Source of the DNA: an uncultured Rickettsiales bacterium
Lineage (GTDB): Bacteria; Pseudomonadota; Alphaproteobacteria; Rickettsiales; UBA1997
Assembly (NCBI GenBank): GCA_905478165.1
Contig: CAJQHK010000017.1
Span: forward strand, 1 to 59,949
DNA length: 59,949 nt
Direction of reading: 5' to 3'
Part shown: positions 1 to 59,949 of the stretch, piece by piece
Layout of the letters: every line of letters starts with the position of its first letter
Position numbering within the stretch: position 1 is the first letter of the stretch
Notes under the pieces: generated by a model
The model's database searches: none
Told to the model about the DNA's origin: nothing
What the model saw: the letters and a program-made list of their open reading frames with translations, nothing else
Program-made: the position numbers and the translations under genes

Positions 1-359
<359 letters not shown>

Positions 360-568
360 TGTATGCATAATTTACATGCAGTATAAAGTTAATTATTTTT
401 TTAATCATATGTGAATTAATTATCCTTAATTGGATTTTCTAACTCTTTCTAACTAAAGAGTCGAGTAGTATATTTCTACTCGGTAGAGTTTTAACAAACT
501 TAATTTATTATGATCTCATAATGTGTCAATTATTTCGATGATCTCATCTTTTGATGAGTAATATTTAT

Positions 569-688
569 TGGCTTGATGATCATAGCATCATGGACCCACT
601 TGATACATTCCGAACTCGCCAGTGAAACGTGAGTTGCGCCGATGGTACTTGGTTTTTTAGCCTGGGAGAGTAGGTCATCATCAAGCTT
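569..688 (+). rRNA. rrf: 5S rRNA
   Basis: 5S-like core 'catggacccacttgatacattccgaactcgccagtgaaacgtgagttgcgccgatggtacttgg...cctgggagagtaggtcatc', closed by the terminal stem gcttgatgat/atcatcaagc. Located downstream of 23S. Confidence 0.93.
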
Positions 689-934
689 ATAAATATTACT
701 CATTAGAAATTCCTGATTACCCATGAAAAAAAATTATTGTATCTAAAAAACAAGCTATTATTATTTTTAATCCATGCACGTTACGGTAATTGTTACTATC
801 AAAATTAGGATTATTTCTATCAGATTTAGAATGTTTGTTGCACCCTCAATGACGAGTTTTGCCACCTCCTAAAGATCTTTGCATTTATAATATACTCTTT
901 AGTCGTTTTAGTAACATCAGGGTGGTACCAAATA

Positions 935-1906
935 TTACAAGGTTGATAAAAAGTCACTAAACTCAAGCTCCCCCTCTAACTCCACTTCTATATCTAAAAA
1001 TTTAATCTTATCTTGATACTTTTTATCCATTCTTATCCAGTCCTTTTTTGTAGTCACCAGTTCTAAATTATGTTTTTTTGCTAATTTTGTTAATCTTTGT
1101 AAATCATTTTGACTGTATTGATAATGATCAGCAAATGAAAATTTTTTCTTAATATTGGCGCCAGAATTTTTTAAACTTTTAAAGAATTTATCAGGATGGC
1201 CTATTCCAGCAAAAGCAAGAACGTCCTTATCAATAAAATCTTCACCATTGATAATTTTTAATTTAGCATTAATAAGTTTTTTACCTTTACAAAATCTCTT
1301 TTTAATATTTTTTCGATCCTCATTGATTATAATAATTATATCTGCCCTTTTAACACCAATTGCGATAAACTCTCTTAGAGGGCCGGCAGGAAAGGTTAAT
1401 TCATTACCAAAACCGTAATAACCATCTACTACTAAAATTGAAAGATCTTTTTTCCAAGAAAAATTTTGAAAACCATCATCAATAATTAAAAACTCATTTT
1501 TTGAGAATTCTTTTTGTTCTAAAATTTTAGAAGTAATTTTGTGACAAATAAATGAATCAGAGCAACCCTTCAAGAGCAAAGCCTCGTCACCAACATCTGT
1601 AGCTGTATGTTTATGATTTAATTTAGTCAGATTTTTAATCTCACCACCATAACCCTTGCTTAAATAGGAAAATTTTATTCCTTTTTTTTTAAGTAAATTG
1701 CCAACCTTAAGGGTTACAGGCGTTTTTCCTGCCCCACCTAAAGTTAAGTTAGCAATACAAATAGTTTTAATTTTTTGTTTTTTATTTTGATAGAGAGTTA
1801 TCTGAAGAATTATCTTAAAAAGATAACCAATTTGATAAAAGAAAGATAGTGGAAGTAAAAAATGCGCTATTAAAGACTTTTCTTGCCAAAACTTTGGAGT
1901 TTTCAT
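935..1906 (-). CDS. lpxK: Tetraacyldisaccharide 4'-kinase
   Basis: ORF with LpxK features: 'NLTLGGAGKTPVTLKVGNLLKKKG...LSKGYGG', 'DDGFQN', 'PAGPLREF'. Confidence 0.93.
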   Translation of the reverse strand: MKTPKFWQEKSLIAHFLLPLSFFYQIGYLFKIILQITLYQNKKQKIKTICIANLTLGGAGKTPVTLKVGNLLKKKGIKFSYLSKGYGGEIKNLTKLNHKHTATDVGDEALLLKGCSDSFICHKITSKILEQKEFSKNEFLIIDDGFQNFSWKKDLSILVVDGYYGFGNELTFPAGPLREFIAIGVKRADIIIIINEDRKNIKKRFCKGKKLINAKLKIINGEDFIDKDVLAFAGIGHPDKFFKSLKNSGANIKKKFSFADHYQYSQNDLQRLTKLAKKHNLELVTTKKDWIRMDKKYQDKIKFLDIEVELEGELEFSDFLSTL

Positions 1907-2751
1907 GAAGATGTATTAGCTGACAAAAAATGTAGAAATTTATTATTAATGTAGTGCCCAGGCTTTTTGACCTCAAAATGTCCAAGAATATATTGTCCAA
2001 ACAAATTAATATCACCAATAAAATCAAGAGCCTTATGCCTAGCTAATTCATTCTCATAACGCAAACCACCTTCATTTAAAATACCATTTTCACCAATAAT
2101 TATTGCATTATCAAGAGATCCTCCCTTGCCAAGACCTAATTTTTTAATTTGCTCAACGTCTCTCTCAAAAGCAAAAGTTCGAGCTCGACATAAGTCGCTT
2201 CTAAAGGAGTGAAATTTTGGATCAAAGGAGATGTTTTCCTTACCGACCACCCTGTGAACAAAATCAATCTCCAAATCAAAAGAAAATTTATCAGATGGAG
2301 ATATTTTAATTTTCTTATCACCTTCTTCAAATAGAATTTCCTTTTTAATTTTAAGAATTTTTGGTGGTAAATTTTGCTTCTTTACTCCTGCAGATTCTAA
2401 TAAAAAGACGAATGGCTCAGAACTGCCATCGACAATTGGCATCTCCTCTCCGTCCATCTCAATGATTAGATTATTAATACGAGAACCCCAAATAGCAGCC
2501 ATAAAATGCTCAATAGTTGAGACTGAAACTTGATCAGAATTAGAAATCGTAGTTCCGAGTTGAGCCTTGGTTACATTTCTATAATCAGCAATAATAACAT
2601 TATTTTTATCTGCAATATCAGACCTTCTAAAGATAATACCATGATTATCAGGGGCTGGATATAGATTTACATTAGTCTCTTTGCCACTATGTAAGCCTAT
2701 GCCAGAAAAACTAATTTCATTTGCAATTGTATTTTGTTTATCACTGAACAT
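1903..2751 (-). CDS. lpxC: UDP-3-O-acyl-N-acetylglucosamine deacetylase
   Basis: ORF with LpxC motifs 'SFSGIGLHSGKE', 'STIEHFMAAIWG', 'EMPIVDGSS', 'NELARHKALDFIGD'. Confidence 0.96.
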   Translation of the reverse strand: MFSDKQNTIANEISFSGIGLHSGKETNVNLYPAPDNHGIIFRRSDIADKNNVIIADYRNVTKAQLGTTISNSDQVSVSTIEHFMAAIWGSRINNLIIEMDGEEMPIVDGSSEPFVFLLESAGVKKQNLPPKILKIKKEILFEEGDKKIKISPSDKFSFDLEIDFVHRVVGKENISFDPKFHSFRSDLCRARTFAFERDVEQIKKLGLGKGGSLDNAIIIGENGILNEGGLRYENELARHKALDFIGDINLFGQYILGHFEVKKPGHYINNKFLHFLSANTSS

Positions 2752-3053
2752 TATTTAAATTATCTATTTTTAGATTTTTCTAGGAATAATTCTTCCACTT
2801 CATTTCTATTTTATTTTTAGTTATGGCATATTTTTAGCCAACTACTCAACTCCTTAATGACACCAAACCACATGTCACACCCAGATAAAATAACATCTCT
2901 TTTTGGCAAATAAAATAATCCCCCCCTTTTTTTTCTACACTATTTTTTAGAAGAGATGTCAAGGTAACGGATGTAGATAGGATGATTCCTGCTATCGTCT
3001 AGTTTTACACCATACTGTCATTTTTTGGGGGTAAAATATTCTAAAAATGAGTA

Positions 3054-4919
3054 CTATCCTGCCATTAATTTATTCAACCTAACCGTAAAATCCTTAACAT
3101 CAATAACATCTTCTCCGGCACTAATACAGGCTTGATCAAAAAGAGTTTTAATATTATCTTTTATATTCTCTATTTTACCAGAATCCGCGATATTATCCTG
3201 TAAGGATTTAATAATAGAATGATTAGGGTTGATCTCTAAAATTTTAGCAGAAATTGAAGGAATTTGATTTTGCTCTTTCAAATATCTTTCCATTCTAATG
3301 TCCATAGACCCGCTATCAACAGCTAAACACACTGGACTAGAGGTTAGTTTATTAGAAATTTTTACGTCTTTAATTTTATCTCCTAAAATTTCTTTAGCCA
3401 ATTTTATCAAGCCAGCTAAGTCGCTATTAGTGACGTCCTTAATATCTTTATTTTTTTTATCATCAGAAGATTCTTCTTTTTTACCATCCAAATTAATATC
3501 GGCTCTAGTTGCTGAAACAAATTCCTTTTCCTTATATACGTTAGAAACTGTAACCCAAAAATCATCAACCGCATCAGTTAGAAACAAAACGTCTGCCCCC
3601 TTATCAGAAAAACCTTCCAATTGCGGACTATCTTTAATTTTTTTAACTGATTCACCAGTTAAGAAATAAATTTTATTTTGACCTTCTTTAGAATTTTTAA
3701 AATATTCTTGTAAAGAAATTAATTTATCAGGAGAATTTAAGCTATAGAAACGCGATAAACTAAGAATCTTATCTTTAAATTCACTAGATTCACAAAGACC
3801 CTCTTTAAAAACGGCTCCAAAATTATTCCAAAATTTTAGATATTTTTCCTCATCTTTTTTAGATATTTTTTCTAACTCAGATAATACCTTCTTGATAAGA
3901 GATTTTTTAATCTTTTCTAGAATCAGATTATGCTGCAAAGATTCGCGACTAACATTTAAAGGTAAATCCTCGGAATCAACCAAACCCCTCATAAATCTTA
4001 GCCAAGCTGGTACAAGATTTAAATCTTCGCTAATAAAAACCTTTTTAACATAAAGCTTCACACTACCTTTTCTATCTGGATGAAAAAGATCAAAAGGCTT
4101 CATACCAGGAATAAAAAGTAGGTTAGTATATTCAATAGCACCTTCGGCCTTAGTATGAATGGTCATATATGGCTCGCCAGGTAAATGAGAGATATTTTTG
4201 TAAAAATTTTCATACTCTTCCTTAGAAACCTCTGCTTTAGGTCTAGACCAAAGTGCTCTGGTAGAATTTAAAATTTCCTTCTCACCCTTTTCATCAATAT
4301 GCTCAATTTTAACATTAATATGATCAGAATAAGTCTTGACTACATGCTTAATGTGAAAAATGTCTAAAAAGTCTTTTTCATCCTTTTTTAAGTGCAAAAT
4401 GATTTTAGTCCCTATTTCAGTTTTATCAGATTGGTCAATTTCAAAATTACCAGCACCTGTTGAGCTCCACTTAAAAGACTCGTCACTATCATATTTTTTT
4501 GACTCGACAACTATTTTTTCAGAAATCATGAAGGCAGAATAAAAGCCAACACCAAATTGCCCAATTAACTCTACATCCTTCTTGTTTTCTCCAGTTAAAG
4601 ACTTTATAAAATTTTCAGTTCCAGATTTGGCAATTGTTCCAAGATTTTCTTTAAGATCCTCCTCATTCATCCCAACGCCATTATCTTCAATGGTAAAAGT
4701 TTTTGCCTCTTTATCGAATGAAATATTAATTTTTAATTCCTCATCCTCTTTTAAAATACCAGATTCTTGAGAAGATAAATAACGAATTTTATCGCAAGCA
4801 TCAGAAGCATTAGATATAAGCTCTCTTAAAGCGACATCCTTATTGGTATATAGCGAGTTAATCATAAGGTTCAAAACCTTACTTATCTCAACATCAAATT
4901 CATATTTTTTTACAGTCAT
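3054..4919 (-). CDS. htpG: Chaperone HtpG (Hsp90)
   Basis: 621-aa ORF: 'ALRELISNASDACDKIRYLS', 'DNGVGMNEEDL', 'IGQFGVGFYSAFM', 'LPLNVSRESLQ'. Confidence 0.98.
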   Translation of the reverse strand: MTVKKYEFDVEISKVLNLMINSLYTNKDVALRELISNASDACDKIRYLSSQESGILKEDEELKINISFDKEAKTFTIEDNGVGMNEEDLKENLGTIAKSGTENFIKSLTGENKKDVELIGQFGVGFYSAFMISEKIVVESKKYDSDESFKWSSTGAGNFEIDQSDKTEIGTKIILHLKKDEKDFLDIFHIKHVVKTYSDHINVKIEHIDEKGEKEILNSTRALWSRPKAEVSKEEYENFYKNISHLPGEPYMTIHTKAEGAIEYTNLLFIPGMKPFDLFHPDRKGSVKLYVKKVFISEDLNLVPAWLRFMRGLVDSEDLPLNVSRESLQHNLILEKIKKSLIKKVLSELEKISKKDEEKYLKFWNNFGAVFKEGLCESSEFKDKILSLSRFYSLNSPDKLISLQEYFKNSKEGQNKIYFLTGESVKKIKDSPQLEGFSDKGADVLFLTDAVDDFWVTVSNVYKEKEFVSATRADINLDGKKEESSDDKKNKDIKDVTNSDLAGLIKLAKEILGDKIKDVKISNKLTSSPVCLAVDSGSMDIRMERYLKEQNQIPSISAKILEINPNHSIIKSLQDNIADSGKIENIKDNIKTLFDQACISAGEDVIDVKDFTVRLNKLMAG

Positions 4920-5055
4920 TATTTTAATAAGTAAATTATTTAAAGTAGTTTTTGATTAATTGAAGCTTCCTGAATTGTCTCTAAAAAACTTAGTGATGTA
5001 ATTTGGAGAGTTCCTGATTATCAATTATCTTAATATAAGAATTAATTAAAAATAT

Positions 5056-6021
5056 TCAACAAGATATTTTTTGCAATCTCCTTCTTTCATTTCTCATTTT
5101 CTCAAAATCATCTCCAGCGTGATAAGATGAGCGAGTTAACGGGCTAGCAGAAACCATCAAAAACCCCTTACTGTAAGCCATTTTTTCATAAAATTTAAAT
5201 TCATCAGGATGAATATAACTTTTTACTGGTGCGTGACGCATTGTAGGTCTTAAATATTGACCAATAGTAATAAAATCAACATCAGCGGATCGTAAATCAT
5301 CCATTACTTGCAAAATTTCTTCTTTTTTCTCCCCGAGACCAACCATTAATCCAGATTTAGTAAAAATCATAGGATCGATTTCTTTAACTGTTTTAAGAAG
5401 TGACAAGGAGTGAAAATATCTAGAACCGGGTCGAATTGCATGATAAAGTCCGGGAACCGTCTCAATATTATGGTTAAACACATCAGGCTTTGCAGCCACC
5501 ACTTTTTCAACTGCACCACGTTTACGAAGAAAGTCGGGCGTTAAAATTTCAATAGTAACTTTTGGGTTGGATTGACGTATTTTTTGAATTGATTCTACAA
5601 AATGATTGGCGCCACCATCAGGCAAATCATCACGATCTACTGAAGTAATTACGATATGATTAAGATCTAACTTGCCAACGGCGTCGGCAAGATTTTCAGG
5701 CTCTTTTGGGTCCAATTTACTTGGTTTTCCAGTGTCAATATTGCAAAAAGAGCAAGCTCTAGTGCAAATTGAGCCCATAATCATCACGGTCGCATGTTTT
5801 TTTGACCAACATTCCCCAATATTAGGGCATGCCGCCTCTTCACAAACAGTATTTAAATTTGAAGAGCGCATTAAGTCACGGGTTTCTTTAAAACCAGTTG
5901 AATTTGGCGCCTTAACCCTAATCCAGTTCGGCTTCCTTAAGAGACTTTCTTTTGGATGACTTTTAGCAAAGCCAAGCATATCCTTATTGTCGTTAATTTT
6001 TTCTACTATCTTTTCTTTCAT
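5056..6021 (-). CDS. lipA: Lipoyl synthase
   Basis: Radical-SAM motif '[10 protein letters not shown]' plus '[13 protein letters not shown]' cluster motif. Confidence 0.98.
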
Positions 6022-6098
6022 CTAAATAATTATTGAATTTTTAAAAAATATTAATGATACTAGATTTTTTGTAAAGTGTAAATTTAATTATTTAAGAA

Positions 6099-6305
6099 AT
6101 GGCTGAAGGTAAAGTAAGTAAAAATAGTCGTAAAAACAAACAGGTTGCTGTAAAAAAGAAGTTTAACGATAAAGAGGTTGAGCCAATTCTATATTACGGC
6201 GTGCACGCTGGTCATGGTAAATATATCTCAGCAAAATTCACAGGAACTAGTAACCTAGTGTGTGACGATGCTGGTAAACCAGTGATCTGGGATCAAATCC
6301 AATAG
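6099..6305 (+). CDS. Small conserved-looking hypothetical protein (68 aa, basic N-terminus)
   Basis: ORF 7 nt upstream of the following hydrolase gene, same strand. No family recognised. Confidence 0.6.
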   Translation: MAEGKVSKNSRKNKQVAVKKKFNDKEVEPILYYGVHAGHGKYISAKFTGTSNLVCDDAGKPVIWDQIQ

Positions 6306-6312
6306 ATTGTGA

Positions 6313-7074
6313 ATGCCTGAAATAATAATCACGGGTCCAGCTGGTAAGATTGAAGGAAGATATCATCAAAATAAAGATATTAAAGCCCCAGTTGCACTAG
6401 TTTTACATCCCCACCCACTTCATGGTGGAACAATGAATAATAAAGTCACCTATCACCTTTTTAAATCCTTTGTTGATAATGGCTTCTCAGTACTTCGTAT
6501 CAATTTTAGAGGAGTCGGAAAGTCTGAAGGTACATTTAATGACGGTGTTGGCGAGTTGCAAGATGCCACCGCCGCCCTCAACTGGCTTCATAGTAAAAAT
6601 ATGGAAGCTTCTATCTTTTGGTTAGCCGGATTTTCCTTTGGCTCTTGGGTTGGTTTACAAGCTATTATGAGGAGGCCAGATATCGAAAGATACATTCTTG
6701 CTGCACCACCAGCCTCTAAATATAATTTTAACTTCATTGTTCCCTGCTCTGCTTCCGGCATGATCATTCAAGGTACCGCAGACGACATTTCTCTTGAAAA
6801 AGATTCTAGTAAAATCGCTGACAAGCTCAATCTTCGTGAAGAAGCTGAAGTTAAATATAACGTAGTACCAGATGCTAACCACTTTTTTAGTGATCATTTA
6901 TCTGAATTTGATCGTTTAACCAATGATTACATAAAGGAAAGTATATTAGAGGATTCTGGTAAAGTTAAAAAAGTCAAAAGGGATCGAAGAAGAAGAAGAA
7001 GGAAGAAGAAGGATACTCCTCTGACCAGATCTGAACAATATAGGTCGCCAATTAAGCCTCTGTCCTCTTTATAA
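6313..7074 (+). CDS. Alpha/beta hydrolase with basic C-terminal tail
   Basis: 'LVLHPHPLHGGTMNNKV', 'RINFRGVGKSEG', nucleophile-elbow-like 'GFSFGSWV', 'DANHFF' histidine region. C-terminus 'KKVKRDRRRRRRKKKD'. Confidence 0.88.
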   Translation: MPEIIITGPAGKIEGRYHQNKDIKAPVALVLHPHPLHGGTMNNKVTYHLFKSFVDNGFSVLRINFRGVGKSEGTFNDGVGELQDATAALNWLHSKNMEASIFWLAGFSFGSWVGLQAIMRRPDIERYILAAPPASKYNFNFIVPCSASGMIIQGTADDISLEKDSSKIADKLNLREEAEVKYNVVPDANHFFSDHLSEFDRLTNDYIKESILEDSGKVKKVKRDRRRRRRKKKDTPLTRSEQYRSPIKPLSSL

Positions 7075-7321
7075 ATATTACCCCCAAGAGCAGAGTGCTG
7101 AAAGTGAGATAATTAACGCAATTCCATAATTTTATATCAAACTGGCTCTGCACGACCTATTCACAAAACTCTAAAACTCAAAAAATTTAATAGTTTATTT
7201 TTTAAGAGGGATTTTTTAAAGTTAGTAAGAGTTTAAAAAAGAATTTTTAGTAAACTAGTCTAACATGATTTAGAATATTTTGGGACGAGGGCAGTTTTCG
7301 TTTAGAAGTTCTGTAAAAATA

Positions 7322-8578
7322 TTAATATTCTAAAAAATACCTACTCTCAGAGTCAATAACCTTAAAATTATCATCACCAACCGATAAAATGGCAAAATTT
7401 CTCTGAACTATCCCATTGTCTAAAAATCTAAAAGTGCCATCAACACCCTCAAATCCAGACTTATTAAGAATAAAATCTTCCAATTCTATATCGCTATTTT
7501 TATATGCTAGATTGGCAACAGCCCAAACCATGTCATAAACAACACTTGTTACTCTATTAGGAATTTTTTGAAAATTATCATAATATAAATACTCATATTG
7601 TTTGTAAACTTCTGGATTAGAAGAGGAGATCCAAGAACCTTTTGCATTGGCATTATAAATAGTGGAGGCCTTATCCCATTCTTTTAATCCAAGAATTTGA
7701 ATCTCTCTTTTGTCAACATTATTTTCCTCTATTAATTTAAGTATTAAATCTAGATTATCTCCAGAGTCTGCTACTAAAATAGAGTCAGAATAAATTTTAT
7801 CTTCATTAGAAATAGGTATTTCAGCTAAGGACTTGACCTTATCCTCTTCACTTAAATCTTCATAAGCATTTTGTGAAATAGAGTAAGAATTAACAACTTT
7901 AGCAACAGAATTACTTATCTGCTTCTTATCATTATAGAAACTGCTGGAAATGAAATAAGCACCTTTTCTTGTAGATGTCTCTCTGAGGGAGTTTGCAACT
8001 TTTAGGCCATAAGAATTGTTTGGAGCTAGTATAGAAAAACTACCTATACCCTTATCAATACTATATTCTATCAACCTTTCAATTTGCTGATCAATTGCAA
8101 CCCCAGCAATAAAAACGTTCTTTTTGTTCGTCAAATTATCGTTATTGGATAAAGATAGTAATATGACATCTTTTTTTGAAACTATGTCTATTGCTGATTC
8201 TGTGGCAGTACTAAATAATGGACCAATAATAATTTTTATACCTCTACTAACGATATCCCTAACTGCCTTTCTTGTGCCGAACTCAGTGCCCTTACTGTCA
8301 AAAATCACCAACTCAATTCTTTGCTTAGGATCGTTCTTATATAGCGATAGATGTGCGGCACTTAATAAATCATTACCAATATCACTATACTTTCCTGTTA
8401 ATGGCAATAATATTGCAACCTTGGTCTTTCTTTTAAAGATAGCATCTAGAAAGCCACCATCATAGGATTCAAATTTTTTCTTAACATCTTGACTAAGAAT
8501 ACTATCATCTGGCATCTCAACTAGATTTGATGTCTTGCAAGAGCACAAAAAAAGAAAGACTATTAAAAATTGTTTCAT
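7322..8578 (-). CDS. Periplasmic-binding-protein-fold lipoprotein (penicillin-binding protein activator / LivK-like)
   Basis: Lipobox-like 'FLFLCSC', then 'KVAILLPLTGKYSDIGNDLLSAAHLSL', 'IIGPLFSTATESA'. Confidence 0.78.
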   Translation of the reverse strand: MKQFLIVFLFLCSCKTSNLVEMPDDSILSQDVKKKFESYDGGFLDAIFKRKTKVAILLPLTGKYSDIGNDLLSAAHLSLYKNDPKQRIELVIFDSKGTEFGTRKAVRDIVSRGIKIIIGPLFSTATESAIDIVSKKDVILLSLSNNDNLTNKKNVFIAGVAIDQQIERLIEYSIDKGIGSFSILAPNNSYGLKVANSLRETSTRKGAYFISSSFYNDKKQISNSVAKVVNSYSISQNAYEDLSEEDKVKSLAEIPISNEDKIYSDSILVADSGDNLDLILKLIEENNVDKREIQILGLKEWDKASTIYNANAKGSWISSSNPEVYKQYEYLYYDNFQKIPNRVTSVVYDMVWAVANLAYKNSDIELEDFILNKSGFEGVDGTFRFLDNGIVQRNFAILSVGDDNFKVIDSESRYFLEY

Positions 8579-8579
8579 T

Positions 8580-9617
8580 TTATTTTTTATTTGTGAGCTG
8601 CCTCAATCTAGACGCAGTTCTTTGAAAGAGATCAGATAATAAACCATCATGATATATTTTATCAATTGAATTTTGTGATAAAATAACTAATTTTATATTA
8701 TTTTCGTAAGCCTCATCAATAAAAGAAATAAACCTCTTGGTTTCGTTATTATAATGATTACCTAGCTCAGGTATGTTTTTAATAAAAATGATGTTAAAAT
8801 ATTTACAAATCTCTATAAAATCCACAACCCCCAAATTATCACCAAAAAAATTTTCAAAATCAATTAGCGCAATATTATGATGACTATCTTTAATGGTAAT
8901 TTTTCTACCCAGCACACACTTTGTCCATATTTCCATTTTAGCTCCAGATAAACTACCTTCCAAAACTTGATTGAATAACTTTTTGTTAAAATTATTTATT
9001 GGGTATAAAAAATTATTATCAAGATTTACATTAGAAGAGCGATAATCCCTCTTACCATCTAAACTCAATATCTGACATTCATTGAGCAGGGTATCTTTGA
9101 CAAATTCTAAAAAATATTGTCTCTGAATACCGTCCTTATATAAACTTAAAGGGTGTGAATTTGAAGTAAAAATTACTAAAATATGTTTTTTAAAAATATA
9201 TTTAAAAACGTCACTTAAAATCATGGCATCGACAATGTCATGAATCTGAAACTCGTCTAAACACAAAACCTTAGCACCTCCCAAGATATTGTTAATAGTA
9301 ATCTCTAAGACATTGTTCTTCCTGCTGGAGTCAGACCTGATATTATGTAACTCCCTATGTATAGTTTGTACAAAATCATTAAAATGAAAATATTTTTTAT
9401 CCTTTTTAATTAAATTAAAAAAATAACTCATCAACATGGACTTGCCCCTACCTACTTGACCATAAATATAAAGACTTTGAGGCTTTTTCGGGGAAAATAT
9501 TCTGCTACAAATACTCTCTTTTCTATTGGACGATTTAGATAGTTTTTCTAATTCCTGAAAAACAGGTATTTGGTTCTTATCGAGAGTAAATATTTTGGAA
9601 TTAAAAAATAACTGCAT
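8580..9617 (-). CDS. zapE: Cell division protein ZapE / AFG1-family ATPase
   Basis: Walker A 'GQVGRGKSMLMSYFF', 'HFNDFVQTIH', Walker B 'LCLDEFQIHDIVDAMIL'. Confidence 0.92.
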   Translation of the reverse strand: MQLFFNSKIFTLDKNQIPVFQELEKLSKSSNRKESICSRIFSPKKPQSLYIYGQVGRGKSMLMSYFFNLIKKDKKYFHFNDFVQTIHRELHNIRSDSSRKNNVLEITINNILGGAKVLCLDEFQIHDIVDAMILSDVFKYIFKKHILVIFTSNSHPLSLYKDGIQRQYFLEFVKDTLLNECQILSLDGKRDYRSSNVNLDNNFLYPINNFNKKLFNQVLEGSLSGAKMEIWTKCVLGRKITIKDSHHNIALIDFENFFGDNLGVVDFIEICKYFNIIFIKNIPELGNHYNNETKRFISFIDEAYENNIKLVILSQNSIDKIYHDGLLSDLFQRTASRLRQLTNKK

Positions 9618-9620
9618 TTA

Positions 9621-10454
9621 CTAAGATAAGAATTGGTACAGCTCGCCGGATTCAATTAACTTAAAATTCTTACCCTGTATATCCAAATCCATACTCTGTA
9701 TTACATCCAACTCCTTTTGAGTAGGAACAATAGAAACAATAATTACCTCAGCGTTGGGATCGGCAATCCTTCTTTTTACAAAATAAGAGTGAATATTTTT
9801 TAAATATTTCGGATTAGAAAGGTAGTTAAAATATTTTTGTATCCTGTCAAAAAAAATATCTTTAGCATTATTCTGGTTTTCGACAGAAGAGTTACCTCTA
9901 AATTCCCTAATAAATTGTAATAATTTAGTATCAATTATTATATTAAAATCCTGTCTTTTAACAAAAAAAGAAAAGGGTAGAATTTTAACCTCTGAAGCAA
10001 CCAAAGAGTGACTAAAATAATCAATTTCAGACTTAATATTGTGCGACTGTAGAATATACTCTATATAATTATGATGTTCACTGATATTTAAAATTGTAGA
10101 TTTAGATCTTTTAAACTCAATTGCAGGAATATCCAATTGATGATAATGCAAATAATCAATCTGATTAGAAATTTTTGTAAGATAATCGTATATCTTATCG
10201 GTTCTTTGGTCTAGATCTTTTTTTATATCCTTGTTCTCAATTTTAATAGAATCTTCTGGATGAGGATTTTCTAATAAATGTTTTTTACTCTCATACTCCA
10301 AGACAACTCCTTTTCTTACTGCAATCTCGTCCTCTAACCTATCCTCATAAAATTTCAACTCTTCATCAACAATTTGTTTGTATTTATAAAATTTAAATAA
10401 AATAAATGCTGATAGAGCTACTAATATTAAAATTACTGAGATATAGATAACCAT
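9621..10454 (-). CDS. Membrane-anchored coiled-coil protein; possible highly diverged RmuC-like protein
   Basis: N-terminal TM helix, charged coiled-coil, then 'FNIIIDTKLLQF...VIIVSIVPTQKEL' arranged like RmuC. The RmuC assignment is tentative. Confidence 0.45.
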   Translation of the reverse strand: MVIYISVILILVALSAFILFKFYKYKQIVDEELKFYEDRLEDEIAVRKGVVLEYESKKHLLENPHPEDSIKIENKDIKKDLDQRTDKIYDYLTKISNQIDYLHYHQLDIPAIEFKRSKSTILNISEHHNYIEYILQSHNIKSEIDYFSHSLVASEVKILPFSFFVKRQDFNIIIDTKLLQFIREFRGNSSVENQNNAKDIFFDRIQKYFNYLSNPKYLKNIHSYFVKRRIADPNAEVIIVSIVPTQKELDVIQSMDLDIQGKNFKLIESGELYQFLS

Positions 10455-10582
10455 TAGATTGATTTAAAATTTAGAAGAATCTTAGAGATTGATGTAATAA
10501 TAAATTATATATTTAACAACTCAAGAAATATGAAAATCAACTATTTATATTCATCATTATCTTTTTATATATGAATAATATT

Positions 10583-11437
10583 CTAATAAATTGAATAATT
10601 ATCAATTAATCTTACTCCTTCAATGTTGCCAGAAATAAAAATTCTATATTTTTTATTAGGATTAAATTTATAACATAAATCTAAGTTGTCTTCATCCCTA
10701 ATCTCCAAATAAACTATACTATCAAAGCCAGCTCCTACTAAATATTTCATATGCAGCCGTAATAAATCATCTATATTAATTTTATTATTTTCTAAAATTT
10801 GATTCTTAATATGACATAAGGTTGTGAAAATATTGTTAGCTATTTTTTTAGCACCATCACTTAAGAGTAAATTACGAGAAGAAAGAGCTAGTCCAGAATC
10901 CTCTCTAATCGTTTCAATTCCAATAATTTCTGTATCGATATTTAACTCCCGTACCAATCTTTTAATAATAAAGAATTGCTGAAAATCTTTTAATCCAAAA
11001 AAAGTAATATCTGGATTTATGATTGAAAATAACTTTACCATTATAAGGGCGACACCACCAAAATGATTTAACCTATCTTTGCCGCATAAAACTTTGTCAA
11101 TACCCCCTATGTCAATTGATATCGAATGATTTTCTAGATAAATTTCGTCATCACTTGGGCAAAAGACCGCGTCAACACCTACCTTTTGCAACCTATTTAA
11201 ATCATCAGATAGGTATCTTGGATATTTAGTATAATCTTCTTTTTGATTAAATTGTTTTTTGTTGATAAAAATACTAACGATAACAAATTCTGACTTTAGT
11301 TTAGCTTCTTCAATTAACTTTAGATGACCCTTGTGCAAAGATCCCATCGTCGGTACTAAGGAAATTTTTTTATCACTATATTTTGCATTAGCGACAATTG
11401 AGCGAACTTCCTTTATTGTTTGGCAAACATTAAACAT
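10583..11437 (-). CDS. panC: Pantoate--beta-alanine ligase
   Basis: 'LVPTMGSLHKGHLKLIEEAK', 'FFGLKDFQQ', 'REDSGLALSSRN'. Confidence 0.96.
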   Translation of the reverse strand: MFNVCQTIKEVRSIVANAKYSDKKISLVPTMGSLHKGHLKLIEEAKLKSEFVIVSIFINKKQFNQKEDYTKYPRYLSDDLNRLQKVGVDAVFCPSDDEIYLENHSISIDIGGIDKVLCGKDRLNHFGGVALIMVKLFSIINPDITFFGLKDFQQFFIIKRLVRELNIDTEIIGIETIREDSGLALSSRNLLLSDGAKKIANNIFTTLCHIKNQILENNKINIDDLLRLHMKYLVGAGFDSIVYLEIRDEDNLDLCYKFNPNKKYRIFISGNIEGVRLIDNYSIY

Positions 11438-12288
11438 CTGATTATTGAATTAAGATCTTTTGAATATTTTATTAATTGTAATTTTTTATTTTTAAATATG
11501 TTGGTTACATCATCCTCCATATCCACTCCTATTTCTAATATTAACAAAGATTTTTCATGTAAAAAATTACCAATATTTTCTGCAATCTCTCTATAACAGT
11601 TAAGGCCGTCTAATCCACCATCTAAGGCTATCTTTGGCTCAAAATTCTTAACTTCTGTTTGTAAATTGTCAATATCTTTGCTTTTGATGTAGGGCGGATT
11701 AGATATAATAATATCAAATTTTCTCCTCTCTAAATTCTGAAGCCAATCAGAATGAACAAATCGGACTCTATTATCTAGATTTAATTTTATAGCATTTTTC
11801 TTGGCAACATTTATTGACTTTATGTTGATATCAACAGCAACAGCTCTGGAGTTTGGAATATTTTTTAGGATAGAAAGTACTAAACATCCAGAACCAACAC
11901 CTAATTCCAAAATATTTATAGGTTTTTCATTAGCGCCACTATTTAATGCCAACAATACTTCGTCAATTAATAGTTCAGAATCCGGTCTTGGGTCTAAAAC
12001 ATTTTGATTAACATCAAAGTCAATAGAATAAAATTCTCTCTTGCCAATAATGTGAGATATAGGTTCGCCATTTAACCTTCTTTGTAATGCAGTTTTAATA
12101 TTTTCTAGAGATTTTTTATCTGGATATATCTCTCTACCCTTTAAGATTATATCTTCTTTCGATAAGTTCAGAAATTGAGATGTCAAGATATTAGATTCAA
12201 TTTTTGGCAGAGGTATATTGGATAGTCTTAATATATTCTCAATATTTTTGTTTAAAGTGGCTATAGAATCTTTAGTGGTTAGGTTCAT
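11413..12288 (-). CDS. prmC: Release factor glutamine methyltransferase
   Basis: SAM-binding 'ILELGVGSGCLVLSIL', catalytic 'ISNPPYI', 'PRPDSELLIDEVL'. Confidence 0.95.
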   Translation of the reverse strand: MNLTTKDSIATLNKNIENILRLSNIPLPKIESNILTSQFLNLSKEDIILKGREIYPDKKSLENIKTALQRRLNGEPISHIIGKREFYSIDFDVNQNVLDPRPDSELLIDEVLLALNSGANEKPINILELGVGSGCLVLSILKNIPNSRAVAVDINIKSINVAKKNAIKLNLDNRVRFVHSDWLQNLERRKFDIIISNPPYIKSKDIDNLQTEVKNFEPKIALDGGLDGLNCYREIAENIGNFLHEKSLLILEIGVDMEDDVTNIFKNKKLQLIKYSKDLNSIIRCLMFAKQ

Positions 12289-13346
12289 TGCCCAAAAGCA
12301 TCTTCAAGTATTTTAAGGACATCCTGAAGCGCTATATTATTAATAATAAATATTTTTCCAGGGTCGCTCTTAATGTGAAACACATCTTTACCCATTGCTG
12401 TTGATTCATTATTTTTTGCAATATTATTTAAGATAACCCCCATCTTTAAGTGATAACCCTCTATATACTTCACAAAATCTTCTTCAGAACTGAATTGACC
12501 AGGTATTACTAAATTCAAATCATTAAAAATATCAGCAGAATTTTTCTTAACCGAGTCAATTACTAAGTTTAGCATAAACTCCTTATTAAGAAGAACTATG
12601 TTAAAATCAAAATTACCGGCATCGTAGCTGCCAGCAGTAGAAATAGAAAATTTTGGAGTTGACAATTCTAACTTATCAATCTTTATTTTGTCTGGCAGTT
12701 TTGCAGAAAAATTAGCATCTGAGTTGCTATAAGAGTGACTATATGCCACATCAATCCTGGATTCCATTACTTCTGAGGAGATAAATTTGCTATAATTATT
12801 TGATGAAAATTTAATATCAGAAATTATTTGATCGTCAATATTGCTAACATTATACATTAAATTAACATCCTTTATTTCGGAAATAGGACCTAAAGAATCA
12901 AATATCTCTACATTAAGAGACTTAACAACCAAATTAGAAACGTTTTTATCAGAAAATTTAGCTAAAATTATTGTTTCTGGATCTAGTTTAACTATAGATT
13001 CTTGATCTTGGATTAATATTTTTACGTCACCATAAACAAATATTTGAAATTCATTAGAAAACAAAGAGGAATTTATTTTGATGTGATCGAGGTGGATTTT
13101 GTACTTTTTTTCCTTACTCTCTAGAGATACATTCTTTATTTCAATAGCCGGACTAGGTATAAATTTATAATTATACCCCTTAGATTTAAATCCAAAATTA
13201 TCTTCAAGATAGTCTATACTGTACTTTAATACAAGAAACTTATATACCAATAAGGATCCAACTACAACAATGATAGAGATTAGGGCTAATAATAATTTTA
13301 AATGCCTTTTGAAGAAGCTACTTTTTTTAATGTTTTTTGTATTCAT
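12285..13346 (-). CDS. Hypothetical single-pass membrane/periplasmic protein (DUF2125-like?)
   Basis: N-terminal TM segment followed by a beta-rich extracytoplasmic region. Overlaps prmC start by 4 nt. Family guess only. Confidence 0.6.
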   Translation of the reverse strand: MNTKNIKKSSFFKRHLKLLLALISIIVVVGSLLVYKFLVLKYSIDYLEDNFGFKSKGYNYKFIPSPAIEIKNVSLESKEKKYKIHLDHIKINSSLFSNEFQIFVYGDVKILIQDQESIVKLDPETIILAKFSDKNVSNLVVKSLNVEIFDSLGPISEIKDVNLMYNVSNIDDQIISDIKFSSNNYSKFISSEVMESRIDVAYSHSYSNSDANFSAKLPDKIKIDKLELSTPKFSISTAGSYDAGNFDFNIVLLNKEFMLNLVIDSVKKNSADIFNDLNLVIPGQFSSEEDFVKYIEGYHLKMGVILNNIAKNNESTAMGKDVFHIKSDPGKIFIINNIALQDVLKILEDAFGQ

Positions 13347-13349
13347 AAT

Positions 13350-13682
13350 TTATGATATATTACGAGTTTCGTCAGGGACTTCGACCACTATCCCATCTAG
13401 ATCTTTACTTAATACGATCTGACAACCAAGTCTTGAGGTTTTTGTTAAGCCAAAAGCGAGGTCAAGCATATCTTCTTCATCCTCCGAGGGTTCAGATAAT
13501 TTGTTAAAATATGCATTATCAACAATAACGTGACATGTGGAGCAGGCAAGAGAGCCTTCACAAGCACCCTCGAGATCAATGTCATTATTGTGCGCCGCCT
13601 CTAATATTGTAGTACCGACAGGAACATCAAGTTTAACTGTTTTACCCTTGATAAGAAAATTTATATTTACGGTTTGACTCAT
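13350..13682 (-). CDS. 2Fe-2S ferredoxin (adrenodoxin type)
   Basis: 'CEGSLACSTCHVIV...RLGCQI' cysteine pattern and 'LSEPSEDEEDMLDLAFGLTKTSRLGCQI'. Confidence 0.95.
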   Translation of the reverse strand: MSQTVNINFLIKGKTVKLDVPVGTTILEAAHNNDIDLEGACEGSLACSTCHVIVDNAYFNKLSEPSEDEEDMLDLAFGLTKTSRLGCQIVLSKDLDGIVVEVPDETRNIS

Positions 13683-13865
13683 TTTTTTATAATAATATTA
13701 TATAATATTGAATTTGTTATTCAATCAAACAAGATATGAAAAATCAAATATATTTTGTAAAATTAAGGTTGACAAGAGTTTTTTTAAAATTAAAGTTGTT
13801 AATTGGTCCAAAAAATGACAATTAAACTACATATTACTAAAATTATATAAATATATATAAATACA

Positions 13866-14183
13866 ATGTTTGCAATATTAAAAACTGGAGGTAAGCAATA
13901 TAAAGTTGCCAAAGATGACATTATACAAATTGAAAAGCTAGACTATAGCGACGGTGATTTGGTTAAATTAACCGAAATCCTGTTAATAGAAAAGGATGGT
14001 GGTGACGTATTATTTGGAGCACCCTTTATTGATGGTGGCGTTGTAGAAGGTCAAGTTGTTAAGAATTATAAAGATAAAAAAGTTATAATTTTTAAAAAAA
14101 GGAGGAGACAAAACTCTAGAAGAAAAAATGGCCATCGCCAAATGAAAACTGAATTAAAAATAACTGATATTAAATTTAATTAG
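13866..14183 (+). CDS. rplU: 50S ribosomal protein L21
   Basis: '[18 protein letters not shown]...[16 protein letters not shown]'; adjacent to rpmA. Confidence 0.97.
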
Positions 14184-14185
14184 AT

Positions 14186-14452
14186 ATGTCAACTAAGAAA
14201 GCGGGCGGTAGCTCGAGAAACGGAAGAGATTCAGCTGGTCGTAGACTAGGAATCAAGCTATTTGGCGGTCAACATGCAATAGCCGGAAATATCATCGCAA
14301 GACAGAGAGGTACAAAATGGCACCCTGGTAGCAATACTGGAATGGGCAAAGATCATACGATTTTTGCATTAATTGACGGTTTTGTAAAATTCGTTAAGTT
14401 TGGTGCATCAAATAAAGTTAAAATAGAAGTTGTTCCTGCGGAAAAAAATTAA
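14186..14452 (+). CDS. rpmA: 50S ribosomal protein L27
   Basis: '[29 protein letters not shown]...[13 protein letters not shown]'. Confidence 0.98.
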
Positions 14453-14484
14453 TACAATTTTTAGGAAAATAAATAGCAGAAACA

Positions 14485-15495
14485 TTGTTTAACAATATAG
14501 TAAGTAGTAGCTACATAACTCAATACATCTTATTTTTTGTACTTCCGGCTATCCTTTGTTACTTATCGACAGCTAAATACATTAAATTTAGTCAAAAAAA
14601 TTCTCTATTTCAGCCAATCAGAAAAGAAGGTCCAAAACTACATATAAAAACTAAACAAAAAACCCCAACCTTTGGAGGATTATTTATAGTTCTTTCGGTT
14701 ATCATTACCAATATCTTACTGTCTGACCTAACAAACGCATACCTTCTATCGGCATTATTTATTCTAATGTCATTTTCTGCTATTGGCTTTGCTGATGATT
14801 ATATAAAAGTTGTAAAACAAAATAGCTTAGGATTTAAAGGTAGTATTAAACTGATGATTCAATTTTCTTTAGTCTTGTCTGTTATTTTTTTCTTAGGAAT
14901 CAACAATCCGATCTTCTGGTCTGGCGAGGTTTCGGTGCCATTTAGCAACATATCTATCAATATTGGTACTTTATACTTTTTATTTGTAGGAATTGTAGTT
15001 GTAGGAGCGGCCAACGCTACCAACCTCACCGATGGTCTTGACGGTTTAGTTTCAGTACCCATTATCTTTAACTCCATAGCTTTAATTGCCATTATTTTTA
15101 GTCTCGATGAATCTGAAATAAAAGAATTTTATCCTCTAATATTGCTAGGATATTCTTTAATTGCATCCGTTGCGACATTCTTTATATTCAACAGATACCC
15201 AGCTAAAATTTTTATGGGAGATGTGGGTAGTTTAGCAATAGGTGCAACCCTTGGCATTATTGCCATTATAATTAAAAAAGAATTGGCTTTTGCGATAATC
15301 ACCCTATTATTTATGATAGAAGCATTATCAGTTATAATTCAGGTTGGATCTTATAAAATTTGGAAAAAAAGAATCTTCTTAATGACTCCAATTCATCACC
15401 ACTTTGAAAAAATGGGATGGTCAGAGCAAAAGGTTGTAAAAATCTTTTGGTTAGTATCTCTTCTTGCTTCTATAATTGGATTTGTATCCAGCTAA
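14485..15495 (+). CDS. mraY: Phospho-N-acetylmuramoyl-pentapeptide-transferase
   Basis: 'KTPTFGGLFIV', 'NATNLTDGLDGLV', 'FMGDVGSLAIGA', 'MTPIHHHFEKMGWSEQKVV'. Likely TTG start. Confidence 0.97.
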   Translation: MFNNIVSSSYITQYILFFVLPAILCYLSTAKYIKFSQKNSLFQPIRKEGPKLHIKTKQKTPTFGGLFIVLSVIITNILLSDLTNAYLLSALFILMSFSAIGFADDYIKVVKQNSLGFKGSIKLMIQFSLVLSVIFFLGINNPIFWSGEVSVPFSNISINIGTLYFLFVGIVVVGAANATNLTDGLDGLVSVPIIFNSIALIAIIFSLDESEIKEFYPLILLGYSLIASVATFFIFNRYPAKIFMGDVGSLAIGATLGIIAIIIKKELAFAIITLLFMIEALSVIIQVGSYKIWKKRIFLMTPIHHHFEKMGWSEQKVVKIFWLVSLLASIIGFVSS

Positions 15496-15496
15496 G

Positions 15497-15553
15497 GATC
15501 TACGCAAGAACAACTAATATTTTATTGAAATACGAGTTGTTCTTGTGTAGATT
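15497..15553. repeat. Long intergenic hairpin (19-bp arms, two G-T positions) between mraY and cimA
   Basis: gatctacgcaagaacaact (15497-15515) / agttgttcttgtgtagatt (15535-15553). No downstream T-run. Confidence 0.8.
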
Positions 15554-15608
15554 CTAAATTAAGCTTGAATATTATTCCTACTATATTTCAGTAAAATTAT
15601 ACACAACA

Positions 15609-17189
15609 ATGAAAGAAAGAGTTTATCTTTACGACTCCACCTTAAGAGATGGAGGTCAAACCAGCACTATCAATTTTAGCGCTAGTGATAAGAAAAAAAT
15701 TGCCATAGAATTAGATAGGATAGGAATCGACTATATTGAAGGTGGTTGGCCTGGAGCGAATCAAACTGATGACGAGTTTTTTGCTGATTTACCAACCTTA
15801 AATAATTCTAAATTTACTGCCTTTGGTATGACAAATCGTCATTCAGTACCTGCCTACGAAGATAAATCGTTAAATAAATTAATTGCAAGTAATGTAGAGT
15901 CGGTGTGCATAGTTGGTAAATCTTGGGATTTTCATTTAAAAAATGCCCTAAATATTACGGAGAAACAAAATTTATCTATGATTTCTGACTCAATTTCTCA
16001 TATTAGACAGAGTGGAAAGGAAGCTATATTTGATGCTGAACATTTTTTTGATGGCTACAAGTCAAACCCAGAATTTTCTTTAAAATGCCTAGAATCCGCC
16101 TATAAATCAGGTGCTAGATGGGTTGTGCTGTGCGACACTAATGGCGGTACATTACCTTATGAAATTTATGATATCATATTAGAAGTTAAAAAAATCATTC
16201 CACATATTAACCTTGGAATTCACTGTCATAATGATGGCGGAGTTGCTGTTGCCAACTCAATTGCCGCAGTTAAAGCTGGGGTTCGTCAAGTTCAAGGAAC
16301 ATTAAATGGTCTCGGTGAAAGATGTGGTAATGCAGATTTAATTAGCTTAATTCCTAATTTAATGTTAAAGATGGGCTTTGATGTCGGTATCAAAGCAGAA
16401 AACCTTAAAAATCTTTGCCATACTTCATACTTCTTAGACGATCTACTTAATAGACCTCGCGATAATTTTGCTCCTTTTGTTGGTAAATTTGCCTTTGCTC
16501 ACAAGGGAGGTCTTCACGTTTCTGCTATTAATAAAAACTCTAAATCTTATGAGCATATAGAGCCGGACTTAGTTGGTAACAAAAGGAGGATAATGATCTC
16601 TGATCAAGCAGGCAGATCAAATGTAATATCTAAAATTAAAGAAATTGGCCTAGAAGTTGACAATAAAAATAAAATTATAAATGATCTAGTTGAGGAGGTA
16701 AAGTTACTCGAAAGCCAAGGTTATGCCTACGATAATGCTGATGCTAGTTTTGAAATTTTAGTAAAAAAATCTCTAAATATTATACCGAATTATTTTCAAT
16801 TAAAGTCATTCAAAGTTTTTGATGAATTAAAGGGCGTTGAGGATAAAAATATCATCTCAAAAGCAGAAATAGAAATTGTAATTGATAACGAAGTTAAGAA
16901 AACCAGCTCCTATGGCGAAGGACCTATTAACGCTCTGGACAAAGCTTTAAGGTTAGTATTGTCAGAAAAATATCCAATCTTAGATAAAATATCACTAAAT
17001 GATTACAAGGTGATGATTTTAAATTCTTCAGATGGCACGAAAGCAAAAACTCGTGTTGAAATTAGGTCTACAGACCAAAATGGCTCAGAATGGACCACTA
17101 TTGGGGTTTCAAAAAATATTGTTGAAGCGTCATTTAAAGCTTTAAGAGATAGTATTAATTACAAACTATCTAAAGACTCGATAGGGTAA
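15609..17189 (+). CDS. cimA: (R)-citramalate synthase
   Basis: 'YDSTLRDGGQTSTINFSASDKKKIA', 'DTNGGTLPYEI', 'GIHCHNDGGVAVANS', 'GTLNGLGERCGNADL', plus C-terminal LeuA-type regulatory domain. ~526 aa, CimA-like. Confidence 0.93.
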   Translation: MKERVYLYDSTLRDGGQTSTINFSASDKKKIAIELDRIGIDYIEGGWPGANQTDDEFFADLPTLNNSKFTAFGMTNRHSVPAYEDKSLNKLIASNVESVCIVGKSWDFHLKNALNITEKQNLSMISDSISHIRQSGKEAIFDAEHFFDGYKSNPEFSLKCLESAYKSGARWVVLCDTNGGTLPYEIYDIILEVKKIIPHINLGIHCHNDGGVAVANSIAAVKAGVRQVQGTLNGLGERCGNADLISLIPNLMLKMGFDVGIKAENLKNLCHTSYFLDDLLNRPRDNFAPFVGKFAFAHKGGLHVSAINKNSKSYEHIEPDLVGNKRRIMISDQAGRSNVISKIKEIGLEVDNKNKIINDLVEEVKLLESQGYAYDNADASFEILVKKSLNIIPNYFQLKSFKVFDELKGVEDKNIISKAEIEIVIDNEVKKTSSYGEGPINALDKALRLVLSEKYPILDKISLNDYKVMILNSSDGTKAKTRVEIRSTDQNGSEWTTIGVSKNIVEASFKALRDSINYKLSKDSIG

Positions 17190-17264
17190 ATTCTAGATTA
17201 TATTCAAACAATGTGATATAATTTTTATTATTTTTTAAAATTTAATAAAATTAATATGACTATG

Positions 17265-17895
17265 AGCGGGGAAGTTTTAAATATCTAACATTTAAAGATA
17301 GGTAAATAATTTATCATATAAGATTTATTGAAAAAGAATCTTTACAGTAAATAGATTATTTTATTGGTAAATCAAAATCTACCATTAGCTACGATCTAAA
17401 CAATAAAAAGGAAAGAGCAAAATACATCCCTACCATTGCTCACGGTAAATATAAGAGAGTGCTTCATAAAAAGGATAGGTTTGCAACAGATAGTAATCCC
17501 AAAGCTTTGAAATATTTAAAAAATAATCTTATAAACTATAAATGGTCATTAGATGTAATATCCAGCAAAACAGAAAGAAGATATTAGATTTTATACAGCT
17601 ACCGATTTTTGTATGACTTTATTTGCAATTTCAACACTTAGAAGAGGTTAGAATTATATAAATATTTACCACGCAAAAGACAAAATAGATTAAAACAAGG
17701 CTATGATTCTCATAATCTTTCCTAAAGATAAAGATGTCACGAAATTAACAAAACAAAAATTACAAAAAATAGAATATTTACTCAGTCAATATGCTAAGAA
17801 GAGTATTAGGATATAAAACTCCTAACCAATTTGGGAACGAGAAGTTAAAATTAGCAGCAAATTCCTTGGTCTAAAAATTATAGATTTTGTTCGAA
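17265..17895 (+). pseudogene. Decayed IS30-family transposase remnant
   Basis: Translating through stops/frameshifts: 'YLTFKDR*IIYHIRFIEKESLQ*IDYFIGKSKSTISYDLNNKKERAKYIPTIAHGKYKRVLHKKDRF', then 'KRLELYKYLPRKRQNRLKQGYD' and 'VLGYKTPNQ'. Several in-frame stops and at least one frameshift. Confidence 0.82.
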
Positions 17896-18086
17896 TTAGT
17901 GGTTAAATTTATCAGGGTACTATACATATTAATGTTACTAGGGAGTTATACTATTTCTTTATTCTTCTTTTATTAATGGAAAGTGATCTATCTTCGAACT
18001 CATTATATGATTTGACTCTGCGATACAAAGTAAAATTCTAAATTAGAAGTTGTAATTAATGAAAACTACTATTTTTAAATTTTGCG

Positions 18087-18488
18087 TTAATGGTGGGATT
18101 TATTGCTATATAATAATTCTACAGCCCTATCTTTAAAAGCTGGCTTTCTCCTGATTAATTTATTAAGGATTTTTTCCGCTTTTCGAAATTTATTTTGTGC
18201 TAGAAGTGATTTTGCAAGCATAAAATATCCTTCATAATGATCGGGCCAAAATTTAGTTAAAATTGTAAAGCGAAATGTAGCCTCGCTAAAGTTACCATTT
18301 CTATAATATTTTTTTCCTAACTTAAAATTTGATTCAGAGAGATTTTTTGACCTTTTGGCCATTAATCTTAAATTTAATATAAATTTATTAGAAGATTTTT
18401 GAATATTATTAAAAAAATCATGGATTCCAGACTTTTTATCCTTTGTCGAGTTATATCCAAGAAGTTTTTTAATTGTGCCAAAGTTCAT
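18087..18488 (-). CDS. TPR-repeat-containing hypothetical protein
   Basis: TPR-like pattern 'LGKKYYRNGNFSEATFRFTILTKFWPDHYEGYFMLAKSLLAQNKFRKAEKILNKLIRRKP'. Confidence 0.65.
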   Translation of the reverse strand: MNFGTIKKLLGYNSTKDKKSGIHDFFNNIQKSSNKFILNLRLMAKRSKNLSESNFKLGKKYYRNGNFSEATFRFTILTKFWPDHYEGYFMLAKSLLAQNKFRKAEKILNKLIRRKPAFKDRAVELLYSNKSHH

Positions 18489-18587
18489 AAATTAATAAAA
18501 AATTTCAATTAATTTTTTAGAGGTTGGTGTAATGCCATATTTAGACTTCATTTTTTTAGCCCAAGGTTTAAAAAACAAGAGGAATAT

Positions 18588-19067
18588 TTAAGCAAGTTTA
18601 CTAAAATCTAAAAGGAATGTATCTAATATAATATTTGCTGCAATTTTATCAATTGTTTTTTTTCTACTATGCTTTCTTTTTAATTTTAAATTATCGTCAA
18701 TAAATATTCTTGCAGAAGAGCTGCTATATCTCTCATCATACAATATTATTTTAATTTTACCTAGTAAGAATATATCGATATTGTCAGCAAAACGTCTAAC
18801 AAACATACTGATATCAGTTTCGCTACCATCAAGATGAATTGGTAAGCCAATCACCAATAATTCAATCTCATTTTTCTCGATGTACTCTTTTATTTTAGGG
18901 AAATCCTTTTTATTTCCTGATCGGTCAATTGTGGCAAATGGGTTGCATATAGTTCTTGAGGGGTCACAAATTGCCACGCCAATTACTTTTGTTCCGACAT
19001 CTAGGGATAAAAATCTGCTTTCTGTCAATAAGTCTCCTTTTAAATCTGCTATGTTGCTATATATCAT
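18588..19067 (-). CDS. ruvX: Putative pre-16S rRNA nuclease (RuvX/YqgF)
   Basis: 'RFLSLDVGTKVIGVAICD', 'LLVIGLPIHLDGSETD', 'LYDERYSSSSAR'. Confidence 0.92.
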   Translation of the reverse strand: MIYSNIADLKGDLLTESRFLSLDVGTKVIGVAICDPSRTICNPFATIDRSGNKKDFPKIKEYIEKNEIELLVIGLPIHLDGSETDISMFVRRFADNIDIFLLGKIKIILYDERYSSSSARIFIDDNLKLKRKHSRKKTIDKIAANIILDTFLLDFSKLA

Positions 19068-19128
19068 GATTAAATTTATAATTTAACTTCGCGTCGTCAC
19101 TTCTTAGGTTAAAATAAATATCATATAG

Positions 19129-19779
19129 ATGATTAAGTTAGTCAAATTACTTGCAAGTAAGCAATATTTTGTTACCGCAATTGGTACGGATATTGGTAAA
19201 ACTTATTTCACAACAAGTTTATGCCAAATTTTATTAAATATTGGTCAAAAAGCAAACATTATTAAACCTGTGATTAGTGGTTTTACTTTAAATGATGATT
19301 GTAATGATACACTGACAATATTGGATAGTCTTGGGATGGAAAAGAGTATTGATAATATTGATAAAATATCACCTTTTAGGTTAAAATTACCATTATCTCC
19401 AGATATAGCCTCCAGAGGGGAGGGTGTGGAGTTAAGTTTTGATAAAATTACAGATTTTTGTTTAGATAATATTAAGAAATCAAAAAGAAGTAACGAATTT
19501 TTGTTTATAGAGGGTGCTGGTGGAGTTATGACACCAGTTACGCACGATAAAACATTTGTTGATTTGATGCAAAAATTACCTATCCCTGTAATCTTGATAA
19601 TAAGTAATTATCTAGGATCGATTAGTCACGCTTTGACAGCCATTAAAGTTTTGGAACAATGTAATGTTGATTTGGAATATATTATTTTAAATTTTAGAGA
19701 AGGTATGGAATCGGGAACGGCTTTGGAAATGTTGGAATCTTTAAATAGGTTTACTAATAAGAAGATTATTGTCCTATGA
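19129..19779 (+). CDS. bioD: Dethiobiotin synthase
   Basis: 'FVTAIGTDIGKTYFTTSLCQIL', 'KPVISGF', 'LFIEGAGGVMTPVTHDKTFVDLMQ'. Confidence 0.93.
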   Translation: MIKLVKLLASKQYFVTAIGTDIGKTYFTTSLCQILLNIGQKANIIKPVISGFTLNDDCNDTLTILDSLGMEKSIDNIDKISPFRLKLPLSPDIASRGEGVELSFDKITDFCLDNIKKSKRSNEFLFIEGAGGVMTPVTHDKTFVDLMQKLPIPVILIISNYLGSISHALTAIKVLEQCNVDLEYIILNFREGMESGTALEMLESLNRFTNKKIIVL

Positions 19780-20507
19780 AATTTAGTGACGAAGGAATTA
19801 TTATTTTTGCTAAAAAACATGGAGAAAATTCTCTTATAATTAAAATTCTTTCCAAAGAGAATGGTGTTTGCACTGCTTTTGTTAGGAAGTCTACAAGTCC
19901 CAAGAATTATTCAAAATATCAGATTGGTAATTTAGTTTTTTTTGATTTATATGCCAAAAATAGCGATAGCTTATCTTATGTTCGTGTTGAAAATTTAGCA
20001 TCTTTTGCGTCTAGACATATATTAAGTTTTACTAGATTGAATATAATTACTTTATTTTGCCTAATAATTTCTAAAAATTTTATGGATCAAGATCCTAATA
20101 AGGATTTATTTTCTTCATTTATATTGTTTTTACAATCTTTAGGTCAGGATGATAAGGTTATTTTGGCTAATATTATTAAGTTTGAATTGAAATTGCTTGA
20201 AATATCTGGTTATGGTCTGGACTTATCTTCTTGTGCTGTTACTGGTAAGAAGGATGATTTGTATTTTATCTCGCCAAAGTCTGGTAGGGTAGCTTCTTAT
20301 GAGTCTGGTAAGCCTTACGAAGATAAATTATTTCTTCTAACAAAATTTTTTAAAAACAACCTAATTCTAAGTAAGGATATTAGCGGCGATGATCTTATGG
20401 AGAGTGTAAATATTACTATATTTTTTATGAAAAAATATGATTTACTTAGTGGGGGGTTGATAGATCTTAGTAAGAAAATTAATAAATCTCTCTTAGAGGG
20501 TCTTTAG
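19776..20507 (+). CDS. recO: DNA repair protein RecO
   Basis: 'DEGIIIFAKKHGENSLIIKILSKENG', C-terminal RecO-like 'CAVTGKKDDLYFISPKSGRVA'. Confidence 0.88.
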   Translation: MKFSDEGIIIFAKKHGENSLIIKILSKENGVCTAFVRKSTSPKNYSKYQIGNLVFFDLYAKNSDSLSYVRVENLASFASRHILSFTRLNIITLFCLIISKNFMDQDPNKDLFSSFILFLQSLGQDDKVILANIIKFELKLLEISGYGLDLSSCAVTGKKDDLYFISPKSGRVASYESGKPYEDKLFLLTKFFKNNLILSKDISGDDLMESVNITIFFMKKYDLLSGGLIDLSKKINKSLLEGL

Positions 20508-20607
20508 AAATTTTTACTTTCAATAACTACTTTGAGTATTTTGGAGAAAAGAACGAAGGTGATCTATTAAATTTCTATGTTCTGTGTAAAGGCAGGCTTT
20601 GATATAA

Positions 20608-20916
20608 TTAACTTTGTCTACTCTTTATGTGAAGCATTCTTTCTTTAGCTTCATGAACTCTAGCAATAACTTTATCTATTGCAACCAGGGTATTAGTCTT
20701 TATTTGTTCTGATCGAGGTTGCTTTATGTAATTGATAAATTCTTTGGACATGTCGTCGGCACAATGTTCTAAGGTTTCTATGATAGATTGCACAATTTTA
20801 AACTCGGCATCTCTTTTCAACTCAGGATCTTCGTGAGATAGATCTATTAATTGATCAATGAAATTGTAGTATTTCATGATTTTATTGTAGATATCTTCTT
20901 GTTTGTGGGTTGCCAT
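20608..20916 (-). CDS. Hypothetical helical protein (102 aa)
   Basis: ORF in tandem downstream of carD. No family recognised. Confidence 0.55.
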   Translation of the reverse strand: MATHKQEDIYNKIMKYYNFIDQLIDLSHEDPELKRDAEFKIVQSIIETLEHCADDMSKEFINYIKQPRSEQIKTNTLVAIDKVIARVHEAKERMLHIKSRQS

Positions 20917-20929
20917 AATTTAACGATTT

Positions 20930-21592
20930 TTAGTTATCATCATCATTAACCTCATCATCTTCATCAATTATTTCTCCATCAGTATCAGTAACATCTTCGT
21001 CAACCCCTTCTTCGTCAAATTCCTTGTCGAAATCATCATCAATATTAGATGAGCCAAAGGATATCATTTTGTTTTTAGCCTTTGATATAATCTCCTCCTT
21101 TGCTTCATCAATGGAGATGTTTTTAATTAAGGAATATTCGGTTGACAATCTTTCCAGAGCGCTTTCGTAAATTAGTCTTTCACTATATGATCTATCAGCA
21201 TCTGAGATGTCTCTGGTTAGATCCCTAAGGACTTCTGCTAGCAACCTTATGTCACCAGAATTAACTTTGTTCTCATATTCTTGAGCTCTCCTGCTCCACA
21301 TACCTTTTTGCTTTCTTGTTCCACTTTGTAGTATAGAAAGTATTTCACTCATATCCTCCAGCTCTATTAAATGGCGTAAGTTAACTTTGGATGCTTTTTG
21401 ATATGGAATAGTTAGCTTCATATTTTCTACCTCAAAAAAAACAACGATTGTCTTTATTTTTTGATTAAGAATGGTCATTTCTTTAATTTCCACTACCTTA
21501 CCTACTCCATGACTAGGGTAAACTACATAATTTCCAGTCTTGAATGTTGCTTTTTTTGTACCCGAGGTGTTTTTTCTTTGCTCCACTATCAT
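20930..21592 (-). CDS. carD: CarD family transcriptional regulator with acidic C-terminal tail
   Basis: 'FKTGNYVVYPSHGVGKVVEIKEM', 'LTIPYQKASKVNLR', 'WSRRAQEYENKVNSGDI'. Acidic tail 'DDDFDKEFDEEGVDEDVTDTDGEIIDEDDEVNDDDN'. Confidence 0.95.
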   Translation of the reverse strand: MIVEQRKNTSGTKKATFKTGNYVVYPSHGVGKVVEIKEMTILNQKIKTIVVFFEVENMKLTIPYQKASKVNLRHLIELEDMSEILSILQSGTRKQKGMWSRRAQEYENKVNSGDIRLLAEVLRDLTRDISDADRSYSERLIYESALERLSTEYSLIKNISIDEAKEEIISKAKNKMISFGSSNIDDDFDKEFDEEGVDEDVTDTDGEIIDEDDEVNDDDN

Positions 21593-21653
21593 TTTGCAAT
21601 TTAAAATAAAATAAACTAAACTAAGCTAGTACTTTAGCATTGGGATTTAAGAG

Positions 21654-23030
21654 TTGCAATTTAAAATTATGAGTAAAGCCACCTTTTTTAAATTCAAGGT
21701 CAAACATTACGTAGAAAGATTATTAGATTACAAACTATTTGATCTTATCGCCTCATCTATTGTTATTTTACTAATCATATTACATCTTTTTTTATACTCT
21801 ACTCAAAAAGAAGATAATTATCAGAAAAGTGACGAATATAAAAATATAGAAGTTAGTTTATCTGAAGATTTTAATTTTTTTCTTAACACTAATCATCTTA
21901 TCAATTATAAGATAAAGAAAAAAGACACAATTATCAAGATTTTATCTGATATAGGTATTTCCGATAATGAAATTTTTGATATCCTTAAGGTGATGAGGGA
22001 AAAAATTAACCCTAAATCAATTGTTGTTGGACAAAATTTAATTTTAAAATACCATGTCAAAAAAAGTTACAAAGACATAATAAATGAAAATAAGGAGGCG
22101 GAAGAGAGTAGTATTTTAAATGAACTAATTATTAAAGTTGATTCCGAAACTCAAATTGCCATAATTAGACAATCTGATGATTCCTATCTATCTTTTAAGG
22201 TAGAAAAAGAGCTCAACAAAAAGATAGTTAAATACGACTTTATAATAAATAATAGTCTTTTTTTTGATGGTCAAAAATTTGGGGTGCCCACAAATACCAT
22301 GATCAATATTATCAATTTATATAGTTTTGATGTTGATTTTCAGAGGGATATCAGGGCTGGTGATCGAGTTGAAATATTATTAGAAAATTTTTACGATCAA
22401 GATGGTGAATTCGTTAAAAATGGTAACATATTATTTTCATCCCTGACTTTACGTAAAAAACCAGTTGATATCTATTTATTTAATAATGGTAAGTCTAATC
22501 AGTATTTAAGTAAAGATGGAAGGTCGATTAAAAAATCTCTTTTAAAAACCCCAATTAACGGAGCGAGACTTTCTTCTGGCTTTGGCCTTAGGCGTCACCC
22601 AGTTTTAAAATATACTAAAATGCATCGGGGTCTTGATTTTGCGGCCCCACGTGGCACTCCAATTTTTGCAGCAGGTAATGGTGCCATAACATACCGCGGA
22701 AGAAGGGGTGCTTATGGAAATTTTATATTAATTAAGCATAATAATGGTTATGAAACGGCCTACGCTCACTTAAATAGATTCAATAATAAGTTCAAAAAAG
22801 GATCTAGAGTGGAGCAGGGGGATGTGATTGGTTATGTCGGCACAACTGGTCGTTCAACTGGTCCACATTTACATTATGAGATTAGAAAAAATGGCAAAAG
22901 AGTAGATCCTAGTAGAATAAAAACTATTATAAGTAAAAAATTGCCTAAGAAGGGTTTGAAAAAATTCTTTGAGCAGAAAAATTACATAGACTCCCTTCGC
23001 ACCATCACCTCTAATCAAAATCTTTTTTAA
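21654..23030 (+). CDS. M23-family metallopeptidase (murein DD-endopeptidase-like)
   Basis: 'SGFGLRRHPVLKYTKMHRGLDFAAPRGTPIFAAGNG', 'HNNGYETAYAHL', 'GTTGRSTGPHLHYEIR'. Real start is probably the ATG near 21669. Confidence 0.95.
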   Translation: MQFKIMSKATFFKFKVKHYVERLLDYKLFDLIASSIVILLIILHLFLYSTQKEDNYQKSDEYKNIEVSLSEDFNFFLNTNHLINYKIKKKDTIIKILSDIGISDNEIFDILKVMREKINPKSIVVGQNLILKYHVKKSYKDIINENKEAEESSILNELIIKVDSETQIAIIRQSDDSYLSFKVEKELNKKIVKYDFIINNSLFFDGQKFGVPTNTMINIINLYSFDVDFQRDIRAGDRVEILLENFYDQDGEFVKNGNILFSSLTLRKKPVDIYLFNNGKSNQYLSKDGRSIKKSLLKTPINGARLSSGFGLRRHPVLKYTKMHRGLDFAAPRGTPIFAAGNGAITYRGRRGAYGNFILIKHNNGYETAYAHLNRFNNKFKKGSRVEQGDVIGYVGTTGRSTGPHLHYEIRKNGKRVDPSRIKTIISKKLPKKGLKKFFEQKNYIDSLRTITSNQNLF

Positions 23031-23093
23031 AGCAATACCGGTACCAAGGTCCATGTTAAAAGCTATGTTAAAAATTAAAATATATATTAAGAT

Positions 23094-23906
23094 ATGATAG
23101 ATTGTAATTCAAAAATATTATTTTTTGGTTGTGGTAAGATGGGTTCAGCTATTTTACAAAACTTTTTAGATAAAAATATAGATCCAAAAAATATCACCAT
23201 AATTGATCCATTAATAAAAAATAAAATTATTAACATTAATTATTTTTCTTCTGTTACACAGGTTTCTGATGATCACAGGTTTGATTTAGTTATTTTTGCA
23301 TTTAAGCCTCAAGAAGCGGATAAGATTTTGTCACAAATCATTAAATATAACATTTTTTGTCAAAATACTATTTTTGTTTCAATTCTAGCTGGTATAAGGA
23401 TTGAGTTTTTTGCTAATTTTCTTGGACAAGAAGCAAAAATTATTCGTATTATGCCAAATTTACCAATGGCAATAGGCGAGGGTATCTCTGCTTTTGTTGC
23501 TAATAATCACTTAGGAGTGGACGAAGTTAAGTCTGTAATGGGTTTTTGGTCAAAAAACTTAACATTGAAGTCGGAAAAAGAAATTGATTTATTTACTGCA
23601 ATCGCCGGAAGTGGTCCAGCTTATTTGTTTTTATTTGCTAAGGAATTAATTGAAGTTGCTAAAAAATCTGGAATTGAAGATGTAGATGCAAGAAAAATGG
23701 TAGTGCAAATGCTCTATGGATCTTCTAAAATGCTTCTTGATAAAAAGTTTGATATTGTAGATTTGATTGATTCGGTAACAAGTAAAGGTGGCACAACAGA
23801 AGCTGGTTTAAATGAGTTTTATAAGGGAGGTTTTAAGGAATTAATTGAAAGGGTTGTTGAGGCGGCTTGTAGCAAATCTAAGGAATTGGGGTTGTCGCAA
23901 AAATAA
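23094..23906 (+). CDS. proC: Pyrroline-5-carboxylate reductase
   Basis: 'ILFFGCGKMGSAI', 'IIRIMPNLPMAIGEG', 'AIAGSGPAYLF', 'SVTSKGGTTEAGL'. Confidence 0.95.
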   Translation: MIDCNSKILFFGCGKMGSAILQNFLDKNIDPKNITIIDPLIKNKIININYFSSVTQVSDDHRFDLVIFAFKPQEADKILSQIIKYNIFCQNTIFVSILAGIRIEFFANFLGQEAKIIRIMPNLPMAIGEGISAFVANNHLGVDEVKSVMGFWSKNLTLKSEKEIDLFTAIAGSGPAYLFLFAKELIEVAKKSGIEDVDARKMVVQMLYGSSKMLLDKKFDIVDLIDSVTSKGGTTEAGLNEFYKGGFKELIERVVEAACSKSKELGLSQK

Positions 23907-24017
23907 CTTATATATTTAACTTCATCTTTTTGCTTTGAATCTTGAGGCAGTCAGATGTGACTATGATTAAAAGCAAAATCTAAAAACCAAGGTATTTTAT
24001 TAAATATATAAGTTATT
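23902..24017. repeat. Nested palindromic intergenic element downstream of proC
   Basis: Perfect 18-bp inverted repeat aataacttatatatttaa (23902-23919) / ttaaatatataagttatt (24000-24017) enclosing further inverted repeats (ttttgcttt/aaagcaaaa; agtca/tgact). Confidence 0.8.
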
Positions 24018-24126
24018 CTTGTGATAACCCTTAGGAGATCCTTAAAATAATATCATTAAATCGCAGCATTATATTTATTGGTAATGTGTAGTTTTTGGTA
24101 ATTGTGCTGTTTTGGCCAGATATTAC

Positions 24127-24201
24127 TGGTGACCCCTACGGGATTTGAACCCGTATCTCCACCGTGAAAGGGTGGCATCCTAACCATTAGACGAAGGGGC
24201 C
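24127..24201 (-). tRNA. tRNA-Glu (anticodon TTC), 3' CCA encoded
   Basis: Reverse complement GGCCCCTTCGTCTAATGGTTAGGATGCCACCCTTTCACGGTGGAGATACGGGTTCAAATCCCGTAGGGGTCACCA folds as a cloverleaf; anticodon loop CTTTCAC. Confidence 0.97.
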
Positions 24202-24410
24202 GGAAGTAATTATAGAATATACCTACTGATTGAGGTAGAAAGTAATTTTATTTGTTAGTTTTAACAAATCAACTAATTAATTTTATTACACAATTGCAAG
24301 ATAGATGTAAGTCTCTAAAAATTTGCTAATTTCATTCAAAATCTAAAATTCGAGTAAATTTTTTATAGATTTTTATCAATATTGCATTATGATTTTGTTA
24401 TATTTAATTA

Positions 24411-25364
24411 ATGATATTTTTATTTATGACGAGTTACAAAACAAAAATTCTTATTTTAGGCTCTGGTTCTGCTGGTCTGACTGCTGCAATCTATGCTGCC
24501 AGAGCAAATTTAAAGCCAATTTTAGTTAGTGGCATACAGCCTGGTGGACAATTGACCATCACAACTGATGTTGAAAATTATCCAGGATTTGCTGATGTTG
24601 TTCAAGGTCCGTGGCTTATGGAGCAAATGGAAGAACAGGCTAAAAAAGTTGGTACCGAAATCATCTCTGATCATATTAAGGAAGTTAATTTTTCTAAAAG
24701 GCCATTCATTTTAGAGGGTGAATCTGGCGATACATATGAGGCTGAAACTTTAGTTATCTCAACTGGAGCTGCCGCTAAGTGGTTAGGATTGGAATCTGAG
24801 CAAAAGTTTCAAGGTTTTGGTGTTTCTGGTTGCGCTACTTGCGACGGCTTCTTCTTTAAAGATAAGGAAGTTATTGTTGTTGGTGGTGGTAATGCCGCTT
24901 CAGAAGAAGCTCTTTATTTAACCAATCATTGTAAAAAAGTTTATTTAGTTCATAGGAGAGACTCTCTTCGTTCAGAAAAAATCATTCAAGATCGTATTTT
25001 TGCTAATGACAAGATTGAAATGATTTGGAATCATCAATTGCTTGAGGTGTTGGGTGATGAAAATCCAAAAAATGTTACTGGAGCAATTTTAGAAAATACT
25101 CAAAATGGAGAGAGGAAGGAGATGAAAATTGATGGTATTTTTATTGCCATTGGTCATAAGCCGGCAACATCTATTTTTAAAAATAGTGGTATAGATCTTG
25201 ATAAGGAGGGGTATGTTATAACACAGCCTGGCACAAGTTTTACTAATATTGAGGGGATTTATGCTGCTGGTGATGTGCAAGATAAAATTTATCGTCAAGC
25301 TGTTACTGCCGCTGGTTCTGGATGTATGGCCGCTCTTGATGCTGAAAGATTTTTAAATGGTTAA
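24411..25364 (+). CDS. trxB: Thioredoxin-disulfide reductase
   Basis: 'ILGSGSAGLTAAIYAARANL', redox motif 'CATCDGFFF', 'VVGGGNAASEEALYL', 'GIYAAGDVQDKIYRQAVTAAGSGCMAA'. True start is probably MTSYK (~24426). Confidence 0.97.
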   Translation: MIFLFMTSYKTKILILGSGSAGLTAAIYAARANLKPILVSGIQPGGQLTITTDVENYPGFADVVQGPWLMEQMEEQAKKVGTEIISDHIKEVNFSKRPFILEGESGDTYEAETLVISTGAAAKWLGLESEQKFQGFGVSGCATCDGFFFKDKEVIVVGGGNAASEEALYLTNHCKKVYLVHRRDSLRSEKIIQDRIFANDKIEMIWNHQLLEVLGDENPKNVTGAILENTQNGERKEMKIDGIFIAIGHKPATSIFKNSGIDLDKEGYVITQPGTSFTNIEGIYAAGDVQDKIYRQAVTAAGSGCMAALDAERFLNG

Positions 25365-25601
25365 AAGACATTTGAAAAACCTAGATTATACCAAAATTTA
25401 CCTATAGTGCAGCATCTATACTTCTTATTTTTGGACAAAAATTATCATAAAATTTAGCTAAATATATTCTGATACTAAGTATAAATTTAATAATAAATTT
25501 CTGACCTAAGATAATTTACCTAAATTCTTCATTTTCAAAGATGCTAAGGTTGTTGGATATCTATTTCTCTATTTTTTGTCAGGATCTAAAAGTTGCCCTT
25601 C

Positions 25602-26120
25602 TTACTTCGGGGCGGATTTTGATATTATGTTACAGATTGCTTGACAACAAATACCCTCCCTCCTTCCTAAAAATCCCATTTTCTCACAAGTTGTGGCCTT
25701 AATATTTATCTGATCCAAGTCAATTTCTAAAATTTTTGTTAATTTTTCTTTTATTTTGACTTTATGGTTAGAAATTTTTGGCTCTTCGCAAATAATCGTT
25801 AAATCGATATTGACTATTTTGTAATAATTTTTTGTTAGCAACCGCTTAATCTCTAGAAGCATTAATGATGAGTCGACATCTTTCCATTTTAGATCATTAT
25901 CTGGAAAATATTCTCCAATATCACCTTTTGCCATAGCGCCTAAAAGAGCGTCAATAATTGCATGAATGACTACGTCACCATCAGAATGAGCAATGATTTT
26001 TCTAGGAAAATCTATGTCAATTCCGCCAATTTTGATAAAATTATTTTCTAATTTTTTATTAGAAAATTTATGAATATCAATTCCGATACCAGATCTAACA
26101 AAATTTTCTTGCTCTGTCAT
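25602..26120 (-). CDS. ispF: 2-C-methyl-D-erythritol 2,4-cyclodiphosphate synthase
   Basis: 'GIGIDIHKF', 'AHSDGDVVIHAIIDALLGAMAKGDIGEYFPD', 'ATTCEKMGFLGRREGICCQA'. Confidence 0.96.
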   Translation of the reverse strand: MTEQENFVRSGIGIDIHKFSNKKLENNFIKIGGIDIDFPRKIIAHSDGDVVIHAIIDALLGAMAKGDIGEYFPDNDLKWKDVDSSLMLLEIKRLLTKNYYKIVNIDLTIICEEPKISNHKVKIKEKLTKILEIDLDQINIKATTCEKMGFLGRREGICCQAICNIISKSAPK

Positions 26121-26754
26121 AATCTTCTTTATTGGTTATTTTAAAATTATTTATATCGCCAGGAACTATACCAATTATAACTTTTTCTTTTTCGCAAAGA
26201 GAAGAGTCGTCAGTGAATTTTTGATTTTGATATTTCCGATGTAATTTTAATATTAATTGATAATTAAATCCCTGAGGGGTTTGGGCTAGATGAATGTTTT
26301 CTCTGTCAATGGTATTGATAATTACTCCATTTTCAATTTTTTTAATAGTGTCGCTAACTAAAATTGTTGGAATTGCTGCTTTATTTTTGTCTAATTTTAG
26401 AATGAGATTGTCGATTACTTCTTTTGTAGCAAATGGTCTAGCACTATCATGAATTAAAACCAAGTCAGGATTTAAATTTTGAATTTTTTCAAGAGCTAAT
26501 CTGACGGAATCTTGCCTTTCGGTGCCACCAAAAACTGGTTCTAAGATTTTTAAATCAGAGATTGTGTTTTGATATAAATCAAGATCATCCTTATTGATGG
26601 CGCAAATTATATTAGAAATTTGCGAGTGATTCTTAAAGGTAGTGATACAATGATGTAAAATTGTTTTATTTTGTAATGGTAAATATTGCTTTGGAATGTC
26701 GGATTTCATTCTATTGCCGGTACCAGCTGCAACAATTATGGCAATTATTTTCAT
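26095..26754 (-). CDS. ispD: 2-C-methyl-D-erythritol 4-phosphate cytidylyltransferase
   Basis: 'AIIVAAGTGNRMKSDIPKQYLPL', 'GGTERQDSVRLAL', 'LIHDSARPFA', 'TPQGF'. Overlaps ispF start. Confidence 0.96.
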   Translation of the reverse strand: MKIIAIIVAAGTGNRMKSDIPKQYLPLQNKTILHHCITTFKNHSQISNIICAINKDDLDLYQNTISDLKILEPVFGGTERQDSVRLALEKIQNLNPDLVLIHDSARPFATKEVIDNLILKLDKNKAAIPTILVSDTIKKIENGVIINTIDRENIHLAQTPQGFNYQLILKLHRKYQNQKFTDDSSLCEKEKVIIGIVPGDINNFKITNKEDYDRARKFC

Positions 26755-26756
26755 GA

Positions 26757-27164
26757 TTAAATTTCAGTAATTAATGAAGCGGAACTAAAGCCAGTATCGT
26801 TAATTTTTTTAATAATATCCATTATCGTGCCATAATTTAAACTTTTATCAGCTTTAATAAAAATTTTACTATTTAAATTATTATTAGTGAGTTTTTTTAA
26901 TTTTGCACCGAGAGCTCTTAGTTTAACTTTTTTATTTTCAAGATATATTAGGCCATTTTTTTTGACTGTGATTATTACTTTATTTTCTTGATAGGGATTT
27001 GATTTTTTGTCCGATCCTTTTGGTAGATCTACTTTAATATTGCCATTAAGTAAGGGAGCCGAGACCATAAAAATTATTAGCAGTACTAAAAGTACATCTA
27101 CAAAAGGTGTGACATTAATGTCGCTTATTATTTTTCTTCTACTTCTTTTGCTGCCTCTTCTCAT
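26757..27164 (-). CDS. tolR: ExbD/TolR family biopolymer transport protein
   Basis: '[27 protein letters not shown]' ExbD/TolR TM signature. TolR vs ExbD not distinguished. Confidence 0.9.
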
Positions 27165-27811
27165 TTTGGTAAATTGGAATTTCTAATAATAAATTTATTT
27201 GAAGAAATTATTGATTTATAGTTGGTATTTTTAAATGAAATATCTGTGATTTGATCAAGGTCGTTTTTAACGCGCATTTTTAAAAATGATAGCGGATTTT
27301 TATTAAAAATTAAATAAAATATTCCAGCTTCTTTGCGATTTTTTTTGCGGATTGATATAATATACCTTTCTCCATCATCTTTAAAGTCAAGTAATTCAAT
27401 GTCTTTTGCAGAAAATGAAATATTTTTACGAGTCAAAAATGATGCCGGTGTACTACCTGTTGGGAAGCTGGAGTTTTCTTCTAGCTCTAGATCTGAATAG
27501 GATAATATATTATTGTTGACGATAATTAAGATAGGAATTTCTTCATCATATTCAATTCTCATTTTTCCGGGGCGAGAGAGGAAAAATTTACCATAATTAA
27601 TATCTCCTTCTGGTGATGTTTGAATAAAATCAGATGTCAAATATTTAATATTATTTAGATAATTTTCAATTTTTTTTAATTTAATTTTATTTTTTTCCAA
27701 TAGATCACTAGCCATGAGGCTGGATGATAAAATAAAACAACAAGCAAAATATATTATTAACTTAACTTTTAACATTTTTGAATTAATATTATTGATCAAC
27801 TGAAATCTCAC
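27161..27811 (-). CDS. lolA: Outer membrane lipoprotein carrier protein LolA-like
   Basis: Signal-peptide-like N-terminus; '[35 protein letters not shown]' LolA pattern. Confidence 0.88.
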
Positions 27812-27838
27812 TATCGAAATATATTAAATAGTATCATT

Positions 27839-29248
27839 ATGAATATATTACTCAATAATAGAATTTTAAAAATATTATTCTCTCTCCTTCTTCTCTTTGT
27901 AATTTTAAATTTACCCGAGAGTGAAATTTTTACAACAGAGATAATCACTGTTATTGCGGTAAGTGTTTTTATTTTTTCCTTATGGATCACTGAAGCTCTT
28001 CCGATTCCTGTAACTTCTCTTTTTCCACTGTTTATGATGCCATTATTTGGCATTATGCCAATAGGTGATGTGTCAAAAAATTATGGTAGTCCGATTATTT
28101 TTCTATTTTTAGCTGGTCTTATTTTGGCGGTTGCAATTAGCAAGTGGAAGTTAAGCAAAAGAATTGCGCTTTATATTTTAAAATTCACTAGTAAATCAGC
28201 CTCAGGAATTATGCTTGGTTTTATGATTTCTACTGCATTTTTAAGTATGTGGATTAGTAATACCGCAACGACTATGATGATGCTTCCTATTGCTATGTCC
28301 GTGATTGGAGTTTTAAGAAAGCAGGATGAAAGATTCATAGTTTTTGCTAAATATCTTTTAATCGCTATCGCCTATTCAGCTTCAATTGGTGGTATGGCAA
28401 CTTTGATTGGCACTCCTCCGAATGCTATTTTTGCCGCTTATGCTAGTGAATCTTTAAATTATGAGTTTGAATTCATTGTTTGGTTTAAAATGTTCTTCCC
28501 TTTGGTGGTTATTTTGATTTTATTAATGTGGCTTTATCTGAAAACTCTTGCTGGTAAAATTAATGCCGACTTAACTCAGGGACGTAAATTTATTGATAAT
28601 GAGTTGAAGAAATTAGGAAAAATTACTTATGAAGAAGCTAATGTTTTGTTGGTTTTTGTAATTATCGCTTGTGGCTGGATTTTTAAATCCTATTTACCTA
28701 TTAAAATATCTGACGCTTCAATCGGCATTATGGGTATCACTTTGTTATTCGCCTTACCCAATAAAAAAAGAACTGATTCGATTTTAAATTGGGAGGATGC
28801 TAGAGAAATTTCTTGGGGTACGTTGCTTTTATTTGGAGGAGGTATTTCAATCGCCAAAGCTCTTGAATCATCTGGTATTATTACTGTGTTAGGTGACTAT
28901 ATTTCTGTCTGGTCTGGCGGAAGTATTGTGTTGGCAATGGTAATTACGTTATTTTTGACAATATATTTGACAGAATTTATAGGGAATGCTGCTCTGATTG
29001 CTATTATGATTCCAATTTTAGTTGAAATTGGATTAAAAATAGGTGGTGTGGAAGCTCAATTTGATGTTGTCCTTCCTGCTGTTATCGCTTGTTCCTGCGC
29101 CTTTATGTTGCCGATGGCTACCCCACCAAATGCTATAATTTTCTCTAGTAAATTTATAAAAATTAGTGAAATGGCAAAAGTTGGATTCTTAGCAAATATT
29201 TTTGCCGGATTGGTAATATTAGGGTATTTTAGGTTTTTTATAAGTTAA
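27839..29248 (+). CDS. SLC13/DASS family anion:Na+ symporter
   Basis: Polytopic protein with 'SMWISNTATTMMMLPIAMSV', 'ASIGGMATLIGTPPNAIFAAY', 'TEFIGNAALIAIMIPIL', 'FMLPMATPPNAI'. Confidence 0.94.
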   Translation: MNILLNNRILKILFSLLLLFVILNLPESEIFTTEIITVIAVSVFIFSLWITEALPIPVTSLFPLFMMPLFGIMPIGDVSKNYGSPIIFLFLAGLILAVAISKWKLSKRIALYILKFTSKSASGIMLGFMISTAFLSMWISNTATTMMMLPIAMSVIGVLRKQDERFIVFAKYLLIAIAYSASIGGMATLIGTPPNAIFAAYASESLNYEFEFIVWFKMFFPLVVILILLMWLYLKTLAGKINADLTQGRKFIDNELKKLGKITYEEANVLLVFVIIACGWIFKSYLPIKISDASIGIMGITLLFALPNKKRTDSILNWEDAREISWGTLLLFGGGISIAKALESSGIITVLGDYISVWSGGSIVLAMVITLFLTIYLTEFIGNAALIAIMIPILVEIGLKIGGVEAQFDVVLPAVIACSCAFMLPMATPPNAIIFSSKFIKISEMAKVGFLANIFAGLVILGYFRFFIS

Positions 29249-29249
29249 C

Positions 29250-30014
29250 TTGACTAATTATAATATTCTTCTACCACCATCGGAGGGAAAAATAGAGGGA
29301 GGAAAAGAAAAATACATTGAAGCTAAGAGTGGTCATGCATTTGGTTTTTTAGAAAAGGATAGAATATTTTTATTAAAAAATCTTTTAGATTTTATTTCTA
29401 AAGCCAATCATTCTGATTTGGAAAAATTATTTTCTGTTAAATCTAACATCTCTAATATTACGTCTTTTTTAGAAAATTTTGATCAAAAATTAACATTACC
29501 AGCGATTGAGAGATATTCTGGAGTAATGTTTAGTGCAATTGATTATCCATCTTTGGATGACGCTCAAAAAGATCGCGCAAATAATTCAATTTTATTTATT
29601 GATGCTTTATTTGGTCTTTTAAGGTTGCAGGATTTAATTCCAAATTATAAGTTAGCAATTTCTGCTAAATTTTCTGATTTTAAAATTGATCATCATTGGA
29701 AAAAAGTCCTTAAAAATCACTTAGAAGAAGCTTTAAAAGATAAAATTATTCTTGATATTTTGCCGCAGGCACATCGAAAAGCGGTTGACATTAGCAGTGA
29801 AAATCATTATTTGATAAATTTTTTTGAAATAAAAAATAATAAAGCCAAAAATGCTGGTCATATTTCTAAAAAACTTAAAGGTGAGTTTGTTCGATATATT
29901 TTGGGCTTTGATGAAATAAGTCTTGAAATTTTATATAACTTCTCACATAGTGAGGGTTATATTTATAGTGAAGATCTGTCTTCCAATAGTGAAATAATTT
30001 TTTTAAAATCTTAA
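29250..30014 (+). CDS. yaaA: YaaA family (peroxide stress response) protein
   Basis: 'ILLPPSEGKIEGG', 'PAIERYSGVMFSAIDYPSL', 'FGLLRLQDLIPNYKL', 'KKLKGEFVRYIL'. Confidence 0.85.
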   Translation: MTNYNILLPPSEGKIEGGKEKYIEAKSGHAFGFLEKDRIFLLKNLLDFISKANHSDLEKLFSVKSNISNITSFLENFDQKLTLPAIERYSGVMFSAIDYPSLDDAQKDRANNSILFIDALFGLLRLQDLIPNYKLAISAKFSDFKIDHHWKKVLKNHLEEALKDKIILDILPQAHRKAVDISSENHYLINFFEIKNNKAKNAGHISKKLKGEFVRYILGFDEISLEILYNFSHSEGYIYSEDLSSNSEIIFLKS

Positions 30015-30023
30015 ATATCAAAT

Positions 30024-30242
30024 ATGCCAAAAGATGATCTCTTGACAATCAGTGGAGTCGTAACTGAAGTTTTACCAAATACTATTTTTAGAGTAACATT
30101 GGAAAATAAATTTGTTATTACGGCCCACGCTTCTGGTAAAATTCGTAAAAATAAGATTAGAATTCTAAAAGGTGATAAGGTTGAGGTTGAAATGACAACT
30201 TACGATCTAACTAAGGGACGAATAATTAAAAGAATAGGATAG
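30024..30242 (+). CDS. infA: Translation initiation factor IF-1
   Basis: '[62 protein letters not shown]'. Confidence 0.98.
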
Positions 30243-30253
30243 GTTTTTAAAGA

Positions 30254-30297
30254 AATCTCTAACAAATATTAGTCATCTAGAGATTATCTTTTTTTAT
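30254..30297 (+). terminator. Rho-independent terminator after infA
   Basis: Stem aatctcta (30254-30261) / tagagatt (30278-30285) followed by 'atctttttttattt'. Confidence 0.75.
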
Positions 30298-30564
30298 TTA
30301 GATTTGATATTTTTAAGTTAAGAAGTTGTAAGCCAAAGATTTGTAATTTTTTCATTCCTATCTAGACGAAAAAGATAAAAATGGGTCGGTGTAAAACCAT
30401 CACTGAGTCGTTACACTCCTAGACCTGGTCTTGGCCGGAGTTATGACAAAGTTTTTTGTAATATATCATCTATACTTCTTATTTATAAATGGGAAATGGT
30501 ATTATTGACTTCTTGTTACCACCTTATTAATATTTCAGCTACATTAATTAATTAATTAACCAGC

Positions 30565-31980
30565 ATGATGGGAAAGACTCTTTACGATAAAATTTGGCAA
30601 TCACATTTGGTGCATGAAGATAAAAATTTTAATATTATTTATGTTGATAGGCAGTTAATTCATGAAGTAACTTCTCCTCAAGCTTTCGAAGGTCTTAGGA
30701 TAAATAATCGTAAAGTTAAGAATCCCAATTTTCATTTAGCTGTAGCTGATCATAATGTTCCAACTACCATAGCAAATCGTGGTAATGGAGTGGAAGGGGT
30801 GTCGGACTTAATTGCTAAGACTCAAATTCAAACTTTAGAAGGTAATTGCAAGGAATTTAAAATTAAATATTTTGATCTTGATGATGAGAAGCAAGGTATT
30901 GTTCACATCGTCGGTCCAGAGCAGGGATTTACTCAACCGGGCATGATCATTGTTTGTGGCGATAGTCATACAGCGACTCATGGAGCATTTGGCGCTCTTG
31001 CATTTGGAATTGGTACTAGTGAGGTAGAGCATGTCTTATCAACTCAAACCTTACAGCAGGAAAAATCAAAAAATCTTTTAGTTAAAATTGATGGCAAGTT
31101 AAGTGAGTATGTCACCGCGAAAGATGTTGCCTTGGCTATCATTGCTAAAATTGGAACGGCAGGTGGTACAGGCTATGTTATTGAGTATGGCGGAGAGGTA
31201 ATTAAAAATCTTTCTATGGAGGCTAGGATGACCATTTGCAACATGACAATTGAGGCTGGAGCTCGATCTGGTTTAATTGCTCCAGACGAAACTACTTTTA
31301 CATATTTAAAAGATCTTCCATTTTCACCAAAAGGAAAGGATTTTGATAAGGCTGTTACCTATTGGAAGTCCTTAGTTTCTGATTTGGACGCTCAATATGA
31401 TAAAATTGTTACTTTAGATGCTAATGAGATTGAGCCTTTTGTCACTTGGGGAACTAGTCCTGAGGATGCGTTACCAATTTCAGCTTCCGTTCCTGTGCCA
31501 TCAGATTTTAACGAATCAAAGGCTGTTGCAGTTAAGAGGTCTTTAGAATATATGGGTCTAACTTCAGGCACAAAATTAGAAGATATTGTGATTGATAAGG
31601 TTTTTATCGGCTCTTGCACCAACGGTAGGATTGAGGATTTACGAGCTGCCGCTAAAGTTTCTAAGGGCAAAAAGATTGCAAAAAATATTAAATTAGCAAT
31701 GGTCGTTCCCGGCTCTGGTTTGGTTAAAAAACAGGCTGAATCTGAAGGTTTAGACAAAATATTTATTGAAACTGGTTTTGAGTGGAGAGAGCCTGGTTGC
31801 TCAATGTGTTTAGCTATGAATGCTGATAAATTGGAATCAGGAGAGAGGTGCGCCTCAACTTCTAATAGAAATTTTGAAGGAAGACAAGGTAGAGGTGGTA
31901 GAACTCATTTATTAAGTCCGGAGATGGCGGTTGCGGCTGCTATTAATGGCAAACTAACCGATGTAAGAAAAGTTGTTTAA
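30565..31980 (+). CDS. leuC: 3-isopropylmalate dehydratase large subunit
   Basis: '[12 protein letters not shown]', '[29 protein letters not shown]', '[15 protein letters not shown]', '[13 protein letters not shown]'. Confidence 0.98.
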
Positions 31981-32004
31981 ATCTAAAATTATTTTTACTA
32001 TTTT

Positions 32005-32703
32005 ATGTCGTTAATCGATTCAGACAAAAATAAAGAAAAAATTTTAAAGAAATTTTTTGAAATTTCTTCTGCCCTCGGCTGTAGTGAGGAGGTGTTGCAA
32101 AGTGCGGTTACAGAGTCTGGTTTTGATTCTAAATTAAAAGATATTTTTTTTGAAGATGGTCTAATTGATTTATTTAATTTTGCAATTGATGTCTTGGACA
32201 AAAAAACCCTGAAAGAAGCTGAGGGGATAGACTTGTCTGAGTTTGGTATCTCTGGCAAGATTCGTGAGTTTGTTAAAATTAGATTACATTTAGTGGCAGA
32301 AAATTATAATAGTTTTTGTCAAATATCTTCTTATTTAAGACATAATCCGAAGATGTTATCATTTATACTGCAAAAATCTTATAAATTTTCAGATTTAGTT
32401 TGGTACGAGATTGATGATCAATCTACAGATTATAATTTTTATAGTAAAAGAATTTTACTTTCTAAAATTTATTTAAAAACATTGTCCTTTTTTTCTAAAA
32501 ATAACTCAGTTGATAAATCTTTATTATATTTTGACAGTCAGATTCAAAATGTCTTAAAGTTTTCTAAGGTAAAATCTGAAATCAAGGAAATGATTGGTGG
32601 TATTTTTAAAAAGAATAATGACAACAACTTAATTTTTACTAAAGAAGTATTTAAAAAATGTTGTTTAAAATTACCTTTTATAAGATTATATGGTAGGAGA
32701 TAA
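32005..32703 (+). CDS. COQ9 family protein (ubiquinone biosynthesis)
   Basis: 'FGISGKIREFVKIRLHLVAENYNS' and 'DLVWYEIDDQSTDYNFYSKRILLSKIYLKTL' match the COQ9 family pattern. Confidence 0.85.
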   Translation: MSLIDSDKNKEKILKKFFEISSALGCSEEVLQSAVTESGFDSKLKDIFFEDGLIDLFNFAIDVLDKKTLKEAEGIDLSEFGISGKIREFVKIRLHLVAENYNSFCQISSYLRHNPKMLSFILQKSYKFSDLVWYEIDDQSTDYNFYSKRILLSKIYLKTLSFFSKNNSVDKSLLYFDSQIQNVLKFSKVKSEIKEMIGGIFKKNNDNNLIFTKEVFKKCCLKLPFIRLYGRR

Positions 32704-33487
32704 CTCTTTTGATCTAGTCGTTGGAACCATATTGTTGCTAATAATACTTTTTTCTTTTTTAAAAGGTTTTGCTAGAGATTTTTCTTCTACCTTGTGCTGG
32801 TTTTCTGCTGCCTTAATTTCTTATTTTTTTGGCCCCGTATTATTTAATATTTTTAAAATTCATATTGGCAACGCCTATCTGGCTAAAGTCTCTTCTTACT
32901 CAATTTTATTTATTATTACTCTAATCATTATTTACATATTGATTTCAAAATTATTGAGACCGCTATTAAGTAAGATTCCTGATGTAATTGACCGCTCTTT
33001 AGGTTTGTTTTTTGGTGTTTTTAAAGGATATGTTATGTTATGCTTAGTGTTTGGTGTTTTTGTAAAAATCTCTAATAGTCATATATTTTCTTATTTAAGC
33101 AAGACTAAGAAAACTTCCGGAGGCGACACTATGAATTGGTTTAGCAATGCAAAATCCTATCCAATTTTAGAATTTGGCGCATCAAAACTATCTTTTCTTT
33201 TTGACCATATATCGTTGGATTTTCTGGAAAGGAGTTCAGATAGTAATATTGAAATTAAAGATCCTGATGGTAATAAATTTATGGATGATAATTTTGATAA
33301 GGGGTTAGAATCTGGTAGCAAAAAATTATCTATTAACAAGAACGCAGTAAAATCTGGTGGATACAAATCTAATGAAATTAGAAAAATGGATAGATTAATT
33401 TATGTAATAGATAATATTAATGACAACAGCTCTGAGGATGGTGCAGATAAGAGTTCTGTTATAGAGTTACTAATACCAGGTTTGTAA
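32690..33487 (+). CDS. cvpA: CvpA family membrane protein with long hydrophilic C-terminal extension
   Basis: 'FDLVVGTILLLIILFSFLKGFARDFSSTLCWFSAALISYFF', 'PDVIDRSLGLFFGVFKGYVML'. Overlaps the COQ9 gene end. Confidence 0.85.
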   Translation: MVGDNSFDLVVGTILLLIILFSFLKGFARDFSSTLCWFSAALISYFFGPVLFNIFKIHIGNAYLAKVSSYSILFIITLIIIYILISKLLRPLLSKIPDVIDRSLGLFFGVFKGYVMLCLVFGVFVKISNSHIFSYLSKTKKTSGGDTMNWFSNAKSYPILEFGASKLSFLFDHISLDFLERSSDSNIEIKDPDGNKFMDDNFDKGLESGSKKLSINKNAVKSGGYKSNEIRKMDRLIYVIDNINDNSSEDGADKSSVIELLIPGL

Positions 33488-33649
33488 GTAGCACCGTCTC
33501 TCATTATGCACCAACTTTTGCCAGCATATTGGAGGAGGCAAGATTGATAAATGGTATTATTTTTGCGGTGTTTTGAGTGTTTTATTACAGTTAGGAACTG
33601 TGCACAGCTACGTATGTAGCTATTATTTTAATTAATTAATTAATTATTT

Positions 33650-34387
33650 ATGTTTAATTTAGAAGGAAAAAATGCCTTAATTACAGGTGCAAGTGGTGGT
33701 ATTGGCGGCGCTATTGCTAAATCTTTAAGTAAGCTAGGTGCTAATGTGGTTATTTCTGGCACCAGAGAAGAAAAATTACAAGCTCTGAAATTGGAAATCC
33801 CTGGTAAGTGCGAAATTTTAACTTGTAATCTATCTGATTTCGATCAGGTTGAGAGTTTGTTTTCTAAGGCGGAAGAGTTTTTTGGCTCTATTGATATTCT
33901 TGTTTGCAATGCCGGTATTACAAAAGATAATTTGATTATGAGAGTTAAGAATGAAGATTGGGATGATGTTTTAAACGTTAATCTTAAATCTACTTTTATC
34001 TTAAATAAAAATGCTGCAACTAAGATGATCAGAAGAAAATTTGGTAGAATTATTAATATTTCTTCTGTTGTTGGTGTTTCTGGAAACCCTGGTCAGGCCA
34101 ATTATTGTGCTTCAAAAGCTGGTATGATTGGTATGGGCAAGTCAATTGCTATGGATATCGCTAAAAGAGGTGTAACCGTAAATGCTGTTGCACCAGGTTT
34201 TATTGCAACTGAGATGACGGATAATCTTAATGACAAACAAAAAGTAGCTATTAATGACAAGATTCCTGCTGGTAAGATGGGATCAGTAAGCGACATTGCT
34301 TCAGCAGTTTGTTTTTTATCTAGCAATGAATCTGGATATATTACTGGACAAACTCTTCATGTAAATGGTGGAATGCTTATGATCTAA
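33650..34387 (+). CDS. fabG: 3-oxoacyl-[ACP] reductase
   Basis: SDR motifs 'ALITGASGGIGGAIA', 'VCNAGITKDNLIMRVKNEDWDDVLNVNL', 'YCASKAGMIGM', 'GQTLHVNGGMLM'. Confidence 0.96.
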   Translation: MFNLEGKNALITGASGGIGGAIAKSLSKLGANVVISGTREEKLQALKLEIPGKCEILTCNLSDFDQVESLFSKAEEFFGSIDILVCNAGITKDNLIMRVKNEDWDDVLNVNLKSTFILNKNAATKMIRRKFGRIINISSVVGVSGNPGQANYCASKAGMIGMGKSIAMDIAKRGVTVNAVAPGFIATEMTDNLNDKQKVAINDKIPAGKMGSVSDIASAVCFLSSNESGYITGQTLHVNGGMLMI

Positions 34388-34444
34388 GGTCGTTGTAAAT
34401 TTAGAGTTTTTTGCTGAATATTACATATTCAATGCAATTGTGGC

Positions 34445-34519
34445 AATTTCTATCTTTAAAACAGTGTTTTCAAAAAAACTGTTTTAACTTGTGTATTTTA
34501 AAGGCAGGAATTGGTATGA
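34445..34519. repeat. Copy of dispersed palindromic intergenic repeat
   Basis: 'aatttctatctttaaaac...gttttaacttgtgtattttaaaggcaggaattggtatga' resembles the 57364-57429 copy. Confidence 0.7.
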
Positions 34520-34543
34520 TTTTTTAACCTTAATAACCCACCT

Positions 34544-35167
34544 ATGTCTCAAATATTATCTAAATTATCATTTATTCTGGCCATTTTATTGGTTAGCAAT
34601 GTTAATGCCAAAATTATTTCCTATGACAAAGTGCCATCTGGTACTTATAAATTAGATAAAACACATGCTAGTATTGTTTGGCAGGTTTCTCATCTAGGTC
34701 TTTCTGATTATACTGCGAGATTTTCTAATTTTGATGCTACAATAAAATTCGATGTTAAAGATCCTAAAAGTAGTATTGTAGAAGCCGAAATTGATTCTTT
34801 TTCAATAAAGACTGAATATCCATATCCAGAACAAAAAGATTTTGATAAAAAGTTACAAGGAGGTAGTTGGTTTGATAGTAAAAAATTCCCTAAAATTATC
34901 TTTAAATCCAAGAGGATTGAGCTCATTAATGACAAAAATGGTGTAATGGTTGGAAATCTAACATTTTTAGGAGTTACCAAAGAAGTAAAGTTGGATATAG
35001 TTTTTAATGGAGCCATGACAAGACAGCCATTTACTAAAAAACCAACCATGGGTTTTAAGGCCACAGCCATCATTAAAAGATCCGACTGGGGTATGAAAAC
35101 TTACATACCAAAAATTGGTGATGAGGTAAAGATCGTTTTTGATGGTGAATTTGGAATGGAAGATTAA
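34544..35167 (+). CDS. YceI family periplasmic protein
   Basis: Signal peptide; 'YKLDKTHASIVWQVSHLGLSDYTARFSNFDATIKFD', 'FKSKRIEL', 'VGNLTFLGVTKEV', 'KATAIIKRSDWGMKTYIPKIGDEVKI'. Confidence 0.95.
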   Translation: MSQILSKLSFILAILLVSNVNAKIISYDKVPSGTYKLDKTHASIVWQVSHLGLSDYTARFSNFDATIKFDVKDPKSSIVEAEIDSFSIKTEYPYPEQKDFDKKLQGGSWFDSKKFPKIIFKSKRIELINDKNGVMVGNLTFLGVTKEVKLDIVFNGAMTRQPFTKKPTMGFKATAIIKRSDWGMKTYIPKIGDEVKIVFDGEFGMED

Positions 35168-35183
35168 ATATTAAAATATTCAA

Positions 35184-35741
35184 ATGTCAAAGAAAAATAA
35201 TTATCATATTTCTATCATTTTGCTTCACTGGATTATGGCATTAGCTATTTTTCTAATGTTAATTAGTGGCACTATTATTGAATATACTGATATCAATAAA
35301 TCTCTAAAATTTGATTTATATCAATATCATAAATCTCTTGGAGTTTTACTTTTGATTGCTCTTTTGGTTCGTGTTTTTTGTAGAATGATAACTAGAATAC
35401 CAACTTTACCAAAGAAATTTTCTAATTTAGAGGTGAAATTAACTAAATGTGGTCACTATATTTTATATCTCTTGATGCTTACCATGGTTTCTTCTGGTTG
35501 GTTTATTGTGTCAACCAGTTCTTATGGTTTGCCAACTATTGTTTTTGGTCTTTTTGAGTGGCCTCATATTCCAAACTTAATGGGCGAAAGAAAGTTACAT
35601 AAATTAGCGGAATTAATTCATTTTGTAGGTGCAATTTCTTTATTTTTAGCAATAATTGGACATGTAGGGATGGTTATTAAGCATAAAATTATCGACAGAG
35701 AGGGTTTATTGCAAAGAATATGGTTCAGCAAGAGGAAATAA
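35184..35741 (+). CDS. Cytochrome b561 (YceJ-like)
   Basis: 'ILLHWIMALAIFLMLISG', 'YHKSLGVLLLIALLVRVFCR', four TM helices with conserved His. Confidence 0.93.
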   Translation: MSKKNNYHISIILLHWIMALAIFLMLISGTIIEYTDINKSLKFDLYQYHKSLGVLLLIALLVRVFCRMITRIPTLPKKFSNLEVKLTKCGHYILYLLMLTMVSSGWFIVSTSSYGLPTIVFGLFEWPHIPNLMGERKLHKLAELIHFVGAISLFLAIIGHVGMVIKHKIIDREGLLQRIWFSKRK

Positions 35742-36325
35742 AATTATTTATGAGAAAGGTTGGCAGTTTTGTGGTATTATGCATATCTATTGGGTTGTTT
35801 ATGATTAATAACTCTTATGCCAAAGATTACCAGATAGACTATTTGAAGAGTAGGGTTGTTTTTTCTGGCAACCATGCTGACAATAAATTTACAGGATATG
35901 TACAGAAATATCAGTCAAAAATTATTTTTGATAAAAATAATCTAAAAAATAGTAAAATTGAGGTAATTTTTGATATGAATAGCTTTAAAACTGGTAATGA
36001 AATGTATGATGGTGCATTACCAAGTAAGGACTGGCTTAATGTTAAAAATTACCCTAAAGGCTATTTTAAATCTACAAAGATCATCGATAATTCTGGTGGA
36101 AATTTTCAGATGGAGGGTAACTTAATAATAAAAAATATTACTAAAAAAATTAATCTTATCTTTATTATAAAAGATCTAGATAAGAGCTTACTTAATGTAA
36201 AGTCAGATTTTAAAATTAATCGTCTAGATTTTGATATTGGACGTGAATCCGATGATTCTGGTGAGTGGGTTGATCTTGAGATTGATGTCTCATTAGATTT
36301 AATTGTTAAGACTTCCTATGAATAA
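35720..36325 (+). CDS. Second YceI family periplasmic protein (divergent paralogue)
   Basis: 'YQIDYLKSRVVFSGNHADNKFTGYVQKYQSKIIFD...FKSTKIIDNSGGNFQMEGNLIIKNITKKINL'. Confidence 0.85.
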   Translation: MVQQEEIKLFMRKVGSFVVLCISIGLFMINNSYAKDYQIDYLKSRVVFSGNHADNKFTGYVQKYQSKIIFDKNNLKNSKIEVIFDMNSFKTGNEMYDGALPSKDWLNVKNYPKGYFKSTKIIDNSGGNFQMEGNLIIKNITKKINLIFIIKDLDKSLLNVKSDFKINRLDFDIGRESDDSGEWVDLEIDVSLDLIVKTSYE

Positions 36326-37451
36326 AAAAAGATCTCTGTATGTTTATGGTTCAACGGGCTCGATTGGAAAAAATGCTTTAGAAGTTATTCGTCAAAATTT
36401 AGATTTATATTCGGTAGATGCTTTAATTGCTGGTAGTGACCATAAGACATTAATTATTCAGGCCAAGGAATTTCGTCCAAAATATGTTGGCCTTGCTAAT
36501 GAAAAATTTTACGAAGAGTTAAAATCAGAACTTCCCAATTGTCAAATTATTGTAGGAGAGGGTGCGATTAATGATTTAGCAAAAAATAAGTGCGATCTTT
36601 TCCTGTCAGCCATTACTGGTATCAAGGCTTTAATTCCAACAATTAATGCTATTCAATCTGGATCAAACATTGCTATTGCCAATAAGGAGTGCTTAGTTTC
36701 TGCTGGAGAGATTATTATGCAAGAAATTAAGAAAAATAAAGTTGATCTTATTCCTGTAGATTCCGAACATAATGCTATTCATCAAATTTTTGAATATCAA
36801 AATCTAAATTTAATTAACCAAATTACTTTAACTGCCTCTGGTGGACCTTTTTTAAACAAATCCTTAAAAGAATTAAAGAATGTTACTGTCAAGGAGGCTG
36901 TAAATCATCCAAACTGGAAAATGGGGCAAAAAATATCTATTGATTCTGCAACAATGATGAATAAGGGTTTAGAAGTAATTGAGGCTGCTATGATATTTCC
37001 TATTAGAAATGATCAGATAGATGTCATTATTCATCCAGAATCCATTATTCATGGCTTAGTTTCCTACCAAGATGGCGCAACTTTGGCTATGATGAATCCT
37101 CCAGATATGAAGATTCCAATTTCCTATGCTTTAAAAATTAATCAAAGATTGAAAATTAATCATAAGAAATTAGATTTGACAGAGATTTCAAAATTAAACT
37201 TTATTAAGCCAGATTTTAATCGTTTTAGGGCATTAAAATTAGCATTTGAGGTGTTGGAAGAGGGTGGTAATAAATTGCCAATTTTAAATGCGGCGAATGA
37301 AATTGCTGTTGAGAAATTTTTAAAGGGAGAGATTAAATTTGTTGATATAATTGATTTAGTAGAAGAGGTTTTAAATAAAATTTCTTATCAGAAAATCAAC
37401 TCTCTGAATGATGTGTTGTATTTTGATAAGAGGGCTAGGGAGATATGCTAA
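36303..37451 (+). CDS. dxr: 1-deoxy-D-xylulose 5-phosphate reductoisomerase
   Basis: 'LYVYGSTGSIGKNALEVI', 'IANKECLVSAGEII', 'PVDSEHNAIHQ', 'LTASGGPF', 'HPNWKMGQKISIDSATMMNKGLE'. Confidence 0.97.
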   Translation: MLRLPMNKKRSLYVYGSTGSIGKNALEVIRQNLDLYSVDALIAGSDHKTLIIQAKEFRPKYVGLANEKFYEELKSELPNCQIIVGEGAINDLAKNKCDLFLSAITGIKALIPTINAIQSGSNIAIANKECLVSAGEIIMQEIKKNKVDLIPVDSEHNAIHQIFEYQNLNLINQITLTASGGPFLNKSLKELKNVTVKEAVNHPNWKMGQKISIDSATMMNKGLEVIEAAMIFPIRNDQIDVIIHPESIIHGLVSYQDGATLAMMNPPDMKIPISYALKINQRLKINHKKLDLTEISKLNFIKPDFNRFRALKLAFEVLEEGGNKLPILNAANEIAVEKFLKGEIKFVDIIDLVEEVLNKISYQKINSLNDVLYFDKRAREIC

Positions 37452-37691
37452 TTCACCTGTCTTTCAGATATCACACTTAAAGTACGCAAGTTAAAAAACA
37501 TAATAATATTAAGGAAAATTTTAGGTTTCAGACAATTTCTAAAGATGCTTAGAAAATATGATTATCCCAGATTCTTCAGAGGTTTTATTTTTTACCAATG
37601 TTGGATAAAAATATTTTGATATATTACTTATTTTAAGGTAGATTAGAGTTGTGAAGTTAAAGAATAGAGGCGATATGGATTTTTTTAATGT

Positions 37692-38210
37692 TTACTTAAT
37701 AGATAGTTTTTTTTCACCTTTAAATCCAGCTGCAACCCCGGTTCTGGAGACGCCATCAATTCCTAAGTAAGAAATTTTTGCTATTATACTATCAATTGCT
37801 TCGGCAGTACCAATAATTTCAAAAATTGCGGCATTATTAGTCAAGTCAATTAAGTTTGTGCGGTATTTACTTAGAATTTCAAGAGCTTCGGATCTTTTTT
37901 TGTCATCTCCAATAATTTTTACTAAAGCAATTTCTCTCTCCACATAGCCATACTCTTTGGTTAGTTCAACCGCGTTATGAACGGGAATAATTCTGTTTAA
38001 TAGTTTGCAGATTAGATCAACTGTTTTTTTACTGCCGTAAGTTGTTATGGTAATTCTGGATAATTTTTTGTCTTTAGTGATTGGTGCAACATTTAAGGAT
38101 TCGATATTGTAACCCCTTCCAGAAAATAACTCAACAATACGCGCTAAAGCGCCAAATTCATTATCAACTAAAATTGCAATTACATGTTTTTTGATTTCCT
38201 CCTCTGTCAT
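37692..38210 (-). CDS. ilvH: Acetolactate synthase small subunit
   Basis: ACT-domain 'HVIAILVDNEFGALARIVELFSGRGYNIESLNVAPITKDKKLSRITITT'. Confidence 0.95.
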   Translation of the reverse strand: MTEEEIKKHVIAILVDNEFGALARIVELFSGRGYNIESLNVAPITKDKKLSRITITTYGSKKTVDLICKLLNRIIPVHNAVELTKEYGYVEREIALVKIIGDDKKRSEALEILSKYRTNLIDLTNNAAIFEIIGTAEAIDSIIAKISYLGIDGVSRTGVAAGFKGEKKLSIK

Positions 38211-38222
38211 TTTGTAAATTTA

Positions 38223-39899
38223 TTATCCTCTTAATTTTTTTGCTGCCTCAATTGCTTCAATGGTAATTTTTTCACCCGAAAGCATTCTAGCAATTTCAGT
38301 TTCCGACTCTTGACAGCATAAAGTCTCAACCGAAGTTTTACTTTCATGCTCATCATCTTTTTTGGAGATTCTTAAGTGAAAATCGGACTTTGCTGCCACT
38401 TGCGCATGGTGAGTAATGGCAATAATTTGAGAACTTTTACCTAAGTCGCTCATTTTTTGTCCAATTTTTGCAGCAACTAAGCCACCTACTCCAGAATCAA
38501 TTTCGTCAAAAATAATTGTCGGAATTGATTTTACTTCCATTAAAGATTTTTTAATGGCTAGCATAAAGCGTGAAAGTTCGCCACCTGAAGCAATTTGATT
38601 AATTTCACCAAAGTCAGAATTTTTATTTATCTTAGCTAAAAATTTTACTTTATCAATGCCAAATTTATTATATCTGTCAGGAGACAATTCTTCAAAATTT
38701 ACTAAAAATTCAACAGAACTCATCTGTAAATCACTCAGCTCTTCCTCAATTTTTTTGCTAATCTTTTTAGCCGCAATCTTTCTGTTTACTTGTAATCTTT
38801 TAGCAATTTCTAAAAATCCCGACGCTAATTCTTTTTCTTTAATTTCCAACTCTCCTAAATTCTTCTCAAGATTAGTCAGGCTTTGAACAGAAATTTTGAT
38901 TCCTTTTAAATATTCTGGTAATTCGTCACATTTTTTATTTAATTTACGCGCTAAACCTCTAATTAAGAATAATCTTTCTTCAATTTCTTCCAAAGACTCA
39001 CCCTCATTGCTAATAATACTTCCAATTTCTCTAATAACTTCTTTCGCAAAGTCGCTTTTGATAATGGATTCTTCAATATTTTGATCTAGACTTTTTAGCA
39101 ATTCCTTATCTTCAATAAAATTATCTAACATCTGCATTTTTCGAGATAATTTTTGTTGAGCAATAAATAAATTACTATTGGCATTAGTAACCTCTACAGA
39201 CAGATCATTGATTAAATTAGAAATCTTTTCTTTATTGTGTAAGAGATTTTTTTTATCAGATAGAGCTTCCTCTTCTTTTATCTCGATATTGGCATCTTCT
39301 AATTCCGTGATAACATGCTCTAAATATTCCTTTTCTTCCTTGTTTTTTTCTTGCTCTTGATAAATTTTAGCTATTTTCTGCCTTAAGTTCCATAATTTTT
39401 CATAAATTGTAATAATTTTTTGTAATTGATTATCATTCTTTGCATAATTATCAATGATTGCTAGATGAAAATTGCTATTTAAAAGATCGCTCTGGTCATT
39501 TTGACCATGAATTTCGACCAGTAATTTACCAATTTGAGAGAGAAGATTATTGCTAATTGGAATATCATTAGCAAAAGATTTGCTAGAACCATTTTCTTTG
39601 AGAATTCTTTTAAGAGTTAAGTTATTTTGATTTTCATTATCTAATAGCTCGTTTTCTATAAGAAGTTCCTGACAATTTTGATTGTTAGAGATGGAAAAGT
39701 TGGCTACTACCAAGCCTTGCTTTTGATTTTTTTTGAGTAACTTTATGTTAGATCGATATCCAATAGCAAGACCAAGAGCACCAAGAATAATTGATTTTCC
39801 TGATCCAGTCTCTCCCGTTAAAACGCAGAAACCTTTATCAAAATTTATTTCAATTTTATCAATTAAAACAATATTTTGGATAAAAAGGGATTTTAACAT
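38223..39899 (-). CDS. recN: DNA repair protein RecN
   Basis: 'NIVLIDKIEINFDKGFCVLTGETGSGKSIILGALGLAIG', 'EIHGQNDQSDLL', 'ASGGELSRFMLAIK', 'IIFDEIDSGVGG'. Confidence 0.97.
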   Translation of the reverse strand: MLKSLFIQNIVLIDKIEINFDKGFCVLTGETGSGKSIILGALGLAIGYRSNIKLLKKNQKQGLVVANFSISNNQNCQELLIENELLDNENQNNLTLKRILKENGSSKSFANDIPISNNLLSQIGKLLVEIHGQNDQSDLLNSNFHLAIIDNYAKNDNQLQKIITIYEKLWNLRQKIAKIYQEQEKNKEEKEYLEHVITELEDANIEIKEEEALSDKKNLLHNKEKISNLINDLSVEVTNANSNLFIAQQKLSRKMQMLDNFIEDKELLKSLDQNIEESIIKSDFAKEVIREIGSIISNEGESLEEIEERLFLIRGLARKLNKKCDELPEYLKGIKISVQSLTNLEKNLGELEIKEKELASGFLEIAKRLQVNRKIAAKKISKKIEEELSDLQMSSVEFLVNFEELSPDRYNKFGIDKVKFLAKINKNSDFGEINQIASGGELSRFMLAIKKSLMEVKSIPTIIFDEIDSGVGGLVAAKIGQKMSDLGKSSQIIAITHHAQVAAKSDFHLRISKKDDEHESKTSVETLCCQESETEIARMLSGEKITIEAIEAAKKLRG

Positions 39900-39919
39900 A
39901 TAGGTTTTTCAGGGATTCC

Positions 39920-40168
39920 TTAATCTATTAGTATCAATAATACCTTTTCTTTCATTTCGACAAATCCAGCTTGACTCTTGAATGTTTTTATAATTTTTTC
40001 AGATTCGTCTAATATTTTAATCTCTCCTTTCTTAAGAGAAGTAATGAGTGACTCGTGATTAGACATAACTCCAATTTCACCAGATAGGGTGGGAATAATT
40101 ACCATATGGCATTTATCTTCAAATAAAATGCCAGATGGTGAAACTATCTTAACTTCTAAATAGTTCAT
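39920..40168 (-). CDS. atpC: ATP synthase F1 epsilon subunit, short form (82 aa)
   Basis: 'LEVKIVSPSGILFEDKCHMVIIPTLSGEIGVMSNHESLITSLKKGEIKI' N-terminal beta domain only. Directly downstream of atpD. Confidence 0.9.
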   Translation of the reverse strand: MNYLEVKIVSPSGILFEDKCHMVIIPTLSGEIGVMSNHESLITSLKKGEIKILDESEKIIKTFKSQAGFVEMKEKVLLILID

Positions 40169-40170
40169 AC

Positions 40171-41607
<1,437 letters not shown>

Positions 41608-41687
41608 TCAATTAGCTGTTAATATTCTATACTATTGAAGTATTTTTCAAGTTAAAATATTAAGAACCTTTAAGAAATAAATTATCT

Positions 41688-42545
41688 ATGACTAAATTAA
41701 TTCAAATTGCAGTTATTGGTAACCCAATTTCTCAATCATTATCACCGAAAATGCATAATTTTCTTCTGAAAAAATATGGCATTAGTGGATTCTATATTCC
41801 TTTGAAAATTAAGGAGGAAAATTTTAATCCAATACTCAAGGAGTTATCGGAAATAGGCTTTAAAGGTTTCAATATTACTATTCCATTTAAAGAGAAGGCT
41901 TTAAATTTGTGTAACAAATTAAGTAATTCAGCTAAGGAGATCGGTGCAGTAAATACAATTTTAACTATGGAGGATGGTAGTTTTTTTGGACATAATTCTG
42001 ATGGAATTGGTTTTGTCAAGAATATTCAAAATTCCTATCCAGATTTTAAATTTAAAGATAAGGAAGTTGTTTTAATTGGGGCCGGAGGTGCGGCAAAGGC
42101 AATTTCACATAGTTTGATGATTAAAAATGTTAAAAAAATTACTATTTTTAATCGGAATCTAGAGAAGGCTCAAGATTTAATAAAAAATCTAGTTAAGATT
42201 AATAAAAATATTATTTTGGAAGTAAAGATTTTATCAGAAATTAACAAAAATCTTAAGAATTGTGATTTATTGATTAACTCCACCTCTCTTGGCATGGAAA
42301 ACAATCCTGCATTAGAAATTAATTTAGTAAATCTATCAAAAAATGCCGTAGTTAGTGATATCGTCTATAAACCATTAATTACACCTCTTTTACAACAAGC
42401 CCAGGATTTAAATTTAAAAATTGTTACTGGTATTGGTATGTTAATTTTTCAAGGATTGGTTGGGTTTGAATTGTGGTTTGGAAAGAGAGTTTTTTCTAGG
42501 GAGGATATTAATGAATTGGAGGAGTTATTGTTGAAAAGTCTTTGA
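41688..42545 (+). CDS. aroE: Shikimate dehydrogenase
   Basis: 'VIGNPISQSLSPKMHNFLL', 'GFNITIPFKEKAL', 'GAVNTI', 'GHNSDGIGFV', 'VLIGAGGAAKAISHSL'. Confidence 0.96.
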   Translation: MTKLIQIAVIGNPISQSLSPKMHNFLLKKYGISGFYIPLKIKEENFNPILKELSEIGFKGFNITIPFKEKALNLCNKLSNSAKEIGAVNTILTMEDGSFFGHNSDGIGFVKNIQNSYPDFKFKDKEVVLIGAGGAAKAISHSLMIKNVKKITIFNRNLEKAQDLIKNLVKINKNIILEVKILSEINKNLKNCDLLINSTSLGMENNPALEINLVNLSKNAVVSDIVYKPLITPLLQQAQDLNLKIVTGIGMLIFQGLVGFELWFGKRVFSREDINELEELLLKSL

Positions 42546-42881
42546 GGGTGTTATTTTTTACGGACCCTTGGGGGTAGTCATATTTTTAGAAAAAATAGAT
42601 CAAAAAAGATGAATCTAGGTCATGTTATGTAAAAACTTATCTATAATACTGAAGTAAGTAACAGCATGATCTAAATTCTAATTACCAACAATACTTGCAC
42701 CTTATTAATTAAGGCAGTCGTTTTCTAGCGACCTTAACCTTAAAATATTTTTATATATAACATATTGTAAGTGGTATTGTGGGTGGGAATTGTTGTCATC
42801 AGTGGATTTTTAAAAGTTCCTATATATGGAGTTTAGATGGTATAAACTCTAGGTTCTAAAAATTAAAATATTAAATAATCT

Positions 42882-43100
42882 TTATATTATTTTAAATATT
42901 AATCCAAATAAATTATTTGTAACTATTTTTAGTTCAGAAAATAAATTATCAACCGCTTTTCCAGCATTTGATTCTGGATTAATATTTGTAATAGACAGTA
43001 TGTCTTCAATTGAAAAAAATCCAAATAAGAAAGATAGAAAAAATAATGCAGTTAAAAATATTGCTAATTGAAAAGTAATTTTAAGAGAAGCATTAACCAT
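42882..43100 (-). CDS. Small hypothetical membrane protein (72 aa)
   Basis: ORF with one hydrophobic TM-like segment, just downstream of nrdB. No family recognised. Confidence 0.45.
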   Translation of the reverse strand: MVNASLKITFQLAIFLTALFFLSFLFGFFSIEDILSITNINPESNAGKAVDNLFSELKIVTNNLFGLIFKII

Positions 43101-43112
43101 TTAATTGTTTAG

Positions 43113-44111
43113 TTAAATTATATCTAGTTTTTTTACTTTGTTCTCATCTATTTCAGAGAACACATCTTCCCAAGTACCTGTTGTTGAGGCTTTAGAATAT
43201 TCAGTAACTCTATTTTCAAAGAAGTTAGTATGCTCAACACCATTAAGAATTTCATCTAACCAAGGAAGAGGGTTGTCATCGATCATGTAGATCTCTTTTA
43301 AACCTAATTGTGAAAGCCTTCTATCCGCGATATATCTAATATATCTCTTAATCTCGCGCGCGGTTAATCCTTCAATATTACCCATTTCAAAACATAAATC
43401 AATAAAGGCGTCTTCATAATGAACAATGGTAGCGCATGCCTCATAAAGATTACCTCTTAATTCCTCATTCCAAACTTCTGGATTTTCCTTTACGAAAGTA
43501 TGAAATAATTTAATAATAGATTCGGTATGAAGCGACTCGTCTCTTACTGACCAAGTGACAATTTGACCCATTCCTTTCATTTTGCCAAACCTTTGAAAGC
43601 TAAGTAAAATAGCAAAAGATGCAAATAATTGCAGACCCTCAGTAAAACCTCCAAATACTGCTAATGTTGTGGCGATATCTTGATTAGTGCTGACGCCAAA
43701 TCTTTGCATATAATCATACTTGTCCTTCATTTCTTTATACTTCATAAAAGCAGAATACTCAGTTTCTGGCATACCAATAGTATCTAATAGATGAGAATAG
43801 GCAGCGATATGAACAGTTTCCATATTTGAAAAGGAGGCAAGCATCATCTGAACTTCAGTTGGCTGAAAAACCTGACTATAATGTTTCATGTAGCAATTAT
43901 TTACCTCAATATCAGCTTGGGTAAAAAATCTAAAAATTTGAGTAAGAATATTTTTTTCAGAAATAGTTAAATTATGTTTCCAATCACGGACATCGTCAGC
44001 CAAAGGAACTTCTTCAGGAAGCCAATGAATTTGCTGCTGCTTTAGCCAAGCATCGTAAGCCCAAGGATATTTAAAAGGTTTGTAAACAGGAGGTGAGTCT
44101 AGTAATGACAT
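43113..44111 (-). CDS. nrdB: Ribonucleoside-diphosphate reductase beta subunit
   Basis: 'YPWAYDAWLKQQQIHWLPEEVPLADDVRDW', 'NCYMKHYSQVF', 'SVRDESLHTESIIKLFH'. Confidence 0.96.
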   Translation of the reverse strand: MSLLDSPPVYKPFKYPWAYDAWLKQQQIHWLPEEVPLADDVRDWKHNLTISEKNILTQIFRFFTQADIEVNNCYMKHYSQVFQPTEVQMMLASFSNMETVHIAAYSHLLDTIGMPETEYSAFMKYKEMKDKYDYMQRFGVSTNQDIATTLAVFGGFTEGLQLFASFAILLSFQRFGKMKGMGQIVTWSVRDESLHTESIIKLFHTFVKENPEVWNEELRGNLYEACATIVHYEDAFIDLCFEMGNIEGLTAREIKRYIRYIADRRLSQLGLKEIYMIDDNPLPWLDEILNGVEHTNFFENRVTEYSKASTTGTWEDVFSEIDENKVKKLDII

Positions 44112-44189
44112 ATAAAATATTTTTTTAACCCCGCTATAGGCAGGAATTACTGTTATTAAATAAAACTAATTTATCCAAATTATCTTATT

Positions 44190-44229
44190 AAGAACTATGT
44201 AAAAAAGTAGTTATTTTTACTTAGTTCTT
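44190..44229. repeat. Intergenic hairpin between nrdB and tolQ
   Basis: aagaactatgtaaaaa (44190-44205) / tttttacttagttctt (44214-44229), 16-bp arms with one mismatch. Confidence 0.7.
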
Positions 44230-44297
44230 AAAGGTAGGAATTGTTATTGTTGGATATTTAATTTTATAAACTATGTAAATAATATTCAACTGAATTT

Positions 44298-44993
44298 CTA
44301 TTCTATTTTGCGAATAATTTTATTAAGAATGGAGATGGAAAAGTTATCTATTTGTATAGAAAAATGATCAATTCTTTTGTTTAGAATATTAAAGAATATT
44401 ACAGCTGGAATTGCAACGAACAGTCCCATAGCCGTAGCAAATAAAGCTTCAGCAATTCCTGGAGCAACAATTGCTAGACTAGTATTACCGGAATCTGCAA
44501 TATTTTGAAAACTATTCATAATTCCCCATACCGTACCAAAAAGACCTATGAAGGGAGCGTTAGAGCCTATTATAGCTAAGATATTTGTTCCATATTCTAA
44601 GTTTTTAACAATATTATTTTCAACTATTTCTATGGCGCCCTTAATTCGGTTTGTAATGGATTCCAGCTTATTGTCAGCATGTTCCGTGTCTTTGGATTTG
44701 CTCAGTTGCCACTCTTTTATGCTGGCAATAATTATTCTAGATAGAGGATTTTTATTATTTCCCTGGGCAAGGGTTAATATGTCGCTCAATGAGTTTTTAG
44801 ATTCAAATAGCAGAATAAATTTCCACATTAATATTTTTAAAATAGAAAATTTTATTAATTTAAAAAATATTATAGACCAAGAGACAAGAGACATTAACAA
44901 TAATAATGCCATAACTGACTTTACTATTATATCAGCATCAGAGATTAACTCAATAATTTGTGAATTATTTTCAAATATCATTGATTTATACAT
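44298..44993 (-). CDS. tolQ: TolQ/ExbB family proton channel protein
   Basis: 'ILAIIGSNAPFIGLFGTVWGIMNSFQNIADSGNTSLAIVAPGIAEALFATAMGLFVAIPAVIFFN'. Confidence 0.93.
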   Translation of the reverse strand: MYKSMIFENNSQIIELISDADIIVKSVMALLLLMSLVSWSIIFFKLIKFSILKILMWKFILLFESKNSLSDILTLAQGNNKNPLSRIIIASIKEWQLSKSKDTEHADNKLESITNRIKGAIEIVENNIVKNLEYGTNILAIIGSNAPFIGLFGTVWGIMNSFQNIADSGNTSLAIVAPGIAEALFATAMGLFVAIPAVIFFNILNKRIDHFSIQIDNFSISILNKIIRKIE

Positions 44994-45544
44994 TTTGTTT
45001 TATCCCAGCATTTTCCGGGGCCGCAATCGCATGATCTGGTAATTACTTGCGCGCAAACTGAGCTTCGCGTTACATTACAATTGTCGGCGCAACCATTTCT
45101 AAAATCTACCATTTTTCCTCCGTAATTTTCGCATTGATTAGCTACTTCCCCCTTTATCTTAACAGACAGATTATCTATAAAATTATAAAACTTATTATTC
45201 TCTTCGGGTTTAGTTGCTTTTAGTTTCTTTGTTGTAGTAATTTCCGTTTTATATGTTTTATATTCCTTGTTTTTAAGATTTTTAATTTCGATACATTCGT
45301 TATTTTGCCAACACTTACCCTCTCCGCAATCGCAATTATATTCTAAAATTTGATAACAAGGGGTGTTTTTATCAATTTTTTTACTACAATTATCGTAACA
45401 AGTATGGTTAAATATTCTCCATATTCCGCTTGATTCAGTGCAAAGGTTTTTGTTTCCTGTAGCAGATATTGAGTCGAGCGAGAATATAATAAGTATATAA
45501 AAAAATAATGAACTTAGGTTTATAGCAGCTTTTAACTTTAACAT
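44978..45544 (-). CDS. Secreted protein with two copies of an 8-cysteine module
   Basis: Start moved to the internal ATG at 45542-45544 (MLKLKAAINLSSLFFYILIIFSLDSISA signal-like). Two modules C-x13-C-x3-C-x(7,9)-C-x7-C-x-C-x4-C-x5-C. Confidence 0.7.
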   Translation of the reverse strand: MLKLKAAINLSSLFFYILIIFSLDSISATGNKNLCTESSGIWRIFNHTCYDNCSKKIDKNTPCYQILEYNCDCGEGKCWQNNECIEIKNLKNKEYKTYKTEITTTKKLKATKPEENNKFYNFIDNLSVKIKGEVANQCENYGGKMVDFRNGCADNCNVTRSSVCAQVITRSCDCGPGKCWDKTKCINQ

Positions 45545-45619
45545 TACACTTGTTAGGTAAATTTTTTTACTAAAATTAACCTGTCTAAATATGATGTTAA
45601 GGATGGGAGTCGGTATCAT

Positions 45620-46720
45620 TTAAATATTATCTTTTATTGACCTAAGAATCTGCTCCCCCATTTGGGTAGTTGATATTATTTTTTCACCATTTTTTGCAAT
45701 ATCTTTAGTCCTATAATTTTGATTGAGGGTGTCCTTTATGGCGTGGTCAATTAAATCAGCTTCTTTTTGATAATCAAATGAGTAGCGAAGCATCATCGAT
45801 AGACTTGAGATTGTTGCAATTGGGTTGGCAATATTTTGTCCCGCTATATCTGGGGCCGATCCATGAACTGGTTCGTAAAGGGCGTATTGTTTGTTACCTC
45901 TTTTTTCTCCAAGAGAGGCGGAAGGTAACATGCCAAGAGATCCGGTAAGCATTGATGCGGTATCCGAAATAATATCACCAAACATATTGGTTGTAACGAT
46001 TACGTCAAATTGTTTTGGATACCGGACCAACTGCATAGATGCATTGTCTACATACATATGAGTTAGCTCAATGTCAGTATAATTTTTGGCAGTTTGTGTC
46101 ACTTGCTCTCTCCACATTTCAGTTGACTCTAAAACATTAGCTTTGTCAATTGAACAAAGTTTTTTATTTCTTTTCTGAGCCAAATCTAACGCTACTTTAG
46201 CAATTCTATCAACTTCTTTTGAGTTATATTTTAGCGTATTAAATCCGGTTTTTGTTCCATCACTTTCTGTAATCACACCCCTAGGTTCTCCAAAGTAAAT
46301 ACCACCAGTCAATTCTCTGACGATCATAATATCTAAGCCAGAAACAATCTCGGATTTTAAAGATGAACTGTCAATTAGGGCGTCAAAAACAATCGCTGGA
46401 CGTAAATTGGCGAATAATTTTAGTTCTTTTCTGATTCCAAGAAGACCTCTTTCTGGCCTAACATTATAAGGTAACTCTTCCCATTTTGGACCGCCAACTG
46501 CACCAAGTAATATTGCGTCAGACCTTTTTGCTTTCTCTAAGGTTTCGTCTGGAAACGGCGTTCCTGTTTTATCGTAAGCGATGCCACCAAGTAAAGCGTA
46601 ATCTATGTTAAATTGTTTATTCGTATTTTCCGATAAGAAATCTAAGATTTTTTTGGCTTCAGCGACAACTTCTGGACCTATGCCGTCACCTTCTATAAGT
46701 AATATATTCTTTCTAGTCAT
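45620..46720 (-). CDS. leuB: 3-isopropylmalate dehydrogenase
   Basis: '[20 protein letters not shown]', '[10 protein letters not shown]', '[15 protein letters not shown]', '[21 protein letters not shown]'. Confidence 0.98.
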
Positions 46721-46810
46721 TTAGTTTTAATTAATTTTTTAAAAATCTCTAAGAAAATTTATGTACTGATGTAAATTTTTTAAAAGACAGTATTTAGATT
46801 ATCACTTGCC

Positions 46811-47308
46811 TTACTCAGACATCTCCTCAATACATTTTGCAAATTCTTTTATCAAATCCTGATATAAATTCTTTTTAAAATCAATTACTAAATTAGGTAT
46901 TTCCATTATATCTTGTTGCCATTTCCATTCTGAGAATTCTGGCTTATATTGATCTAGGTCAATAGAATTGTCGGTACCAGTAAATTCAACGAGATACCAT
47001 CTTTGCTTTTGACCTATATATCTACCTTTCCAGACCTTCTCTATCATTTTTATTGGCACATTGTAGTAGAAGTAATTTTTGGATATGTTTAATATTTTTA
47101 CATCTGTTTTATTAATTCCCGTCTCCTCTTCTAGTTCACGATACATAGCACTTTTCTCGGACTCTCCTGAATCTACACCTCCTTGTGGCATTTGCCAATA
47201 TTCACTTACAATACTTGATATTCTTTTGGCGATAAATATTTCTTTATTTTTATTCACTATCATAATACCAACGCATGGGCGGTATAAGTGGTCTATGCTT
47301 TTATCCAT
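46811..47308 (-). CDS. rppH: RNA pyrophosphohydrolase (Nudix)
   Basis: 'YRPCVGIMIVNKNKEIFIAKR', Nudix box 'GGVDSGESEKSAMYRELEEETGI', 'GQKQRWYLVEF'. Confidence 0.96.
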   Translation of the reverse strand: MDKSIDHLYRPCVGIMIVNKNKEIFIAKRISSIVSEYWQMPQGGVDSGESEKSAMYRELEEETGINKTDVKILNISKNYFYYNVPIKMIEKVWKGRYIGQKQRWYLVEFTGTDNSIDLDQYKPEFSEWKWQQDIMEIPNLVIDFKKNLYQDLIKEFAKCIEEMSE

Positions 47309-48474
47309 TTTATAATTTCTTTAGCTATGTTTTGTTTACTATTTTTAGCAATTTTAGCAATAATTTTATTTTTATCAACTATAGTAACTTCATTTTTATT
47401 AGAGCCAAATAATTTACCACCCTTTATGTTATTGGCAATTACAAGATCACAATTTTTGCGATTTGCCTTATCTATTGCGTTTTGAATAATATTATTACTT
47501 TCTGCTGCGAACCCAACAACAATTTTTGGTCTATTTTGACTATTGCCAATTTTATCCAAGATATCTGTGTTTAACTCTAGTTCAATATTTTTTATATTTT
47601 GGTGTTTTTTAATTTTAATGTTGGAATAATTTTTTGGCTTAAAGTCTGAAATAGCCGCTGCTGAGATATATATATCGGTATCTTGAATATTTTGATTAAC
47701 TTCTTCTAACATTTGACTGGTGGAGCTGGTTCTAATGATATTTTTATTTGGCAGATTGATATTTTCTTTAATATTGGATGCTATTAGAGTTACGTTTCCT
47801 CCCATTTGGTGCATAATTTCAGCAATTGCAATACCTTGCTTTCCGGATGAGTGATTACCAATAAATCGAACCGGATCTATGGGTTCGAAAGTTGCTCCAG
47901 CGGTAATAATAATTTTCTTACCAGAAAATTTCTTACTATCAGTAAAGAAGCTTTGAATTTTTTCTATTATATCATCAATATCCGCCATCTTTCCAGATCC
48001 AAATTCGCCACAGGCTAAAACATCTTCTTGCGGGGAGATAATTTGCACATTATTATTAATCAATTTATCTAAATTGTTTTTAGTAATTTTGTTTTCCCAC
48101 ATCTGCACATTCATGGCGGGAGCTAGTAATATTTTTTTATTTGATGCTAAGACGGTTGCAGAGGCGAGGTCATCTGCTAGGCCATTTGATATTTTAGCAA
48201 TAAAATTAGCTGATGCTGGTGCAATTAATATTAAGTCATTATCTCTTGAAAGATTGATGTGATCCATCGAGTTTTTGTCATCTGGTTTAAATAGATCTTG
48301 TTTTACTGCATTACCTAAAATAGAAGATACTAAGAGAGGAGTAATAAATTTCTCTGATTCCTTTGTTAAGATAACATCAATTTTAAAATCTATTTTTCGT
48401 AATAATCTGATTAATTCTAGGGATTTGTAGCAAGCAATTGAGGCTGTAATAATTAAGAGAATTTTTTTTTGCAT
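47293..48474 (-). CDS. coaBC: Bifunctional phosphopantothenoylcysteine decarboxylase/phosphopantothenate-cysteine ligase
   Basis: 'ILLIITASIACYKSLELIRLL', 'LAPAMNVQMW', 'ITAGATFEPIDPVRFIGNHSSGKQG', 'AAISDFKP'. Confidence 0.96.
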   Translation of the reverse strand: MQKKILLIITASIACYKSLELIRLLRKIDFKIDVILTKESEKFITPLLVSSILGNAVKQDLFKPDDKNSMDHINLSRDNDLILIAPASANFIAKISNGLADDLASATVLASNKKILLAPAMNVQMWENKITKNNLDKLINNNVQIISPQEDVLACGEFGSGKMADIDDIIEKIQSFFTDSKKFSGKKIIITAGATFEPIDPVRFIGNHSSGKQGIAIAEIMHQMGGNVTLIASNIKENINLPNKNIIRTSSTSQMLEEVNQNIQDTDIYISAAAISDFKPKNYSNIKIKKHQNIKNIELELNTDILDKIGNSQNRPKIVVGFAAESNNIIQNAIDKANRKNCDLVIANNIKGGKLFGSNKNEVTIVDKNKIIAKIAKNSKQNIAKEIIKWIKA

Positions 48475-48720
48475 TATTTATTAGAAAAATCTTTTTATTC
48501 CTAAATCATCAAAAGGGTCTGTCTGGAATAAAAATATCCATAGAGATTTTTTTATTCTTTTAAATTAGGAAGTTTAATTCACTTAAGATAAATGAGTGTC
48601 ACAAAGTTAAAAAATAGAACAATATCAGTGGAAATTTTAGATTCCAGTCAGCCCCTTAAAAAGACTTATGAAATTATAGTTATGATCCAATTATTTTTTA
48701 CAAATATTAGATAATATTTT

Positions 48721-49002
48721 TTATTTTATCATTTTTGGAACAGTATAATAGTCATATTTATTATCTGTAGCATTCGACATTAATTGTTCCGAGTCTTCAT
48801 TAGATTGCACAACATCCTCGAATAATGTTAGATTGTTAGAATGTACATTATTTAAGATTTCAACATTATCAGTATCTACATCTGACAAAGTGTCAACCCA
48901 GTCAATAATTTTTTTTAACTGGATAGATAAATCCTCTTCCTCTTCTTGTAAGATCTTTATTTTTGATAATTTTGCTATTTTTTTTATATTTATATCAGAC
49001 AT
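48721..49002 (-). CDS. gatC: Asp/Glu-tRNA amidotransferase subunit C
   Basis: 'IKKIAKLSKIKILQEEEEDLSIQLKKIIDWVDTLSDVDTDNVE'. Confidence 0.88.
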   Translation of the reverse strand: MSDINIKKIAKLSKIKILQEEEEDLSIQLKKIIDWVDTLSDVDTDNVEILNNVHSNNLTLFEDVVQSNEDSEQLMSNATDNKYDYYTVPKMIK

Positions 49003-49032
49003 ATTTAATTTATAGATAATTTTGAAGTAACT

Positions 49033-49380
49033 CTACCTTAAACCTCCAAAGACCGAATTCCATAAGGCAACATTTCCATCGACATACTCTTCTCTCATAC
49101 AATACCAGTAGCCATAATTCCAGGCATTTTTGTATGTAGGTGAGCTTGCCATCTTCCAGCCATCTTGTTTATTTGACTTGTAGAATATTTTATAAAATTG
49201 GTTAGATCCAGAGGATGCTCCACTTTCACAGCCATGATCCCATCCGAGTTTAAAATCTGGATCAGATTTTGCTAAATCCCCTTTAAAATGATCCGTTGTA
49301 TTCGGAAATCTAAATGCTTTTACACTACAAGACGTCAATAGGGGTAATATTATTATTAATATGGCTATTTTCGATAACAA
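49033..49380 (-). CDS. Putative lipoprotein of unknown function
   Basis: N-terminal lipobox 'LPLLTSC'; paired motifs 'FKLGWDHGCESG' and 'NAWNYGYWYCMRE'. Confidence 0.7.
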   Translation of the reverse strand: MLSKIAILIIILPLLTSCSVKAFRFPNTTDHFKGDLAKSDPDFKLGWDHGCESGASSGSNQFYKIFYKSNKQDGWKMASSPTYKNAWNYGYWYCMREEYVDGNVALWNSVFGGLR

Positions 49381-49412
49381 TATCAGTTATTTAGTATTAT
49401 TTTACAGAACTC

Positions 49413-51809
<2,397 letters not shown>

Positions 51810-51977
51810 TTATTTAAATTATTTATCTAGTATAAAGTTTTGCTTGATCAATTTTTGATAATTTTAGATCTTAAACTCGGACCAGCGCACTTAAAGCTTT
51901 TTAAGTAAAGCGATAGGGTATAATATCAATTATTAAATTTAACTACACACTCAGCTATTAACACTTCTCTTTAATAT

Positions 51978-52036
51978 TTAACTTTTCTAAAAAAACTCAA
52001 AATAACCCAATATTCTAAGAGTTTTTTAGAAAAGTT
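51978..52036. repeat. Hairpin in the gyrB-rodA divergent intergenic region
   Basis: 'aacttttctaaaaaaactc' and 'gagttttttagaaaagtt' are inverted repeats with a single-base bulge in the A/T run. Confidence 0.7.
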
Positions 52037-52131
52037 TACTTTAAAGAAAAACTCTTTTTGCTAAATCAGATTTATTAGTTAAATTTGATAGTTAGTATAA
52101 TGCTGTAAATTTTGCAATAATCAATATAATT

Positions 52132-53250
52132 ATGCAACATCAATTAGACAAGGAAAGTGTTATAGGTAAAATAGCCAGATTAAATTGGTTCTTAATAGGT
52201 TCTATTGCCATTTTATCTTTAATTGGTCTGGCAATGTTATATTCTGCTGCTGGTGGTAATTACAAGGTGTGGATGTTAAGGCAGTTTATATATTTTTTAT
52301 TATTTTTTCCTGTAATGATATTAATTGCAATCACCGATATTAATTTTTGGTTTCGCCATATCTATAAGTTTTATTTATTAGGACTATTTCTTTTGTTGTT
52401 TGTTTACTTTTATGGGCATTATGCCATGGGTGCCACTAGGTGGTTTAGAATGGGCTTTATAACCATTCAGCCTTCTGAGATTATGAAAGTGTTTCTAGTA
52501 CTTTCTATAGCTAAATATTTTCATAATATTGAATCTGAAGATATTGAGCGGGTAAAATATATCATCACCCCCCTTGTTCTTATAATGTTTCCTGCTTATC
52601 TAGTATTCAAACAGCCTGATCTTGGTACTGCTTTAATTTTATTATTTGTAGGGTTTTTGATTTTATTTGTAGCTGGAGTTATGATGTGGAAATTTATTTT
52701 AACGGCGGTCATTGGTTTAATATCGACACCTATTTTGTGGTATTTTGTTTTGCGCAATTACCAGAAGGATAGAATTATAAATTTTTTTAATCCAAATAAC
52801 GACCCAATGGGTAGTGGTTACAATATTATTCAGTCGAAAATTGCTGTTGGATCAGGCGGTCTTTTTGGCAAGGGTTTTGTTAATGGGACCCAAACTCAGT
52901 TGGGATTTTTACCAGAAAAGCAGACGGATTTTATTTTTACTATCTTGTCTGAGGAGTTTGGTTTTGTTGGCTCTGTTTCTGTAATCCTTTTGTGCGCCTT
53001 AATTACTTTTATCTCAATTTTATTGGCTTCAAAAAGTTTAAATCAATATTCTAGATTAGTAATAGTCGGTATGAGTTCTATTTTCTTTTTTCATTCTTTT
53101 ATTAATATTGGAATGACTATTGGTCTACTTCCGGTTGTAGGAGCTCCATTACCTTTTATGTCTTACGGTGGGACAATAACTGCAACTATGCTGATAGGTT
53201 TTGGCTTTGTTTTAAACGTCTGCCTGTATCGGGATTCAGAATTAAAATAA
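52132..53250 (+). CDS. rodA: Rod shape-determining protein RodA (SEDS family)
   Basis: 'GLAMLYSAAGG', 'GATRWFRMGFITIQPSEIMKV', 'KQPDLGTALILL', 'GSGGLFGKGFVNGTQTQLGFLPEKQTDFIFTILSEEFGFVG', 'PLPFMSYGGT'. Confidence 0.95.
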   Translation: MQHQLDKESVIGKIARLNWFLIGSIAILSLIGLAMLYSAAGGNYKVWMLRQFIYFLLFFPVMILIAITDINFWFRHIYKFYLLGLFLLLFVYFYGHYAMGATRWFRMGFITIQPSEIMKVFLVLSIAKYFHNIESEDIERVKYIITPLVLIMFPAYLVFKQPDLGTALILLFVGFLILFVAGVMMWKFILTAVIGLISTPILWYFVLRNYQKDRIINFFNPNNDPMGSGYNIIQSKIAVGSGGLFGKGFVNGTQTQLGFLPEKQTDFIFTILSEEFGFVGSVSVILLCALITFISILLASKSLNQYSRLVIVGMSSIFFFHSFINIGMTIGLLPVVGAPLPFMSYGGTITATMLIGFGFVLNVCLYRDSELK

Positions 53251-53441
53251 ATTTTTTCTTGACTTTCTTAGGTGGCCGTAGATAATTTGAAGAATTAATA
53301 TTGGTTTGTGGCGCTTGTTAACTTTATCGATAAGTTTAGTTTTTACTGTTCAAGGTTTGTGGTTAAAACTAAAATTTATTAGGGGTTTTGCAGATGTTAC
53401 TCAATTTAAATATTTTCAAATAAATCAAAAGTAAAATAGCG

Positions 53442-54401
53442 ATGAAAAAGAACTATAAATTAGGTTTTTCTCTAATTGAAATCTCAGTTGTGGTATTAAT
53501 TATAGGGGTTTTAATTGCTGCAATTACTACAGGCACCGACCTTGTAAAAAAGTCTAAAGTAGCTTCTGCACGTAACTTATCTTCAAATTCCGCAATATAT
53601 GGGATGAGCGATCTTGTGTTATGGCTTGAATCTTCTTTACCAACAAGTTTTCCAGCTGAAGGTGAGGGTGAGAGCGTAAAATTGTGGTCAAATAACTCAC
53701 CTTTTTACAATATTGGCTCCGCTATTGCAGATGGCGATAATGAAACCCCTATGTATAAAAGATACGCTATTAATCACACTCCTTCTGTTAGGTTTTTTTG
53801 TGATGTAATAAATAATCTAGATGTATGTAAAAGATATTTAAACGTCCATAGTATCTCTAGTTTGTTGGAGGAAACTGATTTAACTATTTTTATTCTTGAA
53901 AACAGGGACGCCGGACATGGTGCTTTGGAAAGACGTATAATAAGCACATCTAATGGTGCCGATTCAATTAGTGGTCAGGGTTTAAACATTTATTATGGTA
54001 CAGATGATAAGTTGACAGTTAGTAACTCAGACGGCAATTCCGTCTCTTCTACTGACGTCACTCCTGGGCCATCTTTACATTATTTAACTTTGTTCAATGA
54101 TGATGATTTTATGGTTAATGGCAATACTATTTTGCGAAAAGGTTTTAATTATTATCACAACAAAAGACTTCCTGAGTCTGGCTCCATGCCAAGCGTTACT
54201 ACTGTTATAAAGAGTGATAGCGACGTCAGATTTGATACCAACTCTATGGGAAATATAATTAGGATTGGAGATTCTGTTAAATCCTATATTGGTAACCTTC
54301 CTGAAATAATAATTTTTAATAGAAAGTTGAGGCAAAAAGAAATGATAGATATTTTCAATTATTTTGAAGCAAAATATAATATAGTTTTAAGTGACTCTTA
54401 A
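53442..54401 (+). CDS. Prepilin-like protein fused to putative LamG/ConA-like domain (paralogue 1)
   Basis: Type IV prepilin N-terminus 'MKKNYKLGFSLIEISVVVLIIGVLIAAI'. C-terminal 'YIGNLPEIIIFNRKLRQKEMIDIFNYFEAKYNI' resembles the terminal strand/helix of LamG-like lectin domains. Confidence 0.8.
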   Translation: MKKNYKLGFSLIEISVVVLIIGVLIAAITTGTDLVKKSKVASARNLSSNSAIYGMSDLVLWLESSLPTSFPAEGEGESVKLWSNNSPFYNIGSAIADGDNETPMYKRYAINHTPSVRFFCDVINNLDVCKRYLNVHSISSLLEETDLTIFILENRDAGHGALERRIISTSNGADSISGQGLNIYYGTDDKLTVSNSDGNSVSSTDVTPGPSLHYLTLFNDDDFMVNGNTILRKGFNYYHNKRLPESGSMPSVTTVIKSDSDVRFDTNSMGNIIRIGDSVKSYIGNLPEIIIFNRKLRQKEMIDIFNYFEAKYNIVLSDS

Positions 54402-54454
54402 TACTAATCGTAGTAAGTCAATACATCTTAATTTAATATCAACATTTTAAAATT

Positions 54455-55318
54455 ATGAAAAATAATTTCAGGTTAGGTTTTTCTCTTTTGGAGGTTTCAG
54501 TTGTTTTACTAATTATTGGCATTTTATTGGCCTCCGTTAGTGCTGGCAAGAGCATGATTAGAACTTCTAAAATAACTTCTTCTCAATCCTTGACTGCTAG
54601 TTCTCCAGTTTCTGCTGTAGAGGGTTTAGCCATTTGGTTAGAACCGGTATCGGTTGCCAGTTTATCACCAGATGACACTTACGATTCTCAAGGTATTGGT
54701 GGTGGCTGGCAAAATCTGAGTAATTATTTTGCGCCGACTAATTTTGACGTTACCGGCCCTGCTTATAATGAGTCTTCGATTAATGGATTACCTTCTGTTA
54801 CTTTTGATAGTAACGATATTGTTGATATTCAATCTTCCTTACAACATATAACTGGAACGAATTTTTCAATATTTATTGTTGAAGAGAGAAACAGTGATAC
54901 TGGAATTTTAATTAATTCTGACCATATGGTTGCCAAATATGCTACTAATTATTTTAAAATAGAAAAAGATGGTGTTCCGGTGGTTAATGTTGTTGATGTT
55001 CCTACTGGTCCGGCTATTAATTACATCTCTTTTGCTTCCTCTGCGACAGGATCCGCTCCTAAGGGTCTTACATATTATAGGAATAAAGGGGTGTTTTTTA
55101 ATTCTTCTAATGCTCAAGATATAACCGCGACCGACCTTAGTGCTGATTATGAAGGTATTTCTTCCTCAAATTATGCTACATTAGGAAGTGTTAGTGGAGG
55201 TTTTGTGGGAGACATTTCTGAGTTAATAGTATATAATAATTCCTTAACTATAGTTGAGCTTAATGAGATTCTTAATTATTTAAGTTCAAAATATAGAATA
55301 AATCTTGAAAGAGAGTAA
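54455..55318 (+). CDS. Prepilin-like protein fused to putative LamG/ConA-like domain (paralogue 2)
   Basis: 'MKNNFRLGFSLLEVSVVLLIIGILLASV' prepilin signal; 'FVGDISELIVYNNSLTIVELNEILNYLSSKYRI' C-terminus; co-linear with paralogue 1. Confidence 0.8.
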   Translation: MKNNFRLGFSLLEVSVVLLIIGILLASVSAGKSMIRTSKITSSQSLTASSPVSAVEGLAIWLEPVSVASLSPDDTYDSQGIGGGWQNLSNYFAPTNFDVTGPAYNESSINGLPSVTFDSNDIVDIQSSLQHITGTNFSIFIVEERNSDTGILINSDHMVAKYATNYFKIEKDGVPVVNVVDVPTGPAINYISFASSATGSAPKGLTYYRNKGVFFNSSNAQDITATDLSADYEGISSSNYATLGSVSGGFVGDISELIVYNNSLTIVELNEILNYLSSKYRINLERE

Positions 55319-55321
55319 ATA

Positions 55322-56647
55322 TTGACTACGATATTTGCTAATTTAGGATATTCTTTACACACTAAATCCTCTCTAGTTCTTTTTAGGTTATCTGGACAGA
55401 ACTCCCTATCTTCATTAAAATTTTTTGGAATCAAGGTTGAGCTACAGAATCGTGTCTCAACTTTTTGCAACATTATTGATATTCAGAATGGCTCTATTAT
55501 AGATCAGGCTTTGATCACTTATTTTAGGTCTCCAAACAGTTACACAGGTCAGGATGTAATTGAAATTTCTTGTCACCCATCACTTTTTATTGTTAACAAA
55601 ATAACTGATATTCTTTTAAAGATAGAAGGATTTAGATATGCGAAGGAGGGGGAATTTACAAAATTAGCACTTTTAAATAATAAAATTGATTTAATTCAGG
55701 CTGAAGCTGTGTTAGATGTCATTAATTCTAAGACAAAATCTCAGCATAAGCAGGCCATGATGCAGCTAACGGGTGAACATAGTTCGGTCTACCAGGAGTG
55801 GAGACAAAGAATTGTCAATATTGTTGCTAATTTTGAGTCTGTAATTGATTTTCCGGATGAAGATCTTCCTGCCGAAGTTATTCGTAGTGCAGAGAAAGAG
55901 GTGAAATATTTAATTAGCAAAATATCTGGACAATTAAAAAATAACATTGGCCAAAAGATTAAAAGCGGTATCTCTATAGTTATTCTGGGAGATCCTAATG
56001 TTGGTAAGTCAACATTAATGAACTTTCTTAACCAGAAAGATATTTCTATTGTTTCTGATGTTGCCGGTACTACAAGAGACATAATTCAGTCGCATTTGGA
56101 TATTGCAGGATATGAAGTAGTTATATCAGATACTGCGGGAATTAGAGAGTCATTTAATCCTATTGAAATTGAGGGTATAAAAAGAGCTGTTAATAAGTCA
56201 AAAGAGGCTGATATTAAGATTATTATCCTGGATTCATCTAATTTAAACTCTAGTAATTTAGAGTTTTATGATAAAAATACTATTCTGATAATTAATAAGA
56301 TTGATTTAGGAAATCCTAAACTAAACTCTGAATTATCTAAAAAAGATCCGATTTTAATTTCTTTAGAGCAAAGTATTAATCTGGATCAAATTTTTATTAA
56401 AATAGAGGAAAAGATAAAAAATATTGTTGGTAACTTTAGTGATGAATCTTTAATTACTAACGGTAGACACAGAAACTCTTTAGAGCAAATTTTATATAAT
56501 CTACAACAAATTCTATTTTCTGAAAATATAGAAATTACAGCTGAAAAATTAAGACTAGTTGTTAATCATATTGGGCAAATTACAGGTGAGGTAGGAGTGG
56601 ATGATATTTTAGATGTAATATTTTCAAAATTTTGTATTGGTAAATAG
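55322..56647 (+). CDS. mnmE: tRNA uridine-5-carboxymethylaminomethyl modification GTPase
   Basis: TrmE N-domain 'YFRSPNSYTGQDVIEISCHPS', G1 'ILGDPNVGKSTLMNFL', 'VAGTTRDIIQ', 'DTAGIRE', 'NKID', C-terminal 'FCIGK'. Confidence 0.97.
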   Translation: MTTIFANLGYSLHTKSSLVLFRLSGQNSLSSLKFFGIKVELQNRVSTFCNIIDIQNGSIIDQALITYFRSPNSYTGQDVIEISCHPSLFIVNKITDILLKIEGFRYAKEGEFTKLALLNNKIDLIQAEAVLDVINSKTKSQHKQAMMQLTGEHSSVYQEWRQRIVNIVANFESVIDFPDEDLPAEVIRSAEKEVKYLISKISGQLKNNIGQKIKSGISIVILGDPNVGKSTLMNFLNQKDISIVSDVAGTTRDIIQSHLDIAGYEVVISDTAGIRESFNPIEIEGIKRAVNKSKEADIKIIILDSSNLNSSNLEFYDKNTILIINKIDLGNPKLNSELSKKDPILISLEQSINLDQIFIKIEEKIKNIVGNFSDESLITNGRHRNSLEQILYNLQQILFSENIEITAEKLRLVVNHIGQITGEVGVDDILDVIFSKFCIGK

Positions 56648-56703
56648 TATTTATATCAGAATGCACAATATATTCTGATTAAACTGAGAACGTCCAATCT
56701 TCT

Positions 56704-57363
56704 GTGTCAATTTAAGCTAATTTAAAATAAGCGTCAGCTTATTTTAACTTAGTAAATTATTATTAATTTAAATTGACACTTTTATGACTCAAAAAATCAA
56801 TTATCAGATTCTTTCAAACGCTCTGCAATAGAAAAAATCTACCAAGGAAAGCCTTTAGCCGGGAAAAATAGCGTCTTTAGCGACATGATTAAAGAGATCC
56901 TTGAAGCAGCTTTAAGTGAAGAGTTAAGTCAACATTTAGATCAAGAGAAGAAAGGATCTGAGCAGGAGTTTAGTAATGATTTTGATAATCGTCGCAATAG
57001 CTACAATTCCAAAACTCTAAAAACTAGAGAATCAGCTTTTACCCTTGATGCTCCTCGTGATAGAAATGGCTTTTTTGAGTCAGAAATTATCAGAAAAGGT
57101 CAAACGGTTTTAACAGACGAGTTGGATAGTAAGATAATTGCTCTTTATGGTCTTGGAATGGGCTATCGAGACATCAACTCTCATATGGAAAAAATTTATG
57201 GAATAGAAATTTCTAAATCTAGTATTGCTGCCATCACAGATAAAATATTATCAAAAATAAAATAATGGCAAAATAGACCCTTAGATGAGATTTGTCCAAT
57301 AATATTTCTTGATGCTATACATTTTAAATGTAGCGAGAACAATGCTGTTGTAAGTAAAGCGTT
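56704..57363 (+). pseudogene. Truncated IS256-family (mutator-type) transposase remnant with nested palindromic left end
   Basis: 'MIKEILEAALSEELSQHLDQEKK...NRRNSYNSKTLKTRESAFTLDAPRDRNGFFESEIIRKGQTVLTDELDSKIIALYGLGMGYRDINSHMEKIYGIEISKSSIAAITDKI', then after a stop 'WQNRPLDEICPIIFLDAIHFKC'. Remaining C-terminal catalytic part is missing. Confidence 0.9.
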
Positions 57364-57429
57364 TTATACCAATTCCCATCTTTAAAATCTGTCTTAACTT
57401 GTATATTTTAAAGATGGGAATTGGTATAA
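57364..57429. repeat. Perfect 25-bp inverted repeat (best copy of dispersed palindromic family)
   Basis: ttataccaattcccatctttaaaat (57364-57388) / attttaaagatgggaattggtataa (57405-57429), 16-nt spacer. Confidence 0.9.
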
Positions 57430-57441
57430 CTCGGTAAATCC

Positions 57442-58731
57442 TTATTTTATTTCTAACAATTCCATTATTCCTTTATTTTTATCTTTTGATTCTTGCAGCT
57501 CCTTCTCTGGGTCTGAATTGTAGGTAATTGCTCCGCCAGATTGAAACTCAAACTTATCTTCAAAAATAATTAATGTTCTGATAACTACCGATAGTTTACA
57601 GATATTCTTGTTTACTAATCCAATTGCACCAGCATAAACTCCTCTTTCCATCTTCTCTAATTCATCACAAACTTCTATAGATTTAATTTTGGGCGCGCCA
57701 GTCATTGATCCTGGTGGAAAGCAACCCTTTATAATATCAATTACATTTCTGTCAGGAAGTTTTTTACCTATTATTTCTGATACCATGTGATAAATTTTTT
57801 TAAAAGATAATATTTTAAATAAATTCTTAACTTCTACTGAGTTATTTTGACAATTCTTTGATAAATCATTACGGACTAAATCAACTATCATGAGGTTTTC
57901 AGCCCTTTCTTTATCGCTATTTTGTAAGTATTCCAAATTTTTTTGATCCTCCATTTTATTTTTCGATCTTGGGGAGGTGCCTTTAATTGGCGATGATTTT
58001 ACTTTATTATAATCAATATCTAAAAATAATTCAGGAGAAGAGGATATGATATGTAGGTCTTCAAATTTTAAGAACGAACTATAATTTCCAGGACTAATTT
58101 GCATCAATGATTTAAATATATCAAAATAATTTTTTCTTTCTTTTATTTTTCCAAAAAATTTACGAGTTAAGTTGGCTTGATAAACATCACCATTTTTAAT
58201 CCTATTTTGAATAGCGTTTATTTTTCTTAAGTATTCTTGGTCATTAAAGTTGCTATCTAAATTAATAATTCTTAATTTTTTTTGATCTAAATTAATATTT
58301 TTATCAATATTTTTTATAAAATTATGAAATTTATCTTTTAAATCTTCTGAAAATTTGCAAATAATTTCTTTTTTATCATGATTAAATTCTAAATTAAAAT
58401 GAAATGATGAAAAATATAATTTATCAATCTTGATATAATTTTTATTAATTTCCTTAAAACGTTCTATATTATTTTTTAGTTCATAAGATAGGTAGCCAAA
58501 ATATTTCTCTTCTTCATTATTTAGAATTTTTTTTTCAATTTCGCTAAAGTTATCTGACTTAATGAGTTCTTTAGTGTAAAACGACAAATATGATTTAGAG
58601 TTTTTATTTTCATGGTTAATTGCTGAATATAAGAAAACAAAATTATCGGAGAATTTTTTGTCATAAGATACGTTGTCGGCAACGATAATAGGGTTAATCC
58701 ACTTTATTTTTATTGTTATTATTTTATTCAT
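57442..58731 (-). CDS. pabB: Aminodeoxychorismate synthase component I (PabB-like)
   Basis: 'SSSPELFLDIDYNKVKSSPIKGTSPR', 'ERAENLMIVDLVRNDLSK', 'CFPPGSMTGAPKIKSIEVCDELE'. Start moved to the ATG at 58729-58731 (MNKIITIKIKW). Confidence 0.92.
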   Translation of the reverse strand: MNKIITIKIKWINPIIVADNVSYDKKFSDNFVFLYSAINHENKNSKSYLSFYTKELIKSDNFSEIEKKILNNEEEKYFGYLSYELKNNIERFKEINKNYIKIDKLYFSSFHFNLEFNHDKKEIICKFSEDLKDKFHNFIKNIDKNINLDQKKLRIINLDSNFNDQEYLRKINAIQNRIKNGDVYQANLTRKFFGKIKERKNYFDIFKSLMQISPGNYSSFLKFEDLHIISSSPELFLDIDYNKVKSSPIKGTSPRSKNKMEDQKNLEYLQNSDKERAENLMIVDLVRNDLSKNCQNNSVEVKNLFKILSFKKIYHMVSEIIGKKLPDRNVIDIIKGCFPPGSMTGAPKIKSIEVCDELEKMERGVYAGAIGLVNKNICKLSVVIRTLIIFEDKFEFQSGGAITYNSDPEKELQESKDKNKGIMELLEIK

Positions 58732-59380
58732 CCCTTGGTCCAAAAATTGCAGACCCAACTCTAATAAAGTTTGCTCCATTTTTAATAGCGCATTCAAAAT
58801 CCGAGCTCATTCCCATTGAGATATTTTGTAAATTATGTTTTTTAGCTAAATTATGAGTCTCTATAAAGTATTTTTTAGAATCTTTATTTTTTGGAGCAAT
58901 AGACATGAGGCCACAAATATTTAATTTTGGAAAACTTTCTAATTCATGTAAGAAATTGTCTAAATTATTCGCATCTATGCCACTCTTTTGCAATTCTTTT
59001 CCAATATTTATTTGAATAAATATTTCAGGAAACTTATTTTGCTTAATCATTTCCAACTCTAATATTTTTGCTAATTTTATAGAATCTAGGGTTTGTATAG
59101 TGTCGAATATAGTAACAGCATCTTTGGCCTTGTTTGACTGTAAGTGTCCAACTAGATGCAGCTTTATGTTGAGGTTTTCTCTTTTTAAAGATTGCCATTT
59201 TAACTTTGCTTCTTGCACTTTATTTTCTCCAAAAATACTATGTCCGGCATTTATCGCTTGTTGAATTTTTTCTTTAGGAAAATATTTAGATATAGCAATT
59301 AAACTTACATCTTGTCCAGATTTTTTACATAGCTTTATTTTATTTTCTATTTCTTTGATGTTTTTCTTTATTGAAGACAC
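58724..59380 (-). CDS. yggS: YggS family pyridoxal phosphate homeostasis protein
   Basis: 'LIAISKYFPKEKIQQAINAGHSIFGENKVQEAKLKW', 'LHLVGHLQSNKAK', 'MGMSSDFECAIKNGANFIRVGSAIFG'. Confidence 0.95.
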   Translation of the reverse strand: MSSIKKNIKEIENKIKLCKKSGQDVSLIAISKYFPKEKIQQAINAGHSIFGENKVQEAKLKWQSLKRENLNIKLHLVGHLQSNKAKDAVTIFDTIQTLDSIKLAKILELEMIKQNKFPEIFIQINIGKELQKSGIDANNLDNFLHELESFPKLNICGLMSIAPKNKDSKKYFIETHNLAKKHNLQNISMGMSSDFECAIKNGANFIRVGSAIFGPRDE

Positions 59381-59715
59381 GATTTTTATTTTTTAGAGTA
59401 ATTTTTCTTGCTAAGAAATATTAGATATTTTATATTAATTTTTTTATGTTGGAAGTAATAAGTTTGTTATAACTTAAAATATCACAAATTAACTATTCAA
59501 TCTTAAGGCTTTCCCTAAGAATCTAGGGTGACTAAAAAGGAAGGGATAGTAAGAAATACAATTAATTATCTTTCTTCCTTAAGAAATCCTTAAAAAAAGA
59601 TTGGTATTTTTATTTTTTAGGTTTTACAATCAGCCGGCTTACTGTAATATTAATTACCTGAAGTAATTGTTTTAGTTATTTCTGGTAGTTAATATTTATA
59701 AATTTTTAAAATTAT

Positions 59716-59949
59716 ATGAATAAAGAAACTTTTAATCGTAACAAGCCTCACGTTAATATTGGAACCATTGGTCACGTTGATCATGGCAAAACAACTCTTA
59801 CTGCTGCTATCACTCATTACCTATCTAACTCTGGTTTAGCAGAAAAAAGAAATTATGATGATATTGATGGCGCTCCAGAAGAAAAAGAAAGGGGTATTAC
59901 TATTAACACTGCTCACGTAGAGTATGAAACAGGAAAAAGACACTACGCT
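59716..59949 (+). CDS. tuf: Elongation factor Tu, 5' end (truncated by window end)
   Basis: Translation '[78 protein letters not shown]'. Confidence 0.99.

Follow-up and report, generated by a model that had tools for sequence, protein, structure and literature searches.

The pilin PilC of the oral streptococcus Streptococcus sanguinis has proven to be a lectin; sialylated glycans and heparin probes are bound by its ConA-like module (PMC9934059; PDB 7oa7, 7oa8). Furthermore, pilins combining IPR012902 with PF13385 figure among the 15 commonest modular pilin architectures of a published survey which predicts carbohydrate binding for the PF13385 pilins without testing it (PMC8179133). Type IV pilus genes in Rickettsiales, together with a proposed role in attachment, have also been published (PMC9352585, PMC10847448); a LamG or lectin pilin is absent from the main texts of both papers, whose supplements may differ, and a literature search for LamG with pilins in Rickettsiales found nothing.

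In the present study we have analysed a tandem pair of prepilin genes in a Rickettsiales MAG of 1.2 Mb (31 contigs, 97% complete). The window is the whole stretch of 59,949 nucleotides that was analysed. The pair fits the modular pilins with a ConA/LamG module, carrying a prepilin module and a predicted ConA-like fold in one chain, and its domain order, from the prepilin motif to a Laminin_G_3/ConA-like domain, is that of the IPR012902 and PF13385 class. As pilins carrying a PF13385 module have already been published as a class, the pair is not a new system, and an earlier note on this DNA, which had seen in the unusual architecture the strongest candidate for an undescribed surface system in the window, put the case too strongly in view of that listing (PMC8179133) and of the proven lectin pilin (PMC9934059). 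In PilC a class III prepilin leader is likewise combined with a ConA-like lectin module at the C terminus of the same chain, and the model of the first prepilin (P0001) matches 7oa8. However, the lectin module of PilC is preceded by a short retained pilin moiety and by an Ig-like module, whereas the Rickettsiales pair has neither; PilC is encoded by a single gene, within the pil locus of a monoderm, whereas the Rickettsiales genes are tandem or multi-copy, away from the machinery and in a diderm; and the sequence similarity of PilC to the family profile is not significant (E 0.85). The pair shares an architecture class with PilC and is not orthologous to it.

The gene pair and its predicted heads

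The features of the pair are collected in Table 1. The two tandem ORFs with a type IV prepilin leader that the earlier note had described were found in their places, and both proteins exceed the cut-offs for N_methyl (PF07963, 22.7 and 23.4 bits against a Pfam cut-off of 21.2) and for TIGR02532 (22.2 and 24.5 bits against an NCBIfam cut-off of 16.3). In each of them a basic leader of eight residues with a terminal Gly is followed by Phe at +1, Glu at +5 and about 20 hydrophobic residues, with a mean hydropathy of 2.4-2.6 across the first 21 mature residues, and an ectodomain of ~230-260 aa is fused to this class III leader. The motifs from which a shared co-linear ectodomain had been claimed are present in the translations, and P0001 and P0002 are homologous end to end by BLASTP (27% identity, 109 bits, E 2e-32), which bears out both that claim and the claimed duplication and divergence.

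Table 1. Positions in the window of the features of the prepilin gene pair.
Feature	Positions	Strand	Evidence
Possible promoter TTGACT-16-GATAAT, upstream of the pair	53259..53286	+	consensus match only, weak
Modular prepilin 1 (P0001), 319 aa: class III leader, long N-terminal helix, LamG/ConA-like head	53442..54401	+	ORF, N_methyl, AF2, Foldseek
Prepilin 1 leader peptide MKKNYKLG, predicted prepilin peptidase cleavage after Gly8	53442..53465	+	sequence, N_methyl
Prepilin 1 hydrophobic alpha-1 stalk, mature residues 1-40, model helix 11-48	53466..53585	+	AF2, hydropathy 2.64 (mature 1-21), Glu +5
Prepilin 1 LamG/ConA-like head, residues ~58-319	53613..54398	+	profile search, AF2, Laminin_G_3 in relatives, Foldseek
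Modular prepilin 2 (P0002), 287 aa: architecture as prepilin 1, diverged paralogue	54455..55318	+	ORF, N_methyl, AF2, Foldseek, BLASTP
Prepilin 2 leader peptide MKNNFRLG	54455..54478	+	sequence, N_methyl
Prepilin 2 hydrophobic alpha-1 stalk, model helix 11-48	54479..54598	+	AF2, hydropathy
Prepilin 2 LamG/ConA-like head, residues ~58-287	54626..55315	+	AF2, Foldseek

The pair is flanked by rodA upstream and mnmE downstream, and the order rodA-pilin1-pilin2-mnmE is kept in a second genome of the same genus (JAHXBT010000038.1, 'Rickettsiales bacterium isolate C-137'). Since the pair and its flanks are conserved there, with 60-65% protein identity between orthologues, both genes have been kept under selection; the paralogues are only 27-28% identical, and therefore the duplication predates the genus and both copies were retained. 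The promoter-like motif also lies upstream of the pair in genome G011 and is not evident in G012. The base composition of the pair is that of the neighbouring genes. Elsewhere in the window, a transposase fragment of the Mutator family (PF00872, profile positions 30-148 of 379) lies at 56885-57265, downstream of mnmE, and a cysteine-rich, secreted-looking protein of 213 aa, with an internal repeat around 'CDCGxGKCW' and no Pfam match, is encoded at 44978-45619.

Models of both prepilins were built by AlphaFold2 with 81 family members. The P0001 model (pLDDT 84.6, pTM 0.85) places after the helix a beta jelly-roll and a closing C-terminal helix, and the P0002 model (pLDDT 87.7, pTM 0.85) has the same order of elements; in both, the long helix passes directly into the concanavalin A/LamG jelly-roll. 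A Foldseek search of the PDB gave cell-binding domains of the neurotoxin family, for both proteins the trypanosomal trans-sialidase and the CBM40 of NanA and of R. gnavus (TMt 0.48-0.58 for the CBM40 structures), and for P0001 only the S. sanguinis minor pilin PilC (7oa8, rank 6, E 1.6e-7). TM-scores to solved lectins are moderate, at 0.35-0.50 by query length. Among predicted viral proteins (BFVD) the top matches include named members of the ConA-like lectin/glucanase superfamily, with E down to 1e-12 and TM up to 0.58/0.79. The jelly-roll foreseen for the C-terminal part is thus predicted confidently in both models and accompanied by lectin matches.

The family profile also reaches CBM40 by sequence (8e-5 to 7e-4; 1sli 8.5e-5, 6er2-4 2e-4) and, at E about 1e-4, an S-layer protein chain. 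Among the 81 relatives, N_methyl is matched by 78, Laminin_G_3 (PF13385) by 57 (best 1e-11) and CBM40 (PF02973) by only 2. The heads of P0001 and P0002 have no Laminin_G_3 match above Pfam detection, and for this reason the earlier note could only guess their identity.

Assembly machinery and other prepilins of the genome

The earlier note had remarked that no T2SS or T4P genes lie nearby, which is true of the window, but the machinery is encoded elsewhere in the genome: a prepilin peptidase, an assembly ATPase, a platform protein and a secretin are spread over four other contigs. Neither of the two outcomes named in the earlier note as refuting its reading, a C-terminal part predicted to lack a jelly-roll and a genome with no prepilin peptidase or pilus/T2SS assembly ATPase, was therefore obtained. 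The single peptidase (264 aa, contig C6) carries A24_N and Peptidase_A24 domains. The single PilB/GspE-type ATPase (C4) carries T2SSE and MshEN domains (1e-119) and scores slightly better with PilB than with GspE. The one PilC/GspF platform protein (T2SSF, C29) has its best score with GspF, 266.7 bits and below the cut-off, and the best curated match of the one secretin (C31) is MshL, with 188 bits against 124 for GspD. Besides a VirB11-like protein (C12), which is the only other PF00437 match, a search with this model found no second PilB/PilT-type ATPase in the genome; no PF05137 match for PilN was found either, with a model that matches only 2 of 14 control genomes. Because PilN and the second ATPase were not found, the machine could be T2SS-like and not a retractile pilus. 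It resembles an MSHA-type/T4a system in its PilB/MshE-like ATPase with MshEN, T2SSF platform, MshL-like secretin and A24 peptidase, but differs in that the scores lie below curated equivalog cut-offs, the genes are on four contigs, and PilN and PilT were not found.

The Gsp pseudopilin cut-offs were reached by none of the prepilins scanned. A prepilin of 294 aa without a LamG head (C23) is probably the likeliest major pilin; C1 encodes a prepilin of 135 aa. On C9 (L011:3-2491) two long prepilin-like genes overlap, one of at least 475 aa that is cut by the contig end and carries N_methyl (22 bits), the other of 354 aa with a prepilin motif recognised by eye. Their immediate neighbours are genes resembling pgpA (by eye), VirB6 (1284 aa) and VirB4, and the larger prepilin-like protein has terminal repeats resembling the phage tail-fibre 'GIGNTSPTSKLVLEG'. 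On C6 (L010:5037-7436) a secreted-looking protein of 799 aa starts 1 bp past the prepilin peptidase gene; it has an atrophied bacterial Ig domain (aBig_2) and, by eye, a PAN/apple-like C-terminus.

Distribution and variation in the family

Of the 61 genomes in the family to which the window's genome belongs (f1), 53 gave matches to P0001; a single genome had as many as 35, and some of the matches concern only the shared helix. Paralogue counts rest on profile searches, a full-length fusion being a match from profile position 6 or lower to 288 or higher; in the eight genomes counted there are two such fusions in the window's genome, two in G011, three in G013 and 9-14 in each of the five others. 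The secretin and a family match at E<=1e-10 are both present in 49 of the 61 f1 genomes and both missing from 10, while the match occurs alone in two genomes that are only 57-60% complete and the secretin alone in none. The Fisher test of this association gives 7e-10, a value that overstates the joint absence because only few independent losses underlie the 10 double-negative genomes, and part of the strength of the family matches comes from the shared prepilin helix. The genomes without both are all seven of genus g4 (G014-G020), both of g7 and one of g9 (G033). The platform protein shows the same pattern as the secretin, with more gaps in incomplete f1 genomes. Strong matches to the prepilin family and the secretin were lost together within f1. 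The prepilin peptidase occurs also in genomes without the secretin, and genus g4 has retained it despite lacking the secretin, the platform protein and any strong pilin match.

Across Rickettsiales, matches with E<1e-50 occur only in f1 among the matches listed, and near-full-length fusions outside f1 were found only in f13 (G165, G166) among the families looked at. An order-wide prepilin-LamG fusion was rejected: in the other families looked at, the strong matches are mostly LamG stretches, often inside large frames (from several hundred up to 2,800 aa), along with separate prepilins that match only about profile positions 1-50. In 398 Pseudomonadota genomes no full-length match but the window's own was found among the matches listed, by a profile that independently evolved fusions would escape. 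Within genus g5, G023 and G024 (e.g. L185, L186) have 34-41 profile matches per genome, most to the helix only and in frames of ~250-300 aa with ordinary-type heads ('YTFYSLKNRLPGN'), together with a few short LamG-headed prepilins (L172, L173). At L080, L067, L087 and L119 the prepilin-LamG proteins are greatly extended at the C terminus, to 666-1112 aa in total, and contain cysteine-rich repeats; L080 has a Gly_rich_2 domain in addition.

Conservation, expressed as mean consensus frequency, is high in the stalk (0.69) and in the C-terminal frame of the head (0.60) and low in two stretches in the middle of the ectodomain (0.33 and 0.21); such a pattern is expected if a constant part serves assembly while the face used for binding has diversified. 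Among 26 tandem pairs examined, three from other genomes have stalks near-identical at synonymous sites and heads that are not (fourfold sites 26/27 vs 45/77, 18/20 vs 8/20 and 16/20 vs 20/52; one-sided p 9e-5, 1e-3 and 2e-3), and in some arrays the identity between copies reaches upstream of the start codon. The array of a relative from another genus (L061:5974-11124, JAJTCH010000006.1) contains complete prepilin-LamG genes and one stalk-less head, as well as two heads out of frame with stalks of different length and joined at the same head position. These two heads share ~180 bp at 97-100% identity, which then falls abruptly to 53-73%. Such mosaic tracts, as read from the sequence, are the mark of recombination among copies, and the broken copies may be genes that have decayed through unequal exchange, or they may serve as a reservoir of silent heads.

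In Neisseria, pilE/pilS brings about antigenic variation of the pilin. The relative's array is similar in its conserved stalk, variable head, tandem and partly incomplete copies and mosaic identity blocks, but the Rickettsiales arrays have no known expression locus or demonstrated switching, and the window's genome, with two full-length copies only, has neither silent partial copies nor a mosaic array. The window pair itself gave no sign of stalk homogenisation (fourfold sites 7/12 vs 7/17, p 0.30) and no recombination signal. It is conceivable, if doubtful, that this Rickettsiales family has a constant-stalk, variable-head receptor system, in which arrays would swap head segments by recombination and change the glycans recognised. 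The earlier note could not have seen that the genes have expanded throughout the family, that they were lost jointly with the machinery and that some arrays are mosaic.

Proposed mechanism and its alternatives

We propose that both proteins belong to the modular type IV pilins and that a type IV pilus is likely to display their lectin-type heads for attachment. Once expressed, both prepilins would be cleaved after Gly8 by the prepilin peptidase, and the freed helix with Glu5 would enter, presumably in a minor-pilin position, a filament built by the PilB-type ATPase with the PilC/GspF platform and extruded through the MshL-like secretin. The ConA/LamG-like jelly-roll would replace the usual alpha-beta globule of pilins, so that the filament would show putative lectin heads, the ligands of which may be glycans of eukaryotic cells or of other biotic surfaces. 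The duplication is old and the heads differ, probably with two ligand specificities. The invariant Glu5 and general knowledge of pilins argue that the pair packs under a neighbouring subunit and does not form a GspK-like cap. By means of its lectin-type heads the pilus probably grips other cells.

The same explanation with another ligand, in which the heads would recognise a polysaccharide of the environment or of bacteria (biofilm matrix, algal mucilage, other bacteria) and not a eukaryotic host receptor, is quite possible without being the one that we favour: several record names suggest, as far as names can be trusted, lake or other aquatic samples, but Rickettsiales are known for host association (PMC9352585, PMC10847448). 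The genome itself also speaks against such a ligand, as it carries VirB4/VirB6/VirB11-like type IV secretion genes. Folds of the LamG type serve diverse functions and can bind proteins or be structural, which, together with the moderate TM-scores and the position of both heads below the Laminin_G_3 threshold in Pfam, would agree with a head that binds protein or acts as a bulky structural module of the pilin with no lectin activity. We regard this as rather unlikely, however, given that the solved structures closest to the heads, whether by profile or by fold, are for the most part carbohydrate-binding modules and the lectin pilin PilC, and that no part of the family varies more than the middle of the head.

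The secretin, nearer to MshL than to GspD, the ATPase, slightly nearer to PilB than to GspE, and the scores of all scanned prepilins below the Gsp pseudopilin cut-offs make it improbable that the pair are pseudopilins of a T2SS-like machine, with the LamG head in a short periplasmic pseudopilus or serving as a substrate adaptor; many variable-headed paralogues would moreover be unusual for a secretion pseudopilus. The points that agree with such a machine are the single assembly ATPase without a PilT-type match, the best score of the platform protein with GspF and the failure to find PilN with a model that misses most controls. The transposase fragment 1.6 kb downstream and the many phage proteins among the structural neighbours (BFVD) could suggest recently acquired mobile or phage-derived cargo without a stable role, but this is scarcely credible and largely refuted by conservation: the synteny is kept at 60-65% identity in the other genome of the genus, the base composition is native, and there were 0 matches in 50,697 phage and 72,556 plasmid records, so that a mobile or phage origin was rejected.

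The paralogue expansion and mosaic arrays of the Rickettsiales family are not described in the available portion of the modular-pilin survey (PMC8179133), and a multi-copy, recombining spread of lectin-headed pilins in this family was not found in the literature searched. For the question of how environmental and early-diverging Rickettsiales attach to their hosts, the pilins with lectin-type heads represent concrete molecules for tests with protist glycans. The family widens the idea of the modular pilin from a few examples to a large lineage-specific repertoire.
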